A stretch of DNA of 64,000 bases from a bacterium (GTDB lineage Bacteria; Calditrichota; Calditrichia; RBG-13-44-9; J042): NCBI GenBank assembly GCA_015485355.1, contig WFTQ01000072.1, positions 1-64,000 of the forward strand, given 5' to 3'. The position numbers and the translations under genes are program-made. Shown in pieces: positions 1-64,000 of the stretch (position 1 is its first letter; each line of letters begins with the position of its first letter). The notes below the pieces were generated by a model. It saw nothing but the letters and a program-made list of their open reading frames with translations. It did no database searches and was not told where the DNA came from.

Positions 1-248
1 ACGTCCACCACCACCAGGATTTTTTAGGCGTGTATTTAAATAAGAATCGCTTCATTTTTTCCCTTTTAATTACGCGGTAATGATAAAAAATTTTAAACGG
101 CAAAGCAAGAAAGAAAAAAATCGAGGGGAAAATAAAAAGGTCCCGCGTGCCTGGCGGTTCGGCCGTGGCGGCGCCATGAGGAAAAGGCGGAACGGACGGG
201 ATCGATTGGGGAAGGGGGCGTCGGGTTTACCGGCCGTTCCGGGCGACC
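1..248. other. left-edge spacer, no gene seen
   Basis: The stretch downstream of the response regulator up to the window edge is AT-rich between about 35 and 140 and G-rich after that. I find no convincing reading frame, RNA or terminator. A gene may begin just outside the edge. Confidence 0.4.
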
Positions 249-1013
249 CTACCATCCCAGTTTTTCTCGCAATCGGCGGGCGGCATTGCGGCTGATGTGA
301 AGTTGGCTGCGTTTTCTGTCTTTCACTTCCATGATGTAGCTTCCTCCCAGATACGGTTCGATGCTTTGAACGAAATTTAAATTTACGATGGTAGAGCGGT
401 GAATACGGAAAAATTGTTCTCCATCCAAGCGATGTTCCAGTTCTTCCAGTGTATAATTGACGATGTAGGATTTGTCCGTCAGATGGGCGAAGACCACTTT
501 ATCTTCGCTGGAGAAGTAAACGATACTCTCCACCGGAAGCAGGTAAATGCGTTCTCCCACCCGTGCGGGAATCCGTCGCAGCGGTTGATGCATGCGCACC
601 GATTCGGTGGCCGATAGGGGATGCTTTCGGCGGGTCGCCGGCCGACGATACTGGATGGCTTTAGCCACCGCTTGCTGAAAACGATCGAATGTATAGGGCT
701 TTAACAGATAATCCACCGCGCTGAGTTCAAAGGCCTGGATGGCATACCGATCGTAGGCGGTACTGAAGATCACCTGCGGTTTTTCGTTTAACATTTTCAA
801 CACATCCAGACCGGAAATGTCTCCCAGGTGAATGTCCAGGAAGATCAGGTCGGGTCGGGTAGCGGGGATTTGTGCCAGCGCCTGCTCTCCGCTGTCGCAC
901 CAGCCGACCAGCTTCAACGCAGGATGGGCGTCAATAAATGCCAGCAAACGTTCCCGGGCAGGCGCCTCGTCTTCCACCACAAAAACGGTTAATTTTTCCA
1001 TTGCGAGGTTCAT
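249..1013 (-). CDS. LytTR-family response regulator
   Basis: This is a two-component transcription regulator of 254 residues. A receiver domain (about 6-125) shows the acidic pair E14/D15, the phospho-acceptor D60 in a FLDIHLG motif and the conserved K105 (LLKPY). It is followed by a LytTR DNA-binding domain (about 150-254) with the typical YLLPVESIVYFSSEDK and FFRIHRSTIVNL motifs. I chose the start at 1013 because its ATG overlaps the TGA of the upstream histidine kinase as ATGA, the classic sign of translational coupling; M5 (1001) is an alternative. The frame runs open further upstream, but that part lies inside the kinase gene. The family binds direct repeats at promoters of envelope, competence or virulence genes. 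The target here is unknown; the neighbouring bactofilin-like gene is only a guess. Confidence 0.93.
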   Translation of the reverse strand: MNLAMEKLTVFVVEDEAPARERLLAFIDAHPALKLVGWCDSGEQALAQIPATRPDLIFLDIHLGDISGLDVLKMLNEKPQVIFSTAYDRYAIQAFELSAVDYLLKPYTFDRFQQAVAKAIQYRRPATRRKHPLSATESVRMHQPLRRIPARVGERIYLLPVESIVYFSSEDKVVFAHLTDKSYIVNYTLEELEHRLDGEQFFRIHRSTIVNLNFVQSIEPYLGGSYIMEVKDRKRSQLHISRNAARRLREKLGW

Positions 1014-2116
1014 CCTGTTTGAAGTTGCAGAGTAATCCGGGTTCCTTGACCTTTCCGGGAATCGATGTGCAGGCGGTATCGGTGACCAAATCGCATGCGC
1101 AACCGCTGATGGATATTCCCCAGAGAATGAGACGATTGAAGCACCGCTTTCGGCTCCCGGGAAAACCCGCAACCATTATCGGTCACCATAAGGCGAAGAT
1201 GACCGTTTTCCAGCCTGCAGCGAACATCAATCTGTAACTCCTGATCCCTTTCCCGCCAGCCGTGTTTGATGGCATTTTCTACCAGCGGTTGAAGGATCAA
1301 CGGTGGAACTTTTAGCGTTAAGCAATCGGCATCTGCCTGGATGGAGTAATGGAGTTTTCTCCCGAATCGAGCTTTCTGAATTTTCAGATAACGTTCCGTT
1401 AATTCCATTTCTTTTTTCAGAGGGACGGTTTCTGCGGCGGAAATGTCGAACACCGTTCGGAAGAAATCCGCCAGGGTTACAACCAGTCGTTCGGCATGCT
1501 CCGGATGGGTGCGGATTTCCGCGGCAATGGTGTTGAGGGCATTAAACAGAAAATGGGGCTCCATCTGGCTCTGAAGCAGCCGCAGGCGGGTTTCCTGAAT
1601 CTCGCGATTCTTGCCCAGGACTTCGATGTAGCTGATCAGCAAAGCCCCGAACAACACCAGTAGAATGATCAGGGCCAGCAGGGCGAATACGGGAGCCAGG
1701 TTTTGCATGGCCCATTCCACTGTAAAATATTCCGGCCGTTTCCCGGATGCCAACGAAGCAAGCACCTGGGTGCTCACCACAATCAATCGGGTGATCACCT
1801 CCTGTAACAGTTGGTAGGGAGGGACAAGGATCAGAAAGTGTAGAGCCAGTACCAGAACCAGGCCGTATACCAGGCCGGCCGTGTAGAGCAGGGTTTGCAA
1901 GCCCAGGTAACCGGAAGGGGACAAACGCGCCGATATCGGTTGACCCAATCGATGCATGCCGAATAAAATTCCCATTATTATGGTGGCATACAACCAGGCC
2001 ACCCAGTGAAGCGGATATGCGATGTCGCTGGTCGTATGAAGAATCAGATAAAAAACAATGCCCGTCGCCGCATAGCTTATCCACCAGAGCAAGGGTGTAT
2101 AGGTCCGTCGGGCCAT
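1010..2116 (-). CDS. LytS/YehU-type sensor histidine kinase
   Basis: Integral-membrane sensor kinase of about 368 residues. Four or more hydrophobic segments (roughly 10-28, 36-54, 72-98, 140-163) are followed by a His_kinase domain with the phospho-accepting H188 in the QMEPHFLFNALN motif, and an HATPase_c domain with the N-box (LVENAIKHGW) and G-box (DNGCGF). No extracellular sensor domain is visible, so sensing may be within the membrane. It is coupled to the LytTR regulator by a 4-nt stop/start overlap. The start is uncertain: the frame stays open to 2770, but the extra residues look like translated non-coding DNA. ATG 2116 begins right before the first membrane segment, and ATG 2188 is a possible alternative. 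Neither has a strong ribosome-binding site. Confidence 0.85.
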   Translation of the reverse strand: MARRTYTPLLWWISYAATGIVFYLILHTTSDIAYPLHWVAWLYATIIMGILFGMHRLGQPISARLSPSGYLGLQTLLYTAGLVYGLVLVLALHFLILVPPYQLLQEVITRLIVVSTQVLASLASGKRPEYFTVEWAMQNLAPVFALLALIILLVLFGALLISYIEVLGKNREIQETRLRLLQSQMEPHFLFNALNTIAAEIRTHPEHAERLVVTLADFFRTVFDISAAETVPLKKEMELTERYLKIQKARFGRKLHYSIQADADCLTLKVPPLILQPLVENAIKHGWRERDQELQIDVRCRLENGHLRLMVTDNGCGFSREPKAVLQSSHSLGNIHQRLRMRFGHRYRLHIDSRKGQGTRITLQLQTG

Positions 2117-2727
2117 TGGTCTACCCGGATTTTGTTGAAGTTGAATGACGGGTAAAGTGCGCCCGGGATCGTAGAGGGATCGCTGCATTTCCAATCGCCA
2201 TTGTCGTGGCCTTTTGAATAATGATGAAAACGATGATCGGATGGTTTTGATAGTCCGGCATCGATTTTTTCCGGATACTCCCGTTGATGGGGAGTTTTTG
2301 GATCCCTGACTTTTCCATTCAAAGAGCATTTTACGACCCGCCGAGGCGAGAAGCAAGCGGCAAAAAGAGACCCGCTCGCAGGGATTTCCGCCGCCCGAAA
2401 CGCCGTAGGTTGGGCCTAATGTGGGGTATCCTCGAACCTGCAAATGCTGATTGCACTCGGCCACATCGATCTTTTGCCCACTGACCGGTCCATGCGCAAC
2501 CCCGCCGCGGGAGCCGGATTCCGAAGGGCGGCCCGGGAGCGGCGGAGGCCAAAAGCCGACAACAGTGCTGATGAACCCGGCCCATTTTCCCGGTGCTGTG
2601 GTCATTATGCCGCCTCCCGGGGTTTTGCGATTGGCCCCATTCTCACCCTCGGCGTGGGTGCCGGGGAGATGAACAACCGTGAGGTGTCCGGCGGTAACAG
2701 CAAAGCCGTCTCCTCGCCTCTCACGGA
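2117..2727. other. G+C-rich spacer, no gene recognised
   Basis: About 610 bases lie between the kinase and the bactofilin-like gene. The kinase frame stays open through it on the minus strand, but its translation (rich in G, R, P and short low-complexity runs) resembles no domain I know. No terminator or RNA was seen. It may be untranslated leader or decayed sequence. Confidence 0.4.
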
Positions 2728-3837
2728 CTACCCGGCCGCTTCGGCCCCGGAACCCTGATAGGTACGCCACATGACCTGGATAAGGGCACCGGTGCCGATC
2801 AGAGCTACGGCAATGACAAAGAGGGTGCCCAGGATCGGGATAAAGCCGACACCGTAGACGAGGATGAAACCCAACAGGTAAGCCAGGTAACGATTGGGTC
2901 GGATGTTCGGTTGAAAGCGTTTCCAGAGCAGTTGTCCCAGGACGCCGGCTCCCAGCAGTTTGCTCAGATACACCAGCAGGAGGTAAAAAGCCCCCAGGGT
3001 TACCATTAATGGAGGAACGATGATGGACAACAGGGTGAGAATCGGAAACAGGAGGAAAAACAGGGCTCCCATTCCCCCGGTTTTTAACGGTCTGGTGGCC
3101 GTCAACAGGGTCATCTCCCAGACGGCATTGGGAAACAAAGCTATAAATAACAGCCCCATGGTGAGGGCCGAAAGGAAAAACCAGATACGCCAGGGGCTTT
3201 TGTAAAAAGGTTTGGAAGGACGCTCCCGGATCTCCAGGTTGCCGGGGGCGTTGGGTATGGTGTCCGGCCGTTGTTTCAGAAAAGTGATTGTGACTCCGCC
3301 TCCACTCTGGAAGTGGGAACCAAATTGAACGTCGTTGGCTTCGAACGTTACCGAACCATTCACCCTGCCATTGAAGGTGGCCGATCCCGCCCCCCCGGTA
3401 ATGCTCCCTTCCACCCGAGCCTCCTGCAGGACGAACGTCTGACTTCCACTGTAAACATTGCCCAGGATTCGGGCTCCGGGGGCCAGCACCACCATCCGGC
3501 CCATACTGCGAACCGAGCCGTGAATCATGCCTTCCACCCGCAACACTTCCCCAAAAAAGAAAACATTGCCTCTCACTTCTCCACGAAGGACGGCACGCCG
3601 GGCAAAAATCAGTACGTCGTCTTCAACCGGTCCTTCCACCCGAATGTCTTCGCCAAAGAAGAAAATATCGCTGCTGACGTACCCTTTCATTTCTAAGGAG
3701 CGACCAAAATATAACAGATCGTCCTTCACCGTATCCGTCGCCGAAACGATGAAATAGTGGCCCCCCTGAATATCCATCCCATGAAGGGCGCCTAACCCGA
3801 TCAGTAAAATCCACCATCCCGCCAAGAATCGGTTCAT
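2728..3837 (-). CDS. bactofilin-like polymer-forming domain membrane protein
   Basis: A protein of 369 residues with an N-terminal signal or anchor (about 4-20). A run of short beta-strand repeats follows (about 40-180; pattern V.GDVLIFG, RVEGMIHGSV) of the polymer-forming/bactofilin right-handed beta-helix kind. The last 150 residues carry at least four hydrophobic segments (about 222-245, 258-282, 285-305, 335-362). The likely role is an envelope scaffold or polysaccharide-related membrane protein. Function is not established from sequence. A good ribosome-binding site (GGAGAAGG) precedes the ATG at 3837. It lies divergent from cysS and upstream of the two-component pair in the same direction, but with a 600-base gap. 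Confidence 0.8.
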   Translation of the reverse strand: MNRFLAGWWILLIGLGALHGMDIQGGHYFIVSATDTVKDDLLYFGRSLEMKGYVSSDIFFFGEDIRVEGPVEDDVLIFARRAVLRGEVRGNVFFFGEVLRVEGMIHGSVRSMGRMVVLAPGARILGNVYSGSQTFVLQEARVEGSITGGAGSATFNGRVNGSVTFEANDVQFGSHFQSGGGVTITFLKQRPDTIPNAPGNLEIRERPSKPFYKSPWRIWFFLSALTMGLLFIALFPNAVWEMTLLTATRPLKTGGMGALFFLLFPILTLLSIIVPPLMVTLGAFYLLLVYLSKLLGAGVLGQLLWKRFQPNIRPNRYLAYLLGFILVYGVGFIPILGTLFVIAVALIGTGALIQVMWRTYQGSGAEAAG

Positions 3838-3987
3838 AATGCCTTCTCCTTTTTATGCTCTCGAAGCAAAAATAAACTCTCCCGGCACTTTTCCAACGAC
3901 CGGCCGACGAACGGTTGGAATAAGGCTCCGAATGGTTCGAAAAATAAGATGAATGGTTTCTCCTTTCCGGACGATTATGGGAATCGC

Positions 3988-4017
3988 TTGCAACTTCCCT
4001 GCCGAAGGGTGTAAATT
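3988..4017 (+). promoter_or_regulatory. predicted cysS promoter
   Basis: TTGCAA (3988-3993), an 18-nt spacer and TAAATT (4012-4017), preceded by TG one base before the -10. Transcription would start near 4025, leaving a leader of about 24 bases. This rules against the upstream GTG (4028) as start codon. Confidence 0.6.
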
Positions 4018-4048
4018 CACATAATGAGTGGTTAATCGAGGGGAAACA

Positions 4049-5512
4049 ATGGCACTGGTCATTTACAACACGTTAACCCGAAAAAAGGAGGCCTTTACTC
4101 CTCTGCATCCGGAACGGGTTCACATGTATGTATGCGGCCCCACGGTATACGGGCATCCGCATATCGGTCATGCGAAAAGCTATGTTAGTTTCGATGCCGT
4201 CGTTCGCTGGTTTCGCTATCTGGGATATCGAGTCAAGTACGTTCAAAACATCACGGATGTGGGGCACCTGACGGACGATGCCGATGAAGGGGAGGACAAG
4301 ATAGAAAAGAAGGCCCGCGAGGAGCGATTGGACCCCTGGGAAATTGCGCAGTATTATACCTGGAGTTATTTTGATGACATGGATGCTCTGGGGGTGCTGC
4401 GGCCGACGATTTCGCCCCATGCCACGGGGCATATCATTGAGCAGATCGAGCTGGTGAAGACGTTGCTGGAGAAGGGGTATGCTTACGAGGTCAATGGGTC
4501 TGTTTATTACGACGTGTGCAAATTTCCGGAGTATGGTAAATTGAGCGGCCGGAGACTGGAAGAGCTGGAGGCGGGAGCACGGGTGGCGGTGAATCCGGAG
4601 AAAAAACATCCTTTTGACTTTGCCCTGTGGAAGAGGGCCGAACCGGGGCACATCATGCGCTGGCCCAGTCCCTGGGGAGAAGGGTATCCGGGCTGGCATA
4701 TCGAATGTTCGGCCATGTCCATGAAATATCTGGGAGAGACCTTCGATATCCATGGGGGCGGTATAGAAAATGCCTTCCCGCATCACGAATGTGAAATTGC
4801 ACAGAGCGAGGCGGCTACCGGGCGACCCTTTGTCCGTTACTGGATGCACAACAATATGGTGACGGTCGACGGCACCAAAATGGGAAAGTCTCTGGGAAAT
4901 TTTGTAACCATCAAAGATGCGTTGAAAGACTATTCCCCGCTTACCCTTCGATTCTTTATTTTGAGCAGCCATTATCGGAGTCCGGTAGATTACAGTGCCC
5001 AAGCGCTGGAAGGGGCCCAAAAGGGGCTGGAACGTTTGCATAACAGTGTGCGGCATTTGTACCGGGCACTGCAAAAGGCCACCGATTCGTCCGACGTTTC
5101 CTCCCCATTCTCTATCGAGACATTTCAGAGACGTTTTGAAAAGGAGATGAATGACGACTTCAACACGCCGAAGGCCATTGCGGTGTTATTCGATTTTTCC
5201 CGGGAATTAAATAAATATTTGCATCAGCCCGGACCCCATCATAAGCCGTTTCTTCAAGAGGCGGAACGCTTTTACCAGGTATTTGCGGGCGAAGTGCTGG
5301 GCCTTTTACCCGAAGAGGTAACCCGGGAGCCGTCGGCTCCAATCCAGCAAATGGTGGAAAAATTGATTCAATTGACGGTGGAAGTCCGCGGCGAACTGCG
5401 ACGCCGGAAGTTATGGCCCTTGTCCGATAAAATTCGGGATCAGCTGGCCCGACTGGGCATTGTCATCAAGGATCGACCGGACGGCAGCAGTGAGTGGGAG
5501 ATAGGGGAGTAG
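4049..5512 (+). CDS. cysS: cysteine--tRNA ligase
   Basis: Charges tRNA-Cys with cysteine in the cytoplasm. At 487 residues it is a normal length for this class I synthetase. The zinc/cysteine-binding C29 lies in [10 protein letters not shown], the HIGH-type ATP motif is at 38-41 (HIGH), and the second ATP loop appears as KMGKS (277-281) rather than KMSKS, a common variant. The WHIECSAM and [14 protein letters not shown] zinc-site motifs are present. The start at 4049 has GGGG five bases upstream and gives the canonical N-terminus [12 protein letters not shown] seven codons upstream is in frame but lies almost at the predicted transcription start. The gene is apparently monocistronic. Confidence 0.98.
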
Positions 5513-5950
5513 CCGGACCATCGGCCCGGGATGGTGGGGGTTCGGGAAAGGATCCTGCTTTAGGTGAACCGCCCGATTCGCGCAATCCTCACCCATCCGC
5601 CGGAAAGCGGTGCGAGTTTCGGTTTTCGAAAAGACCTCCTGGAAGGGGGTTATCGGCCCGCGGGTTGGTTTTCTGCCGTTATCCCTTTTTTCGGTCGAAC
5701 GAAGGGCATTCCGATGGGACTGCGCCGGGCGATTGTTGCCGATTGGAGCAATCGTGTTTTCCGCGGGTGTGGGCCGGTGGCGGGGGACGGTACGGCTGAA
5801 GCGCCTCTTCAGTTGCAATGCTCCGGGGCCGGTTGGGAGGAGGAAAATCAGGGCCTTGGAAGAAGAAGGGAAGCCCGGGATGGCCTGACATCGGACACAG
5901 GGTCGTTTAACGGATTTTTTCGGTTGGAATTTATTTACACCATCAAATAA
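5513..5950. other. G+C-rich spacer between cysS and nuoA
   Basis: About 440 bases without a recognisable gene. One open frame (5564-5950) gives 128 residues without similarity to a known family, no ribosome-binding site and codon use unlike the neighbours. I checked it for nuoB, and none of the NuoB cysteine motifs occurs. Confidence 0.45.
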
Positions 5951-5965
5951 AAAGATATTTTTCTA

Positions 5966-5995
5966 TTGATTTTAAAATCGTCTTTCTCGTAATTT
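5966..5995 (+). promoter_or_regulatory. predicted nuo operon promoter
   Basis: TTGATT (5966-5971), an 18-nt spacer and TAATTT (5990-5995) in a sharply AT-rich segment, about 48 bases before the nuoA start. It is the only promoter-like sequence seen before the tightly packed nuo genes. Confidence 0.5.
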
Positions 5996-6042
5996 CCACA
6001 CCTGTTTTGTGAAAAAAATTATAAAGAAAGCCAGGGGTGCCC

Positions 6043-6408
6043 ATGCTACTTCAGTATATCCCGATCTTGGTGTTGTCGGTGATCGCCCTAGGATTTGCGG
6101 CCGCGGTACTGATCCTTACCCATGTCATCAGTCCCAAAGTCAAGGATCCCGTAAAACTGACCGTCTATGAATCCGGACTGCCACCCCAAATGGAGGCTCG
6201 ACTGCGTTATCCCATTCGGTTTTTTGTGGTGGCCATGATGTTCATCCTCTTCGACGTGGAAGTTATCTTTATTTATCCCTGGGCGGTGGTCTACCAGCAG
6301 TTTCTCGCCTATGGCAGTTTTATTTTTTGGGAAATGCTTTTATTCATCGCCGTTTTATTCGCCGGATATCTGTATCTGTACAAGCGTGGCGCCTTTAAGT
6401 GGGAGTGA
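6043..6408 (+). CDS. nuoA: NADH-quinone oxidoreductase subunit A
   Basis: Small membrane subunit of respiratory complex I, 121 residues with three hydrophobic helices (about 6-29, 62-82, 90-112). The family motif YESGLPP and the acidic DVEVIF segment in helix 2 are present; both belong to the loop and helix near the quinone cavity. The ATG at 6043 is chosen because AGGGG lies five bases upstream; a GTG two codons earlier is inside that site. It is the first gene of the operon. The next gene, 6 bases downstream, is nuoC rather than the expected nuoB. Confidence 0.96.
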   Translation: MLLQYIPILVLSVIALGFAAAVLILTHVISPKVKDPVKLTVYESGLPPQMEARLRYPIRFFVVAMMFILFDVEVIFIYPWAVVYQQFLAYGSFIFWEMLLFIAVLFAGYLYLYKRGAFKWE

Positions 6409-6414
6409 AACAAT

Positions 6415-6906
6415 ATGCTGGATTCTAAAACCCTGATCGAGGCGGTTCGCCAATCGTTTCCGGAAGCCTCCTTCGAAGAATTTCGTGAGCAACTCGCCAT
6501 ACGGATTCCCCGAGACCAATTGTTTGACTTGATGCAATTTTTAAAAGAAGAAAAAACCCTGGCCTTCGATTACTTGACCGATGTCACGGGTGTGGATTAT
6601 TTAAAGATGGACCGCGATCCCCGCTTCGATGTGGTGTATCATCTGTATTCTTTTAAACACAATGTGCGCGTGCGAGTGAAGTGCGGGGTGGCGGAGGCGG
6701 ATATGGAGGTGCCCTCTATGGTGCCTTTATGGAAGGCGGCCGCCTGGTTGGAGCGGGAAGCCTTTGAGATGTTTGGCTTCCGGTTCAAAGGGCATCCCGA
6801 TTTGCGACGGTTGTTGTTGCCCGATGTATTCGAGGGGTTTCCTTTGCGCAAGGATTATCCGTTGCAGGGCCGGGGCGAACGGGACGTGATCCTGAACCTG
6901 AAATAA
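6415..6906 (+). CDS. nuoC: NADH-quinone oxidoreductase subunit C
   Basis: The 30-kDa subunit of complex I, 163 residues, part of the connecting arm that supports NuoD and NuoB. The signature ERE.FEMFGF.F.GHPDLRR followed by LPLRKDYPL-like residues (EGFPLRKDYPLQG) is near the C-terminus. It is separate from nuoD, unlike the fused NuoCD of enterobacteria. It follows nuoA by only 6 bases, so there is no room for nuoB, which lies between these genes in most nuo operons. Confidence 0.96.
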   Translation: MLDSKTLIEAVRQSFPEASFEEFREQLAIRIPRDQLFDLMQFLKEEKTLAFDYLTDVTGVDYLKMDRDPRFDVVYHLYSFKHNVRVRVKCGVAEADMEVPSMVPLWKAAAWLEREAFEMFGFRFKGHPDLRRLLLPDVFEGFPLRKDYPLQGRGERDVILNLK

Positions 6907-6970
6907 ACGCTTCTGCGGCGTCCCGATGAGGTAAGCCTGAAACCGTTTCTTATGGACCAAAACCAAGTGA

Positions 6971-8173
6971 ATGGGCATGACAGATTTGAGCTATGATTTG
7001 AAAACCGACCAGATGATATTGAATTTCGGGCCCCAGCATCCGGCCACCCATGGTACCTTGCGGTTGGTGCTGGAGCTGGATGGAGAAGTGGTCAAGAGGG
7101 CGGAACCGCACATTGGCTACCTGCATTCCGGATTTGAAAAATTGGGCGAGTACAAGACCTACAACCAATGGATCACCCTGTCGGATCGGATGAACTACCT
7201 TTCGCCCCTGGCCAACAACATCGGTTTCGCCCTGGCGGTGGAGACGCTGATCGGTATCGATGTCCCCGAGCGGGCCAAATATATCCGGGTGATTCTGGCG
7301 GAACTGTCCCGCATTGCCGATCACATGGTCTGGCTGGGTACCCATGCCCTGGATATAGGGGCTTTTACCGCTTTTCTGTATGCCTTCGAAGCGCGGGAAC
7401 ATCTGTACAATATCTTCGAGCATGTTACGGGCGCCCGCCTGACCACCAGTTACACGCGGATAGGCGGCCTCTTCCGCGATGTCCCCCACGATTTTGAGGA
7501 GCTGGTGCGCACCTTTCTGAAGTATTTTCCCGGGGTGTTGAAAGAGTTGCATGGGCTGTTGACTCGGAATCGCATCTGGATGGATCGGACACGAGGCGTT
7601 GGGCATATTTCCAGAGAAGATGCCATTAACTGGGGGGTCACCGGTCCCGTACTCCGGGGTTCGGGCGTGGCCTACGATGTGCGACGAAACTTCCCTTATC
7701 TGATCTATGATCGCCTGGATTTCGAAATTCCGGTGTGCGACGATGGGGATGTGTACGCCCGTTATCTGGTGCGCATGGAAGAACTGGTGCAGAGCATGAA
7801 AATTATCGAACAGTGCTTGGCCGATTTCCCCGATGGTCCGGTGAACTACTTCGATCACAAATATACCCTTCCGGAAAAGGAGGCGGTTTATGATTCCATA
7901 GAAGGGCTGATCCATCATTTCAAGAACATCATGCCGGGTCATGGATTTGAGGTGCCCCGGGGCGAGATTTACGTGGCCACAGAGGCCCCCAACGGGGAAC
8001 TGGGGTTTTATATTGTTTCCGATGGAAGCAACCGGGCGTATCGGTTGCGGGTGCGCCCTCCCTCCCTGGTGAATTTTGCCGGCTTCGACCGTATGGTCCG
8101 GGGCAATCTGGTTTCCGACGTGGTGGCTGTATTGGGTAGTTTGAATATTATTGCTGGTGAGTTGGACCGTTAA
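6971..8173 (+). CDS. nuoD: NADH-quinone oxidoreductase subunit D
   Basis: The 49-kDa subunit (400 residues), homologous to the large subunit of NiFe hydrogenases. Together with NuoB it forms the quinone site. The N-terminal GPQHPATHG motif (with the quinone-site histidine), the GLLTRNRIW..R..GVG segment and the C-terminal VADVVAVLGSLNI-like end are present. The start has no strong ribosome-binding site, and ATG 6977 two codons later is equally possible. The 64-base gap before it is larger than most in this operon. A long antisense open frame across the gene is a compositional shadow. Confidence 0.97.
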   Translation: MGMTDLSYDLKTDQMILNFGPQHPATHGTLRLVLELDGEVVKRAEPHIGYLHSGFEKLGEYKTYNQWITLSDRMNYLSPLANNIGFALAVETLIGIDVPERAKYIRVILAELSRIADHMVWLGTHALDIGAFTAFLYAFEAREHLYNIFEHVTGARLTTSYTRIGGLFRDVPHDFEELVRTFLKYFPGVLKELHGLLTRNRIWMDRTRGVGHISREDAINWGVTGPVLRGSGVAYDVRRNFPYLIYDRLDFEIPVCDDGDVYARYLVRMEELVQSMKIIEQCLADFPDGPVNYFDHKYTLPEKEAVYDSIEGLIHHFKNIMPGHGFEVPRGEIYVATEAPNGELGFYIVSDGSNRAYRLRVRPPSLVNFAGFDRMVRGNLVSDVVAVLGSLNIIAGELDR

Positions 8174-8194
8174 CCAAAAGGATATCGATCGCCA

Positions 8195-8680
8195 ATGAAA
8201 GTAGAGTTTTCCGAATCGGCCAAAAAGGAATTCGACGCCATCGTTCAACGTTACCCTCAAAAACGAGCGGCCTTGTTGACGGTGCTCCATCTGGCCCAGC
8301 GGGAATTCGGCTGGTTGTCCCGCGAGGTGATGGAATATGTGGGCCGATTATTGGATATCCCCGCGGGAGAGGTGTACGATACCGCCTCTTTCTACACCAT
8401 GTTCTATCAAAAACCCGTTGGTAAGTACCACATTCAGGTCTGTCACACGCTTTCCTGCGCCCTCCGCGGCGCCCGCAATATCTATGAACATCTGGAACAA
8501 AAGCTGGGGATCAAAGCGGGGGAGGTGACTCCGGACGGCAAATTTTCCCTGGTCAAAGTAGAGTGCCTGGGGTCTTGCGGTACCGCTCCCGTGGTGCAGA
8601 TCAACGACGACTATTTCGAAGGATTGACCATCGAACAGTTGGACGACATCCTTAACCGATTGGACCAAAATTCGGAGTGA
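8195..8680 (+). CDS. nuoE: NADH-quinone oxidoreductase subunit E
   Basis: The 24-kDa subunit (161 residues), a thioredoxin-fold [2Fe-2S] protein of the NADH-oxidising tip. It binds cluster N1a with the four expected cysteines: two in the CHTLSC motif and two in CLGSCG. A helical N-terminal part (YPQKRAALLTVLHLAQREFG) is typical. It lies between nuoD and nuoF with spacings of 21 and 10 bases. Confidence 0.97.
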   Translation: MKVEFSESAKKEFDAIVQRYPQKRAALLTVLHLAQREFGWLSREVMEYVGRLLDIPAGEVYDTASFYTMFYQKPVGKYHIQVCHTLSCALRGARNIYEHLEQKLGIKAGEVTPDGKFSLVKVECLGSCGTAPVVQINDDYFEGLTIEQLDDILNRLDQNSE

Positions 8681-8690
8681 ACCGGTTTCT

Positions 8691-9965
8691 ATGTTTGAAA
8701 AAGTACTGACCCAACACATTCAAGTCCCCCAATCCCGGGATATTGATTATTACATGAAACACGGCGGTTATCAGGCGTTCCGGAAGGTGCTGAAAGAGAT
8801 GGAACCGGATCAGGTGATTGAGGTGGTAAGGGAGTCCAACTTGAGGGGGCGCGGAGGTGCCGGATTTCCCACGGGTGTAAAATGGGGCTTCGTTCCCAAA
8901 AACGATGAGAAACCGCATTACCTTCTGGTGAATGCCGACGAAAGCGAACCGGGGACCTTCAAGGATCGTCTATTGATGGATGGGAATCCCCATCTGGTCA
9001 TTGAGGGGGCCATGATTGCCTCTTTCGCCATTCGGGCGAACCTGTCGTACATATACATTCGGGGAGAGTTTGTTAAAGAAGCGCGCATTCTGGAGGCCGC
9101 CATTCAACAGGCCTACAACAAAGGATTGCTGGGCAACGATATTCTGGGGAGCGGTTATCGGTTGGACATGTATGTTCATCGCGGTGCGGGTGCTTATATT
9201 TGTGGCGAAGAGACCGGTTTGATCGAATCTCTGGAAGGCAAGCGCGGTTGGCCCCGTATTAAGCCTCCCTTTCCTGCCATCGAAGGTTTTCTGCAGAGCC
9301 CCACCATTGTGAACAATGTGGAAACCCTGGCCTGTGTCCCCTTTATTATTGAGCGAGGAGCCCGCTGGTTTAAGAGCATCGGGCCGGAAAGCAGTCCCGG
9401 GCCTAAGCTCTATTGCTTGAGTGGGCATGTGAATACACCCGGCGTTTACGAATTGCCCATGGGGACCAATTTAAAGGAATTGATTTACGAATATGGCGGG
9501 GGAGTTCTGGATGGCAAGGCGCTGAAAGCGGTGATTCCCGGCGGTTCCTCGGTGCCGGTGTTGCGGCCCGAGGAGATCGATGTGGCCATGGACTTCGATT
9601 CCCTGGCGAAAATCGGTACCATGCTGGGTTCGGCGGGTACGATCGTGATGCATCAAGACACTTGCATGGTGGATGCCCTGTTGAATTTGATTCATTTTTA
9701 TCGACATGAATCCTGCGGACAGTGCACTCCCTGTCGGGAAGGGACCAACTGGGCGGAGCGGATTCTGAGAAAAATTGAGCAGGGTCGGGCCACCGAAAGG
9801 GATGTCGATCTGCTGGAGGAAGTGGCCAATCACATCAACTTCCGCACCATTTGTCCCCTGGGTGATGCCGCGGCCATGCCGATCCAGAGCTTCCTGAAGA
9901 AATTTCGGGACGAGTTTAACGCCCATGTGGGCCGGCATCGCTGTCCCTTGAACAGTCGGTTGTAA
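8691..9965 (+). CDS. nuoF: NADH-quinone oxidoreductase subunit F
   Basis: The 51-kDa subunit (424 residues), which binds FMN, NADH and the [4Fe-4S] cluster N3. The glycine-rich nucleotide loop (RGRGGAGFPTG, about 52-62), the FMN/NADH region (NADESEPGTFKDR), the acidic GAGAYICGEETGL motif and the cluster ligands in ESCGQCTPCREG plus a later TICPLGD cysteine are all seen. NADH electrons enter complex I here and pass to NuoE and NuoG. It is of normal length. Confidence 0.98.
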   Translation: MFEKVLTQHIQVPQSRDIDYYMKHGGYQAFRKVLKEMEPDQVIEVVRESNLRGRGGAGFPTGVKWGFVPKNDEKPHYLLVNADESEPGTFKDRLLMDGNPHLVIEGAMIASFAIRANLSYIYIRGEFVKEARILEAAIQQAYNKGLLGNDILGSGYRLDMYVHRGAGAYICGEETGLIESLEGKRGWPRIKPPFPAIEGFLQSPTIVNNVETLACVPFIIERGARWFKSIGPESSPGPKLYCLSGHVNTPGVYELPMGTNLKELIYEYGGGVLDGKALKAVIPGGSSVPVLRPEEIDVAMDFDSLAKIGTMLGSAGTIVMHQDTCMVDALLNLIHFYRHESCGQCTPCREGTNWAERILRKIEQGRATERDVDLLEEVANHINFRTICPLGDAAAMPIQSFLKKFRDEFNAHVGRHRCPLNSRL

Positions 9966-10001
9966 TCGGGAGAATCCATAAAAATTAATGGGAAACGTTT
10001 T

Positions 10002-11630
10002 ATGCCGCTCATCAAAATCAATGGAATAGAAACCGAAGTGCCTGCGGGAGTGAACCTGATTGAAGCCGCGAAACAGGTGGGCATCGAGATTCCTCATTAT
10101 TGTTATCATCCCGGATTACGTGTGGTGGCCAGTTGTCGAATGTGTCTGGTTAAGATCGAGGGGATGCCCAAGCTGGTCCCGGCTTGCCAGACGCCCGTCC
10201 GCCCCGCGCCTGCGGAACGCAAGGTGGAAGGTAAGTACGACATGGTGGTGGTGACCAACGATGCCGTGGTGAAGGACGCTCAGGAATCGATCCTGGAATT
10301 TCTCCTCTTGAATCATCCCGTGGATTGCCCCGAATGTGACCAGGCGGGGGAATGCCTGTTGCAGGATTACACCTTCACGTATGGCAAGGACCATAGCCGG
10401 TTTGAGTTTGATAAACGGGTTCCGGCCCGCAAAGACCTGGGCCCGCAGATTCTTCTGATCGCTACCCGTTGCATCCTTTGCAGCCGATGCGTGCGCTTTA
10501 CCCAGGAAGTGACCGGCACCCGAGAAATTTTTATAAAAAACCGGGGATATCAGGCCGAAATCGAAGTCCATCCCGGAAAGTCTTTGAACAACAAACTTTC
10601 CATGTGCACCGCGGATATCTGCCCCGTGGGAGCGCTGGTGACCAAGGACTTTTTGTTCAAACCCCGCAACTGGCGCTACCAGCGGGTGCGTACCGTATGT
10701 CCCGGCTGTTCGGTGGGCTGCAACGTGCATATCGAATCTATGGAAGAAGACAATCAGATTTACCGCATCAAACCGGCCTACAATGCCCGGGTCAACCAGT
10801 GGTGGGCCTGCGATGATGGGCGTTTGCTTTACCATGTTTACCGTAAGCTGGAACGCCTGGAATATCCCCTGGTGCGGGAGAATGGAAAGCTACGGCACTC
10901 CAACTGGAAACAGGCGTTCCAGGCGGTTCGGGATCGGCTGACGGCGTATAAGCCGGAACAACTGGCCCTGGTCGGAAGCGGCTATCTCACCAACGAGGAA
11001 AATTTCCTGTTGCAAAAAATCTTCCGGGAAGGTCTGAATGCCCGTCACATTTGCCTGAACGATCACTACCCCCGGGAAGCGGATGTAGTCTATCCTAAAT
11101 TTGTGATTAAGGGGGAGAAAGTACCCAATTTTCAGGGTGCGGCGGATACCTTGCGGCCGTCTCTGAGTTTCGGAGACTTGTTGAAAAAAATCGAAGCCGG
11201 GGAAATTCGTGCGGTCTATTGGGCCGGCGGTGGCCCCTACCCGGCGCTTCCGGAAGAAGAACTCCCCATTCTGGATAAGCTGGACGTGTTGATTGTGCAG
11301 GACATTTCTCACAGCGCCATAACCGAGAGGGCCGAAGTGGTATTGGCCGGTGCCACGGCATATGAAAAAGAGGGCACCTTTACCAATGATCAGCATCATG
11401 TGCAGCGGATTCGTCCGGCGGTAATGCCTCCGGGAGCCGCGAAAACCGATTTCGAGATTTTACGGGAACTGGTGGATGGGTTTGACTTGGGCCTGTATCT
11501 ACAGCCGCAAACGGTGTTCCAGGAAATTGCGGCGACCATCGACGGCTATCGGGGCATGAGCTATACAGCACTGGATGAACAGGGGTTAACCAAAGGGCAA
11601 AAAGTACCCGAGGCGGTGGCCCGATCATAA
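10002..11630 (+). CDS. nuoG: NADH-quinone oxidoreductase subunit G, short form
   Basis: Iron-sulfur subunit of the peripheral arm. The N-terminal ferredoxin-like domain has [2Fe-2S] ligands C34, C45, C48 and C62. The H105/C109/C112/C118 set fits cluster N5, and C157/C160/C163/C207 fits N4. A further set C233, C236, C240 and C270 (C-x2-C-x3-C-x29-C) matches the off-path cluster N7 found in some bacterial NuoG. The molybdopterin-oxidoreductase-like part that follows is compact: the whole protein has 542 residues, against roughly 780-900 in E. coli and Thermus. The C-terminus still has the ITERAEVVL and KEGTFTN motifs. It looks like a shortened but intact version, since there is no frameshift and the following gene is normally spaced. 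Confidence 0.95.
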   Translation: MPLIKINGIETEVPAGVNLIEAAKQVGIEIPHYCYHPGLRVVASCRMCLVKIEGMPKLVPACQTPVRPAPAERKVEGKYDMVVVTNDAVVKDAQESILEFLLLNHPVDCPECDQAGECLLQDYTFTYGKDHSRFEFDKRVPARKDLGPQILLIATRCILCSRCVRFTQEVTGTREIFIKNRGYQAEIEVHPGKSLNNKLSMCTADICPVGALVTKDFLFKPRNWRYQRVRTVCPGCSVGCNVHIESMEEDNQIYRIKPAYNARVNQWWACDDGRLLYHVYRKLERLEYPLVRENGKLRHSNWKQAFQAVRDRLTAYKPEQLALVGSGYLTNEENFLLQKIFREGLNARHICLNDHYPREADVVYPKFVIKGEKVPNFQGAADTLRPSLSFGDLLKKIEAGEIRAVYWAGGGPYPALPEEELPILDKLDVLIVQDISHSAITERAEVVLAGATAYEKEGTFTNDQHHVQRIRPAVMPPGAAKTDFEILRELVDGFDLGLYLQPQTVFQEIAATIDGYRGMSYTALDEQGLTKGQKVPEAVARS

Positions 11631-11690
11631 GCCCCTTCCATCAAGGCGGCAATGGGTTTGGATAGTGAACCTACACGGGGAAGATGAACC

Positions 11691-12737
11691 ATGAGTCCTT
11701 GGATGTTAGAAGCTATTCTGGCATTGATTAAAATCGGGGTGGTTGTATTTTTGGTAATTTTACCGCTGGTAATGATGCTCATTCTGGCCGAGCGTCGGGT
11801 ATCGGCCTTCATACAGAATCGGTTGGGACCCAATCGCGTGGGTTGGCAGGGCATGATGCAGCCGGTGGCCGATGGGTTAAAATTCCTGTTTAAAGAGGAT
11901 GTGATCCCCGGGCATGTGGACCGTTTTTTGTACCTTATTGCCCCGGGTATTATTCTTTTTCCGGCCCTGTTAACCTTTGCCGTGGTTCCTTTTGGAGATC
12001 AGTTGACTACCTACATCGGCCATACTCTGGTGACCATCCGGTTCCAGATCGCCGATCTGAATGTGGGGGTTCTCTATATTGTGGCGGTGGCTTCGCTGGG
12101 CGTGTATGGCCTGGTCATCGGAGGGTATTCTTCCAACAACAAATATTCCATGCTGGGGGGATTGCGGTCATCGGCTCAGATGATCAGTTATGAATTGCCC
12201 CTGGGATTGGCCATTATATCGGTGGTGATGATGAGCGGATCGTTGCGGTTGCAGGATATTGTGGTGGATCAGTATGAAATCTGGAATGTTTTTCGTCAAC
12301 CGTTGGGATTCATTATTTTCCTGGTGGCCTCTTTTGCCGAGACCAACCGCTTGCCCTTCGATCTGCCCGAGGCCGAACAAGAACTGGTGGGAGGGTATCA
12401 TACGGAATATAGCTCGATGAAATTCGCTTCCTTCTTCCTGGCGGAGTATATCAATATGATCACGGCCTCGGCATTGATTACCACACTCTTTTTCGGCGGC
12501 TGGCATGTGCCGTTTGGTATCCTGGAAGCGATCAATCTGCCCGTCCTGTGGGAACAGATCATTCAAATTCTGGCCTTTTCCCTTAAAACGCTTTTCTTTC
12601 TGTTCTTCTTCATCTGGGTGCGCTGGACGCTCCCGCGCTTTCGGTATGACCAATTGATGAATCTGGGATGGAAATCGATGGTGCCGCTGGGATTGTTGAA
12701 TATTGTTTTAACGGCGATTGGGATAGCTGTTTTCTAA
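11691..12737 (+). CDS. nuoH: NADH-quinone oxidoreductase subunit H
   Basis: Membrane subunit at the junction with the peripheral arm (348 residues, about eight helices), forming part of the quinone tunnel. The signature LAERRVSAFIQNRLGPNR and the downstream QPVADGLKFLFKED loop are present, as are the acidic residues of the AETNRLPFDLPEAEQELVGG segment. In most operons nuoI follows; here the next gene, 24 bases on, is nuoJ. Confidence 0.97.
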   Translation: MSPWMLEAILALIKIGVVVFLVILPLVMMLILAERRVSAFIQNRLGPNRVGWQGMMQPVADGLKFLFKEDVIPGHVDRFLYLIAPGIILFPALLTFAVVPFGDQLTTYIGHTLVTIRFQIADLNVGVLYIVAVASLGVYGLVIGGYSSNNKYSMLGGLRSSAQMISYELPLGLAIISVVMMSGSLRLQDIVVDQYEIWNVFRQPLGFIIFLVASFAETNRLPFDLPEAEQELVGGYHTEYSSMKFASFFLAEYINMITASALITTLFFGGWHVPFGILEAINLPVLWEQIIQILAFSLKTLFFLFFFIWVRWTLPRFRYDQLMNLGWKSMVPLGLLNIVLTAIGIAVF

Positions 12738-12761
12738 TCGAAACGTGAGGGTTATGGGCGT

Positions 12762-13268
12762 ATGTTGCAACTAACGCTGTTTTATATCTTTGCCGTCCTT
12801 GCGGTGTTGGGTGGTATCATGGTGGTGGTGCATCGGAATCCAATATACAGCGCCTTATCTTTAATATTGACTCTCTTTGCTCTGGCGGGGGAGTATATTT
12901 TGCTGATGGCCCATTTCATTGCCATCGTGCACATCGCCGTGTATGCGGGCGCCATTATGGTGTTGTTCCTCTTTGTGATCATGCTGTTGAATATTCGGAT
13001 CGAGGAGCGGGCTCCCGGCGCCCTGAGATACATGGTCTATATCGGCGTTCCCATGGCTGCTATCCTGTTTCTGCAACTGGGATATCTGGCCTTTAAAGGA
13101 TTTCAGGAAGTGTATGTCAAAAATACCGATGTGGGAACCGTAGAGCGGATTGGGCAGGCCCTGTTTAGTAAATACGTATTACCATTCGAAATCACGTCTA
13201 TCTTACTGGTGGTTGCCATGGTAGGGGCGGTCTATTTGTCCAAACGCAAACTGGAAATCGTCGAATAA
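12762..13268 (+). CDS. nuoJ: NADH-quinone oxidoreductase subunit J
   Basis: Membrane subunit of 168 residues with five predicted helices. The family segment HFIAIVHIAVYAGAIMVLF, which contains the pi-bulge helix known to matter for coupling in complex I, is at about 50-70. A typical VHRNPIYSALSLI motif precedes it. It directly follows nuoH with no nuoI between them. Confidence 0.96.
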   Translation: MLQLTLFYIFAVLAVLGGIMVVVHRNPIYSALSLILTLFALAGEYILLMAHFIAIVHIAVYAGAIMVLFLFVIMLLNIRIEERAPGALRYMVYIGVPMAAILFLQLGYLAFKGFQEVYVKNTDVGTVERIGQALFSKYVLPFEITSILLVVAMVGAVYLSKRKLEIVE

Positions 13269-13292
13269 GCAATAGACGGAGTGAAGGCTGCC

Positions 13293-13601
13293 ATGCAAGG
13301 AATACCCATTTCTCATTTTCTGGTTCTGAGTGCCATCCTGTTTTCGCTGGGCGTCATCGGGGTGACGATCCGGCGCAATGCGATTGTCATTTTTATGTCC
13401 ATAGAGCTGATGTTGAATGCGGTCAATCTGAGCTTTCTGGCGTTTTCCAATTATCTGAACAATGTGGAGGGCCAAATTTTTGTGTTTATGGTGATGGTTG
13501 TGGCGGCAGCCGAGGTGGCCGTGGGGCTGGCAATTATCGTGGCCATCTTTCGATTGCGTGAAACCGTGCACGTGGATGATATCAAATTGCTGAAATGGTG
13601 A
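13293..13601 (+). CDS. nuoK: NADH-quinone oxidoreductase subunit K
   Basis: Small three-helix antiporter-like membrane subunit (102 residues). The characteristic [20 protein letters not shown] motif carries the conserved membrane glutamate, and a second glutamate sits in [14 protein letters not shown] 13293 is preferred over GTG 13281 because AAGG lies five bases before it and the family length is about 100. Confidence 0.96.
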
Positions 13602-13695
13602 ACGGGTAGGGGATCGGTGGTGGGAGTCGGTCGAGCGAGCCGGGTTATGCCTATCGCAGTGATTCGGTTTACCGGAAAACAATGGAGTTAACCCT

Positions 13696-15588
13696 ATGGA
13701 GAGTTTCGTCTGGTACATTCCTATTTTACCCTTAACAGGGGCGATTATTAACGGCCTGTTTGGGCGGGTGTTGAAAGACAAGGCCGGATGGATCGCCAGT
13801 CTGTCTGTGCTGGGTGCTTTTGGACTTTCCATTCAGGCCTTTTTGCTGGTGCGTGAAGGCATCACCTTTGATGGGAACCTTTTCGATTGGATTGTGGCCG
13901 GGAATTTCCACACCAGTTTTGGCGTGCTGGTGGACGAGCTGTCCGTCATCATGATGTTGATCGTTACAGGTGTGGGGTTTTTGATTCATGTGTATTCCAA
14001 TGGGTACATGCATGGGGATCCGGGCATTGCTCGCTATTTTGCGTATCTGAATCTTTTCATTTTCTCCATGCTTTTGCTGGTGATGGGCAACAATTTGTTG
14101 TTATTATATCTGGGTTGGGAAGGGGTTGGTTTGTGTTCCTATCTTCTGATCGGTTTTTGGTATCAGAAGCCTTCTGCGGCCAAAGCCGGCCTGAAGGCGT
14201 TTATCACCAACCGGGTGGGGGACTTTGGATTTGCCATCGGCATTTTTATCATTTTCAAAGCCATTGGCACCATTTATTATTCTCAGATTTTTCAGCAGAC
14301 GGAGGAGTTACTGGCGGCCGGGGTCCTGACCGCCGCTACTTTGCTGCTGTTTGTGGGGGCCACCGGAAAATCGGCCCAGTTTCCACTCCATGTCTGGTTG
14401 CCCGACGCCATGGAGGGCCCTACCCCCGTTAGTGCTCTCATTCACGCGGCGACTATGGTCACCGCCGGGGTATACATGGTTGCCCGGTTCAGCCCTCTGT
14501 ATAGTCTGAGCGAGGTTGCCATGGCCGTTGTGGTGATCATCGGTACCTTTACCGCGCTGTTTGCCGCCACAATGGCGTTGGTCAACAACGATATCAAACG
14601 CGTGCTGGCGTACTCCACCATTTCCCAGTTGGGGTACATGTTTATTGGTGTGGGAGTGGGGGCCTATGCGGCGGGAATTTTCCATCTCATGACCCATGCG
14701 TTTTTCAAAGCCTTGTTGTTTCTGGGTGCCGGATCGGTGATGCACGCCCTGGCCGAGGAAACCAATATTCAGAAAATGGGGGGGCTATATTCCCGCATCA
14801 AAATTACTGCGGTCACGTTCATTGTCGCCTGGTTGGCCATTAGCGGAATACCGCCCTTTAGCGGATTCTTTTCGAAGGATGAGATTCTGGCCAAGGCATA
14901 CGCCTATCATCCACTGATATGGGTGCTGGGGACCCTGGGGGCCTTGTTGACCGCGTTTTATATGTCGCGTCTGGTTTTCCTGACGTTTTTCGGAAAGTCC
15001 CGGGTGGAACCGGAGCGGGAGCATCATATTCACGAATCGCCTCCGGTAATGACCGTTCCCTTGATCATTCTGGCGGTGCTGGCGGCCGTGGGTGGATTCG
15101 TCGGGGTACCGGAAGTATTGGGGGGGCATAATCATTTCGGAAAATTCCTGGAACCCGTTTTCGCGCAGGCCGAAGCCAATCTTCATTTAGCGCATGTTTC
15201 TCATACCGTGGAATACGGCCTCATGGCCGCTTCCGTGCTGATGGGATTGTTGGGCATTGGCCTGGCTTATTTGATGTACATCAAGGCCAGTATCAGCCCG
15301 GTAACATTGGCCGACCGCTTCCGGAAGGTGTATCGGCTGTTGTCCAATAAATACTATGTGGACGAAATCTACCAAAAATTGGTGATCGATCCCATTGTCT
15401 CCTTTAGCCGCTGGTTGTGGCATGCTGTGGACGAGGGCATTGTGGATGGAATCGTGAATCTTTCCGGACGGCTGATGCTACTTTTCGGTTTGATCTTGCG
15501 GCGGGTCCAGACCGGGTATGTGCAAAATTACGCCGCATTGTTTGTACTGGGTACCCTGATTCTACTGGCGTATTATCTGTTAAGTTGA
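13696..15588 (+). CDS. nuoL: NADH-quinone oxidoreductase subunit L
   Basis: The most distal antiporter-like proton-pumping subunit (630 residues, about 16 helices). The core motif GATGKSAQFPLHVWLPDAMEG, followed by PTPVSALIHAATMV, carries the central lysine and histidine of the half-channel. The C-terminal part contains the long amphipathic lateral helix region (YYVDEIYQKLVIDPIVS) and a last membrane anchor. GGAG precedes the ATG by 8 bases. A 94-base spacer separates it from nuoK, the largest gap within the operon. Confidence 0.97.
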   Translation: MESFVWYIPILPLTGAIINGLFGRVLKDKAGWIASLSVLGAFGLSIQAFLLVREGITFDGNLFDWIVAGNFHTSFGVLVDELSVIMMLIVTGVGFLIHVYSNGYMHGDPGIARYFAYLNLFIFSMLLLVMGNNLLLLYLGWEGVGLCSYLLIGFWYQKPSAAKAGLKAFITNRVGDFGFAIGIFIIFKAIGTIYYSQIFQQTEELLAAGVLTAATLLLFVGATGKSAQFPLHVWLPDAMEGPTPVSALIHAATMVTAGVYMVARFSPLYSLSEVAMAVVVIIGTFTALFAATMALVNNDIKRVLAYSTISQLGYMFIGVGVGAYAAGIFHLMTHAFFKALLFLGAGSVMHALAEETNIQKMGGLYSRIKITAVTFIVAWLAISGIPPFSGFFSKDEILAKAYAYHPLIWVLGTLGALLTAFYMSRLVFLTFFGKSRVEPEREHHIHESPPVMTVPLIILAVLAAVGGFVGVPEVLGGHNHFGKFLEPVFAQAEANLHLAHVSHTVEYGLMAASVLMGLLGIGLAYLMYIKASISPVTLADRFRKVYRLLSNKYYVDEIYQKLVIDPIVSFSRWLWHAVDEGIVDGIVNLSGRLMLLFGLILRRVQTGYVQNYAALFVLGTLILLAYYLLS

Positions 15589-15614
15589 TTAAAATCGGTT
15601 GGAGATAGAGACCC

Positions 15615-17168
15615 ATGGAGATGGCATCCTTACTCAACTATACCACGTTTCTACCGCTTTTGGGAGCCCTCATATTGTTGATGATCCCTAAAACAGAAGA
15701 GGTGTTGATTAAAAGTTGGGCCTTTTTTGTGACCCTGACCACATTCCTGTTGTCGTTGCCGCTTTTTCACAATTTCGATGGTTCCCGATCGAGCATTCAG
15801 TTCGAGACGATAAAAAGCTGGATTCCCTCCATCGGGGCCGGTTATCATGTCGGCCTGGATGGCATTAGCATTTTACTTTACTTGCTGACCACCTTCATGA
15901 TGCCCCTGGCCGTTCTTTCTTCCTGGTCGGCCATTCAAAATCGGGTAAAGGAATACATGCTGGCCATGCTGGTTCTGGAAACGGGCATGCTGGGGGTGTT
16001 TATCTCCCTGGATTTGCTCCTTTTTTACATTTTCTGGGAGACCATGTTGATTCCCATGTATTTATTGATAGGCGTTTGGGGTGGACCCCGGCGTATCTAT
16101 GCCGCCATTAAATTTGTATTGTATACCATGGTCGGTTCGGTGTTGATGCTGGTGGCCATCCTGTATCTGTATTTTTTGCATTACAATTTTACCGGCGTTT
16201 ACACGTTCGATCTGCTACAAATTTACACCATCGATATTCCTTTCGGTTTGCAGCTCTGGCTCTTTCTGGCATTCGCCCTGGCATTTGCCATCAAAGTGCC
16301 CATGTTTCCTTTCCATACCTGGTTGCCCGATGCGCATGTGGAGGCACCGACAGCCGGATCTGTGATCCTGGCCGGCATCTTATTGAAGATGGGAACCTAC
16401 GGTTTCCTGCGGTTTAACCTGCCCCTGTTTCCCGAGGCTTCGGTACATTTTGCCCCCTTATTCCTGGTGTTGGCGGTTATTGGAATCCTTTATGGGGCCT
16501 GGATTTCCATGGTCCAACGGGATATTAAGAAGCTGGTGGCCTATTCTTCGGTGAGTCACTTGGGTTTCGTCATGCTGGGGGTGTTCGCCTTCACGGTCCC
16601 GAGCATGCAGGGGGGCTTGATTCAAATGATCAATCATGGGTTGTCGACCGGTGCTTTATTTCTGGCGGTGGGGATGATCTACGAACGGCGTCACACCCGC
16701 GAGATTCGCGAATTTGGAGGGGTGACCCGGGTGATGCCGGTGTTTGCCACCCTATTTCTGATTGTGTGTCTTTCCTCGCTGGGATTGCCCGGTACCAATG
16801 GTTTTGTGGGGGAATTCCTGATCCTGGTGGGAAGTTTTCAGGTGGTACCTGCCTTTGCCGTTCTGGCCACCGTGGGCATCATTTTCGCCGCGGTGTATTT
16901 ACTGTGGATGTTCCGTCGGGTTATGTTTGGTCCGCTGACCAGGGAAGAGAACAAAAACCTGGTGGATTTAAACGGCAGGGAGGTGGCCACCCTGCTGCCG
17001 ATTATTGTGTTTATCTTCTGGATCGGGTTTTATCCCCGAACGTTCTTAGATAAAACCGAAGCCACCATCAGCCGGCTGGCCGGCACCATGGAAAAGGCCA
17101 GAGCCGAATTGCACCTGGAAAAACAGGCCCCGTATTGGAAGTATCTGGTCTGGAAAGGGAATCCATAA
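15615..17168 (+). CDS. nuoM: NADH-quinone oxidoreductase subunit M
   Basis: Antiporter-like proton-pumping subunit (517 residues, about 14 helices). The motif [20 protein letters not shown] and the following [16 protein letters not shown] contain the essential lysine and proton-path residues. A first-helix glutamate is seen in [14 protein letters not shown]. It lies 26 bases after nuoL. Confidence 0.97.
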
Positions 17169-17219
17169 ATCGCCGGTAGGTGGACAAGTCAGTGAGAGAT
17201 TAGTGGAGGATCTGGATAC

Positions 17220-18653
17220 ATGCCCATAGCAATTGGAACAACCGACCTCATTTCGATATTACCCATAGCCATCGTCAGCCTGTTTGGGGTCTACCTGTTG
17301 TTACAAAGCGTATTTGCGCCCCGAATGAACCGCATATTGATTCCCTATCTGGGCATTTTGGGAGTGGGATTGGCCGTTGTCGGCAATTTCTTTCTGATAG
17401 GCATGGAGGGCACGGCGTTCGAGGGGATGGTGCGGGTGGATCGGTTGACGGTGGTTTTGAATTTCCTCTTTTTAATAACGGCGGCCTTGAGCCTGTTAAT
17501 CACCATCAGTTATCACGAAGGCGAGCATGTGGAATTTCTGGAATTTACGCCATTAGTGCTCTTCTCCACGGCGGGAATGATGGTAATGGGGAGTGCCGAG
17601 AGTTTGATGACGATTTTCTTGGGCTTGGAAACCATGTCCATTGCCTTGTATGTGATGGCGGGCTTCCGTCGCACCAACCGGCATTCCCTGGAAGCCGCCT
17701 TGAAATATTTTCTCCTGGGGGCTTTTGCCACGGGTTTTCTGTTATATGGCATGGCATTGACCTATGGCATGGTGGGTTCCACCAATCTGACCCAGATTGC
17801 CCAGTACTTTACTCAGAATGCGCTGGACGTTCCTCTGGTGGCTTTGATGGGACTGGCTCTGATCATAATTGGTTTTGGTTTCAAGGTAGCGTTGGTGCCC
17901 TTTCATATGTGGACGCCGGATGTGTATCAGGGTTCGCCCCTGCCGGTGACGGCCTACATGGCTGTCGGGGCCAAGGCGGCGGGTTTTGCAGCCATCTTGC
18001 GGGTCATCTCTTTAAGCGCCTTTAGCATCGCTTTTCAATGGAGCGAAATCCTCTGGGTACTGGCGGTCCTGACCATGACCGTGGGTAATGTTGTTGCCCT
18101 GGTGCAAGACAATATTAAACGCATGCTGGCCTATTCCAGCATCGCCCACGCCGGTTACATTCTGGTAGGGGTGGTCGCCAGTAACGACCAGACGGTACCA
18201 TCGGTCGTTTTTTATTTAATCGTCTATCTGTTTATGAATCTGGGGGCCTTTGCGGTGGCCACCATGGTTGCGGGACAGAACGAAAGGCGGGTAAATATTC
18301 AGTATTATCGGGGATTGGGCTACACTCAACCCCTCCTGGCGCTGGCCATGGCGGTTTTCATGTTCTCTCTGGCTGGTTTTCCTCCCACGGCAGGGTTTAT
18401 CGGAAAATTTTACATTTTCAGTGCCGCACTCCAATCCGGTTATGTATGGCTGGTTATTCTGGGGGTTATCAATTCGCTGATTTCCGTGTATTACTATTTG
18501 AATGTGGTCGTGGCCATGTATATGCAGCAACCGGTGGACGAAAAGAAGATCGCCCCTGTTTTGCCCGGGGTTGGGGTGGTCATTCTGGTGGCGGTGTTGG
18601 GAATTGTTTACCTGGGAATCTTTCCGGGAACCATGTTGTCGGTTCTTCGATAA
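17220..18653 (+). CDS. nuoN: NADH-quinone oxidoreductase subunit N
   Basis: Third antiporter-like subunit (477 residues, about 14 helices). The characteristic segment FKVALVPFHMWTPDVYQGSP with P.PVTAYMAVGAKAAGF, and the LGLETMSIALYVM glutamate, are seen. GGAGG precedes the ATG. It is the last gene of the nuo operon; no clear intrinsic terminator follows before the next promoter at 18793. Confidence 0.97.
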   Translation: MPIAIGTTDLISILPIAIVSLFGVYLLLQSVFAPRMNRILIPYLGILGVGLAVVGNFFLIGMEGTAFEGMVRVDRLTVVLNFLFLITAALSLLITISYHEGEHVEFLEFTPLVLFSTAGMMVMGSAESLMTIFLGLETMSIALYVMAGFRRTNRHSLEAALKYFLLGAFATGFLLYGMALTYGMVGSTNLTQIAQYFTQNALDVPLVALMGLALIIIGFGFKVALVPFHMWTPDVYQGSPLPVTAYMAVGAKAAGFAAILRVISLSAFSIAFQWSEILWVLAVLTMTVGNVVALVQDNIKRMLAYSSIAHAGYILVGVVASNDQTVPSVVFYLIVYLFMNLGAFAVATMVAGQNERRVNIQYYRGLGYTQPLLALAMAVFMFSLAGFPPTAGFIGKFYIFSAALQSGYVWLVILGVINSLISVYYYLNVVVAMYMQQPVDEKKIAPVLPGVGVVILVAVLGIVYLGIFPGTMLSVLR

Positions 18654-18792
18654 AAACCAGTGACGCCGAGACGATGATGAAGGGGAGATGGAATAACAAT
18701 TAAAGTTTCTGGAATGTGATACGAGTCCTTTTATGATGGGTAAATGATCGGTATATAGGAGAGCGGGAAATAGGAGAATGATCTAAAAAAAA

Positions 18793-18821
18793 TTGCATTT
18801 TTGTAGCGAATCCCGTATATT
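18793..18821 (+). promoter_or_regulatory. predicted promoter of the structured leader RNA
   Basis: TTGCAT (18793-18798), a 17-nt spacer and TATATT (18816-18821). The predicted start near 18828 lies 12 bases before the first arm of the RNA stem. Confidence 0.6.
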
Positions 18822-18827
18822 TTCGAG

Positions 18828-19007
18828 TCAAAAAAAGGAGGGTGCATATCGGGAAAATTGTTAAGGATAAGTGATTGATTTTTAATGACGCTTAATTAAA
18901 ATATTTCGATGAATACGAGTTGTTTAAATATCCTTAACAATCATGCACCCGCAAACCGGCGCCGAATGTTACGTGTGGGTGACGATCACACGGCATTCGG
19001 TTTTTTT
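18828..19007 (+). ncRNA. structured leader or small RNA upstream of the porV-like gene
   Basis: A candidate RNA of about 180 nt bounded by a good promoter and an intrinsic terminator. Arms 18840-18847 and 18943-18950 pair perfectly over 8 bp. After a lopsided internal loop (9 nt against 1) arms 18857-18869 and 18929-18941 pair perfectly over 13 bp. The 59-nt apical part holds a smaller AT hairpin (18880-18886 with 18895-18901). The RNA then ends in the terminator hairpin 18962-19000 with seven T. It could be a riboswitch or attenuator controlling the gene at 19036, or an independent small RNA. I do not recognise it as a known family; the size resembles 6S RNA, but I cannot show the 6S fold. 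Confidence 0.6.
18962..19007 (+). terminator. intrinsic terminator or attenuator before the porV-like gene
   Basis: Stem of 7 bp (18962-18968 with 18994-19000) continuing after a small internal loop as 6 bp (18972-18977 with 18987-18992), with a 9-nt loop and seven T directly behind. It sits 16 bases before the ribosome-binding site of the gene at 19036, a position suited to regulated read-through. Confidence 0.75.
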
Positions 19008-19035
19008 ATGCAAATAATTTTCAGGAGGTTTGGAT

Positions 19036-20127
19036 ATGAAGCAGTTGATGGTGGTTTCGGTCTTATCGTTCGTGATGGTGATGAGTCATTTTTCCCCGGT
19101 ATCGGCCCAGGGAGAAGCAACGGTTTTGTTTTTAATGATTAATCCGGGAGCGCGACAGGGTGGTATGGGAGAAGCCGGCGTGGCTCTGGCCAACGATGCC
19201 AATGCCGTGTACTGGAATCCTGCCGGATTGGCCTTCCAGTATGCTGATCCCGATATGGATAATGTGGGAGAGGCCACCTTGATGCACGTGCAATGGCTTC
19301 CCCAATTTAATTTAAGCGATTTGTATTACGACTTTGCCGCCGCCCGGTATGCCCTGCCCGATATCGGTACCGTGGGACTGGCCATCCAGTTTATCAATTA
19401 CGGGGAAAATATTCAAACGGACACCCAGGGTGAGGAGATCGGGCGTTTCAACAGCAACGAAGTCGCCGTAACCGGCAGTTATGCGGTTAAGGTCAATAAC
19501 CGTCTGGGAGTGGGGGTTAATCTAAAGTATATCTATTCCAACCTGTCTCCCGGCATCTTTGTGGACAACGAGCGACGGGAAGGACGGGGAAGCTCTTTCG
19601 CCGTGGATGTCGGCGTGCTGTATTTCGCCTCGTTTGCTCCAAAGCTGAGTCTGGGACTCAATCTGTCCAACATCGGCCCTAAAATGACTTACATCGATAA
19701 AAAACAGGCCGATCCTCTACCCACCAATCTGCGCGTGGGACTGGCTTATAAGATTCTGGATTCGGAGTATAATCGCTTTACTCTGGTGTACGATATCAAT
19801 CGCTTGCTGGTGCGCCGCTATAAGGATGGTACTTCGGATAATGTGCTAAAAGCCATGTTTTATTCCACCTGGACTGAGGGCGATGTATCGACTCAGTTAA
19901 AGAAATTTACCCATTCCATTGGCTTTGAATATTGGTATACCGACTTGATCGCCTTGCGCACCGGTTTCTTTTATGAAGACCCCAGCAGTGGGGGACGAAA
20001 ATTCTGGACCTTCGGCGGTGGAATCCGGTATTCCTTTATCGGAGTAGATTTCAGCTACATCTACGCTTCTATCGAGGATCACCCATTATCCGATACCATG
20101 CGTTTCTCCCTTACGATCCTGTTCTGA
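19036..20127 (+). CDS. PorV/PorQ-family outer membrane protein
   Basis: A predicted beta-barrel of 363 residues with a signal peptide ending near residue 24 (SPVSA/QG). The N-terminal hallmark of the PorV/PorQ (UPF0164) family follows: PGARQGGMGEAGVALANDA.AVYWNPAGLA. The rest alternates in the manner of barrel strands and ends in an aromatic-rich strand (FSLTILF). In Bacteroidota PorV shuttles type IX secretion cargo; many paralogues are surface proteins of unknown role. A strong AGGAGG lies 8 bases before the ATG. Expression probably depends on the structured leader and terminator upstream. An intrinsic terminator follows at 20159. Confidence 0.85.
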   Translation: MKQLMVVSVLSFVMVMSHFSPVSAQGEATVLFLMINPGARQGGMGEAGVALANDANAVYWNPAGLAFQYADPDMDNVGEATLMHVQWLPQFNLSDLYYDFAAARYALPDIGTVGLAIQFINYGENIQTDTQGEEIGRFNSNEVAVTGSYAVKVNNRLGVGVNLKYIYSNLSPGIFVDNERREGRGSSFAVDVGVLYFASFAPKLSLGLNLSNIGPKMTYIDKKQADPLPTNLRVGLAYKILDSEYNRFTLVYDINRLLVRRYKDGTSDNVLKAMFYSTWTEGDVSTQLKKFTHSIGFEYWYTDLIALRTGFFYEDPSSGGRKFWTFGGGIRYSFIGVDFSYIYASIEDHPLSDTMRFSLTILF

Positions 20128-20158
20128 GGTCTGGAGGGGTTGAATAGTGAATAGGCAT

Positions 20159-20190
20159 CCCCGGACAATAAACTGTCCGGGGTTCATTTT
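20159..20190 (+). terminator. intrinsic terminator after the porV-like gene
   Basis: Nine perfect base pairs (20159-20167 with 20174-20182), a 6-nt loop and a T-rich tail (TTCATTTT). Confidence 0.75.
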
Positions 20191-20220
20191 ACCTGCGATG
20201 GGCAAAATTGGACAAGCTTC

Positions 20221-23214
20221 ATGAAAAGAACGATCTTTCGGTTCTGTGCGGGATGTTTATTAGCCACGACTTTTTTCCTGACTCCTTCGTTACCCGGTGC
20301 AACCCCCGATACCCTTCGAGTGCTGGCCATTCGTGTAGAGTTCCAGGAAGATAATGATGAAACCACCACCGGAAACGGCAAATTCGATCTTTCCACCTCC
20401 ACTGATCCCTATCAAATTGATCCCCCTCCCCACAACCGGTCCTACTTTCAGGATCATTTGCTGTTCTTAAGAAATTACTTCTGGAAGGTCAGTCGGGGGC
20501 GGTTGGTGATCGAAAGCGAGGTATTTCCTTTGGAAGAAAATGCGGCCTATCTGTTGCCCCGCCGAATGGCTGAGTATAATCCCAATACCACTCCGGATGA
20601 AATCAACCGGGGTTTGGCCAATTTATTGAAGGATGCTCTTCAGGTTGCGGCGGCGGATTCTGCCATCGATTTTCGCTCCTACGACAGCTTTATCGTTTTC
20701 CATGCCGGGGTGGGCAAAGACGTGGACCTGGGTTTCGACGATACCCCTCAGGATATCCCCTCCTTATTTATCACTCGAGAGTTTTTACAGCGGTATTTGA
20801 AAACCGATGGCATTCAGGTGAGAGAAGACCGGGTCATCTACAATGGGATTATCCTCCCGGAGACCGAGAGTCAGGACGGTCTTCAGCTGGCCCTCAACGG
20901 TATTCTGGTCGCCAATTTTGCCTCCCAGTTGGGCTGGCTGGATTTGTTCAATCCGGAAACGCATCGCAGTGGCATCGGTCGGTTTGGATTAATGGATGCG
21001 GGCTTATTCAACGGCGATGGGTTGTTGCCGGCGCTGCCCAGTGCCTGGACACGAATCGAGGCCGGTTGGGAAACCGCCCGGACCGTCTATCAGGCCCAGG
21101 ACGATGTACTGGAACTACACTGGGTGCTGTCGAACCAGGAACCCAGGGTGTATCGCTTCCCCGTCAGTGAAAAGGAGTATTTCCTGGTGGAGAATCGCTA
21201 TGCGGGAAAGATGAACTTGGATAGCCTGCAATACGCGATGGCTCAGGGGCGGGACCGCCTACCCACCATGAAGGAGGTGCTGCTTACCCACTTCCCCGAG
21301 GCGGTCACGTTCAGTGAACGGGGAGTACTGGTGGATGTGGACAATCCCGATCGAGGGCTTCCGGGAAGCGGAATCTTGATCTGGCATATTGACGAGAACG
21401 TCATCGAGGCCAAACGTGCCCGGAATAGGATTAATGATGATGACAGGCACCGGGGAGTGGATTTGGAAGAGGCAGACGGTTCTCAGGATATCGGCCAGAT
21501 TTTCGATTTTTTCAGTGCGGGGGCTGGATCGGAGATCGGCACGGTGCTGGATCTGTGGTACGCAGGAAATCCGGCACCTGTCTTCCAGAACGAATTTTCC
21601 GAAAATACTTTCCCCAACAGCCGCAGCTATTACAACCGGGCCAACAGCCACATCAAACTGTCCCATTTTTCGGGACCCGATTCGGTCATGCAATTTCGCG
21701 CCCGGATCGATATCTATCAAACATATTTCCCGGTTCAATTGCAGGTTCAGCGTGTGGGGAAACCCCTGGCCTTGCGCATGGCCGATCTGAACCACAAACC
21801 CGGGGACGAAATGCTGATCCAGACAGATAAACAGCGTGTGATCATTTTCGAATATCCGACGGATTCCCCCGGACCACCCCGGCGGTGGATTTATGGATTT
21901 GATGAACCGCTCATGGTGCCGGTGGCTGTAGTGGATTTCCCCGACGGCGACCGTGGCCTGGCGGTGGCCTTCCGGAACGGAAAAATCCAGCTGGGAATTC
22001 CTGATGGCGGCACTTTCCGCCCGGTGTATACGGTGCTGCTGGATGATACGCTCACCACCTATCCCGTTTTCGATAACACCTTCCAGGTTCTGGGCGAACA
22101 GCGGGTGTTCCAGCTGTTTGTGGGGACCCGCCGCGGAAGGGTCTGGAAAATTGCCTTTGAAGACAATGCCTGGGTGAACCGGGTGATGTTTGACATTCAG
22201 GAACCGGTGGAACAAATCCTCATTCCCAATCGCAAGGATGTTTGGATTGTCTCTCAAACCGGGACGATGTATTTGAACGGCGAGAAGGTGTGGCGGCTTT
22301 CAGAGCCTTTTCATCCGCCTGCGGGGTATTCTCCTTTGCTCAGCACTTTTTCCGGGACATTGCGGTTGCTGGAAAGTCCGGATATCTCCGCCGCTTTCGA
22401 GGGGAGGTACTCCCTCTTTTCCGCGGCCAGCCAGTTCACGGATGAACACTATCAATTGAATTATGCCCTGGGAGGCGACAATCGCTTGATCGTGGTGAAC
22501 AGCCGTCTGGCCATGCGGACCGATTTTCCCGTTTCGATGTACCGGCCTTATCAAGCGGCTCCGATTCGCTTTCCCCCGCTGGTGGGCGTCTTGAATCGGC
22601 AAGGAGAAAAGGGCATTGTAATAACCGATCCCGGGGGATTGGTGGATGCGTACAGTTTAGAAGGGCGACGATTGGCGGAATTTCCTCTTTCGGTAGGGGA
22701 TTCCATTGACGCTTCTCCGGCGCTGGGTGATGTGGATGGGGATGGCGATGTGGAACTGGTGGCCCTCACGCGCAGCGGTTGGGTATATGCCTGGGACCTG
22801 CCCGGCGGTTATGGTTCCCGGCAACGGGAGGGGGTCTGGTTGCAAGCACTGGCCAACGAGTATAATCAGAACCGGATAGACCCCGGGGTCGTCAACGTCA
22901 TTGCTCAAGAGGAGGTTGTTATCGAAAAAGATTTATTACCCGCCGAGCGTGCCTATTGCTGGCCCAATCCCAGCCGGGATAATTACACCATTATCCGGTA
23001 CTGGTTGTCGGAGCCGGCAAAGGTAACCATTCGAATCTACGATCTGGCCGGCGATCTGGTGGCCGAGTTTCCCGGACCCGGTCAGGGGCGCAAAGACAAT
23101 GAGGTGCGCTGGGATTTGACCGATGTGCAAAGCGGGGTCTATTTTGCGAGAATTCAAGCGACCTCTTCCCGGAAAGAAATGGTACGGATGATCAAAATTG
23201 CCGTGGTAAAATAA
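20221..23214 (+). CDS. secreted M6-like pseudo-peptidase with FlgD/type IX sorting-type C-terminus
   Basis: A protein of 997 residues with a signal peptide (about 1-27). The N-terminal half resembles the M6 (immune inhibitor A) metallopeptidase domain: LRVLAIRVEFQED, the SRGRLVIESEV strand, and the active-site region with its downstream GIGRFGLMDAG. The zinc motif HExxHxxGxxD is replaced by ANFASQLGWLD (231-241): both histidines and the glutamate are gone and only G238 and D241 remain. This predicts a catalytically dead member. A long beta-rich middle follows, with a DGDGDVELVAL repeat at about 835. The final ~90 residues (YCWPNPS...VRWDLTDVQSGVYFARI) form a FlgD-like/type IX sorting-type domain. 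It may be a surface binder or scaffold. Its stop codon overlaps the next start as TAATG. Confidence 0.82.
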   Translation: MKRTIFRFCAGCLLATTFFLTPSLPGATPDTLRVLAIRVEFQEDNDETTTGNGKFDLSTSTDPYQIDPPPHNRSYFQDHLLFLRNYFWKVSRGRLVIESEVFPLEENAAYLLPRRMAEYNPNTTPDEINRGLANLLKDALQVAAADSAIDFRSYDSFIVFHAGVGKDVDLGFDDTPQDIPSLFITREFLQRYLKTDGIQVREDRVIYNGIILPETESQDGLQLALNGILVANFASQLGWLDLFNPETHRSGIGRFGLMDAGLFNGDGLLPALPSAWTRIEAGWETARTVYQAQDDVLELHWVLSNQEPRVYRFPVSEKEYFLVENRYAGKMNLDSLQYAMAQGRDRLPTMKEVLLTHFPEAVTFSERGVLVDVDNPDRGLPGSGILIWHIDENVIEAKRARNRINDDDRHRGVDLEEADGSQDIGQIFDFFSAGAGSEIGTVLDLWYAGNPAPVFQNEFSENTFPNSRSYYNRANSHIKLSHFSGPDSVMQFRARIDIYQTYFPVQLQVQRVGKPLALRMADLNHKPGDEMLIQTDKQRVIIFEYPTDSPGPPRRWIYGFDEPLMVPVAVVDFPDGDRGLAVAFRNGKIQLGIPDGGTFRPVYTVLLDDTLTTYPVFDNTFQVLGEQRVFQLFVGTRRGRVWKIAFEDNAWVNRVMFDIQEPVEQILIPNRKDVWIVSQTGTMYLNGEKVWRLSEPFHPPAGYSPLLSTFSGTLRLLESPDISAAFEGRYSLFSAASQFTDEHYQLNYALGGDNRLIVVNSRLAMRTDFPVSMYRPYQAAPIRFPPLVGVLNRQGEKGIVITDPGGLVDAYSLEGRRLAEFPLSVGDSIDASPALGDVDGDGDVELVALTRSGWVYAWDLPGGYGSRQREGVWLQALANEYNQNRIDPGVVNVIAQEEVVIEKDLLPAERAYCWPNPSRDNYTIIRYWLSEPAKVTIRIYDLAGDLVAEFPGPGQGRKDNEVRWDLTDVQSGVYFARIQATSSRKEMVRMIKIAVVK

Positions 23215-26200
23215 TGGGTTACCGGGTCAAACAATTCCCTGTGGTGCTCGGATTAAAAGAGTCCTTTCGTTGCCGGGGATGCATCCGGGAAGGCGGACGT
23301 GGGTGGAAGCCGATTTTGCTGGTGGGCCTCCTGGTGCTGATGTTGGCCGAAGGGCCGTGGATCGCCCATGCTCAGCCGGGCGAGAGTAATCATCCCGAAC
23401 TTTACTGGCAAACCATCGAAACGGAACATTTTCAGATCCATTATCATCAGGGTACCGAGCGCACCGCCAATGTGGTGGCCCGCATTGCCGAGGAAATCTA
23501 TCCCCACATTACGGGACTGTATCAATATCAACCGCCGCAGAAGGTGCATATCATCATTCGGGATACGGATGATTTTTCCAATGGTGCCGCCTATTTTTTT
23601 GATAACAAGATCGAAATCTGGGCGGAAAATCTGGATTATGTGCTTCGGGGTACTCATAATTGGCTTCGGGACGTGGTAACCCACGAATTTACCCACATTG
23701 TTTCCATTCAAAAGGCGTTGCGATTCGGCCGCAAAATTCCCGCCGGTTGGTTTCAAGTGTTTGGATACGAAGAGGTGCGTCGGCCCGATGTGGTGCGGGG
23801 GTTCCCCGACGTCCTGGTTTCTTATCCCATCTCCGGGGTGAACATCCCGGGATGGTTTGCCGAAGGGGTCGCCCAGTTCCAATCGCCCTCTAAACGGTAC
23901 GACTATCGGGATTCTCACCGAGAAATGATCCTTCGAGACCGGGCCATGACGGGAAAGTTATTGGACCTGAAACAGATGAATGTGTTCGGGAAGAATAGCA
24001 TCGGAAACGAATCGGTTTACAATCAGGGATTTGCCTTTGTGGAATTTTTAGCGGCTCAGTTTGGGGATAGTGTGGTGAAAGCAATTGCCCAATACGCCTC
24101 CAATCCTTTCTCTTTGACGTTTCAGGCGGCCTTGGAAAAAGCGACCGGTGTGTCCGGGCGACAGCTCTGGCAGGCCTGGAAAACTCAACTGGAAAACAGT
24201 TATCGCCGGCGGCTGCGGAGCATTCTGGAACATCCGGTGGTGGGAAATCCCGTCGATACCGTTGGTCTGGGTAATTTCTATCCCCGCGTCTCGCCCGACG
24301 GGCGCTACCTGGCTTATGTGGCCACCGGCAAATCGGATTATCTCTCGCTGAATCGTCTGGTCATCCTGGACTTGCGAACCGGGAAAAAGAAACCGGTTAG
24401 CAGCCGGATCACTTCCTCCCTTAGCTGGTCGCCCGACAGTCGTTACCTGGTTTATTCCCGAAAAGTGCGGGTTCAGCCCAACGGAAGCCGATGGAATGAT
24501 CTGTATGTGTATGATGTCCAACGGGATAAAGAGTATCAGATGACCAATGCCCTGCGGGCCCGCAATCCGGATTGGTCACACGACGGGCGGCGGCTCGTTT
24601 TCGTCGTCGGTTCCGATGGACTGACGAACCTGTACCTGCTGGAATGGGATGACATTGACCAAGTCCTGAACAGTCAACGGTGGAAAACATTCTATTACCA
24701 TTTGCAACGGCATCAATTGGTGGAAAAGGTACCGGAGGATCAACGGCGAAATTGGCAACGATTTTACCGAAAAGTGCAAATTCGGGGTGGTCGGTTGAGA
24801 CCAATCACGCGTTTCATGGATGGGCGTCAGTTTTATCATCCCCGGTGGTCATTGGACGATCGGTATCTGTTTGTGGATACTTCCACCGGGTTCGGCCGGG
24901 ACATCGCCCGGGTGGATCCCCAAACCGGGGAGATCACCTTTGTTTTGAATGGTCCCTGTGATGAACGTTATCCCACCTTCCATCCCGGCAACGGAGAACT
25001 TTTTTATGCCTGCGATGAAACCGGCATATTCAATGTCTATTCCCTGGATTTAAAAAGTGGTGAGCGCCACGCCCACACCAATGTCATTGGCGGAGCTTTC
25101 ATGCCGGCGGTCACGGCAAACGGCGATCTGTATTATTCCCTTTACCGCCGTCAGGCGTATAAAATCTTTCGCATTCCCGATGTGAATGCAGTTCCACAGA
25201 AATACCTGGTTTACGATCGGGATTATTTGGCAAAAATCCCCCGATTGCAGGTGGACGATCGGTTAAAAGAGGCCAGGCCTTCGAAAACGTATCGGCGACG
25301 TTTTCCGGGATTCCTGATGCCCCGGATCTTCTTCGATTACGGCACTTTTAAACCAGGGTTTTACTTCGCTACAGACGAAATACTAAACCAACTCTCTTTT
25401 CTGGGAGGTGTGGCGGTCAATCGACATGGGGAGTACGACATCTATGCCTTCTTCGATTTGAAATTATGGAAGCCCACCGTCTCTATTGGAGCTTACAACA
25501 TTACCCGGAAAATCCAGGACCAATTCTCGGATCCTTTTTATGTAACCAGGGATTCCATCGAAATCAAGTTCGATCTGCTGGAAGCGGAGTTCTCTATCCG
25601 GCACCGATTTAAAAATACCATCGATTGGCGATTCAGCTACCTATTCCGGCAGTACAAGGCGCGGATTGGGACGTTTGTGGTAAGGGAATTATCGACGAAC
25701 CGGGTGTTTGTGTCTCCCCCCATCCGCTATACCTATCTCCGGGGTCATATACTCAGCCTCTGGCTGCGCTACCGACGCTTGCCGCTGAACCTGGAGAGCG
25801 ATATTAATCCCGTAAAAGGCCGCTACGTCTCTTTTCGGATTAATCGGGAGTGGAATCGTTTTCTGGAAGATTTCGCCACCGATCGGGCGGTGGGATTGGA
25901 AATCTTTAAGCCGGTCAATTTTACCAGTTTCGAATTGGATTGGGAGGAGTATCTGCCGATACCCTTTTTGCGCTATCATACGCTGGACTTAAGGGTCCAG
26001 CTCGGCTATATTGATCGACCGGTGGATAGCTTTTTCTATTTTTTTGGAGGCGGATTGGTGGGATTAAAAGGCTATCCCTATTATTCCATCGAAGGAAGAA
26101 ATTTGTTTATCGGCACGGCCATTTATCGCTTTCCGGTATCCCGCCGATTAAACCTGGAGATTGCTCAGGTGCACTTTAACAAGATTTACCTGGGTGCATT

Positions 26201-26459
26201 ATTTCAGTACGGGAATGCCTGGACGGGACGAAACATACCCTGGCAGGATTTCCGCTCTAACGTCGGCGTCCAGGTTCGCCTGGATGCTTTTTCCTGGTAT
26301 CTGTTTCCCACACGGGTGTTTTTCGAAGCGGTGTACCCGTTGCAGGAGCATGAGTACCGGGGCGTTCGTTATCCCAAAAAATGGAAATTCTATTTAGGAA
26401 TTCTGTTTGATTTTGACCTGAGATTCGACAGAAGGGGAAGTATGCCATGGGCAAGATAA
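23214..26459 (+). CDS. outer-membrane metallopeptidase / TolB-like propeller / Omp85-type barrel fusion
   Basis: A protein of 1081 residues with three parts. First, after a hydrophobic signal (about 33-53), comes a gluzincin-type peptidase domain with HEFTH (157-161) and a likely third ligand E217 in PGWFAEGVAQF. Second, about 280-680, are repeated PD40/TolB propeller blades (SPDGRYLAYV, SWSPDSRYLVYSR, DWSHDGRRLVFV, HPGNGELFYAC). Third, about 740-1081, is a beta-barrel of the surface antigen/BamA type, with FGGGLVGLKGYPYYS as the LRGY-like lid motif and a C-terminal F/W-rich strand. It probably sits in the outer membrane with the peptidase in the periplasm or at the surface. A paralogue lies at 43004-46075. 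It is translationally coupled to the preceding gene (TAATG) and overlaps the next by 13 bases. Confidence 0.85.
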   Translation: MGYRVKQFPVVLGLKESFRCRGCIREGGRGWKPILLVGLLVLMLAEGPWIAHAQPGESNHPELYWQTIETEHFQIHYHQGTERTANVVARIAEEIYPHITGLYQYQPPQKVHIIIRDTDDFSNGAAYFFDNKIEIWAENLDYVLRGTHNWLRDVVTHEFTHIVSIQKALRFGRKIPAGWFQVFGYEEVRRPDVVRGFPDVLVSYPISGVNIPGWFAEGVAQFQSPSKRYDYRDSHREMILRDRAMTGKLLDLKQMNVFGKNSIGNESVYNQGFAFVEFLAAQFGDSVVKAIAQYASNPFSLTFQAALEKATGVSGRQLWQAWKTQLENSYRRRLRSILEHPVVGNPVDTVGLGNFYPRVSPDGRYLAYVATGKSDYLSLNRLVILDLRTGKKKPVSSRITSSLSWSPDSRYLVYSRKVRVQPNGSRWNDLYVYDVQRDKEYQMTNALRARNPDWSHDGRRLVFVVGSDGLTNLYLLEWDDIDQVLNSQRWKTFYYHLQRHQLVEKVPEDQRRNWQRFYRKVQIRGGRLRPITRFMDGRQFYHPRWSLDDRYLFVDTSTGFGRDIARVDPQTGEITFVLNGPCDERYPTFHPGNGELFYACDETGIFNVYSLDLKSGERHAHTNVIGGAFMPAVTANGDLYYSLYRRQAYKIFRIPDVNAVPQKYLVYDRDYLAKIPRLQVDDRLKEARPSKTYRRRFPGFLMPRIFFDYGTFKPGFYFATDEILNQLSFLGGVAVNRHGEYDIYAFFDLKLWKPTVSIGAYNITRKIQDQFSDPFYVTRDSIEIKFDLLEAEFSIRHRFKNTIDWRFSYLFRQYKARIGTFVVRELSTNRVFVSPPIRYTYLRGHILSLWLRYRRLPLNLESDINPVKGRYVSFRINREWNRFLEDFATDRAVGLEIFKPVNFTSFELDWEEYLPIPFLRYHTLDLRVQLGYIDRPVDSFFYFFGGGLVGLKGYPYYSIEGRNLFIGTAIYRFPVSRRLNLEIAQVHFNKIYLGALFQYGNAWTGRNIPWQDFRSNVGVQVRLDAFSWYLFPTRVFFEAVYPLQEHEYRGVRYPKKWKFYLGILFDFDLRFDRRGSMPWAR

Positions 26460-27346
26460 TCTGCAGCTTAGTCGTCGTAATGGCGGTGGGCGTGAACGCC
26501 GGCGGCCCTTTTCCCGTGACCGACAAGATTTTATTACAACGGCATGAATTGCTGACCCGGTTGAAGGCCCACGTTCAGGAAGAAGTGGAACCGTCTGCAC
26601 CCAACAGCGGAGGCCGGAAGTCGGTACCCAAAGCCGTGGTGCTATCCGCCGTGGTGCCCGGGGCCGGCCAATTCTATGCCGGCTCGTATATCAAGTCGCT
26701 CCTCTTTCTGACCGTTGAAATTGCCGCTTGGGTGGTCAATATACGCTACAACAAACGGGGCGATAAAAAAGATGCGGAATTTCGGGCCTTTGCCGACCGT
26801 TATTGGAGCGAATACCGATACTGGTCGTATCTCTATTTCCGGTTGCAACAAAGCGGGGTGGACTTGCCCAAACAATTCGAGACCTACACGGTGCAGGGTA
26901 AGGATTGGATATTGATCCGGCAGGACCAATATCCCGAAGCCAAACAGGTTCTAAGAGATTATGAAAATGTTTTGCGGGGATTTACCCATCGCTTGCCCGA
27001 AAAAGCAGAGGATGAACAGCAGTACTACGAAATGATCGGCAAATATCCGGGGCAGTTCGGGAATGCCTGGGAGGATGCCAGTTTTTTTGTGACCTACAGC
27101 GGTTACGAGGGGCGGGTGACTCCTTTAAATGAACGGTATGTCCAGATGAGGGATGAGAGCAACCGCTATTTCGATATCGCCGGGTATGGGGCGATGGTGG
27201 CGCTGGTCAATCATGTGATCTCGGCCATCGATGCGGGTTTTACCACACGGAATTTCAACCGCAAACACAAGGTGCGCTTAAGTTACAAAAATATTTACTA
27301 TCCCGGTGAATATGTGAATCTGGTGGGGGTTCAGATGGATTTTTAA
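26447..27346 (+). CDS. DUF5683-type exported protein
   Basis: A protein of 299 residues with a signal peptide (about 1-18) and the DUF5683 core: PKAVVLSAVVPGAGQFYAGS, then a hydrophobic helix (LLFLTVEIAAWVV). A polar, helix-rich middle and a second hydrophobic patch (YGAMVALVNHVISAIDAGF) follow. The family is common near outer-membrane genes in the FCB group and has no established function. It overlaps the end of the barrel gene by 13 bases and is followed by a second DUF5683-like gene, so the three were probably made and act together. Confidence 0.75.
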   Translation: MGKIICSLVVVMAVGVNAGGPFPVTDKILLQRHELLTRLKAHVQEEVEPSAPNSGGRKSVPKAVVLSAVVPGAGQFYAGSYIKSLLFLTVEIAAWVVNIRYNKRGDKKDAEFRAFADRYWSEYRYWSYLYFRLQQSGVDLPKQFETYTVQGKDWILIRQDQYPEAKQVLRDYENVLRGFTHRLPEKAEDEQQYYEMIGKYPGQFGNAWEDASFFVTYSGYEGRVTPLNERYVQMRDESNRYFDIAGYGAMVALVNHVISAIDAGFTTRNFNRKHKVRLSYKNIYYPGEYVNLVGVQMDF

Positions 27347-27389
27347 TTTTCGGGAATGTTGTTTGAATCACTCGGAACGGAACAGGAAA

Positions 27390-28163
27390 ATGGTTAAGTT
27401 GAGGGGCAAAAATTTGGGTTTTCGAAAGGCGGTTCTCTACGGTTGTATGCTGCTGATGGGATGGGGAGGCGGCACGCCAGAGGTGTGGGCGGGTGCAAGT
27501 CGGTCTTTTTCGGCCTATCCGTTGAGCCGTATCCAGCTTCTGTCCCTGGGTCGGCAGCACTCGCCCGATGCCATAGGGAAGGGGAAGGGAGCGCGGGCCG
27601 TTCTACTGTCTCTGTTGATACCGGGTGCCGGGGAATGGTACCTGGGCCATCGGAAAGCGGCCAAAATTTTTCTGGGTGCCGAATTGGCGCTGTGGGCGGG
27701 CTATTTAGGAAGCCTGGCCTATGCAGACGTGTTAAAAAAGGATTACCAGACGTTTGCTGCATTGCATGCCGGGGTCGATCCCGTCGGCAAAAATGAGCAG
27801 TATTGGATCGATATCGGAAACGCCAATAATATCTATGATTTTAACGAAAAAAGGCTGGTGCAACGGAATCTGGAAGCCGTTTATACAAATATCGGGGAAT
27901 TTTACTGGCAATGGGATAGCGAGTCCCATCGCTACCGCTATGTGGATTTGCGCCTCAAACAACACAGCTGGAGGCGAACGGCTACGTTTATGATCGGGGG
28001 AATGATCTTAAACCGCATTTTAAGTACAATGGATGTTGTCCGAATACTTCGTAAGGGTAAGCGAGAAGGCCGGGTGGGCGGCCGGGCCAGGGTATCGAGC
28101 CGGTACTTTTGGCATCCGATTCGAGGTGAAACGATCCAAGTGCATTTAACATGGAAGTTTTAA
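27390..28163 (+). CDS. second DUF5683-like exported protein
   Basis: A protein of 257 residues. After a signal-like segment (about 11-35) the DUF5683 motif recurs (RAVLLSLLIPGAGEWYLGHRKAAKIFLGAELALW), followed by the same layout of a polar middle and a hydrophobic patch (MIGGMILNRILSTMDVVR). It is probably a diverged paralogue of the preceding gene. ATG 27390 with AGG upstream is preferred over a TTG nine codons earlier. It ends 1 base before the next gene. Confidence 0.7.
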   Translation: MVKLRGKNLGFRKAVLYGCMLLMGWGGGTPEVWAGASRSFSAYPLSRIQLLSLGRQHSPDAIGKGKGARAVLLSLLIPGAGEWYLGHRKAAKIFLGAELALWAGYLGSLAYADVLKKDYQTFAALHAGVDPVGKNEQYWIDIGNANNIYDFNEKRLVQRNLEAVYTNIGEFYWQWDSESHRYRYVDLRLKQHSWRRTATFMIGGMILNRILSTMDVVRILRKGKREGRVGGRARVSSRYFWHPIRGETIQVHLTWKF

Positions 28164-28164
28164 G

Positions 28165-29040
28165 ATGGAACGCGTTTATATCACGGGTGCTTCGGGTTTT
28201 CTGGGGCGTTATTTGTTGAAATATGCCCCGAAAAAATATCGCATATTGGGGCAATATCGCCAGCATCCCCTACGCCTCACTCAGGGACATGTGCAGGTGA
28301 CGCGGCAGGATTTAGCGGCGGACGAGTGGGCCCCCTTGTGGCAATTCTCCCCTCAGGCCATCATTCATACGGCGGCCCAGGCCTCGATCGACGCCTGCCA
28401 GTTACATCCTCAGGAAGCCTGGGAGGTGAATTACCGGGTCACCTGCAAATTGGTGGATCTGGCCAAAAGGATCGGTGCCCGCTTTCTGTTCCTTTCATCG
28501 GATGTCATCTTTGATGGGCAGAAAGGCAACTATCAGGAAGACGATCCGCCGGCGCCTTTGAATGTGTATGCGGAAACGAAGGTGGCGGCCGAAAAGTATA
28601 TTCTGGATCATCATCCCGATGCGGTGGTGATCAGACCGGCTCTGTTTTATGGTCAATCGTTGAATGGACGCCCCTCCTTTACGGAGGTGATTTATAAAAA
28701 CCTGAAATCGGGCAAATCGGTATACCTGTTCACCGACCAGTTTCGAACCCCGGTGTTGGTGAATAACCTGGCCACCGCCCTGTGGGAATTGGTGGCCTCC
28801 GATTATCGAGGGATTTTGCACATCGGGGGAAGTCAGAAAGTTTCCCGCTATGAAATGGGATTGATTTTGTGCGATGTCTTCAATTTGCCCCGGAACTTGA
28901 TTATTCCCATTCCTTCGGATCAGGCCAATCAGGCGGCGCCTCGTCCCAGGGATTGCTCGCTGAACATCGAACGAGCCCGATCGGTATTGAAAACCCGCTT
29001 ACTGGACGTGAAATCCGGGTTAAATCTGGCTTTTCACTGA
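28165..29040 (+). CDS. RmlD-like NAD(P)-dependent sugar reductase/epimerase
   Basis: Extended short-chain dehydrogenase of 291 residues in the dTDP-4-dehydrorhamnose reductase superfamily. It has the Rossmann motif TGASGFLGRYLL (7-18), the active-site serines in LSSDVIFDG (110-118) and the catalytic YAETK (135-139), plus a substrate-binding C-terminal part. No other nucleotide-sugar gene is nearby, so the substrate is open; an RmlD-type keto-sugar reductase or a methionine adenosyltransferase beta-like role are both possible. It is likely co-transcribed with the preceding gene. Confidence 0.85.
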   Translation: MERVYITGASGFLGRYLLKYAPKKYRILGQYRQHPLRLTQGHVQVTRQDLAADEWAPLWQFSPQAIIHTAAQASIDACQLHPQEAWEVNYRVTCKLVDLAKRIGARFLFLSSDVIFDGQKGNYQEDDPPAPLNVYAETKVAAEKYILDHHPDAVVIRPALFYGQSLNGRPSFTEVIYKNLKSGKSVYLFTDQFRTPVLVNNLATALWELVASDYRGILHIGGSQKVSRYEMGLILCDVFNLPRNLIIPIPSDQANQAAPRPRDCSLNIERARSVLKTRLLDVKSGLNLAFH

Positions 29041-29303
29041 ACTTGCAAATCTTTACGCTTTTCGATTCTTTCGGGACCCTATACCTCTCACAACTATCGT
29101 TCCGGTATAGCGCGGGGCGGGCATTTTCCGTGAACCCACACGGCCTATCCCGTCCGGAAACGATTGATGGGCATCGGCGGAAACGGTGAAGGAATGTCCC
29201 ACCCCGCCGGATGAATGGAGTCTTCGAACCCGAAATGGGGGGAGGAATGTACCTGGGGGAAATGCCCGGTTCTCTTAAAAACCGGTCAATATTTTTAAAT
29301 GCC
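29041..29303. other. spacer before the rplU promoter, no gene seen
   Basis: About 260 bases without a credible frame or RNA. The only functional-looking element is the rplU promoter at its right end. Confidence 0.4.
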
Positions 29304-29332
29304 TTGACTCAATATTGCCAGGGTGTTAAATT
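29304..29332 (+). promoter_or_regulatory. predicted rplU-rpmA promoter
   Basis: TTGACT (29304-29309), a 17-nt spacer ending in TG-T, and TAAATT (29327-29332). It is almost identical to the promoter at 33854-33882. Confidence 0.7.
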
Positions 29333-29386
29333 TCGCCGCTTGCATTAAGGCGAAGTCGAACATAATAACCGGGGAGTTGAGTGCCC

Positions 29387-29701
29387 ATGTATGCGATTGT
29401 GGAGATTGCCGGTAAACAGTTCCGGGTGCAGAAAAACATGCAGATCAAAGTGCCTTTGTTGCACAAAGAAGTGGGAGAAACAGTAGCGTTTGATCGGGTA
29501 TTGTTAATGGCCGATGAAGAGGGGGTTAAAGTGGGACGACCGCTGGTGGAAGGTGTCAAGGTCATGGCAACGGTGGTGGAGAATGGGCGGGAAAAGAAGA
29601 TCATTGTTTTTAAAAAGAAGCGACGTAAAGGCTATCGGAAAAAAAGAGGGCATCGGCAACATTTTACCCGAATCCAAGTGGAAGATATTGTGACGGCATA
29701 A
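29387..29701 (+). CDS. rplU: 50S ribosomal protein L21
   Basis: Ribosomal protein L21, 104 residues, binding 23S rRNA domain I. It shows the canonical N-terminus MYAIVEIAGKQFRVQ and the conserved basic C-terminal FKKKRRKGYRKKRGHRQ. The ATG at 29387 fits the family start and has GGGGAG about 10 bases upstream; an in-frame GTG two codons earlier is less likely. It forms the usual L21-L27 pair with rpmA. Confidence 0.98.
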   Translation: MYAIVEIAGKQFRVQKNMQIKVPLLHKEVGETVAFDRVLLMADEEGVKVGRPLVEGVKVMATVVENGREKKIIVFKKKRRKGYRKKRGHRQHFTRIQVEDIVTA

Positions 29702-29721
29702 TCTTTTAGGGAGGTGATCCT

Positions 29722-29979
29722 ATGGCCCATAAAAAAGGACAGGGCAGTTCCCGAAACGGTCGCGATAGTCAATCCAAGCGTCTGGGGGTGAAGACGTTTG
29801 GGGGTGAATATGTGACCGCGGGGAGTATTTTGGTGCGTCAACGGGGAACCAAATTCCATCCCGGCCGTAATGTGGGCCGTGGTGGTGACGACACCCTGTT
29901 TGCGTTGATCGATGGGGTTGTGAAATTTGAACGTAAAGATAAAAAGCGATTGAAGGTCAGCGTTTACCCGGCCGGTTAA
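29722..29979 (+). CDS. rpmA: 50S ribosomal protein L27
   Basis: Ribosomal protein L27, 85 residues, whose N-terminal tail reaches the peptidyl-transferase centre. The start [16 protein letters not shown] is the mature form seen in most bacteria; no cleavable N-terminal extension of the Firmicutes type is present. A strong AGGGAGG ribosome-binding site lies upstream, and an intrinsic terminator follows at 30003. Confidence 0.99.
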
Positions 29980-30002
29980 GACAGCCGTTATTTGGGGCAG
30001 CG

Positions 30003-30031
30003 AAGGGAATCCAACGGATTCCCTTTTTTTC
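30003..30031 (+). terminator. intrinsic terminator after rpmA
   Basis: Ten base pairs (30003-30012 with 30016-30025), a 3-nt loop (AAC) and a run of seven T. Confidence 0.9.
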
Positions 30032-30067
30032 TTTGATGGGGAAACCGATAACCAAAAGGAGGCCACC

Positions 30068-30748
30068 ATGCCAAAACTTACGTTTTTAGGTCACGCGGCT
30101 TTCTTGATCGAGGGAAGTAAGGGGAAGCTGATTATCGATCCCTTTTTGGAAGGCAATCCCAAAGCCCCGTTAAAACCCTCCGATGTGAAAGTCGATTACG
30201 TATTGCTTACCCATGGCCATGGCGATCATCTGGGAGACGCCGTGGCGATTGCCAAGGCCAACAACGCGTCCGTTATTGCTCCCTTTGAACTGGCCACTTA
30301 TTGCCAGAACCAGGGCGTGGAGAAGGTGCATCCCATGCACATCGGCGGTGGATTTAACTTCCCTTTCGGTCGTCTTAAGTTAACCATTGCGCATCACGGT
30401 TCGATGACTCCAGATGGAACCTATGCAGGCAATCCTTGTGGTTTTCTGGTTACTCTGGACGGTAAAACCATATACCATGCCGGGGATACGGGACTGTTTT
30501 ACGATATGAAATTGATTGGTGAAATGCACCGCATTGATGTTGCTCTTTTGCCCATCGGGGATAATTTTACCATGGGGATTGAAGATGCGGTGAAGGCCAC
30601 GGAATTTCTTCAGCCCCAATTGGTTGTACCCATGCATTATCAAACATTCGATGTCATCAATGTGAATCCCGAGGTGTTTGTCAAACAGGTGAGTTCAAAA
30701 GGGTTTAACGCAAAAGTGGTCCCTCCCGGAGAATCGTTCGAGATTTGA
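30068..30748 (+). CDS. UPF0173-type metallo-hydrolase
   Basis: Beta-lactamase-fold metal-dependent hydrolase (226 residues, usual family length). It has the metal motif HGHGDH (49-54), a second-site histidine in AHHGSM, the aspartate in YHAGDTGLF and a C-terminal MHYQTF histidine. Members are predicted hydrolases with undefined substrates. An AAAGGAGG-like site precedes the ATG. It is closed by an intrinsic terminator at 30787. Confidence 0.92.
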   Translation: MPKLTFLGHAAFLIEGSKGKLIIDPFLEGNPKAPLKPSDVKVDYVLLTHGHGDHLGDAVAIAKANNASVIAPFELATYCQNQGVEKVHPMHIGGGFNFPFGRLKLTIAHHGSMTPDGTYAGNPCGFLVTLDGKTIYHAGDTGLFYDMKLIGEMHRIDVALLPIGDNFTMGIEDAVKATEFLQPQLVVPMHYQTFDVINVNPEVFVKQVSSKGFNAKVVPPGESFEI

Positions 30749-30786
30749 TGAACCACCATATCCCGGCATAAGGATGACCGTATGGG

Positions 30787-30823
30787 CAATCCGGGCTTTT
30801 CGGCGGTCCGGATTGTTTTTTTT
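30787..30823 (+). terminator. intrinsic terminator after the UPF0173 gene
   Basis: Eight base pairs (30787-30794 with 30808-30815), a 13-nt loop and eight T. Confidence 0.8.
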
Positions 30824-30950
30824 AATGGGCGGGCAACCGATGGAGATGAGCCGTCAAGACCGGGCCCGAAAAGCAAACGGGTGAAAGGAACGATTGAATC
30901 CGGGAAAAAATCCCGTTGGAAAATGTCCCCCCTTGACTTAAGTTTTTACT

Positions 30951-31868
30951 ATGCGATACCGAATTTCCGGCATACAAAAGTTACAGAGTCAGATGTGGAC
31001 CGATATATCCATGAGCCTGAAGAGGGGTGGACTCTCCCTGTTGGCCGGGAAGTATTCCGGGATTTGTGATCGATATTTGCAACTGAGCAGAACAATCCCC
31101 TGGGAGGAACTGACCGTGGCCTCCCGTGCCGCCCTTTGGAACATCGAAGGGTGGTTGCGCTGGCTGCAGGGCAACGATCATCCCCTGGTGCAGCTACAGC
31201 AAATTTTTGAGTCGCAACGGCTGCTGCTTTCCCCGCGGTTTCGAGACCGACCCATCTTGATTAAAATCCGTGCCGGCGAAAAATTGTCCCATTCCATCAA
31301 ATTCGAGGGACATTTGATTCTGGTTGAAATTTCTTTATTAACCGTTCACTGGGATGTCCAGTACTTCCAGATATTGGCCGGTCTGTTGTTCCGAAAATTA
31401 TCCCGTAGAAAGATTCATCCAGAGGTGTGGAATCAGTTTTATGCCGTGCAGGAGTTTGAACTCTCCCGAATGCCTCGTCCCGCCGCTGTCCCGGATTCGG
31501 ATGCTCAACTGGAACGAGTGTTTGATGAACTGAATCGAAGGTATTTTGATGGAAAGCTCGGCAAGCCGTTTTTGCGGTGGGGCCGTCGCGCGGGGAAACG
31601 CCAGTTGGGCTATTATGATCCGATAAAACATGAGATTGGGATCAACCCCCTGCTTAAACACCCGGAAGTTCCCTGGTACGTCTTGGAAAATGTATTGTAT
31701 CACGAAATGCTGCATATTTACTATCCGCCGTACGTCAAAAATGGTCGTCGGGTGCAACACGACCGAAAATTCCGAACCCTGGAGAGGCGGTATGCCCACT
31801 TTGAGAAAGCCCGGGTCTGGATCAACCGTCATTTTCATCGGCACCTGCGTCGGGGATGGATTGACTGA
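30951..31868 (+). CDS. SprT-like zinc peptidase domain protein
   Basis: A protein of 305 residues. The C-terminal third matches the SprT/DUF45-like zincin fold: FDELNRRYFDGKL near 190-203, then HEMLH (251-255) with a probable third ligand H270 in the VQHDRKF motif. The N-terminal 170 residues are not recognised. There is no signal peptide, so a cytoplasmic location is likely; the natural substrate is unknown. The start is uncertain, because ATG codons at 30993 and 31011 are also possible and none has a clear ribosome-binding site. Confidence 0.75.
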   Translation: MRYRISGIQKLQSQMWTDISMSLKRGGLSLLAGKYSGICDRYLQLSRTIPWEELTVASRAALWNIEGWLRWLQGNDHPLVQLQQIFESQRLLLSPRFRDRPILIKIRAGEKLSHSIKFEGHLILVEISLLTVHWDVQYFQILAGLLFRKLSRRKIHPEVWNQFYAVQEFELSRMPRPAAVPDSDAQLERVFDELNRRYFDGKLGKPFLRWGRRAGKRQLGYYDPIKHEIGINPLLKHPEVPWYVLENVLYHEMLHIYYPPYVKNGRRVQHDRKFRTLERRYAHFEKARVWINRHFHRHLRRGWID

Positions 31869-31987
31869 TCTTGAGAGGGATTTGCATCGTCAATCCCCCG
31901 TTATTCTTCGGAGGTGTGGAAACGAGATGCTTTCCCCATTCCGGGTGGGAGATTCGTTCCAAGGATGTGATTCAAATGGAATAATTT

Positions 31988-33823
31988 ATGGGTGATCATT
32001 GGAAGAAAACCGCCTTCATGGATGACGATAGAATCGCGCAAAAGTCTTACGATTATCGCTTGTTCTTACGGTTGTTGCGATATGGCCGGCCTTTTGTGCC
32101 GCTCATTGCCGCCGCTGTGACGCTGATTGTAGTGGCCGCCGGGTTGGAGATCGTAGGCCCCTATCTGACCCGCATTGCGGTGGACCGTTATATTTTAACC
32201 GGCGATTCCCAGGGGCTGCTCACCATCATTCTATTGTATATACTGGTGTTGCTGGGAAGCTTTGGCGTTCGTTACGGGCAGATTCTGTTGACCCAATACA
32301 TCGGGCAGAAGATGATCTATGATCTGCGCGATCAGATCTTTTCTCACCTCCAGAGGTTGCATCAACAGTTTTTCGACAAAAACCCGGTGGGTCGGCTGAT
32401 GACCCGGGTGACCTCCGATGTGGAGGCTCTGAATCAAATGTTTACCCAGGGAATCGTCATGATCTTTGGGGACGTGTTTTTAATCACCGGCATCGTTATG
32501 ATGATGTTCTCCTTGCACTCTGGATTGGCTTTGTGGACCCTTTCGGTGTTGCCGTTGTTATTTCTGGCCTCCTTTTTATTCCGCAAAAAAGTCCGGCGGG
32601 CGTATAATCAGGTGCGTTTTCATTTGGCGCGTATAAACGCATTTTTGCAGGAACGCATATCCGGCATGCCGGTGGTGCAGGCCTTCAACCGGGAAGATCG
32701 GGATTTCGCAGAATTTCGATCCATCAACTGGAAATATACCGAGGCCTTTATTCGCACCATTTTTTATTACGCCTTGTTCTATCCGGCGGTGGAATTGATC
32801 AGCTCTGCGGCCCTGGCTCTCATCATTTTCCGGGGGGGATGGCTGATTCTGGATGGAACCGTAACCCTGGGTATCTTGATTGCCTTTATTCAATACACCC
32901 GAATGTTTTTTCGTCCCATTTCGGATTTATCGGAAAAGTACAATATTCTTCAGGCGGCATTGGCCGCCTCGGAGCGGATCTTTCACTTGTTGGACATTCC
33001 ACCGGCGATCGTGACGCCGGCGGAGGGATATCGCCGGACCCGCCTGGAAGGGCATATTCAGTTTCGCAACGTCTGGTTTGCTTATTACGACGATTGGGTG
33101 CTTCGAGGCATTCACCTGGATATTCTTCCAGGCCAGCGGGTGGCTTTGGTGGGACATACCGGCGCCGGTAAGACCACCCTGGTGCGCTTGATCGGGCGGT
33201 TGTACGATATTCAAAAGGGCCAAATTTTAATCGATGGGGTCGATATTCGGGATTGGGATGTACACAACCTGCGAAGCCACATGGCGGTGGTGCTTCAGGA
33301 TGTGTTTTTGTTTTCGGGAACGGTGCTGGAAAATATTCGTCTGGGCCACAACGACATTACCCGAGAGCAGGTGATTCAGGCGGCGAAAATGGTCAACGCG
33401 CATGATTTTATTACGACATTGCCCGGGGGGTACGACGCCGAAATCAAAGAACGCGGCGGGAACCTGTCCCTGGGACAAAAACAGTTGTTAAGCCTGGCCC
33501 GGGCCCTGGTGATGAATCCGGAGGTGTTGATTCTGGATGAAGCCACCGCCAACATCGATAGTGAAGCCGAGGCCCTCATTCAAGAGGCATTGCAGGTGGT
33601 GTTGAAACATCGCACCGCCATTGTGATTGCCCATCGTTTGTCTACCATCCAGTCTATGGATAAAATCGTCGTCCTGCATAAAGGACGCGTTCGGGAAGTG
33701 GGGACTCATCAACAATTGTTACGTAAACGGGGCATTTATTATAAATTGTATCGTCTGCAATATCAGGGACCCCTTGCCGTTCGTCGGCATCCCGGAAGCC
33801 TTGTGGAAAAAGGAAAAGGATAG
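31988..33823 (+). CDS. MsbA-like ABC exporter (fused permease-ATPase)
   Basis: Half-transporter of 611 residues that would work as a homodimer or with a partner outside the window. Six membrane helices lie at about 35-300. The nucleotide-binding domain has the Walker A GHTGAGKTT (389-397), the signature LSLGQKQLLSLARAL, the Walker B VLILDEATANID and the switch histidine in AHRLST. Close relatives flip lipid A, other lipids, drugs or peptides; the substrate cannot be read from sequence. The start at 31988 is the most 5-prime plausible ATG; 32018 is an alternative. Confidence 0.93.
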   Translation: MGDHWKKTAFMDDDRIAQKSYDYRLFLRLLRYGRPFVPLIAAAVTLIVVAAGLEIVGPYLTRIAVDRYILTGDSQGLLTIILLYILVLLGSFGVRYGQILLTQYIGQKMIYDLRDQIFSHLQRLHQQFFDKNPVGRLMTRVTSDVEALNQMFTQGIVMIFGDVFLITGIVMMMFSLHSGLALWTLSVLPLLFLASFLFRKKVRRAYNQVRFHLARINAFLQERISGMPVVQAFNREDRDFAEFRSINWKYTEAFIRTIFYYALFYPAVELISSAALALIIFRGGWLILDGTVTLGILIAFIQYTRMFFRPISDLSEKYNILQAALAASERIFHLLDIPPAIVTPAEGYRRTRLEGHIQFRNVWFAYYDDWVLRGIHLDILPGQRVALVGHTGAGKTTLVRLIGRLYDIQKGQILIDGVDIRDWDVHNLRSHMAVVLQDVFLFSGTVLENIRLGHNDITREQVIQAAKMVNAHDFITTLPGGYDAEIKERGGNLSLGQKQLLSLARALVMNPEVLILDEATANIDSEAEALIQEALQVVLKHRTAIVIAHRLSTIQSMDKIVVLHKGRVREVGTHQQLLRKRGIYYKLYRLQYQGPLAVRRHPGSLVEKGKG

Positions 33824-33853
33824 ACTTTCCCCTCCCGGGGGCCAACTTTTCTA

Positions 33854-33882
33854 TTGACTCAATTTTGGGGAGGTGTTAAATT
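33854..33882 (+). promoter_or_regulatory. predicted promoter of the 33903 gene
   Basis: TTGACT (33854-33859), a 17-nt spacer and TAAATT (33877-33882), near-identical in both boxes and flanks to the rplU promoter. The transcription start would fall near 33889, excluding ATG 33873 as the start codon. Confidence 0.7.
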
Positions 33883-33902
33883 CACTGAAAATATGGAGGC
33901 TG

Positions 33903-35261
33903 ATGTTGTCCGAGCGGTTCCAGAAAACGTTCATCTCGGTGCGGGAATTTATCGAGAGCTGGGATAAAGAGATCTATGAGCTGAACCATCTGGATTTTTT
34001 TATATATCTGCTGATCAACCACGTGGGCAATCGGCTGGATCGCCAATTTTTTACCCCCGACCGCCAGAACTCGCCGTTGTTTTTAGACTTCGAAAATCTG
34101 GGAACGTTGTGTTTTAATCTGGGCGATAGCCTGGAATATTTTCTTCAGGATCACTGCTTTGGAAGTTGTTCCTTGAATTGCCCTCTGGACATGGATAATA
34201 CCGTGCATTCGGAGCGCTACGAAGGCAATGACTGGATGCGGCGTCGCATTGATCTGTTACAATCCTTTTTGAATGGCAGTATGGTGAAGGAGCAATGCCT
34301 GCGTGTAGATATTATGAATCATGTTATCCTGGAGACCCTGGTGCAGTTCTATTCCGAAGAATTGGGGGTGGACTTCGGGGAAGATGATGTGGAGATGGTG
34401 GAATTGGCGGAATTCATTGAAAATGTGATCATCGATTTCATTCGACTGGAAGGCCAGGGGTTGTTACAGCGGCCCTTTGATTCGGCGATGGATTACTTCG
34501 AAGAGTTGCTGGACATTGATGAAGATTACGCGGGGGAAGATGAATGGCAGAATGAGGGGGAGGGCTGGACGGCATCTCCCAATGAGGATAGCTGGCAACA
34601 AAGCTTTGAAGAAATCTCCCGCACTCTGGAAAAATTCCTGGAAGATTACCAAATTCAGTCTCCGGATTCGCTGAGCTGGATGACGCAGGACGTTCGCCTG
34701 TTTCAAAAATATTTGATGGAAATCGGCGGGGTCTACGACATTTATGACCTTAAGGATGAACATATCCTGGAATTTCTGGCGTTCTGGCTGGTCAAGGAAT
34801 ATGTAATGGAAGACGAAGCCCAGGTACAACATGTTTTCCGTACCATGGCCCGATTGGTGACCTGGATGTACAACAATTATGGTCTGGATTTTCGGCGTCC
34901 TTTTCTGGAATATTATGAACAGGTGAAACGCGAAGTCCCCCGGGTGATCCGGGCGCTCAATACGTATCTGAACGAATACAATATTTTTAACGTGATGCTG
35001 AATCGGGATAACCCGGAGGTGGAACAAATTTCTGGATTTTTTGAGGTAAAACAATTGCACAGCCGCATTCACAAAATCATGGATCTGGCCGATGTCCATT
35101 TTTTTGCCGAATTAAAACAGGTTCAGTTCGATTCCTCGGCCTTTCTGAATCTCCGCCCCGGGGACATCCTCCACGCTACACTGATGAAGCAGGAGGGTCA
35201 CTGGGAAGTGCTGGAAATTCATTATATTTATCCGAATATCGCACGAACGTTTATCCATTAA
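33903..35261 (+). CDS. unrecognised acidic cytoplasmic protein
   Basis: A protein of 452 residues with no signal peptide or membrane helix. I do not recognise it. It is helix-rich and acidic, with a strongly acidic linker at about 215-245 (LDIDEDYAGEDEWQNEGEG) splitting two helical halves. Cysteines cluster at about 86-94 (FGSCSLNC), which could bind metal. The last 50 residues (LRPGDILHATLMKQEGHWEVLEIHYIYP) look like a small beta-barrel. ATG 33903 has GGAGG close by (3 bases). The frame begins at 33873, but the promoter -10 lies there, so the longer version is unlikely. It has its own strong promoter and stands alone. Confidence 0.7.
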   Translation: MLSERFQKTFISVREFIESWDKEIYELNHLDFFIYLLINHVGNRLDRQFFTPDRQNSPLFLDFENLGTLCFNLGDSLEYFLQDHCFGSCSLNCPLDMDNTVHSERYEGNDWMRRRIDLLQSFLNGSMVKEQCLRVDIMNHVILETLVQFYSEELGVDFGEDDVEMVELAEFIENVIIDFIRLEGQGLLQRPFDSAMDYFEELLDIDEDYAGEDEWQNEGEGWTASPNEDSWQQSFEEISRTLEKFLEDYQIQSPDSLSWMTQDVRLFQKYLMEIGGVYDIYDLKDEHILEFLAFWLVKEYVMEDEAQVQHVFRTMARLVTWMYNNYGLDFRRPFLEYYEQVKREVPRVIRALNTYLNEYNIFNVMLNRDNPEVEQISGFFEVKQLHSRIHKIMDLADVHFFAELKQVQFDSSAFLNLRPGDILHATLMKQEGHWEVLEIHYIYPNIARTFIH

Positions 35262-35270
35262 ATTTTTCTC

Positions 35271-35299
35271 TTGACAGATTCAAAATTTTGGAATATATT
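35271..35299 (+). promoter_or_regulatory. strong promoter of the small RNA gene
   Basis: TTGACA (35271-35276), a 17-nt spacer and TATATT (35294-35299): the best consensus match in the window. The predicted start near 35305-35306 coincides with the first base of the RNA's closing stem. Confidence 0.8.
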
Positions 35300-35304
35300 T
35301 GGAG

Positions 35305-35412
35305 TGGCAATGGGGCTCTCCCCTCAAAGAAAACCCTCCCTCCCTTGAAAATAATTTGAGATTTGGCCCCATTGCCAAAAGAGGGACATCCCAAGGATGT
35401 CCCTCTTTTTTT
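35305..35412 (+). ncRNA. candidate small RNA with C-rich apical loop
   Basis: A compact transcription unit of about 108 nt with promoter, folded body and terminator. Its 5-prime end pairs perfectly over 12 bp (35305-35316 with 35366-35377). A small internal loop leads to a 6-bp stem (35323-35328 with 35355-35360). The 26-nt apical loop exposes CCCTCCCTCCC (35334-35344), which is complementary to purine-rich ribosome-binding sites such as GGGAGG. The body is followed at once by a 12-bp terminator hairpin. No open frame of interest exists inside. A trans-acting regulator that masks Shine-Dalgarno sequences is the simplest reading; the family is unknown to me. Confidence 0.75.
35380..35412 (+). 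terminator. intrinsic terminator of the small RNA
   Basis: Twelve perfect base pairs (35380-35391 with 35395-35406), loop CAA and a run of seven T ending at 35412. The intron relic starts 3 bases later. Confidence 0.93.
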
Positions 35413-35415
35413 GGT

Positions 35416-35585
35416 GTGCGCCCGGCAAGGCGCCATCCCGTGAAGGTGACCGGATCAGGGAGAACCGGAAGTCCTCTATCGGCCCGGTATTGCCCCCCTC
35501 TGTCGGTTGGTGAACCAGGGTATACGGAATCGCTTGTACGATGGTGTGAGGGAACGGAGAGAACAAATACTCCTTCTGCTCGGTT
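35416..35585 (+). mobile_element. internally deleted group IIC-like intron relic
   Basis: The 5-prime end reads GTGCGCCCGGCA (35416-35427), like the boundary of bacterial group II introns. At 35514-35545 a 32-nt segment aligns without gaps to domain V of group IIC introns as I remember it (ACC..., GTATAC, GAA, GTACG, TGGT), followed by GTGTGAGGG and a domain VI-like hairpin (GGAG/CTCC). The end is near 35585 (CTCGGTT). Only about 170 nt remain: domains II-IV and any reverse-transcriptase gene are missing. Domain V has changes in its lower stem, including the catalytic triad region, so it should be inactive. Its place right behind a terminator hairpin fits the known insertion habit of class IIC. 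Confidence 0.75.
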
Positions 35586-35822
35586 GAATCCCCATCCGTA
35601 GGGGTTCTATTCCTCACATTCCCACATGAACCTCCCCGATCCCCTTGAAAGGGTTCGAAACGAGGAAATTGTAAGTTGTTTGCCAAAGATTCATCTATTG
35701 GGATTGGCCGGGAACCAACATTGGGAATGATCCGAAAGAATCCTATTCAGGAGGAACGGCGTGTAACAAACCCCGGCATCTTTCGTAGGTATGGAGCAGG
35801 TTGAAAATGCTGGGGCGACACC
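35586..35822. other. spacer after the intron relic, no gene seen
   Basis: About 235 bases with no credible frame. I cannot identify the upstream exon border or other element with certainty. Confidence 0.35.
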
Positions 35823-37388
35823 ATGAAATCCCGTGGATTATCAGGGCGGAAATTCCGTTGCGGATGTTTCGGTGTGGTAATCGGGTTAGCCGTTTGGAGC
35901 GTTCAGGGATTATGGGCTCAGCAGTCCAGCCAACTGGATACCAGTCGCATTCGCCGGGTGGCCGAAAAAAAATTTTTAAGCCTGGAACGTAACCGGACCG
36001 TCCATCGCTATCGGGGTGACCGGGTGATCCCGGCCGGCGAAATCCTTAATGGCCATGTCGTCGTATTTCGGGGCAGCCTCGATGTGTATGGTACCATTAA
36101 CGGCGATATACTGGTAATCGGCGGTAACGTTCTGGTACGCAATGATGGGTGGGTAAACGGGGATATTACGAGCATCGGGGGGAAGGTCGAGGTGGAAGAA
36201 AAAGGGCATGTTTTGGGCAATATGCTGGAAACTCATGTGGACAATCTGTTTCTGTTACAAACCTCCCGTCATCGATCTCGTTTTCGGAAGAATGCCTGCG
36301 CTGCGCCCGGTGAGAATCCCCAAAACGGGCTCCTGTTCCGGTATAATCGGGTGGAAGGACTTTTCCTTGGATGGGACTTTTCCGGGAACGGCCGGCATAA
36401 GGGAAGATATTTTTCCCTCTACGGTTTTGGTGGATATGGTTTCAAAAGCAAGGCCTGGCGTTATGCGTTCGGTATCCGTCGCTGGTTTATCGATCCCCGG
36501 GATTACCGCCTGGAGCTGGGCTTTGATATTCACGACCTGACCGACACCAAAGATTTGTGGCGTGCACCTTACCTGGAAAATACTCTGGCGGCGTTGTTCT
36601 TGCGGGAAGATTTTCATGACTACTTCCGGCGGATGGGGTACCGGGTATATTGGGCTCAGAGTCTGGGTAGCCACGCCTCCCTTCGGGTAGAGTTTCGGGA
36701 TGATGATTATCGTAGCATGTCCAAGGCAACCAATTGGTCTGTCTTCGGGGGTAAAAAAGTCTTTCGCGAAAATCCCGGGTTGGGGAAATACGAAGGGAAG
36801 TATCAGACGCTACGGGCGCGATTGGAGTGGGACAATCGCAAAGGGTACCATAACCACCGGAAAGGCTGGAAGGTGCTCCTGGATGCGGAAGTGGCTCCAT
36901 CCCGCTGGAGCAATACCACCGTGTTTGAACGCTATGTCCTGGAGGTGCGCGGTTATTTCCGTGTATCCACCGAAGAGAATGTAAACGCTCGCATTATATT
37001 GGGTGCTTCTCGCGGCGATTTGCCCATTCAGAAAAATTTTGAACTGGGTGGAATTGGTACCCTGAGAGGCTATCCCTTTAAAATGTTTCCGGGAAACCAA
37101 ATGGTCCTGGCGAACCTGGAGTATGTGGTATCCGGGGAGCTGGTGGGGCATTCCTTTATGGACGATTTTTACCTCATTCTATTTGCGGATGCCGGGGTAG
37201 CCTGGATGGGTGGCCCCGATCAGACCCTCCAGGAGAGCTGGAAGTACCTTCATCGGGATCGCGTAAAAAGTGATCTGGGTATTGCAATTGCCACTCATGA
37301 TGGCGATTTTCGTATCAATCTGGCGCGGCCCTTTCGCGCGGGGCGTAAGGACGTTGTCCTAACGGTGCGGATCAGTCGGCCGTTTTAA
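35823..37388 (+). CDS. bactofilin-like helix fused to an outer-membrane beta-barrel
   Basis: A protein of 521 residues with a signal peptide ending near residue 32 (LWA/QQ). Residues about 65-135 form short beta-helix repeats of the polymer-forming kind (GHVVVFRGSLDVYGTINGDILVIGGNVLV, GWVNGDITSIGGKVEVEEKG, each written here as part of the run). From about 165 to the end is a barrel of the surface antigen/Omp85 type, with the lid motif GGIGTLRGYPFK at about 410 and a terminal strand VVLTVRISRPF. The combination suggests an outer-membrane protein that polymerises or anchors at its periplasmic side. It heads a three-gene set (gaps of 9 and -1 bases). Confidence 0.78.
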   Translation: MKSRGLSGRKFRCGCFGVVIGLAVWSVQGLWAQQSSQLDTSRIRRVAEKKFLSLERNRTVHRYRGDRVIPAGEILNGHVVVFRGSLDVYGTINGDILVIGGNVLVRNDGWVNGDITSIGGKVEVEEKGHVLGNMLETHVDNLFLLQTSRHRSRFRKNACAAPGENPQNGLLFRYNRVEGLFLGWDFSGNGRHKGRYFSLYGFGGYGFKSKAWRYAFGIRRWFIDPRDYRLELGFDIHDLTDTKDLWRAPYLENTLAALFLREDFHDYFRRMGYRVYWAQSLGSHASLRVEFRDDDYRSMSKATNWSVFGGKKVFRENPGLGKYEGKYQTLRARLEWDNRKGYHNHRKGWKVLLDAEVAPSRWSNTTVFERYVLEVRGYFRVSTEENVNARIILGASRGDLPIQKNFELGGIGTLRGYPFKMFPGNQMVLANLEYVVSGELVGHSFMDDFYLILFADAGVAWMGGPDQTLQESWKYLHRDRVKSDLGIAIATHDGDFRINLARPFRAGRKDVVLTVRISRPF

Positions 37389-37397
37389 TTTGGAGTA

Positions 37398-39179
37398 ATG
37401 ATGAAAAATGGATTCAACATAGGTTTTCTGGTGTTTTTGGTGCTGGTTGTTTGCCAGGAGGTGGCAGCGCAATCCCATGCGGCATTGCGGCTTGAGGATA
37501 TTCGGTTTGGGCAATTGAAATACGGCGGTTTCCATCTGAAGACCATGAAAACGATTCAGGTAACCGCATATGGTGGGGGGGTGCCGGATCCAGGAAAGCG
37601 TCGGCGCAAAATGATGTACGATCCCTCGGGGATGTTTGCTTACGGGTGGATCTTGAATGCCGATACCCGCGAGGTCGTGTGGAAAATGACCGTGGATAAT
37701 TCCCGCGAAGATCCCTTGAGCCGTTTCGGCCGTAAGTTCGAGGGGGAGATGAAATTACCGGCCGGGGATTATGAAGCTTACTTTTTTGCTCGTAAACCTT
37801 ATCTGCGCTGGATATCCGATGGGTTCTTCAGTCTGGGAAAATTTTTGGACATGCTCATTCGAGGCGATGAGGATTGGGAACGTTTGGAGTCCCGCTTTAA
37901 AATGTCCATCGAGGGTGTGGATGAGGTCTTCTCCTCCGGGTATGTTCGCAACGCCATTCGCCAGCGGCAACAGTCCGCCGTGGTTTCCATCACCGATCTG
38001 GGAGATTCGGATTATCGACAGCAGGGCTTTTCTTTAACCAAAGGGGGAGAGTTTCTGATTTATGGAATTGGGGAGGCCTTTCACGGAGAGGAATTCGATT
38101 ACGGCTGGATCGTTACGGCCGATAACGATCGCAAAATCTGGGAGATGGTGGAAGAAAGCAGTGACCATGCCGGCGGTGCCATTAAAAATCGGGTCTGGAA
38201 GGAAACGCTTTTTCTGAATCCGGGGAGTTATTGGGTGTATTATATTACCGACGATTCGCATTCTCCGGAGCGTTGGAACGCGAATCCTCCCAGCGATCCG
38301 TTTTACTGGGGGATTACCATCGAAGGGCTGCCGGGACGTTTTGACCCCAAGGCGGTGCAAAAGTTAAATGTGGCCGCCATTACTCCCATCGTCGAGTTGA
38401 CCCGTCTGGGAAACGATGAATATGTCGAATCCAGTTTTCGGTTGAAGCAACCCATGCGAATTCGGATTCTGGCGGTGGGTGAGGGCGAAGAGGGCGAAAT
38501 GTTTGATTACGGATGGATAGTGGATGATCGCACCGGAAAAAAGGTATGGCAAATGACCTATGCACGCACCACCCATGCCGGTGGAGCGGACAAAAATCGG
38601 GCGGTGGACGAAGTGGTGTTATTGCAACCGGGAACTTATACGGTTTATTTCATTACCGATGGGTCTCACGCATTTCGCAAATGGAATGCCCGTCCACCCT
38701 ATAACCCCACCCGGTGGGGGATTACCATTTTCCCTGCCGATCCTCACGAATCCGCTGCCGCGGTGGTGGAAGTGCCTGTACCCCCACTCGAAGAGGAAGA
38801 CGCGGTGTTGGTCCGTCTGGTAAAAGTGCGCAACAATGAACATCGGAAAACGATGCTGACGCTGGATCGACCTACCCGGGTGCGGATTTATGGGATAGGA
38901 GAAGGGGACTGGGAGGAAATGTACGATTATGCGTGGATCGAGAACCGCCAAACCGGAGAAGTGGTTTGGGAGATGAGTTACGAAGAAACACGCTGGGCGG
39001 GCGGGGCGCGAAAAAATCGAAAAGTCGATCGCATAATCACCCTCCCTGCCGGTGAGTATGTGGTCCATTACCTGACCGACGATTCCCATGCTTATCGCAG
39101 CTGGAATGCCGATCCCCCGGACGACCCTTCCCATTATGGGATCACCATTTATCGGCTCAAAACCGCGGGAGAACAATAA
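37398..39179 (+). CDS. secreted protein with four tandem beta-domains
   Basis: A protein of 593 residues with a signal peptide (about 1-24). It contains four copies of a ~115-residue domain at about 30-135 (divergent), 194-310, 330-446 and 470-586. Copies 2-4 share the pattern F/YDY.WI......VW.M, then AGGA.KNR, a PG.Y.V/VY.ITD(D/G)SH motif, WNA.PP.DP and (W/H)YGITI. I do not recognise the domain; it looks like a beta-sandwich and may bind ligand or partner proteins at the surface. ATG 37401 is equally possible. The stop overlaps the next start as TAATG. Confidence 0.75.
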   Translation: MMKNGFNIGFLVFLVLVVCQEVAAQSHAALRLEDIRFGQLKYGGFHLKTMKTIQVTAYGGGVPDPGKRRRKMMYDPSGMFAYGWILNADTREVVWKMTVDNSREDPLSRFGRKFEGEMKLPAGDYEAYFFARKPYLRWISDGFFSLGKFLDMLIRGDEDWERLESRFKMSIEGVDEVFSSGYVRNAIRQRQQSAVVSITDLGDSDYRQQGFSLTKGGEFLIYGIGEAFHGEEFDYGWIVTADNDRKIWEMVEESSDHAGGAIKNRVWKETLFLNPGSYWVYYITDDSHSPERWNANPPSDPFYWGITIEGLPGRFDPKAVQKLNVAAITPIVELTRLGNDEYVESSFRLKQPMRIRILAVGEGEEGEMFDYGWIVDDRTGKKVWQMTYARTTHAGGADKNRAVDEVVLLQPGTYTVYFITDGSHAFRKWNARPPYNPTRWGITIFPADPHESAAAVVEVPVPPLEEEDAVLVRLVKVRNNEHRKTMLTLDRPTRVRIYGIGEGDWEEMYDYAWIENRQTGEVVWEMSYEETRWAGGARKNRKVDRIITLPAGEYVVHYLTDDSHAYRSWNADPPDDPSHYGITIYRLKTAGEQ

Positions 39180-39976
39180 TGAAAACCCGAGGCATCATAA
39201 TTGGAGGACTTTGTGTGTTGTTATTGGGGATGTTTCAAAACGTCTTTACCAAAACCCTGGAAGAGTACTACAAAAAGAAACTGAGTTTTGCGCCCGGAGG
39301 GAAAATCGTCCTGGAAAATCGTAATGGCTCGGTGACGGTAGAAGGCTGGGAGCACGACGAAGTTCTGATCGAGGCTCGTATTGAAGTAAAGGGTGGAAAC
39401 GAGAAAAAACTAAAAGAAACCATGGAAGCAGTGGAAATCATGGTCGAGGCGGAAGACAATCGGATTACCATCGACACACGCTATCCCGACACCGGGTTTA
39501 CCAGCATCTGGGATGTGCTTTTTGGAAATCACGTCAATGTGAATGTACAGTACACCCTGAAGGTGCCTTTGGAAACCCATTTGAAGATCAAGACAACCAA
39601 TGGTCGGATTGAGGTGCGGGAGGTCTCCGGACGCCTGATGTTGAAAACGACCAATGGGAAAATCGCGGCCGAAAATGTGAAGGGGGTCGTAATGGCCAAA
39701 ACCACCAACGGTTCGGTGGAAGCCCACATTGAGAAAGTCGATCCCGATGGAGAGTACGAATTGATCACCACCAACGGAAGCATTAAGGTTTACTTGCCGG
39801 AGGAAACCGCTTTTGACGTGCGCGCCCGCACCACCAACGGTTCCATCGATACCGATTTCCCCTTGACGGTGCAGGGGAAATGGGCCGGTCATAAAGTGCG
39901 AGGCAGTGTCAATGGGGGTGGCCCCTTGTTTTTTCTGGAGACCACCAACGGCGGCATCCGAATCGTAAAATTTTAA
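39179..39976 (+). CDS. DUF4097-type exported beta-helix protein
   Basis: A protein of 265 residues with a signal-like N-terminus (about 5-24). It carries the DUF4097 (adhesin-like) beta-repeat. The motif TTNG recurs six times (139, 157, 175, 197, 218, 255), with a related NRNG at 48, as expected for successive turns of a beta-helix. The family is common in many phyla; function is not defined. It is coupled to the preceding gene and probably completes a surface complex with the two proteins before it. Confidence 0.8.
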   Translation: MKTRGIIIGGLCVLLLGMFQNVFTKTLEEYYKKKLSFAPGGKIVLENRNGSVTVEGWEHDEVLIEARIEVKGGNEKKLKETMEAVEIMVEAEDNRITIDTRYPDTGFTSIWDVLFGNHVNVNVQYTLKVPLETHLKIKTTNGRIEVREVSGRLMLKTTNGKIAAENVKGVVMAKTTNGSVEAHIEKVDPDGEYELITTNGSIKVYLPEETAFDVRARTTNGSIDTDFPLTVQGKWAGHKVRGSVNGGGPLFFLETTNGGIRIVKF

Positions 39977-40316
39977 GAAAGGGTGGTATAAACTCCTGCA
40001 GAATGGCGCGTTCCTTTGCGGGGTGGAGTACGGAGGTGCATGCAGTCTGCCTGTTCACGGGGCAGTTGATGGGGGCGTCGGAGGTCTTGGGGGGCAAACC
40101 TCGTTTGCATGAGGGCGATTGGAGAAAGGGGCGGAACCTTGGGAGCCTTTTCCTGCCGCTATAAGACTGGTACCGGAGGCCCAGATCAACCGCCCAACCG
40201 GGGAACGGCCCTTATGAGCGATCCAGGGAATCCATTACGCCATTTGCATGCGCCCGGAATTTCCCGGGGGCTGCTTATCCGTAAGGGGTACGGTTTTTCG
40301 GCTTTTGATTCTGGAT
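39977..40316. other. spacer between convergent genes, no gene seen
   Basis: About 340 G+C-rich bases between the DUF4097 gene and the end of radA. No frame with a ribosome-binding site or known motif and no clear terminator was seen. Confidence 0.4.
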
Positions 40317-41693
40317 TTATCGCCGGCCGGAAGAGGCTGCGGGCGGCAACACCCCGCTGATCTGCTTGACGGGATTGATTTGCAAAGAAAAGGGGTTTTT
40401 CCGATTGGCCGGAGGCCATTGATGAGCGGAGAGGACCACTCGTTGAAATCCCATTTTTTGAATTTCTTGCAGGCGGGCCTCCAGGTGAACCACGGGTCGC
40501 ACTTCGCCTCCCAATCCCAGTTCACCCAGATACACGGTATGGCCGTCCAGGGGGTAATCCTGTCGGCTGGAGTACAATGCAGCGGCCACCGCCAGGTCCA
40601 GAGCCGGGTCATCAATGCGAAACCCCCCGGCTATTTTCACGAATACGTCGTGAATTCCAAAATCCAGTCCCAGGTATCGTTCCATCACGGCCAGGATCAG
40701 GGCCAGGCGGCGATAGTCGAAACCACTGACCGTTCTCTGGGGAGTCCCGTAATGGGAACGGCTGACCAGGGCCTGAACTTCCACCAGTAAGGGACGGCTC
40801 CCCTCATAAGTGCATACCGCACTGTTGCCGGTGTGGGACGAGCATTCCGGGGAGAGAAAAAGTCCGGAAAGATTGGCCACCTCCACCAGGCCGTTGTTGC
40901 CCATTTCGAAAGCCCCCAGCTCGTTGGTGGCCCCGAAGCGATTCTTGGTGGCCCGGACGATCCGGTAGGGCTGATGGGTGTTTTCGAAAGTAACCACCGC
41001 GTCCACCAGATGTTCCAGTACCTTTGGACCGGCAATGGCGCCCTCTTTGGTCACGTGACCCACCAGAAAAAGGCTGAATTTTTGGGTTTTGGCACACTGG
41101 AACAACCGGGCTGCGCATTCCCGAACCTGGCTGACATTTCCCGGAGCCCCACTCAGTTCGGTGGTGTAGACGGCCTGAATGGAGTCCACCACAGCCACCG
41201 ATGGACGGAGCTGTTCCAGGTGGTACAGGATATCCTCCAGTTGGGTTTCCGCCAGCACCAGCAGCGGTTGGGTGGCGTTTCCCAGGCGACGGGCGCGCAG
41301 TTTGACCTGTTGCAGGGATTCTTCGCCGCTGACATAGATTACCGATTGACCCCGGGAAGCCAGATTGAGCAACATTTGTAACATCAAGGTCGATTTACCG
41401 ATGCCCGGTTCACCCGCCAGCAGGATCACGGAGGCGGGAAAAATTCCCCCGCCCAGCACGCGATCCAGTTCGGAAATTCCGGTCAAAATCCGCTCGCTTT
41501 GTTCACCGATCTCAATCCGGGAAAGCGGCTGAGGGGAAGCATCGGCTCTACTCCGGGAAGCCCCTGCCGGGGACTTCTCGACCGCCTCTTCCACAAAGGT
41601 ATTCCAATGCCGGCATTCCGGACATTTACCCAGCCATTTCGCGGATTCGTAGCTGCAATGCTGACAAATGAAGATCTGTTTAGACTTTCCCAT
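40317..41693 (-). CDS. radA: DNA repair protein RadA
   Basis: RecA-like branch-migration factor in recombination repair, 458 residues (usual length). It has an N-terminal C4 zinc finger (C10, C13, C24, C27), the Walker A GEPGIGKST (94-102), the RadA-specific KNRFG motif and a C-terminal Lon-protease-like domain that lacks catalytic residues, as in the family. GGAAG lies upstream of the start, and a TTGCAA/TAATTT promoter is about 20 bases further. Confidence 0.98.
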   Translation of the reverse strand: MGKSKQIFICQHCSYESAKWLGKCPECRHWNTFVEEAVEKSPAGASRSRADASPQPLSRIEIGEQSERILTGISELDRVLGGGIFPASVILLAGEPGIGKSTLMLQMLLNLASRGQSVIYVSGEESLQQVKLRARRLGNATQPLLVLAETQLEDILYHLEQLRPSVAVVDSIQAVYTTELSGAPGNVSQVRECAARLFQCAKTQKFSLFLVGHVTKEGAIAGPKVLEHLVDAVVTFENTHQPYRIVRATKNRFGATNELGAFEMGNNGLVEVANLSGLFLSPECSSHTGNSAVCTYEGSRPLLVEVQALVSRSHYGTPQRTVSGFDYRRLALILAVMERYLGLDFGIHDVFVKIAGGFRIDDPALDLAVAAALYSSRQDYPLDGHTVYLGELGLGGEVRPVVHLEARLQEIQKMGFQRVVLSAHQWPPANRKNPFSLQINPVKQISGVLPPAASSGRR

Positions 41694-41711
41694 CGTCTTC
41701 CGTTTTTTTAT

Positions 41712-41740
41712 AAATTAGGAGTTTTCCGTTGTGATTGCAA
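41712..41740 (-). promoter_or_regulatory. predicted radA promoter
   Basis: On the minus strand: TTGCAA (41740-41735), a 17-nt spacer and TAATTT (41717-41712). Transcription would start near 41705, 12 bases before the ATG. Confidence 0.55.
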
Positions 41741-41890
41741 ATCGGCTTTTGTGTTGATTTCCGGTGAAAGATGGGCCTGGCGAACATGCGGTGGGCGACT
41801 TCCGCTGCGCCCCGGGATCGATGTTCCCGAGGTCAAGGTAGCGGAGAAATGGAATGGTGAGCCGGCCACGAGTTTCCCATGGCAAAGGAG

Positions 41891-41919
41891 TTGCAAATCT
41901 GAAGAATTCTTTTCATATT
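41891..41919 (+). promoter_or_regulatory. possible promoter of the lipoprotein gene
   Basis: TTGCAA (41891-41896), a 17-nt spacer and CATATT (41914-41919). The predicted start would lie at the ribosome-binding site, giving a very short leader, so the call is tentative. Confidence 0.4.
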
Positions 41920-41939
41920 TTTGTCAAAGGAGTGCGGGT

Positions 41940-42479
41940 ATGAGGGTGAATCATTCGTGTTTTTGGATCATCGGGTTGCTGGTGTTGGTGCTGGTGGCTT
42001 GTCAGAAGGAACGGCCCCGGGAGGGTGAGCTGGAGCATCGGGCCGTTAGGGAGATGGGAGCCGCTGCGGGTGGAGGGGCCGACGTGACCTTTCAGTCGCT
42101 GTCTCGGGAGCGCTGGGAACAGATTCGAAAGTTACAGGAACAGATCCGTCGGCAGCCGCGGGAAACGGCCTACCGGGCCGAATTGGTAGCCCTGGCGTAC
42201 GGCCCTTCCTGGAATACGCTCTTTCTCACCGGTGCGGCGTTGATGCCACACCCCGGGAACGGTCGACCTATACCGCAATATCAGGCCGAACAAGCCGCCT
42301 TTGTGGATGCACAACGCTGGGCGGCGTATTTGCAACGCTGGCGGGCCCATCCCATGGAACCGGATTTCGGTTCCCTGCAGGCCTGGCAACCGTTGCCCTC
42401 AACGGTTTTGCACAAGGAAATACGCAACGATACGCTCATCTTGTTCCTGGCTTTCCATGTGGCGGAATCGGGATCGTGA
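41940..42479 (+). CDS. small lipoprotein of unknown function
   Basis: A protein of 179 residues with a type II signal: hydrophobic core (about 9-19) and lipobox LVAC with C21 as the lipidation site. The mature part has a helical segment (about 57-85, rich in R, Q and E) and an aromatic-rich region; no domain is recognised. AAAGGAG lies 7 bases before the ATG. It is divergent from radA and convergent with the small barrel gene, with only 24 bases between the stops. Confidence 0.75.
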   Translation: MRVNHSCFWIIGLLVLVLVACQKERPREGELEHRAVREMGAAAGGGADVTFQSLSRERWEQIRKLQEQIRRQPRETAYRAELVALAYGPSWNTLFLTGAALMPHPGNGRPIPQYQAEQAAFVDAQRWAAYLQRWRAHPMEPDFGSLQAWQPLPSTVLHKEIRNDTLILFLAFHVAESGS

Positions 42480-42503
42480 GTCCATACCGGCGGGTGGACG
42501 AGG

Positions 42504-42962
42504 CTAAAAATAATATCGCAGTCCGAACCCGCCGTTAATGTTCAATTCGGTTGCCGGGATGAGTTCCATGATGGGGACAAACTCGATGAAGAATTCCAGG
42601 GGGGCTGTCGGAAACTGATAATTGATTCCCAGGGGGATGCGTATGCCCAATAGCATGCCCTCCCGGAATTTAGTCCGCAACCCCATCCCGAAATAAGAGG
42701 CCAGCCGTCCCTGCCGAACGTCTCGGGTAACATCGCGGTGAAAAAGGTAGTCCGCATGAAAATGAACAGCGGCTTTTCCTTGAAACGACCAGGCGGCTGC
42801 GGCAGCCAGGGCCTGACCAGGGGATTGCCAGTACTTCAGGCTGATTCCGGTGGGTTCTCCGATGATGATCCCCGCCCCGAATCGATGGAAGGTGGGTTCC
42901 TTGGCCATGGCCGTAGCCAACATGAAAAACAGAATCATCCCTCTCAGAACTCTGCGCGTCAT
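42504..42962 (-). CDS. small outer-membrane beta-barrel-like protein
   Basis: A protein of 152 residues with a signal peptide (about 1-20). The mature sequence starts with GAGIIIGEPTGISLKYW and consists of alternating amphipathic strands ending in GGFGLRYYF, typical of small porin-like barrels annotated with DUF3996-like or outer-membrane domains. ATG 42962 with GGAG 6 bases upstream is chosen. It lies 41 bases downstream of the large peptidase/barrel gene on the same strand, so both may be co-transcribed. Confidence 0.7.
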   Translation of the reverse strand: MTRRVLRGMILFFMLATAMAKEPTFHRFGAGIIIGEPTGISLKYWQSPGQALAAAAAWSFQGKAAVHFHADYLFHRDVTRDVRQGRLASYFGMGLRTKFREGMLLGIRIPLGINYQFPTAPLEFFIEFVPIMELIPATELNINGGFGLRYYF

Positions 42963-43003
42963 AGCAGTCTCCTCTTCCGTTAAAACCGTTGCCCTTACCA
43001 TTC

Positions 43004-46000
43004 CTACAGGTCGGCGCCCAGGGAAAAATACCACAGGGGTTTGCTGGAGGTTTGCAGATCGAACCGCCAGGCCACATCGATTCTGAGCAGAAAATACAGA
43101 AAGAACACCCGTGCGCCAATACCGTATCCACTGATCAAATCCTTAAATCGGCGATTCCCAAACGGGTCGACGGTTGTGGGTTCGAATGTTTGGTTGCCAT
43201 ACCAGGCACTGCCGATATCGTAGAACATGACTCCGCGAATGTTAAAGAAGCGGATTTTGGGAAAACCCAATGCCAGATATTCGATCAGGGGGAAGCGAAA
43301 CTCCAGGTTTGCCAGAAAATACCGGGTGCCCACGCGTTCGTAATAATAAGCGCCGCGCAAGGGGGTTACAAACTCCGAGAAGAAGATATCGTCGATGCGT
43401 TGGATTCGCAACCCTCCCCGGAATTTGCGGTTGATCCAGTTGTCCACGCCGCCCAGGAAAAATTGTTGGGCGTTCTCCCCGAAGCTGGCACCGGCGGCCA
43501 GACGAAAAGCGAAGCTGTAATCCCGGTTGATCATCAAATACTTCCGGTAATCCACCTGCAGGGTTTTGAAGTCCCGGCTGTATCGGGAGTATTTGGGACT
43601 GTAAGTGGCGGTAATGGAGTAACGGGAGCCGTCCCAGGGTCCGGTGTAGCCCCAGAGCACATTGTCGTGGACAAAGGAAAGCGAGGGCAACATGGTGCTG
43701 ACCTTTTGTGTGGGGATGGGTAAGTCCAGGTATTCCAGATAAACGTTGTACCATAAATTATAAAAATCCAGGCGCTTAAAACGATTAAAAGGGTACGACA
43801 TCAGAAAGGTGGCTCCAAAATTCCGGTAGCGAACCAGGCCGTAGGGACCAAAAAAGAAATAGACCAGATGAAATCCCCCCACGCCGTAATTGATGCGCTG
43901 CTTTAGATAAAAATATAAGAGATTGAGATCGCTGTTCTTTAGATCGGATAGCAGATTGATGTTCATGATGACTTTATGGTCTCCCAGCAGGTCACTGAAG
44001 GCGATTGTGGTATACCCTTGCACTCCGAAAAAGGTGTTGTAACCGGCCGATCCGGTGATGATATCCGGGGAAAATTTCAATTTATATTTACGAACTTTGT
44101 ATTGACCGGGGGAGACCTGATAGGCCTGTACCGGCAGTTCGACGTCCTTTTTCTTCTGCTTGCGCAGTAAGACCCGGTTTTTGGTAAACACATAGCGGCT
44201 GTAATCATATTTTGTGGCGCTCACCGTTTTCCGGGGTAGCTTTTGTTTGTCGCTTCCGGGGGGCTGCCAGTTGCGGGCGTATACGGGCAGCGTTTCTTTC
44301 TTCATGTCTTTAACGAACTGGGTGTCCTCCAGTTTTTCGACGGGCGGAAGTTCCAAGGGAGTGTTCATTAAATAAATATCGAAGCCCCCGTCGTAAAAGG
44401 AGGTGAAAACCATCTTATTGGCGTTTTTGTCCCAGCCGATCTGAAGAATTCCCGATATGACGTTGGTAATGGCGAAATCGGTACTGTCTTCCAGGTTTCG
44501 GATAAATACGTTAAAGATGCCGTTTTTGTCGGCCAGATAGGCCAGTTTTTTCCCGTCCGGGGAGAAGATGGGATTTTGTTCTTCCCATTCGGTGTCGGTG
44601 ATGCGTTCCATTTTTCCGGTTTCCACTTCTACAATGTAAATGTCTTTCTTCTCGTAATCGAATTGACTCATGCGGAAGTCTTCCGGTGGTTCCACTCCGG
44701 TGACGTACTGTTTCCGGTCGGAGACGAAAGCGATGTAGCGGCTGTCGGGGGACCAGGAGGGTTGGTCATCGGTGAAGGGATCATTGGTAACCGGGATCAC
44801 CTCTTCGGTTTCCAGGTCGAATATATAAATGTCGCTTTGTCCGTCCTTGTTGCCGACGAAGGCGATGTAACGGCCATCGGGACTCCAAGAGGTGGTAAAA
44901 GCGCCGTCCAGTTTCATGATGTATTTCTCGATGTTATCGGTTTTAATGTCCAGAATGTAAATGGCATCCCAGGGACCGCTTTTGGCCGTGAAAGCCAGTT
45001 TGCGCCCGTCGGGACTAAAACTCATTCCTGGACGCAAAAAGTGCAATTCTTCGAAACTCTCGGAGCGTTGCCCCTTGACCAGGGTCTTGATGATTTTCCC
45101 TTCGATGGCCGAAAGCAAATAGATGTTTTGATACCCCTTGCGGTCGGAAATGAAGGCGATTTTATCTCCGTTGGGGGTGATGGCGGGGCTCACGTTCAGG
45201 TAGTTTCTTTCTTTTTTATGATTGGTCAGCCGTTTGGCGAATTCCACCGGTTCTTTGCGATTGGCCACCTCGGGCCAGTACTGGCGCCGCAGGTATCGAT
45301 GCCATTTTTCGGTGAATTCTTCATAATTCATCCCCACCGTGGTTCGCAGCACTTTCTCGAAACTGACTCGACCCCGCATTTTGCTCAACAATTCGCCTAT
45401 TTTCTCCCGTCCGTAGGTTTCCGCTATAAATTTGAACACCGACGCACCTCCCTGATACACTAAAAAGAATTGTAAATATTCCAGCGGCGGCATGTAGCCG
45501 TTTAAAGTGGCGTCCCGCACCACCATATCCAGCCGGGTGGTCCAGCCCTGGGATTCAAACTCCGCCAATCCTTCCGAAAACCATAGGGGCGGGGGCGTGA
45601 CCTCTTCTCGGATGAGGGATTGAATGGAGCCCCCGTAGAGCATGTCGTTCATCACCGCGTGGACCAGCTCGTGGTGAATGACGTGCCGAAACTGTTCGTA
45701 CGAACCCTCAAAAGGTACCACAATGCGATTCTTAAACAGTTCGGTGACCCCACCAATGCCTTCTTCCAGATATTCGATCACGACATTGGTTTGCTGCCAG
45801 TCGTTATGCGATTTGTAAACAATAAAGACAATGCGGTCTTTGATTTGATACCGGAAGTCCCGGCTGAGCTGCACATAAGCCGACTCCGCCACCTCTGCGG
45901 TAAATTTGGCAATGTCCAGTCCACCCTCGTAAAAATACACATCGAAATGTTTGGACTGGATGTAATACCATTCGAAGGTTTTATATTGAACTTTGTTCTT

Positions 46001-46075
46001 GCCAAAATATTGAGCAGGCAGGGGTACGCTCAATAGAACAAGCCCGATGAGGGGAAGGATACGGACCAATTTCAT
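43004..46075 (-). CDS. second outer-membrane metallopeptidase / propeller / Omp85-type barrel fusion
   Basis: A protein of 1023 residues, paralogous in layout to the protein at 23214. It has a signal peptide (about 1-22). The gluzincin-type domain has HELVH (135-139) and a likely third ligand E168 in PPLWFSEGLAEF. TolB/PD40 propeller blades follow at about 270-590 (ISPDGRKLAFT, SWSPDGRYIAFV, SWSPDSRYIAFV, FSPDGKKLAYL). A C-terminal barrel of about 340 residues ends in WRFDLQTSSKPLWYFSLG. The peptidase ligands are intact, so activity is plausible. ATG 46075 with GGAGG upstream is the start. Confidence 0.86.
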   Translation of the reverse strand: MKLVRILPLIGLVLLSVPLPAQYFGKNKVQYKTFEWYYIQSKHFDVYFYEGGLDIAKFTAEVAESAYVQLSRDFRYQIKDRIVFIVYKSHNDWQQTNVVIEYLEEGIGGVTELFKNRIVVPFEGSYEQFRHVIHHELVHAVMNDMLYGGSIQSLIREEVTPPPLWFSEGLAEFESQGWTTRLDMVVRDATLNGYMPPLEYLQFFLVYQGGASVFKFIAETYGREKIGELLSKMRGRVSFEKVLRTTVGMNYEEFTEKWHRYLRRQYWPEVANRKEPVEFAKRLTNHKKERNYLNVSPAITPNGDKIAFISDRKGYQNIYLLSAIEGKIIKTLVKGQRSESFEELHFLRPGMSFSPDGRKLAFTAKSGPWDAIYILDIKTDNIEKYIMKLDGAFTTSWSPDGRYIAFVGNKDGQSDIYIFDLETEEVIPVTNDPFTDDQPSWSPDSRYIAFVSDRKQYVTGVEPPEDFRMSQFDYEKKDIYIVEVETGKMERITDTEWEEQNPIFSPDGKKLAYLADKNGIFNVFIRNLEDSTDFAITNVISGILQIGWDKNANKMVFTSFYDGGFDIYLMNTPLELPPVEKLEDTQFVKDMKKETLPVYARNWQPPGSDKQKLPRKTVSATKYDYSRYVFTKNRVLLRKQKKKDVELPVQAYQVSPGQYKVRKYKLKFSPDIITGSAGYNTFFGVQGYTTIAFSDLLGDHKVIMNINLLSDLKNSDLNLLYFYLKQRINYGVGGFHLVYFFFGPYGLVRYRNFGATFLMSYPFNRFKRLDFYNLWYNVYLEYLDLPIPTQKVSTMLPSLSFVHDNVLWGYTGPWDGSRYSITATYSPKYSRYSRDFKTLQVDYRKYLMINRDYSFAFRLAAGASFGENAQQFFLGGVDNWINRKFRGGLRIQRIDDIFFSEFVTPLRGAYYYERVGTRYFLANLEFRFPLIEYLALGFPKIRFFNIRGVMFYDIGSAWYGNQTFEPTTVDPFGNRRFKDLISGYGIGARVFFLYFLLRIDVAWRFDLQTSSKPLWYFSLGADL

Positions 46076-46306
46076 GGAAGGCCTCCAGTACATTTTCTGA
46101 TAAAGGCATTTACCTTTTGTTGAATGCATAAAATAAAACCCTGCTTCAGATAAGGCAAGCAGTTATCTGGGCCGGTTGGAATTCTGGGATATCGAAGCAT
46201 CGGTTCCCCATTTGCACCTTCACCAAATTCCAAAGAACCATTTTTAATTTCTGTTAAATTATTCTAATTTCCATAGGGGAATCCGGTTCCATTTTGAGAG
46301 GGGTTT

Positions 46307-46726
46307 ATGATACCCTATACGATCAATATCCTCTTTGCCGTCCTGCTGGGAATGGGCCCGGTTACCGGTGACGTCGCCCGGGCCGCTGCCAATCCTTCTC
46401 AGCACCGTGGGGTTCCCTGGGATACGGTGGTGGCCGAAATTCAGGTAGTGATGTCTTCCCGTGTACCCGATACCCTGAAAACCCAATTGATGGCCCAAGT
46501 CTTTCGCGCGTTTCACTTGGATTGGGATGACTATCGGCATTTCTATGAGGAATTTCGTACCTGGTCTCCGGAACAGGTGGTCCGTTTTCTGGATCGGGTG
46601 GAAAAGATTTTAAGGGCCGGCTCCAGAACCCCCGGAAAGGTCCTTTCCTTGCCCGTGCCGCCCAGGCCGTCCCCCCTGCCATCGGATTCCCCAAAGCCAC
46701 CGGGGATCAGGGATGACGGCGGATGA
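46307..46726 (+). CDS. small exported helical protein
   Basis: A protein of 139 residues with a short hydrophobic N-terminus (about 1-20, ending GPVTGD or ARAAAN), a helical core (about 35-105) and a proline-rich tail (PVPPRPSPLPSDSPKPP). No family is recognised. It may be periplasmic. GAGAGGGG sits 4-10 bases before the ATG. It is divergent from the large barrel gene. Confidence 0.6.
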   Translation: MIPYTINILFAVLLGMGPVTGDVARAAANPSQHRGVPWDTVVAEIQVVMSSRVPDTLKTQLMAQVFRAFHLDWDDYRHFYEEFRTWSPEQVVRFLDRVEKILRAGSRTPGKVLSLPVPPRPSPLPSDSPKPPGIRDDGG

Positions 46727-47383
46727 TATCCCCGGTTTCCGGAATCATCAAACGGCCGCATTCGCTCTCCTGGAGCATGGCTTCGATGGTCTCCCACCGC
46801 CTGAAGCGACATCACCGTTTCGAGAAATCGGTTGGAAACGGTGGTCTTGGCTCCCGATACGCCTGGGCGTCACAAGGAGCGGAATTCCAGAGGAATGATC
46901 CGGTTTTTCCGGACAACCCCAGAAGCAGATTCAACAGAAACACCCCCTTGATGTCAATCGACAAGGTACCGAACAGAGAAGCGGCGACTATCCCCCGGCT
47001 ATGTCCATCCGGCCGGCTCTCACCGTAGGATGCCTCTCCATAGGCTTCCCCCTCCAGTGATGACCGGGCGTGACAGAAGCGGTGGCGGCTGTGTTATTCC
47101 GGGTCTTCGCGAACAACATGTTCCAGATGAGCATTCTGGTTCAGTTGCATCTCCTTTCTTGATATTCCTGGCAAAAGCCTCTAAATTGAGCCGAGCGCTG
47201 TCTGCCTGAAGAATCGATGCCCGGGCACCCTGCTTCAGAAAGCGAGCGGGTGGGAGGCCTGGTGGGGGTTCAACAATAAATCAATGGGTAACTTCTGTAC
47301 CCGCGGGTTCATCTTTTTATTGTCTTGCCTCCAGAGCATCAATGGCCGGTGGAAGCGTATAAGAAGGAAATGAAGGAGCTGCT
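46727..47383. other. long spacer, no gene seen
   Basis: About 650 bases with several stops in all frames. A minus-strand stretch (about 47050-47270) stays open for some 80 codons, but has no start codon and no recognisable motif. It is possibly a decayed gene; no RNA or repeat was found. Confidence 0.35.
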
Positions 47384-48310
47384 TTGGCCGTTGTGATTTT
47401 TACATTGCTGAGCATGGTATGGGGTACGACGTGGCTGGCGATTAAGATTTCTCTGGAAGGGCTTCCGCCATTCCTGGGTGCCACGGCCCGGTTTATGGTG
47501 GCCATCAGCCTGTTGGCGGCATACGCCCTGCTGAAAAAAATCTCCTTAAAAGTTCCCCGCAAAGATTTTCTTAAAATCTTCATCACTTCCTTCCTCATGT
47601 ACACCTTTGATTACGGCCTGGTATACTGGGGAGAACAGTATTTATCCGCAGGAGTTACCGCCATTTTTTTTGCCACGTTTCCTATTTTTGTGGGGATCTT
47701 TTCGAATTTTATCATTCGCAATGAACCTTTTCTCTGGTCAAAATTTCTGGGGATTTTTCTGGGTTTTATGGGAGTTCTGCTCATTTTTTTTGATCAGTTG
47801 ATTAAGACCCGCTTCGAAACCATGATCATTTTCGCAACCTTAGCCATTATTTTGGGTGCTGCCGGAGGGGCCCTTTCCACCGTACTGGTAAAGAAATATT
47901 TTCTCCATTACCGGGCTGTACCTCTTACCTTGCATCAAATGCTGTGGGGTATCCTGGTTCTGGCCCTGATTGGATTGTTGCAGGGGGAAACGCGCCAGAT
48001 TCAACCGACTCCCCGGGTGATGGTTGCCGTGCTGTACCTGGGTGCGGTGGGATCGGCCTTTGCGTTTGTGGGCTATTACTGGCTGTTGCAACATATCAGC
48101 GCTATTACCTTATCCTTGATCATTTACATCACACCGGTGATCGCCCTGATCATCGACTGGATTTTATACGGAGAGGCCATTAATCTGCGGATGGTGATTG
48201 GCATTGCCCTGATCTTTGGGGGCATTGCCCTGTCTCAATTGGAGGATTATCGACCATTCTTCCGGAAACGTTTTATGGCCTATCACCCCGTTTCCGGATC
48301 GAAAAAATGA
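47384..48310 (+). CDS. EamA/DMT-family permease
   Basis: A protein of 308 residues with ten hydrophobic helices and the two-fold EamA repeat (SMVWGTTWLAIKISLEGLPP at the start of repeat 1, ALSTVLVKKYF in repeat 2). These drug/metabolite transporters export amino acids, nucleotides or other small molecules; the substrate is unknown. The start is a TTG with AAGGAG five bases upstream; a GTG three codons later is the alternative. No in-frame ATG fits. Confidence 0.88.
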   Translation: MAVVIFTLLSMVWGTTWLAIKISLEGLPPFLGATARFMVAISLLAAYALLKKISLKVPRKDFLKIFITSFLMYTFDYGLVYWGEQYLSAGVTAIFFATFPIFVGIFSNFIIRNEPFLWSKFLGIFLGFMGVLLIFFDQLIKTRFETMIIFATLAIILGAAGGALSTVLVKKYFLHYRAVPLTLHQMLWGILVLALIGLLQGETRQIQPTPRVMVAVLYLGAVGSAFAFVGYYWLLQHISAITLSLIIYITPVIALIIDWILYGEAINLRMVIGIALIFGGIALSQLEDYRPFFRKRFMAYHPVSGSKK

Positions 48311-48396
48311 GTTCAGGCTGTAATGCCTTGGTGTTCTGCTGTGATGGGAAATCTTACGCGAACATGAATGGCACCCCGGATTCCTTCTCGGGCCGC

Positions 48397-49578
48397 TCAG
48401 GAATACAGCAACCATTGTTGTCGGCGTTGTTCGAATTCCCGAAGATCCTTTTGCCATGACGATTCGATCTCCTCCAGGGGAGCCGATTCCATCAGTAGGC
48501 GGCGAATGCTGTCGTTGCCCACCAGAATATCGAAGGGTAGTTTTTCGTATTCATACTCATAGGGCGGTGCTTTCCACTGAAAATGCGCTTCATGGATTTG
48601 AAGGGTTTCCCGTAAAATGGCCAGAGTTGTGAGGAAGGGCTGGAACAGATCGGGGTGGGTCACATGCATAAAGCAACCCCCACAGACGTTCCCCTGATAT
48701 TTATGGAACGTGGGCTGGAATTCGATGGGGCGAAAGACAATGCCGGGAAGACCGAGGCTGTTGAGTTTTTTTGCAAACCGGCGCCCCTCCATCCAAGGGG
48801 CTCCGAATATTTCGAAGGGTCGGGTCGTACCCCGCCCTTCCGATAGATTGGTCGCCTCCAGCAGACACATGCCCGGATAAACCCGTGTTGTTTCCCAGAT
48901 GGGAACATTGGGAGAAGGCATGGCCCAGGTAAGACCGGTCTGGTCAAAATACATGCTTCGCCGCCAGCCGTCCATGGGGATGAGGGTCAAATCCACTTCC
49001 GTTAAAAATTGATCGTGCAAAAAGAGGGCGATCTCGGCAATGGTCATGCCATGGCGTACGGGGATCGGATATAACCCCACAAAACTGCGAAAATGCATGT
49101 CCAGCAAGGGACCCTCCAGCTGTTGCCCTCCAATGGGATTGGGGCGGTCCAGAACCACCACCGCCACCTTTTGTTCCTGGCAGGCTTCCATCGCCAGAGC
49201 CATTGTCCAGATAAAGGTGTAGTACCGAGCCCCCACATCCTGCAAATCGATCACCAGAACGTCCAGTCCGCTTAACATTTCGGGGGTGGGCTTCCGGTGT
49301 TTGCCGTATAGGGAATGCACGGGAACTCCCCAATAAGGATCGATGTAGCCTTCCCACTCGATCATATTGTCCTGGGTATGGCCCCATAGTCCGTGTTGGG
49401 GACCAAAAACGGCCCGGAGATCAAACAGGCCTTCCTGTGCGGCCTGGTAAAAGATTTCCGTAATGTGGATCAGCTCCCGGTTAATCGACGCCTGGTTGCA
49501 CAGTAGAGCGACCTTTTTGCCTTTCAATGGGTCGAATGACCGACGCTGTAATACATCCAGTCCCGTTAGAACACTCAC
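48397..49578 (-). CDS. NamZ-type exo-N-acetylmuramidase (DUF1343)
   Basis: A protein of 393 residues of the DUF1343 family, whose founding member NamZ releases N-acetylmuramic acid from peptidoglycan fragments. Family motifs GLDVL, LKGKKVALLCNQ, FGPQHGLWG, YGKHRKPTPEML and VVVLDRPNPIGG are present. The start is taken as GTG 49578 (GAGG 9-10 bases upstream), which reproduces the usual family N-terminus. The frame remains open to an ATG at 49683, but that extension has no similarity. No signal peptide is seen, suggesting turnover of imported wall fragments or a missing leader. Confidence 0.85.
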   Translation of the reverse strand: MSVLTGLDVLQRRSFDPLKGKKVALLCNQASINRELIHITEIFYQAAQEGLFDLRAVFGPQHGLWGHTQDNMIEWEGYIDPYWGVPVHSLYGKHRKPTPEMLSGLDVLVIDLQDVGARYYTFIWTMALAMEACQEQKVAVVVLDRPNPIGGQQLEGPLLDMHFRSFVGLYPIPVRHGMTIAEIALFLHDQFLTEVDLTLIPMDGWRRSMYFDQTGLTWAMPSPNVPIWETTRVYPGMCLLEATNLSEGRGTTRPFEIFGAPWMEGRRFAKKLNSLGLPGIVFRPIEFQPTFHKYQGNVCGGCFMHVTHPDLFQPFLTTLAILRETLQIHEAHFQWKAPPYEYEYEKLPFDILVGNDSIRRLLMESAPLEEIESSWQKDLREFEQRRQQWLLYS

Positions 49579-49959
49579 GGTGTCGTTCCTCGATTTTCGA
49601 AGTAACAAAATAATTTTGCCGTTCCGGTAAATCAAATGCTTTCGGCGAAAATCTTCCCCGGAGGCATCGGTTGGAGGGAACATGGCGGCCGGAAGCGATG
49701 GGGACCGGTGAAAGGAACGATGAGTGGGGGCTGTATCGGGGAATGAAGTCCGGATCGGCAGGGCCGGGCAACCGTAGGGGATCGGACAAACTTATGGATG
49801 GAGAAAAACAAACGGAGGCCTCATTGAAAGTCCCGGGAGGATTGATGGGGGTTGAGAATGCCGGGGGATGGGTATGGGTGTTTTTAAAAAAACAAAATAT
49901 TTGTGTAAACCGAAGGGTTGTTTTTATTTTTGATTCAAGTGGTGGCACAGAGGGAGTGT
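49579..49959. other. spacer before the decayed SDR gene
   Basis: About 380 bases in which only short frames without motifs are seen. An AT-rich stretch (49880-49935) before the SDR remnant may have been its promoter region. Confidence 0.35.
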
Positions 49960-50304
49960 ATGGCCATTCGTTTGGATGGTAAGGTGGCGTTGATCACCGG
50001 GGCCGCCGGAGGGAGCGGCTCTGCTGATCCGCTGCATGGCGCTGCAGTCGGCCGGAAAAGGCATCCGGGTGAATGCCGTGGACCCCGGAGTCGTGCCTAC
50101 CCGATTGCATTTGCGGTCCGCCATGGTTGAAGCGGCATCCACCCGGTTTCCGGAGCGTAACCGAACGGCCCATCTCCTGGGACGGGTGGACGGCCGGAAG
50201 AAACAGCCCGGCGGGTTGCCTTTTCGGCCTCGGGGCGTGCCGGTTGGATTACCTGGATTTTCCGTAGTATGGATGGGGGTCGTGTCTGGGCCTATGCTCG
50301 CTAA
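49960..50304 (+). pseudogene. decayed short-chain dehydrogenase (SDR)
   Basis: Starts with AGGGAG and an ATG, then RLDGKVALITGAAGG, the N-terminal cofactor motif of SDR enzymes. Right after it the reading frame shifts by one, and the matching sequence resumes at the C-terminal part of the fold: ALQSAGKGIRVNAVDPGVVPTRL. A further shift returns to the first frame with GRAGWIT....RSMDGGRV, the usual SDR end, before TAA at 50302. About 140 residues including the catalytic Ser-Tyr-Lys are missing. This is a remnant, not a functional enzyme. Confidence 0.85.
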
Positions 50305-50319
50305 GATGGATGAGGAACG

Positions 50320-50919
50320 ATGATTCGACACATCATTTTTGACCTGGGGAACGTGCTGGTGGAGATTCACCCGGAGGAGGTGATGACCACCTTTGCGCAT
50401 CGGTGTCGGCAGCCGGTAAAGAAAATCCAGCAGTTCTATCTTTCTGCTCTCCATCTGGATTTTATGACCGGTTCCATTCCTCCAACAAAATTTTATCATT
50501 ATTTGATGGAGGAATTTCGATGTGATATGGCATTTGATGAATTTCTGGACATCTGGAAACGGGTGGTTGGAGGGCCCAAGCCCGGTATCCCCGAGTTAGT
50601 GGAGCGATTGGCCCGTCGCCATGTTCTTTCCCTTTGTTCAAATACCGATCCTTGGCACTGGGAAACGGCGCTGGAAAAATGCCCCTTTTTCCACCTCTTC
50701 GACTATTTCTTTTTATCGTATGAATTGCAGCACCGCAAACCCGATCCCTACGTGTTTGAGTACATGTTGAAGACTCTGCGCGCCGATCCTTCGGAGTGTT
50801 TGTTTATCGATGATACCCGGGAGAACATTGAAACGGCGGAAACATTGGGGTTTCGGGTGTTGCACGCCTGGGATGCCTCTTCCATCCAACAATATTGTTG
50901 CACCCACGGGTTACTTTAG
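50320..50919 (+). CDS. HAD-family phosphatase (YihX-like)
   Basis: A protein of 199 residues of the HAD superfamily, subclass IA. It has the nucleophile motif FDLGNVLV (D8), S/T motif LCSNTD, lysine motif HRKPDP and metal-binding IDDTRENIE. It resembles the alpha-D-glucose-1-phosphatase YihX in length and in the DLGN variant of motif I. The substrate is only guessed from this. The ATG at 50320 overlaps the end of the SDR remnant by none but is only 15 bases after it. Its 3-prime end overlaps the convergent peptidase gene by 9 bases. Confidence 0.88.
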   Translation: MIRHIIFDLGNVLVEIHPEEVMTTFAHRCRQPVKKIQQFYLSALHLDFMTGSIPPTKFYHYLMEEFRCDMAFDEFLDIWKRVVGGPKPGIPELVERLARRHVLSLCSNTDPWHWETALEKCPFFHLFDYFFLSYELQHRKPDPYVFEYMLKTLRADPSECLFIDDTRENIETAETLGFRVLHAWDASSIQQYCCTHGLL

Positions 50920-53163
50920 CAAAATGACCTTCCCGGTAGCGGGGCTCAATTCCCGGACGCTCTCGCGGGAATAAAAGGTGGCGCGATAAAAATACATCCC
51001 GCTGGGAACAATGTTTCCCCATTGATTTCTTCCGTTCCAGGGAATCAGGTAGCGTCCTTTGTTGGGAAAATCCCTCCGTATTTCGGTGATCTTCTGACCC
51101 AGGATATTATAAAGGATTAATTCCAGGCGTCCCGAAGAATTCAGCTCCACCTGAAATTGAATCTCTTCTCCCGCTGGATTATAGGAGTTGTATTCACTGA
51201 TGGGAGCGATGGTGATTTTAAATTCCGCCAGGGTGGTGTCGAAGTCGGACGGTTCCCCGGAAGGTATCAGTCCGCCTTCCAGAACGGCTCGGATCATCCA
51301 GTAGCCTGTAAGGGCGGTGCCGTCGCCGGTGCGAAAGTCAGACAACCTGCGCCATCCGCCGCCCACGTTCAGGTAGGAGCGGCCGTTTCCGCTTTCCTGA
51401 TGATCATAGGGGAGGGCCCGATCCGGTGTGATTACCTGCAAACCGACAAAAAAGGCTTGATTTTTCCGGGGCAATTGGAGGGCTTGAGGCAATTCCATCT
51501 CCACCCAGCTCCGTGCGGCTTGGACCGTCGTATCCATGGGGGCCAACAATTCCTGGCCCGGTCGCCCACCGATCCCTTCGTCGTACACGTAAACCCGGTA
51601 TGCATTGCCCGACTGGAGGTTGTAAAATTTCACCCGCCGCAAAGACATATTGTTCGTCGGCGTCAGAAATTTGTTCGCCCCGATGCCGGTAGTGGTCAAG
51701 CCAAAGTTCAACTCCCCATCGTCGTATTGTAGCTCCACCATCCGAACGGAGTAGGGAGCGAAGGCCTGAAACGAGATTTCTTGCATTGCATTGGTATTGG
51801 TAAGCAGAAGAACAAACTGGTCCTCGGGGTTGAAGCCGGGTATTTCCAGAGAATTGCTGCGCAGTTCTTCCAGGGTAAACTGCGCCGTGCTGCGATGCAC
51901 CCAGAAACCCTCGGGTGCTGCCCCGGCAAAGTCGATCCACAGGGTGTCTGCACCGCGGAAACGGAAATATACCGGGGCGTAACTCTGAATGGCGAAAGAG
52001 GTCTGATAGGGATACTGGATGACCGTTTCCCGAAAGTCGGCGCTTAAACCACCGGCCAGGGTGTGGTAATAGCCATAGCGAGTGTCGATGGCGGTGTTGT
52101 TGACGTACAAAGCTATCGCCCAATTCTTAAATACTTCCTCGAAGCTCAGAGAATATCCCAATTTCTCCAGAGTGGTTTGATAACCGCTTCTTCCATTGGC
52201 TTTCTCCTGAACCAACGCGCGGATGAATTCCACACCAAACTGTTCCGCCGTGTAAAGGGTCCACAATCCCACACGAGCGTAATCGGCGATATCACCGGAC
52301 CAGTTCATCAACCCCCGGTTGGTATCTTTCAGGTATAAGTAAGGGAAATCCAGTCCATATCCGCAGTAAACGCCGGCCAGTTCCGACAGCCCCTCGTTTA
52401 CCCATGTGGATTCATCGGGATCGTAATGGTAATGGATTAAGTGTTGGAGCTCGTGGGCCGTGGTGGAGAGTACCTTGTCGGTGGAACGACGGTCGTTGAA
52501 AAAAATCCCCGGATAAGCATCCAGGTAAAGCAGATCCCGTTTATTGCTGGTCGCATTGTCGGTTTGATCCCAGGGATGAAAATAGCCGGCAATGAATTGA
52601 GAATTTTTTTCCTCGGGGTCGAAGCTGTCCCGAATGTCCAGGATCAGAAAATCGATGATTCCGTCCCCATCCTTATTCGGGGGTTGGCCGAATAGAAAGG
52701 TGTCGATTTCCACAATACCCAAGTCGGGATTTAAACTTTGGGTACCACTGCGAATTTCCAGGGCCTCGTAAATGGCATCCACTTCGTCCTGGGTTACATA
52801 ACCATTTTCCCAACTGTCATCCTCCACCCAAATGTTGGTCAGATTCCCCGCTTTGCGTAAGGTGGCGGTCACCTGGTAGAATCCCTCCTTTTTCATATCG
52901 TAGGCCCAGAACTTCTGCTGGGTGAGATTCATTTGATTGAACCGACGTAAAGACTGTTCGGCCTCCAGGAGCCGCTGGTATTGGACGGGATTCGTTTGTT
53001 GAAGGGTGCGGAAAAATTGGTCGGCACTGATCGGGGGCAATTGGGGCATCCCGCACATCCCCACGGGTAACTCCTCATACGGCTTTTGGATGCTGAATTC
53101 GCTGCCGGCAAGGGTGGGAAGCAATAAGCTTAGCCATACCATCCACACTCTTTTGCTCTTCAT
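50911..53163 (-). CDS. secreted zinc peptidase with FlgD/type IX sorting-type C-terminus
   Basis: A protein of 750 residues with a signal peptide (about 1-20). A zincin site HELQH (237-241), followed by E257 in WVNEGLSELAG, fits the HExxH...E pattern of M30/hyicolysin-like or related gluzincins. An earlier DGDGIIDFLILDI loop may bind calcium. After a beta-rich middle, the last ~95 residues (YNPAGEEI..., ELILYNILGQKI, WNGRN..GNIVPSGMYFYRATF) are a FlgD-like/type IX sorting-type domain. It is predicted to be exported to the surface or medium. ATG 53163 with AAAGGA 6 bases upstream is chosen over a TTG two codons earlier. Confidence 0.85.
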   Translation of the reverse strand: MKSKRVWMVWLSLLLPTLAGSEFSIQKPYEELPVGMCGMPQLPPISADQFFRTLQQTNPVQYQRLLEAEQSLRRFNQMNLTQQKFWAYDMKKEGFYQVTATLRKAGNLTNIWVEDDSWENGYVTQDEVDAIYEALEIRSGTQSLNPDLGIVEIDTFLFGQPPNKDGDGIIDFLILDIRDSFDPEEKNSQFIAGYFHPWDQTDNATSNKRDLLYLDAYPGIFFNDRRSTDKVLSTTAHELQHLIHYHYDPDESTWVNEGLSELAGVYCGYGLDFPYLYLKDTNRGLMNWSGDIADYARVGLWTLYTAEQFGVEFIRALVQEKANGRSGYQTTLEKLGYSLSFEEVFKNWAIALYVNNTAIDTRYGYYHTLAGGLSADFRETVIQYPYQTSFAIQSYAPVYFRFRGADTLWIDFAGAAPEGFWVHRSTAQFTLEELRSNSLEIPGFNPEDQFVLLLTNTNAMQEISFQAFAPYSVRMVELQYDDGELNFGLTTTGIGANKFLTPTNNMSLRRVKFYNLQSGNAYRVYVYDEGIGGRPGQELLAPMDTTVQAARSWVEMELPQALQLPRKNQAFFVGLQVITPDRALPYDHQESGNGRSYLNVGGGWRRLSDFRTGDGTALTGYWMIRAVLEGGLIPSGEPSDFDTTLAEFKITIAPISEYNSYNPAGEEIQFQVELNSSGRLELILYNILGQKITEIRRDFPNKGRYLIPWNGRNQWGNIVPSGMYFYRATFYSRESVRELSPATGKVILLK

Positions 53164-53362
53164 AACCAATCCTTTCTCTAACCCTTCTTAAAATAGCCTT
53201 TCGAAAAAACAAAATAATGATTTTCAACGTGTCAAAAAAATGGTTTTTTGTAATGCTCTTTGCGGAAGCGGAGGGTGGGATGCCGAATCGGATTTTGGAC
53301 CAAGGGAAGGAGATTCCTCCATTCGGGATGATCAGATAAAAGGGGGGCACCTGAAAAATGGC

Positions 53363-53391
53363 TTGCGCCTCTACAGGGAATATCCTATTTT
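53363..53391 (+). promoter_or_regulatory. predicted promoter of the QEHP-repeat gene
   Basis: TTGCGC (53363-53368), a 17-nt spacer and TATTTT (53386-53391), about 50 bases before the ATG. Confidence 0.5.
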
Positions 53392-53440
53392 TTAGCGGAT
53401 TTACTAAATGTCCCGGGTTTATATCCAAAGGAGGCTTATT

Positions 53441-53995
53441 ATGAAACGTTTTCAGCAATGGTATGTGTCCCTCTTGATGATCGTCGGGATCAGCATATAT
53501 GGAGGTATGTTGTTCGCCCAGGAACATCCTACCGGTCAGGAGCACCCCACAAAGAAGAAGGCTCAGGAGCATCCCACGAAAAAGGAAGCTCAAGAGCATC
53601 CCGCCAAGAAAGGGGCCCAAGAGCATCCCGCCGGCGAGGCACGCAAGATAACCGAAGAAACTCTCGCCCAGGCCATAGAAGCTTATGTCGATAAGGCGGC
53701 TAAGGAGCACGATGGGTACTTCGTTTTCACCGATCCGGAAGAGAAAAAGGAGTTGAAACTGAAACTGGTCAAGGTTCATAAGGAACGCCTGGCAAAAATC
53801 GAGGAAGATGTATACTTCGCCTGTGCCGATTTTAAAACCCCGGAAGGTCAGGTGTACGATCTGGATATTTTCATGAAGGGTAAAACGGCGGACGAGTTGA
53901 CGTTTACCGAGGTGATGCTCCACAAAAAGAATGGTGTTCCTCGGTACACCTGGTACCAGGCAGATGGGGTCTGGAAGCGAAAGCCCGTGGAATAA
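53441..53995 (+). CDS. exported QEHP-repeat protein
   Basis: A protein of 184 residues with a signal peptide (about 1-26, LFA/QE). The mature N-terminus holds five copies of QEHP at 27, 33, 42, 51 and 60, the last four in a 9-residue period QEHP(T/A)KK.A. The repeats carry His, Glu and Lys and could bind metal. A compact domain follows (about 72-184), with DGYFVFTDPEEKKELKLKLVKV and a single cysteine in VYFACADF; I do not recognise it with a known function. AAAGGAGG is a very strong ribosome-binding site, suggesting high expression. A terminator lies just downstream. Confidence 0.75.
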   Translation: MKRFQQWYVSLLMIVGISIYGGMLFAQEHPTGQEHPTKKKAQEHPTKKEAQEHPAKKGAQEHPAGEARKITEETLAQAIEAYVDKAAKEHDGYFVFTDPEEKKELKLKLVKVHKERLAKIEEDVYFACADFKTPEGQVYDLDIFMKGKTADELTFTEVMLHKKNGVPRYTWYQADGVWKRKPVE

Positions 53996-54020
53996 GAGCA
54001 GAGCGGGGCAGGGGTTTGTC

Positions 54021-54060
54021 AGGGAATCTGGCCCAAACCGTGGGGTCAGATTCCCTTTGA
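54021..54060 (+). terminator. intrinsic terminator after the QEHP-repeat gene
   Basis: Ten perfect base pairs (54021-54030 with 54047-54056) with further C/G pairs inside, and a short T-rich end (TTTGATT). Confidence 0.6.
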
Positions 54061-54143
54061 TTGATGGAAAACGCCCCGGAGGGCGGGGAGCCATGATTTT
54101 TCCACTACCGTGATAAGGAAACGATAAGAAAGGACAGAGCTGT

Positions 54144-55184
54144 ATGAAGCTGAATAAAGGGAGTCTTTCTTTGCCGCTCTGGATAATGGTGCTGTTTCTT
54201 TCCGGGAGCCGGTTCTATGCCTCCGATCCGGAAGATGGGCGGACGTTCTGGTTTACTTATCGGGTGACTATTCCCGAACTTCCCGGGGAGAGTCAGCGTG
54301 TGGATCTGTGGGTACCGATCCCCCGGAACAATGCGTATCAGACCATAGATCGGATAACGCTTCGCGGGAATTTACCTTATAGGATCGATGAGGATCCTCA
54401 GTTCGGTAACCGTATGGCGTATTTTTGGGCGCGGGGGGAAATACCCGAGAACGTGCAGGTGGAATTGCGTTTTCGCGTGACGCGGAAAACCGTTCGGGCG
54501 TTGGAAGGCAGCGGAAGCGCTGTAGAGCTGACCGCGGCCGAAAGGCGGGAGTTTCTTTCTCCCGATAGCCTGGTGCCGGTCAATGATCGCATTTTAGAGG
54601 AGGTTCGCAAAGCGGCGCCCCGGGATTTACCTCCCTTGCAAAAGGCCCGGGCGTTTTATGATTACCTGGTCGAGACCATGACCTACGATAAGTCGGGTGA
54701 AGGCTGGGGGCGGGGGGACGCCCTTTACGCCTGCGATGTCCGAAAGGGAAATTGCACGGATTTCCACTCGCTGTTCATCAGCATGGCCCGGGCGGCGGGC
54801 ATACCGGCACGTTTTATCATTGGCTTTCCCGTCCCCCATACGCCGGATGAAGGAACAATCAATGGATACCACTGTTGGGCCGAATTCTTTGTTCCCGGTA
54901 AAGGCTGGATTCCGGTGGATGCCTCTGAAGCTCATAAACACCCCGATCGACGGGATTTCCTTTTTGGGGGATTGGACCCCGATCGGGTCGCCTTCACCCT
55001 GGGAAGAGACATCCCCTTAGTGCCGCCCGTTTCCTCCCGCAAATTGAATTATTTTATCTATCCCTTTGTCCTGGTGAACGGCAAAGAATACCCCCTCTAT
55101 GAAACGGAATTGACGTATCGGAATGCCCAATCGTCGGGAATGTCCCGCACGGGTCGGAACGCCGATCAGTCCTCCGATGAGTAA
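54144..55184 (+). CDS. exported transglutaminase-like protein
   Basis: A protein of 346 residues with a signal peptide (about 1-26). The transglutaminase core at about 165-275 has the full Cys-His-Asp set: C204 in KGNCTDFHSLF, H243 in GYHCWAEFF and D259 in IPVDASE. An N-terminal beta-domain (about 33-115) and a C-terminal tail flank it. Bacterial members act as peptidases or cross-linkers in the periplasm. No partner gene is adjacent. Confidence 0.88.
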   Translation: MKLNKGSLSLPLWIMVLFLSGSRFYASDPEDGRTFWFTYRVTIPELPGESQRVDLWVPIPRNNAYQTIDRITLRGNLPYRIDEDPQFGNRMAYFWARGEIPENVQVELRFRVTRKTVRALEGSGSAVELTAAERREFLSPDSLVPVNDRILEEVRKAAPRDLPPLQKARAFYDYLVETMTYDKSGEGWGRGDALYACDVRKGNCTDFHSLFISMARAAGIPARFIIGFPVPHTPDEGTINGYHCWAEFFVPGKGWIPVDASEAHKHPDRRDFLFGGLDPDRVAFTLGRDIPLVPPVSSRKLNYFIYPFVLVNGKEYPLYETELTYRNAQSSGMSRTGRNADQSSDE

Positions 55185-55563
55185 TGTGTGGCTTCTGCCT
55201 CTTTGGAACGGTTGTCCGGAGAGGCGGTTCCCCGAAAGGCTGGTCTATCCCTTTTCCAAACTTCCGTTTTTTCGGAAAGGGCGATTTGAAACAGGGACGT
55301 TCAGAGGCATCGCGAGGTCTCCCCGCTTCTCAAACGGTCAGGAAACCGGTTTCTGGAAAAGAATGCCGCAGCAGGGCTTTGTATTTTGTTCCTTGTTCCG
55401 GGTCAAGCGCGCGAGAGCCCCGGAAATTCTCGGGACACGTTAACAGAACTACCCTTTAAGTCAGTACAAACGGTTAAAACATTTATGAAATTGTAGATGG
55501 GCGGAAATCATCATCGAGTTGAGCGCGTGGATGAAAAATCCTTGTTGAATTCGGAAATCCGCC
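55185..55563. other. spacer between convergent genes, no gene seen
   Basis: About 380 bases. An imperfect inverted repeat (about 55249-55282) could be a weak bidirectional terminator; otherwise nothing is recognised. Composition turns AT-rich from about 55440 onward. Confidence 0.35.
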
Positions 55564-56127
55564 TCAAAAGTGTAATGACAATTGAATTCCATTAGTTGCA
55601 GGTTTTACGGCTAATCGTTCTAAAGAGATCACAGTATTCAAAACGGTTGCGGTTAAAATGGCTGCGGATACCATGATTTTTCGCGTTCTTTTGCGCTTTA
55701 ACTCATTGATGTGTTGATCGGTACGATAAGCCCATGTGGGATCGGAATACCGGCTTTGTTTCAAAGAAGAAATTTGATCGTTTATTTCATCAATTTCGAA
55801 AATCGAGTCAATGAACAATCCGATTCCCATTAATGATAATGGCAACAGTTTTAAGTTGGGATACTTCGCCGCTTCCGTTTTCGCCGTTTCCGCTTTCCTT
55901 AAAGATCGAATTTCTGTTTGTTGCTGAGAATGATAATCGCTCTTAACGATTTTGCTGATTAAAAATGTCCGGATTTTTTGTTCTCCTTCAGGAGTTTGAA
56001 AAACCGTCCATTCCCGGCCTTGCTTGATGATTTTGACGTTCTTAATTATCGTGCCGTTTTTTAAGTAAATATCGTCGGAATAAAGAACACCCGCTGCGAA
56101 GATAATGAGGATTAGGATGCGAGTCAT
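55564..56127 (-). CDS. AT-rich exported protein of unknown function
   Basis: A protein of 187 residues with a signal-like N-terminus (about 1-18), a short beta segment (YLKNGTIIKNVKIIKQGREWTVF, here as part of the run), a charged helical region and two hydrophobic patches (about 96-113, 153-170). The start of the mature part recalls the small SH3-like domain often found at the N-terminus of exported FCB proteins. Codons are clearly AT-richer than in the neighbours, suggesting recent transfer. ATG 56127 has GGAGGG upstream. Confidence 0.65.
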   Translation of the reverse strand: MTRILILIIFAAGVLYSDDIYLKNGTIIKNVKIIKQGREWTVFQTPEGEQKIRTFLISKIVKSDYHSQQQTEIRSLRKAETAKTEAAKYPNLKLLPLSLMGIGLFIDSIFEIDEINDQISSLKQSRYSDPTWAYRTDQHINELKRKRTRKIMVSAAILTATVLNTVISLERLAVKPATNGIQLSLHF

Positions 56128-56208
56128 GACCAATGCCCTCCGGTGAATGTTCGATTCATACACAACGTTTTGATCAAGTAGGCGACGAAACGATACCGAT
56201 TCATTGAA

Positions 56209-56237
56209 AATATAGGCGGATTGGGCGTGATAAACAA
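56209..56237 (-). promoter_or_regulatory. predicted promoter of the AT-rich gene
   Basis: Minus strand: TTGTTT (56237-56232), a 17-nt spacer and TATATT (56214-56209). The leader would be about 75 bases. Confidence 0.5.
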
Positions 56238-56362
56238 TAGCAATTGTCATGGTTTATGAAAACGTTGTCGCGGTGTCTTCGATAAGCAGCGATCGTTATT
56301 GCCGCCGGGATGGAGAGCGAAGCATCCCCAAACCGCGGTTTAATTGGAAGCCGATGATTCGA

Positions 56363-57525
56363 TCAGGAAGTTGTCCCTGCAGATACCGGGGTAGGGATGG
56401 TCCCGCAACCCATCGGTTGCCCCGGTTGAGCACGATCTACGGACAGGGACTGTTTTTCTGGATAAAATAATGGTGGATGCTTTTTATGAAAATCGGTGGC
56501 ATCCTGAAATTTTTTCGCAACCGCCAGCACCGTTGCTTCATCGTATACATCGCCGATAAAGCTGAGGCTGGTGGGGTGTCCGGTGGCATCGAACCCGTTG
56601 GGTACCGCCACGCAGGGATGTCCGGTCAAATTGGTCAGCAATAGATTGGGGCCGAATGAAGGGGTTACATACACGTCCACGGTTTGAAAGACCTTTCTCA
56701 TTTCCTGAATGAGACGGTAGCGCACGCGATTGGCCTGAAGGTATTCCACTGCGGGGATAAAACGGGCGGCACGGAAAACATTGGGCCAGGTATTCCGAAT
56801 TTGGCGGACCAACAGGGTGTCCCTGTTGGAGCGGGTCAGTTCGTCGAAAGCTGCAGCGGCTTCCGCGGTAAGGATCAAAGCCAGAGGATAGCCGGGAAGT
56901 CTCGGTATTTCCACCGGAATCCATTGAGCTCCCAGCTTTTGCAGCGTTTTCAGTACCGCCTGATTTTGTTTTCGGTTAAGGGTGTCCTGCTCGGAGGCGG
57001 AGGTCAGATAGCCGATGCGAAAGGTGGACAGATCGATGTCGGGGGTATAGTTGAACGGCAGGTCTACCACCGTTTGATCCAATCCATCGGGTCCCCGAAT
57101 GGCGTTGAAGACCATGGCGCAGTCTTCTGCGGAGCGGGCAATCGGTCCGATTTTGTCCATACTCCAGCTTAGGGCCATGGCCCCGTAACGGCTTACCTTC
57201 CGAAGGTGAGGCGCAATCCGGTAACGCCGCATCGGGTGGAAGGGGAAACGATGGATCCCCAGGTTTCGGTACCGATGGCGAAGGAGACAAATCCTGCAGA
57301 GACGGCCGCGGCGGATCCTGCCGATGACCCGCTGCTGCCCTGTTCCGGGTCCCAGGGATTGTGTGTTTGCCCTCCGAACCAGACATCCCCCCATGCCGGA
57401 GCCCCCAGCGATCATTTTGCCACCAGAACCCGGCGAATTTTCTGGTAATTCTCCCGGTACGCTTCTAAATCGGGCAGCAAACTGTCCCGTTCGGCATCGG
57501 CCGGGGCGGCAATACCGCTCGTCAT
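56363..57525 (-). pseudogene. broken amidase-signature enzyme
   Basis: The C-terminal three quarters (below about 57192) reads as an amidase. The N-terminal part, read in another frame from about 57525, gives GDVWFGGQTHNPWD and the amidase signature QGSSGSSAGSAAAVSAG with FAIGTET.GSIVSPSTRCGVTGL. Two lesions break the gene. An in-frame TGA lies at 57414-57412, just before SLGAPAWGD. A one-base loss near 57195 turns FGR-VSRYGAMA into a stop (TAA 57195-57193). The region with the catalytic lysine also seems absent upstream. Unless these are sequencing errors, it is a pseudogene. Confidence 0.8.
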
Positions 57526-57578
57526 CCAAAACACCGTTCGAAGGGAACCTTTCAATTTGTGTCGATCAAAGAATCACC

Positions 57579-57608
57579 TTGAATTTCGTAGCCGGCAGGC
57601 CTTAAATT
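57579..57608 (+). promoter_or_regulatory. predicted recN promoter
   Basis: TTGAAT (57579-57584), an 18-nt spacer and TAAATT (57603-57608), about 35 bases before the ATG. Confidence 0.6.
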
Positions 57609-57642
57609 CTGCATCGATTACGGACGAGATGGTTAAATACTC

Positions 57643-59352
57643 ATGTTGAAATATCTTCACCTCCGACAATTTGCCCTGGCCGAGGATCTATCCGTAGAGT
57701 TTGAGCCGGGCCTCAATATTGTGACCGGTGAAACCGGTGCCGGGAAGTCCATTCTGGTGGGTGCCGTTGCTGCGGTGTTGGGCGGACGCGTGTACACCGA
57801 AATTGTGCGCACCGGTGCCGAAAAAGCCGTTGTGGAAGCCGTGTTCGGTATTTCCCATCTACCGGCGGTAAAAGCGTTTCTGGCTCAAAAGGGGTTGCCG
57901 GTACAGGAGGAGTTGTTTTTGCGGCGGGAAATCTCTGTTCGCGGGGCCACCCGGGCGTTTATCAACGATTCTCCCGTAACCGTTTCCACCCTTGCGGAGC
58001 TGGGCGACGATCTGGTGGATATCCATGGCCAGCACGAACATCAAAGCCTGTTGCGGCGAGATACCCACCGATATTACCTGGATGCTTACGGAAAGCTCCA
58101 GCCCGTGCTGCAAGAGCTCGGCCGGAAGTACGCGCGGTTAAAGGAGCTTCAATCCCGGCTGGAAGAATTGCGGCGTAAGCAACGGGAGCTGGAAGAAAAG
58201 CACGAGCTGTATGCCTTTCAGCTGCAGGAAATCGAATCGGCCCGGTTAGTGCCCGGGGAACAGGAACAGCTGGAAGCAGAACGACGCCTGCTGATGAATA
58301 GCGAGAAACTTTATGAAATTGCCGGCCGGTTGCTGCAAATATTCAATGGGGAAACCCTGAGCGTATTGGAGATGATGGGCGAGGTGGATCGGGGGTTGCA
58401 GGAACTGGGTGGGTATTCGCGGGATTTGGCCGGTTTACACCAGGAATTTCGTTCCGCCCGGATTGTATTGGAAGAGACCGCCCGGAGCATCGAAGCATTT
58501 CAGAATACCCTGGAATTTGATCCCAATCGGCTGGAAGAAATCGAAGCCCGCCTGAACCAGATTCGCCTGTTGCAGAAAAAATATGGCCCCACCATTGAAG
58601 AGGTTTTAAGCTATCGAGACACCATCCAGAGCCGTCTGGCCCTGCGGGAGAATTTCGTTTTTGAGATTGAACGGGTGCAAAAGGAGTACCAGCGAGCACT
58701 GCAGCAGTATCGGGAAGAGGCCCTTCAATTGTCCCGGCGCCGGCACCAGGTGGCCCGGGAAATGGAACAGCAGGTTCAACAGCAGCTGGCGCTCTTAGGG
58801 ATGCCCCGTACCCGCTTCCGGGTGCAAATTCACTGGCAGGAAAATCCCTCGGGACTGCTGGAGGTGGAGGGAAAGCGATACGATGCCGATGAGCTGGGAC
58901 TGGAGCACGTCGAATTTCATATTTCTCCCAATCCCGGCGAAGATTTTAAACCGCTGAATAAAATCGCCTCCGGGGGAGAAATCTCCCGCATTATGCTGGC
59001 TTTAAAAAGCATCCTGGTGGAGATTGACCGGATTCCCACCCTGATTTTTGATGAGATCGATGTGGGGGTTTCGGGTCGCATTGCTCGTGCCGTGGGCCGG
59101 AGCATTCAACAACTGGCCCGCAGTCATCAGGTCATCTGTATAACCCATCTGCCGCAAATCGCTTCCCACGGAAAGACTCATTTTGTTGTGGAAAAATACG
59201 TCGACGGCCAGCGCACGTTTACCCGGGTGGTGCGCCTAAGCGACGAAAACCGTATCAGCGAGATTGCCAAGCTCATCAGTGGAGAACGGGTCACCGAAAC
59301 CGCTCTGGCCAGTGCCCGCCAGTTGATTGAGGAGGCCAATCCCGAGGAATAA
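57643..59352 (+). CDS. recN: DNA repair protein RecN
   Basis: SMC-like ATPase of double-strand-break repair, 569 residues. It has the N-terminal Walker A GETGAGKS (29-36), a coiled-coil middle (about 150-370, rich in E, L, R and Q), the signature ASGGEISRIMLALK and a Walker B LIFDEIDVGVSGR near the C-terminus, then CITHLPQIA. Length and order of motifs are normal. It stands alone with its own promoter. Confidence 0.98.
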   Translation: MLKYLHLRQFALAEDLSVEFEPGLNIVTGETGAGKSILVGAVAAVLGGRVYTEIVRTGAEKAVVEAVFGISHLPAVKAFLAQKGLPVQEELFLRREISVRGATRAFINDSPVTVSTLAELGDDLVDIHGQHEHQSLLRRDTHRYYLDAYGKLQPVLQELGRKYARLKELQSRLEELRRKQRELEEKHELYAFQLQEIESARLVPGEQEQLEAERRLLMNSEKLYEIAGRLLQIFNGETLSVLEMMGEVDRGLQELGGYSRDLAGLHQEFRSARIVLEETARSIEAFQNTLEFDPNRLEEIEARLNQIRLLQKKYGPTIEEVLSYRDTIQSRLALRENFVFEIERVQKEYQRALQQYREEALQLSRRRHQVAREMEQQVQQQLALLGMPRTRFRVQIHWQENPSGLLEVEGKRYDADELGLEHVEFHISPNPGEDFKPLNKIASGGEISRIMLALKSILVEIDRIPTLIFDEIDVGVSGRIARAVGRSIQQLARSHQVICITHLPQIASHGKTHFVVEKYVDGQRTFTRVVRLSDENRISEIAKLISGERVTETALASARQLIEEANPEE

Positions 59353-59629
59353 ACCGGCCTCCCTGTTCCCGAACGAAAATAAAAGACCTCCATTCTGGAA
59401 CCGAAGGGATGGGAGAGGATCGGCCGATGTCCCCGGTTTCCTCCCTCCTGTTATGGGGGAGCGTTCCCTTGCCAGCGCAATGTCGGGGTGGTTCACCCGC
59501 GGAGTTCCCGTAAGCTTTTCCCGGGCTCGTAACGGCCGGAAGTCTATTCGATGGGGCGTTCAATGGGGTGATGAAGACGGTCGAAGAATTTCGGAGGGTT
59601 GGATACCGGGCCGCGTGCACTTCTATGGT

Positions 59630-61627
59630 TCATCGGGCGGAAAGTTGTGTGGGCGTTGGACGAATTTGGAGTAAGGTTTGCAACTGTTTCTGGAGCTTCT
59701 GGATCACCGTGTTCCAGTCGCCGCGTCCGGGCTGGCGGAAAAGGCGGGCCGTAGGGTACCAGGGGCTGTCTTCCCGATGCAACAGCCAGCGCCAGTCCGG
59801 CGCATAAGCCAGTAGAATCCATACCGGTTTCCCGAGGGCTCCGGCCAGGTGGGCCACAGAGGTATCGACGCTGATGACCAGATCCAGAAGGGAGATGGCG
59901 GCAGCGGTGTCGGCGAAGTCGTTTAAGAGAGGAGCCACGTCCGTCACTTCTCCCCCGGGAAAAACCCGTTCCAATTCCCCTTGTTCCGTTTCCTTTTGCA
60001 GGCTGTACAGTCGAAGGCCCGGCAGCGAGGCCAGCGGAGCGAAATGGTCCAGGGGGCAGGAACGATCCCGGTTTTTCGGATGCCGGGGATTGCCCCGCCA
60101 CACCAGGCCTACGTTCAGTGTCGTAGAAGAAAGCGGAAGATTCGCTTCCATGAACGCCCGCTTTTCCGGGGGGACTCCTAAATATGGCACCCGGTTGGGA
60201 ATGGTTTCCAGTGAAGTCCGGAAAATTCGGGGCAGACTTAACAGGGCGATCTGACGGTCGAAATGGGGCAAAGGCTCGCCGAAAGTCACCGGTTCATCAA
60301 TTTCGGGAATGGTGGCCAGCAGCGTCTTCAGGGCAGCGGGGCACTCCAGAACCAATCGGCCCACACGCCGACGTACCCGAGGCAGGAAACGGACAAACTG
60401 GATTGCATCGCCCATTCCCTGTTCGCAATAAACCAGTAAGGTCCCTTCGGGCAAGGGCTCCCCTGTCCACACGGGTTGGGTGAAGGTTCTTGGCTTTAAG
60501 GAACCCCGTTTCCAGCGCATTTCGTAATCGTCCCAGGCCTCGGCGTACCGCCCCAGCAATAATAACAGAATGGAGCGATTCCAGCGCATTTCGACATGTT
60601 GGCGATGCCGGTGCAACCCTTCTTCTAAAAAATCCAGGGCCTTTTCGGCTTCTCCAAGCTCCTGGTATAGGTAAGCTGCGTTGATCCGGGCCGCGGCCAT
60701 TGCCGGTTGAAGCTGCAACGCCCGAAGAAAATGGCGCAAGCCCTCCTCCAAACGTCCCTGGTCGGTAAGGACTTTTCCTAAATTATAATGGGCCTGGTAA
60801 CAACCCGGATCCAGCTGGATGGCCCTTTGATAGTGACGGACGGCCTCGTCAATTTGTCCCTCCTCTTTCAACGCGTTGGCCAGATTAAAATGGGTCTCCA
60901 CATGCGAGGGATCGATCTTCAAACAGGTGCGATAACAATCGATGCCCTCCCGGCGTTTACCCATCTCCGTAAGAGTGCTTCCCAGATTATTATAGGCGAC
61001 CACCATTGTCGGTCGTAATTGAATCGCCTTTTGATAATGGGGCAATGCCTGGTCGTATTTCTTTAACATTTTCAGCGTATTGCCGAATTGGAAGTAAAAA
61101 TCTGGATCGGGAAAATCGGGCGCAATCCGAAGGACTTCCTGGTAATGCCGCAGGGCCTTGGGATAGTCCCGCAGCTGGTAATAGTTGTTCCCGGCATAAA
61201 AATGGGCCGCTGCCTGATCCGGCTGAAGGCGGAGCGCTTCTTTGAGCGCATCCAGAGATTCCCGATACCTCTCCTGAAGAAAGAATAGTATTCCTAAATT
61301 GATCCAGGCTTCCACAAAGCCCGGTTGATATTGACAGGCTGCTTGGAAACAGGAAACGGCGTTTTGCGGTTGCCCTAAGGCGTTCCAAACGTTCCCAAGG
61401 GTGAAAAGAACGGCGGCACCGGGCTGAATCTGAAGCGCTTTCTGAAGAAATTGGAGGGCTTCGGGAAAGCGTCGTTGTTGGTAGCAAATCTCCCCGAGCA
61501 AATGCCAAGCCGGATGGTGTTGGGCATCTTGTTGAACGATTTGTTGACAAAGCCGGGCGGCCTTTTCTGGCATTCCCATCCGGTGCAACTGGACGGCTGT
61601 AGCGAACAATTCTGTAGTGGCGATCAT
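59630..61627 (-). CDS. TPR protein with glycosyltransferase (GT9/OGT-like) C-terminus
   Basis: A protein of 665 residues. About eleven tetratricopeptide repeats fill residues 1-395 (AWHLLGEICYQQRRFPEALQ, IQLRPTMVVAYNNLGSTLTE and similar). The C-terminal part (about 410-650) resembles glycosyltransferase family 9 or the OGT-like domain, with LVYCEQGMGDAIQFVRFLP, VGLVWRGNPRHPKNRDRSC and VDTSVAHLAGALGKPVWILL motifs. Such proteins are thought to glycosylate proteins or cell-surface sugars; the acceptor is unknown. ATG 61627 with AGGGAG 7 bases upstream is chosen over a frame extending eight codons further. Confidence 0.87.
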   Translation of the reverse strand: MIATTELFATAVQLHRMGMPEKAARLCQQIVQQDAQHHPAWHLLGEICYQQRRFPEALQFLQKALQIQPGAAVLFTLGNVWNALGQPQNAVSCFQAACQYQPGFVEAWINLGILFFLQERYRESLDALKEALRLQPDQAAAHFYAGNNYYQLRDYPKALRHYQEVLRIAPDFPDPDFYFQFGNTLKMLKKYDQALPHYQKAIQLRPTMVVAYNNLGSTLTEMGKRREGIDCYRTCLKIDPSHVETHFNLANALKEEGQIDEAVRHYQRAIQLDPGCYQAHYNLGKVLTDQGRLEEGLRHFLRALQLQPAMAAARINAAYLYQELGEAEKALDFLEEGLHRHRQHVEMRWNRSILLLLLGRYAEAWDDYEMRWKRGSLKPRTFTQPVWTGEPLPEGTLLVYCEQGMGDAIQFVRFLPRVRRRVGRLVLECPAALKTLLATIPEIDEPVTFGEPLPHFDRQIALLSLPRIFRTSLETIPNRVPYLGVPPEKRAFMEANLPLSSTTLNVGLVWRGNPRHPKNRDRSCPLDHFAPLASLPGLRLYSLQKETEQGELERVFPGGEVTDVAPLLNDFADTAAAISLLDLVISVDTSVAHLAGALGKPVWILLAYAPDWRWLLHREDSPWYPTARLFRQPGRGDWNTVIQKLQKQLQTLLQIRPTPTQLSAR

Positions 61628-61854
61628 ACCGATACTCCCTTTCCGAACCACGGTGACGTTTTAGTTATCGGTAGGAATCCCTTTTGATTGAGGATGGGAA
61701 AAGAAGGGGAGACCGAACGAAAAGGAGGGGGGGTTCGCGGCGGATATCCGATGAAAGCCTTCCTGCCGTTACCAGGTTTTCAACCCACACTGTTATTGTA
61801 GAAAGAATTTTCGTAAATTGCCTCCGCTTTGGGCAGGGGAAACGAGGTCGGAAT

Positions 61855-63120
61855 ATGGACAAGTTTATCATCGATGGTGGGGTGCCTCTACGGGGCACGG
61901 TGACCATCAGCGGCTCCAAAAATGCGGCTTTGCCTATCATGGCGGCTACCCTGCTGGCCCCGGGAGTGTATCGCATTAAGAACGTGCCTCGTTTGCGGGA
62001 TGTGCGTACCATGGCCCACCTGTTGCGCATAATCGGGGCCAAGGTGGAGTTCGGCGATCATGCCTTGCAGATTGACACCCGGCATGCCGATTTTCCCGAA
62101 GCCCCCTACGAACTGGTAAAAACCATGCGGGCGTCTATGTATGTGCTGGGTCCCTTGTTGGCGCGGTGGAAACGGGCCAGGGTTTCCCTTCCTGGTGGTT
62201 GTGCCTGGGGCCCCCGACCCGTGGATTTGCACCTGCGCGGCATGGAAAAACTGGGGGGGCGTCTGGAACTGGACAGGGGATACATTGTCGCCCGGGCCAG
62301 GGAGCTGACCGGCGCGCACATTTATCTGGATGTTGCCTCGGTAGGTGCCACAGGAAACATTATGATGGCTGCCACCTTGGCCGAAGGTACGACAATCATC
62401 GAAAATGCCGCCGAGGAACCCGAAATCGTTGATCTGGGACATTTTTTGCAGCAAATGGGCGCCCGTATTCAGGGGTTGGGGAGCAAGACCATTCAGATTC
62501 AGGGGGTGACGGAATTGCATCCTGCCGATTACACCATCATCCCGGATCGAATCGAAGCCGGCACCTTTCTGGTGGCCGGGCTGATTACGGGTGGAACCGT
62601 CACCCTTACCCGCTGCCGACCTGGGCATCTTCAGGAAGTACTGGCTAAATTGCAGGAGGCCGGAGCAGAGTTGCATGTGACGGAAGAATCCATATCCCTC
62701 AAAGCCGCCGGAGAGATTCGGCCTACCCACGTCACGACGGCCGTCTATCCCGGATATCCTACCGATATGCAGGCTCAGTGGATTGCCTTAATGTCTCTGG
62801 CACGGGGCAGCAGCGTGGTTACCGATACCATTTACCCGGATCGCTTTACCCATGTCCCGGAATTGCAGCGTCTGGGTGCCGATATTATTCTGAAAAATAA
62901 TTCTGCCTTTGTTCGAGGTGTTTCCCAATTAAAGGGTGCACCGGTTATGAGTACCGACTTAAGGGCCAGTGCTTCGCTGGTGCTGGCGGCGTTGGCGGCT
63001 GCGGGCCGGAGCGAGGTCCTGAGGGTCTATCACATCGATCGGGGATATGAACGCATCGAAGAAAAACTACAACAGTTAGGCGCCCGCATCCAGCGTGTGG
63101 ATGACGGTAAACTATACTGA
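61855..63120 (+). CDS. murA: UDP-N-acetylglucosamine 1-carboxyvinyltransferase
   Basis: First committed step of peptidoglycan synthesis: transfer of enolpyruvate from PEP to UDP-GlcNAc. 421 residues, normal length. SGSKNA (19-24) holds the substrate-binding K22 and N23, and the loop SLPGGCAWGPRPVDLH holds the catalytic C116, so the fosfomycin target cysteine is present. The frame is open upstream to 61684, but the ATG at 61855 with GAGG before it gives the canonical MDKFIIDGG start. A possible TAAATT -10 lies at 61814-61819 with a poor -35. Confidence 0.98.
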   Translation: MDKFIIDGGVPLRGTVTISGSKNAALPIMAATLLAPGVYRIKNVPRLRDVRTMAHLLRIIGAKVEFGDHALQIDTRHADFPEAPYELVKTMRASMYVLGPLLARWKRARVSLPGGCAWGPRPVDLHLRGMEKLGGRLELDRGYIVARARELTGAHIYLDVASVGATGNIMMAATLAEGTTIIENAAEEPEIVDLGHFLQQMGARIQGLGSKTIQIQGVTELHPADYTIIPDRIEAGTFLVAGLITGGTVTLTRCRPGHLQEVLAKLQEAGAELHVTEESISLKAAGEIRPTHVTTAVYPGYPTDMQAQWIALMSLARGSSVVTDTIYPDRFTHVPELQRLGADIILKNNSAFVRGVSQLKGAPVMSTDLRASASLVLAALAAAGRSEVLRVYHIDRGYERIEEKLQQLGARIQRVDDGKLY

Positions 63121-63249
63121 TTTCCCGGAACAATGGAGGGAGGAGGATTGAATCCCGAGGTCAACAAATCACCACTACAGAAGTTCCCCTGCACCGCTTG
63201 CCCGGTTGATAGGACCCGTTGCTTTTCTGGAAGGATGGACTGATCGTTT

Positions 63250-63348
63250 TCAGAATAACCACTGAATCAATTGAACAATTCCCCAGACGACGGCCAGGCA
63301 CAGGGCGCAAACGATCAGAATGCGAAGGGGAAGGGGAATTTGTTCCAT
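63250..63348 (-). CDS. 32-residue single-span membrane protein
   Basis: A very short gene supported by three signals. The ATG at 63348 is preceded by GGAGGG 7 bases away, a TTGGCT/TATTTT promoter with 17-nt spacing lies just upstream, and the product is a clean single membrane helix (starting MEQIPLPLRI, then VCALCLAVVWGIV, ending WLF). Two cysteines lie in the helix. It lies between murA and sodC on the opposite strand. Function is unknown; it may be a regulatory or stabilising small membrane protein. Confidence 0.6.
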   Translation of the reverse strand: MEQIPLPLRILIVCALCLAVVWGIVQLIQWLF

Positions 63349-63374
63349 CAGTATGCCCTCCGTTTTTGAATCTT

Positions 63375-63403
63375 AAAATACGACATCGGGATGAAAAAGC
63401 CAA
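63375..63403 (-). promoter_or_regulatory. predicted promoter of the small membrane protein
   Basis: Minus strand: TTGGCT (63403-63398), a 17-nt spacer and TATTTT (63380-63375). Confidence 0.5.
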
Positions 63404-63465
63404 GTTACGGTGCTGAATCGGAGAAGCCGGGCCCTGAGAAAGAAACAGGATATTTTTCCTGTGGG

Positions 63466-63494
63466 TTGAATCTGAATCGTGCCCTCCCTAAATT
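63466..63494 (+). promoter_or_regulatory. predicted sodC promoter
   Basis: TTGAAT (63466-63471), a 17-nt spacer and TAAATT (63489-63494). The flank after the -10 (CAC) matches that of the cysS and 33903 promoters. Confidence 0.6.
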
Positions 63495-63537
63495 CACATT
63501 AACCATGGAATGATTACAAAATTGCCGGGAGGTCAAT

Positions 63538-64000
63538 ATGCGCGTAATGGGATATACAGGAGTGGTGGTATTGCTGGGTGTATTGATTTTTTTGAGCGGA
63601 TGCGCCCGGGAGGAAGCGGAAAAAAGTGTTGCTGGTGCCGGGGTTAGTCGGGCTGTAGCGGTATTGCATCCTACAGAGGGAAATACGGTTCGCGGGATGG
63701 TGTGGTTTACTCAAGAGGAAGAGGGAGTCAGGGTGGTGGCCGAAGTTACCGGGTTGTCTCCGGGCAAGCACGGCTTTCATATTCATGAATTTGGGGATTG
63801 CAGCGATCCCCAGGCCAAGTCGGCCGGAGGGCATTTGAATCCCACCCATATGCCGCATGGTTCTCCGACTGCAGCGAAACACCACCTGGGGGATCTGGGA
63901 AACCTGGAGGCCGATGAAAAGGGCGAGGCCTATCTGGAACGGGTCTATCCCTTTTTGAACCTGGACGGTCCCCATTCGATTGTGGGGCATGCCGTCATTG
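63538..64000 (+). CDS. sodC: lipoprotein Cu/Zn superoxide dismutase (3-prime end outside window)
   Basis: The first 154 codons of a Cu/Zn superoxide dismutase, which converts superoxide to peroxide and oxygen outside the cytoplasm. A lipobox (FLSGC, C22) predicts a membrane-anchored lipoprotein. The metal ligands seen are the two copper histidines in HGFHIHEFGDC, the bridging-type histidines in KHHLGDLGN and the AGGHLNP segment. The last part, with the remaining histidine after VGHAVI, runs past the window edge. GGGAGG precedes the ATG. Confidence 0.93.
   Translation, partial: MRVMGYTGVVVLLGVLIFLSGCAREEAEKSVAGAGVSRAVAVLHPTEGNTVRGMVWFTQEEEGVRVVAEVTGLSPGKHGFHIHEFGDCSDPQAKSAGGHLNPTHMPHGSPTAAKHHLGDLGNLEADEKGEAYLERVYPFLNLDGPHSIVGHAVI

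Follow-up and report, generated by a model that had tools for sequence, protein, structure and literature searches.

A small RNA family that is absent from the Rfam catalogue, and whose structure is well supported by the comparison of its homologues, was found in the window, a stretch of 64,000 nucleotides from a Calditrichota genome assembled as 114 contigs totalling 3.44 Mb. We consider it probable that this element specifies a regulatory RNA of about 108 nt with its own promoter and terminator, whose C-rich stretches would pair with Shine-Dalgarno sequences and block ribosomes. When the whole window was searched against Rfam 15 at the gathering score, no family matched anywhere in it, and the weak matches of a 400-base stretch (E up to 10) were attributable to chance or covered the terminator only. 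The covariance search proposed in a sequence-only reading of this DNA thus came back empty from Rfam and found the element in 12 genomes of the order; these copies form a family of their own, in agreement with the statement of that reading that no known family has such a layout.

Architecture of the locus

The predicted promoter occupies positions 35271–35299 of the forward strand, with the −35 box TTGACA at 35271–35276, a spacer of 17 nt and the −10 box TATATT at 35294–35299. Read directly, TTGACA-N17-TATATT agrees with the consensus at 11 of 12 bases, which bears out the near-consensus promoter described before, and no better match was seen in the neighbourhood. The region holds three promoter matches against 2.9 expected from shuffles; a lone match would be unremarkable, and the weight of the promoter evidence comes from the fact that the promoter is conserved at a constant position. 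Upstream sequence is available for 11 homologues, and every one of them has TTGA[CT][AT], a spacer of exactly 17 nt and TATATT (once TACATT), at a distance of 5–8 nt from the hairpin. At the other end lies a predicted intrinsic terminator (35377–35412, forward strand), with its stem at 35377–35409 and seven T residues at 35406–35412. Both the stem and the T7 had been noticed earlier, but the stem is longer than the 12 bp then given, having 14–15 pairs when A-U pairs are counted. A terminator hairpin with a T-run stands behind the element in 12/12 homologues, and the core GGGACA/TGTCCC is found in most of them. The predicted 108-nt transcript folds at −52.4 kcal/mol, compared with −26.7 ± 3.3 kcal/mol for shuffled sequences (z = −7.8), and 0 of 200 shuffles folded as well. 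The promoter, stem, C-rich loop and terminator sequences, which had been taken together as a complete small RNA gene, are kept across the 12 genomes, and the conserved promoter and terminator suggest a free-standing transcription unit.

The conserved hairpin, referred to here as the type A element and described by the covariance model R2, spans 73 nt (35305–35377, forward strand); folded alone, without the terminator, it gives z = −4.7. Its closing stem joins a 5′ arm at 35305–35316 with a 3′ arm at 35366–35377 on the same strand, and the perfect 12 bp reported for it were confirmed by direct reading, with one U-G pair lengthening the helix to 13. Among the 12 homologues, nine of the 12 pairs of this stem are altered on both sides, 97.6% of the cells are paired and 21 cells are double changes. 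The covariation score of the stem was 0.471, compared with 0.251 ± 0.028 after shuffling; none of 500 shuffles reached 0.471, and slid controls gave 0.172 at most. Loss of pairing without compensation, the outcome named beforehand as speaking against the proposal, was looked for in these arms; pairing is kept, by the compensated changes just given. The consensus fold of the homologues consists of the closing stem alone plus one U-G pair. A nested 6-bp stem, also reported earlier, does exist here and in the sister species, but its register is not conserved and it is missing from the consensus fold; the inner pairs of the other homologues are A/T-rich and possible in different registers.

Two C-rich motifs lie within the closing stem. 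The 5′ bulge (35317–35324, forward strand; TCTCCCCT), with the consensus TCTCYCC and the form TCTCCCC here, is a second conserved C-rich patch beyond what had been described; this motif has a mean pairwise identity of 92% and is predicted to be unpaired at 0.54–0.81 over the homologues. The apical loop (35334–35344, forward strand) displays CCCTCCCTCCC, as had been read, and its anti-Shine-Dalgarno-like consensus CCTCCCTCC is 100% identical in the 12 homologues and predicted to be unpaired at 0.66–1.0. Elsewhere in the element, the mean pairwise identity is 72% in the stem and 63% in the other unpaired columns. Because the stem is free to drift and the unpaired motifs are fixed, the motifs would appear to be the working part of the RNA and the stem their holder.

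Homologues and their distribution

The first relatives with the element, five in number, were obtained by BLASTN. When the neighbouring protein was used in a scan, the relatives with names proved to be Calditrichota/Calditrichia assemblies, among them Caldithrix sp. RBG_13_44_9. The first covariance model, R1, describes the closing stem; built from six sequences of families f1 and f3, it recovered six f2 copies with E-values from 4e-13 to 5e-11, all of them behind the same upstream gene. Since R1 was made without f2 sequences, these copies provide the independent evidence of homology. The model R2, built from the 12 homologues, matched in 12 genomes of the order with E-values from 6e-8 to 3e-18, which are not independent because R2 was built from these same 12.

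Of the 16 genomes of the order, 12 carry the element, and they span three families; G003 was counted among the 12 although its contig is cut within the element. In three further genomes the locus is interrupted, by a run of 100 N (G005), by a contig end (G002, where the contig stops 36 nt past the start of the stop codon of the neighbour gene) or with a fragment of the gene (G007). In G010, which belongs to the same order, the upstream gene is present and the element was not found, and there it appears to be absent. Three assemblies are broken at this very locus or have a 100-N gap there (L087:4400-4499; the contig ends L085/L086; L004), and strong hairpins possibly hinder sequencing or assembly at such gapped loci.

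Type A matches were found in 0 of 24 genomes of the sister families f4–f6, and the flank behind the upstream gene, in those of these genomes whose flank was read, held nothing like the element. Neither R2, run over 385 genomes, nor another model, R3, run over 384 relatives of another genome (the two sets overlap), had a significant match outside Calditrichota; on inspection, the best match there (E = 0.02) came down to sequences without the stem or without both motifs. When the class was searched for a degenerate pattern of the C-rich pair, an 11-bp closing stem occurred once besides the known members (L158), where it is antisense to a coding frame and was judged to be chance. As far as seen in these genomes, the element seems to be restricted to one order of Calditrichota.

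Four promoter-less hairpins with the same two C-rich stretches were also found, namely L119 (G012:C220:1884-1949), L030 (G015:C5:3404-3467), L031 (G008:C101:30323-30386) and L021 (G018:C342:32478-32527). They have their layout in common with type A, but quite different stem sequences, and they lie about 60–110 nt behind other genes with a T-run directly after the stem. Because no promoter is recognisable and the stem is followed by the T-run, they look like terminators of those genes. The copy in G012 follows a 2-oxo acid dehydrogenase E1-like gene, and since orthologues of this gene are without the hairpin, the promoter-less copies are not at fixed places. They may be paralogues of type A or convergent. 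R3 and its alignment took in these four hairpins, which makes the R3 scores and pair counts partly circular; the main case, namely the R1 and R2 searches and the stem covariation in the 12 homologues, excludes them.

Proposed action and alternative readings

We propose that the drifting stem holds open the fixed bulge UCUCYCC and the fixed loop CCUCCCUCC, and that the most likely pairing partners of both are the purine-rich Shine-Dalgarno sequences (GGAGG, GGGAGG) of mRNAs, where pairing would block ribosome binding and initiation. The two motifs are complementary to Shine-Dalgarno sequences and predicted to be mostly unpaired, and four genomes of the order have the canonical anti-Shine-Dalgarno tail of 16S rRNA (GGATCACCTCCTTT). 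Judged from sequence, regulation of translation by such pairing is probable; transcription from the locus, Shine-Dalgarno pairing, repression and any protein partner are what we infer from these features. No Hfq was found over the Pfam cut-off in 40 Calditrichota genomes of the class, and none whatever in this order. Since Hfq is not detectable in the order, the pairing would take place without it or with another chaperone, for which the protein of the upstream gene is a candidate. Two weak Hfq matches occur in the class, confined to one genus.

With regard to targets, GGAGG stands before several genes in the window, and the sites pointed out earlier before rpmA (29722) and the genes at 46075 and 56127 are among them; the start at 63538, also with GGAGG, belongs to a lipoprotein gene, which may be the one that had been called sodC. 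That the loop pairs with GGAGG ribosome-binding sites is a plausible proposal, in keeping with the invariance of its C-rich sequence. The 9-nt complement before a start codon, GGAGGGAGG-N(2-12)-ATG, occurs only a few times per genome, little above the reversed control, and mostly precedes very short reading frames; no conserved or shared mRNA target with this complement before ATG was found among the loci read. Because the full complement is rare and no conserved target has it, targets, if any, would use shorter matches. A G-rich stretch before the neighbour gene was rejected as a target, as it sits in the promoter of that gene, outside the mRNA leader.

The element lies directly downstream of, and on the same strand as, an uncharacterised protein gene (33906–35261, forward strand) in all 11 contigs that reach this gene, and the stop codon of the gene in the window ends 10 bp before the −35 box. 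The gene probably starts with TTG at 33906, its start in the ORF list being GTG at 33873, and a promoter-like TTGACT-N17-TAAATT, which looks conserved in relatives, lies before it at 33854–33882. Of the 40 genomes of the class, 39 encode the protein, which has no match in Pfam or NCBIfam. Its AlphaFold2 model (pLDDT 81, pTM 0.49) combines a helical body with a barrel at the C-terminus, and Foldseek found this beta-barrel to be weakly like OB folds of nucleic-acid-binding proteins, with matches that are not significant (best E 0.16).

These findings bear on the main rival reading, which we regard as unlikely, that the C-rich bulge and loop are bound by a protein and the RNA serves as decoy or cofactor. 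The product of the adjacent gene, a cold-shock or S1-type protein and Rho are possible binders. Two invariant unpaired motifs on a single scaffold, the strict linkage to one conserved gene whose product ends in a weakly OB-like barrel and the lack of a clear mRNA target would all suit such an RNA. The C-rich loop would, moreover, also suit protein binding, and the partial pairing of the bulge in some predicted folds tells against antisense action. However, the upstream protein also occurs in sister families that lack an adjacent RNA and so does not need it, the Foldseek likeness falls short of significance, and the motif matches an extended anti-Shine-Dalgarno sequence almost exactly, which is explicable without a protein.

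The constant position directly behind one gene, so close to its stop codon, would also be expected if the hairpin and terminator were a 3′-UTR element that mainly ends and stabilises the upstream mRNA, any small RNA being a processing product or by-product, and the promoter-less elements of like layout do resemble terminators of other genes. We nevertheless hold this reading to be quite improbable: the element keeps its own promoter, with its spacing fixed, in 11/11 homologues, the terminator alone would suffice for the mRNA end, termination requires no invariant CCTCCCTCC, and sister families carry the gene without the element. On the downstream side, the genes vary between families, and the nearest one in G013 is encoded on the opposite strand; the small RNA is therefore not the leader of a fixed downstream gene. 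A cis-acting riboswitch or leader was rejected, as no constant same-strand gene follows the element. Elsewhere in the window, 37398–39179 encodes a secreted-looking protein of 593 aa with YGWI...VW.M-type repeats and no convincing Pfam family, which in several relatives adjoins an Omp85/bactofilin-like gene.

A leader peptide or tiny ORF, with a frame M[GR]LSP... opening 5 nt into the transcript, has very little probability. An ATG or GTG followed by LSP or FSP codons does stand near the 5′ end in 12/12 homologues, but the peptide varies from 5 to 31 codons and in two genomes stops before the second motif, which is read as PSLP, LPP or PPS, so that every frame is used; G006 has its start displaced, and there is no common downstream gene for attenuation. 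The tiny ORF was rejected on this frame evidence. Finally, there is next to no chance that the element is 6S RNA (RF00013), which has a similar closed stem with an unpaired interior but differs in length (about 180 nt) and sequence and has a separate gene in the same genome (G000:C22:16987-17168, 64.2 bits, over the cut-off), or another catalogued RNA, given no Rfam match at the gathering score and no plausible weak one. Across the class, 18 of 40 genomes have a 6S RNA match that exceeds the Rfam cut-off.

Anti-Shine-Dalgarno pairing thus remains our preferred reading. A more far-reaching form of it, in which the RNA is an order-specific, Hfq-independent riboregulator of translation initiation, the upstream gene encodes a dedicated new RNA-binding protein and the promoter-less copies act as terminator-derived small RNAs in some genomes, is speculative and seems doubtful as a whole.

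Significance and relation to known systems

For Calditrichota, a single annotated sRNA is listed in one review (PMC9029176), and the element described here would give this little-studied phylum a well-supported family of small regulatory RNAs. The anti-Shine-Dalgarno loop solution of Alphaproteobacteria and Firmicutes would then also be used in a phylum far from both and lacking a detectable Hfq, and this suggests a convergent origin of the design. In addition, the analysis supplies a covariance model, a promoter, a candidate partner protein and a testable target rule.

The alphar14/cuckoo RNAs of Alphaproteobacteria (NfeR1, SmelA075) are trans-acting and carry the ultraconserved anti-Shine-Dalgarno motif CCUCCUCCC, unpaired, on divergent stems (PMC10746234, PMC3927594). 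The Calditrichota RNA likewise combines a fixed loop motif with a divergent stem (loop 100%, stem 72%, 9/12 pairs compensated). However, the alphar14/cuckoo RNAs have three or four hairpins, each with an unpaired CCUCCUCCC, whereas the Calditrichota RNA has one motif hairpin and a terminator; its motifs are UCUCYCC and CCUCCCUCC, the RNAs have no sequence match, and the phylum is different. By catalogue, no Rfam 15 family was matched at the gathering score, a result that does not assume a dedicated alphar14 model in Rfam. The sole alphaproteobacterial-type match in the stretch at E up to 10, suhB/mmgR, was rejected at 14 bits against a cut-off of 41. The 3′ UTR that contains CcsR1-4 of Rhodobacter belongs to a gene encoding a small RNA-binding protein (PMC8625941), and the Calditrichota RNA also lies behind one conserved gene. 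Unlike alphar14 and CcsR, it belongs to an order in which no Hfq was detected and has its own promoter behind the neighbour gene.

In LhrC and RsaE, UCCC motifs bind Shine-Dalgarno sequences (PMC4132741, PMC9217828). The UCCC-motif sRNAs of Firmicutes (RsaE/RoxS, LhrC, RNAIII, FsrA) differ from the present RNA in their folds and their shorter motifs, with no homology found, but resemble it in their redundant unpaired C-rich motifs. Overall, the Calditrichota RNA carries a predicted unpaired motif complementary to Shine-Dalgarno sequences, the feature by which it would be, in kind, a trans-acting anti-Shine-Dalgarno sRNA.
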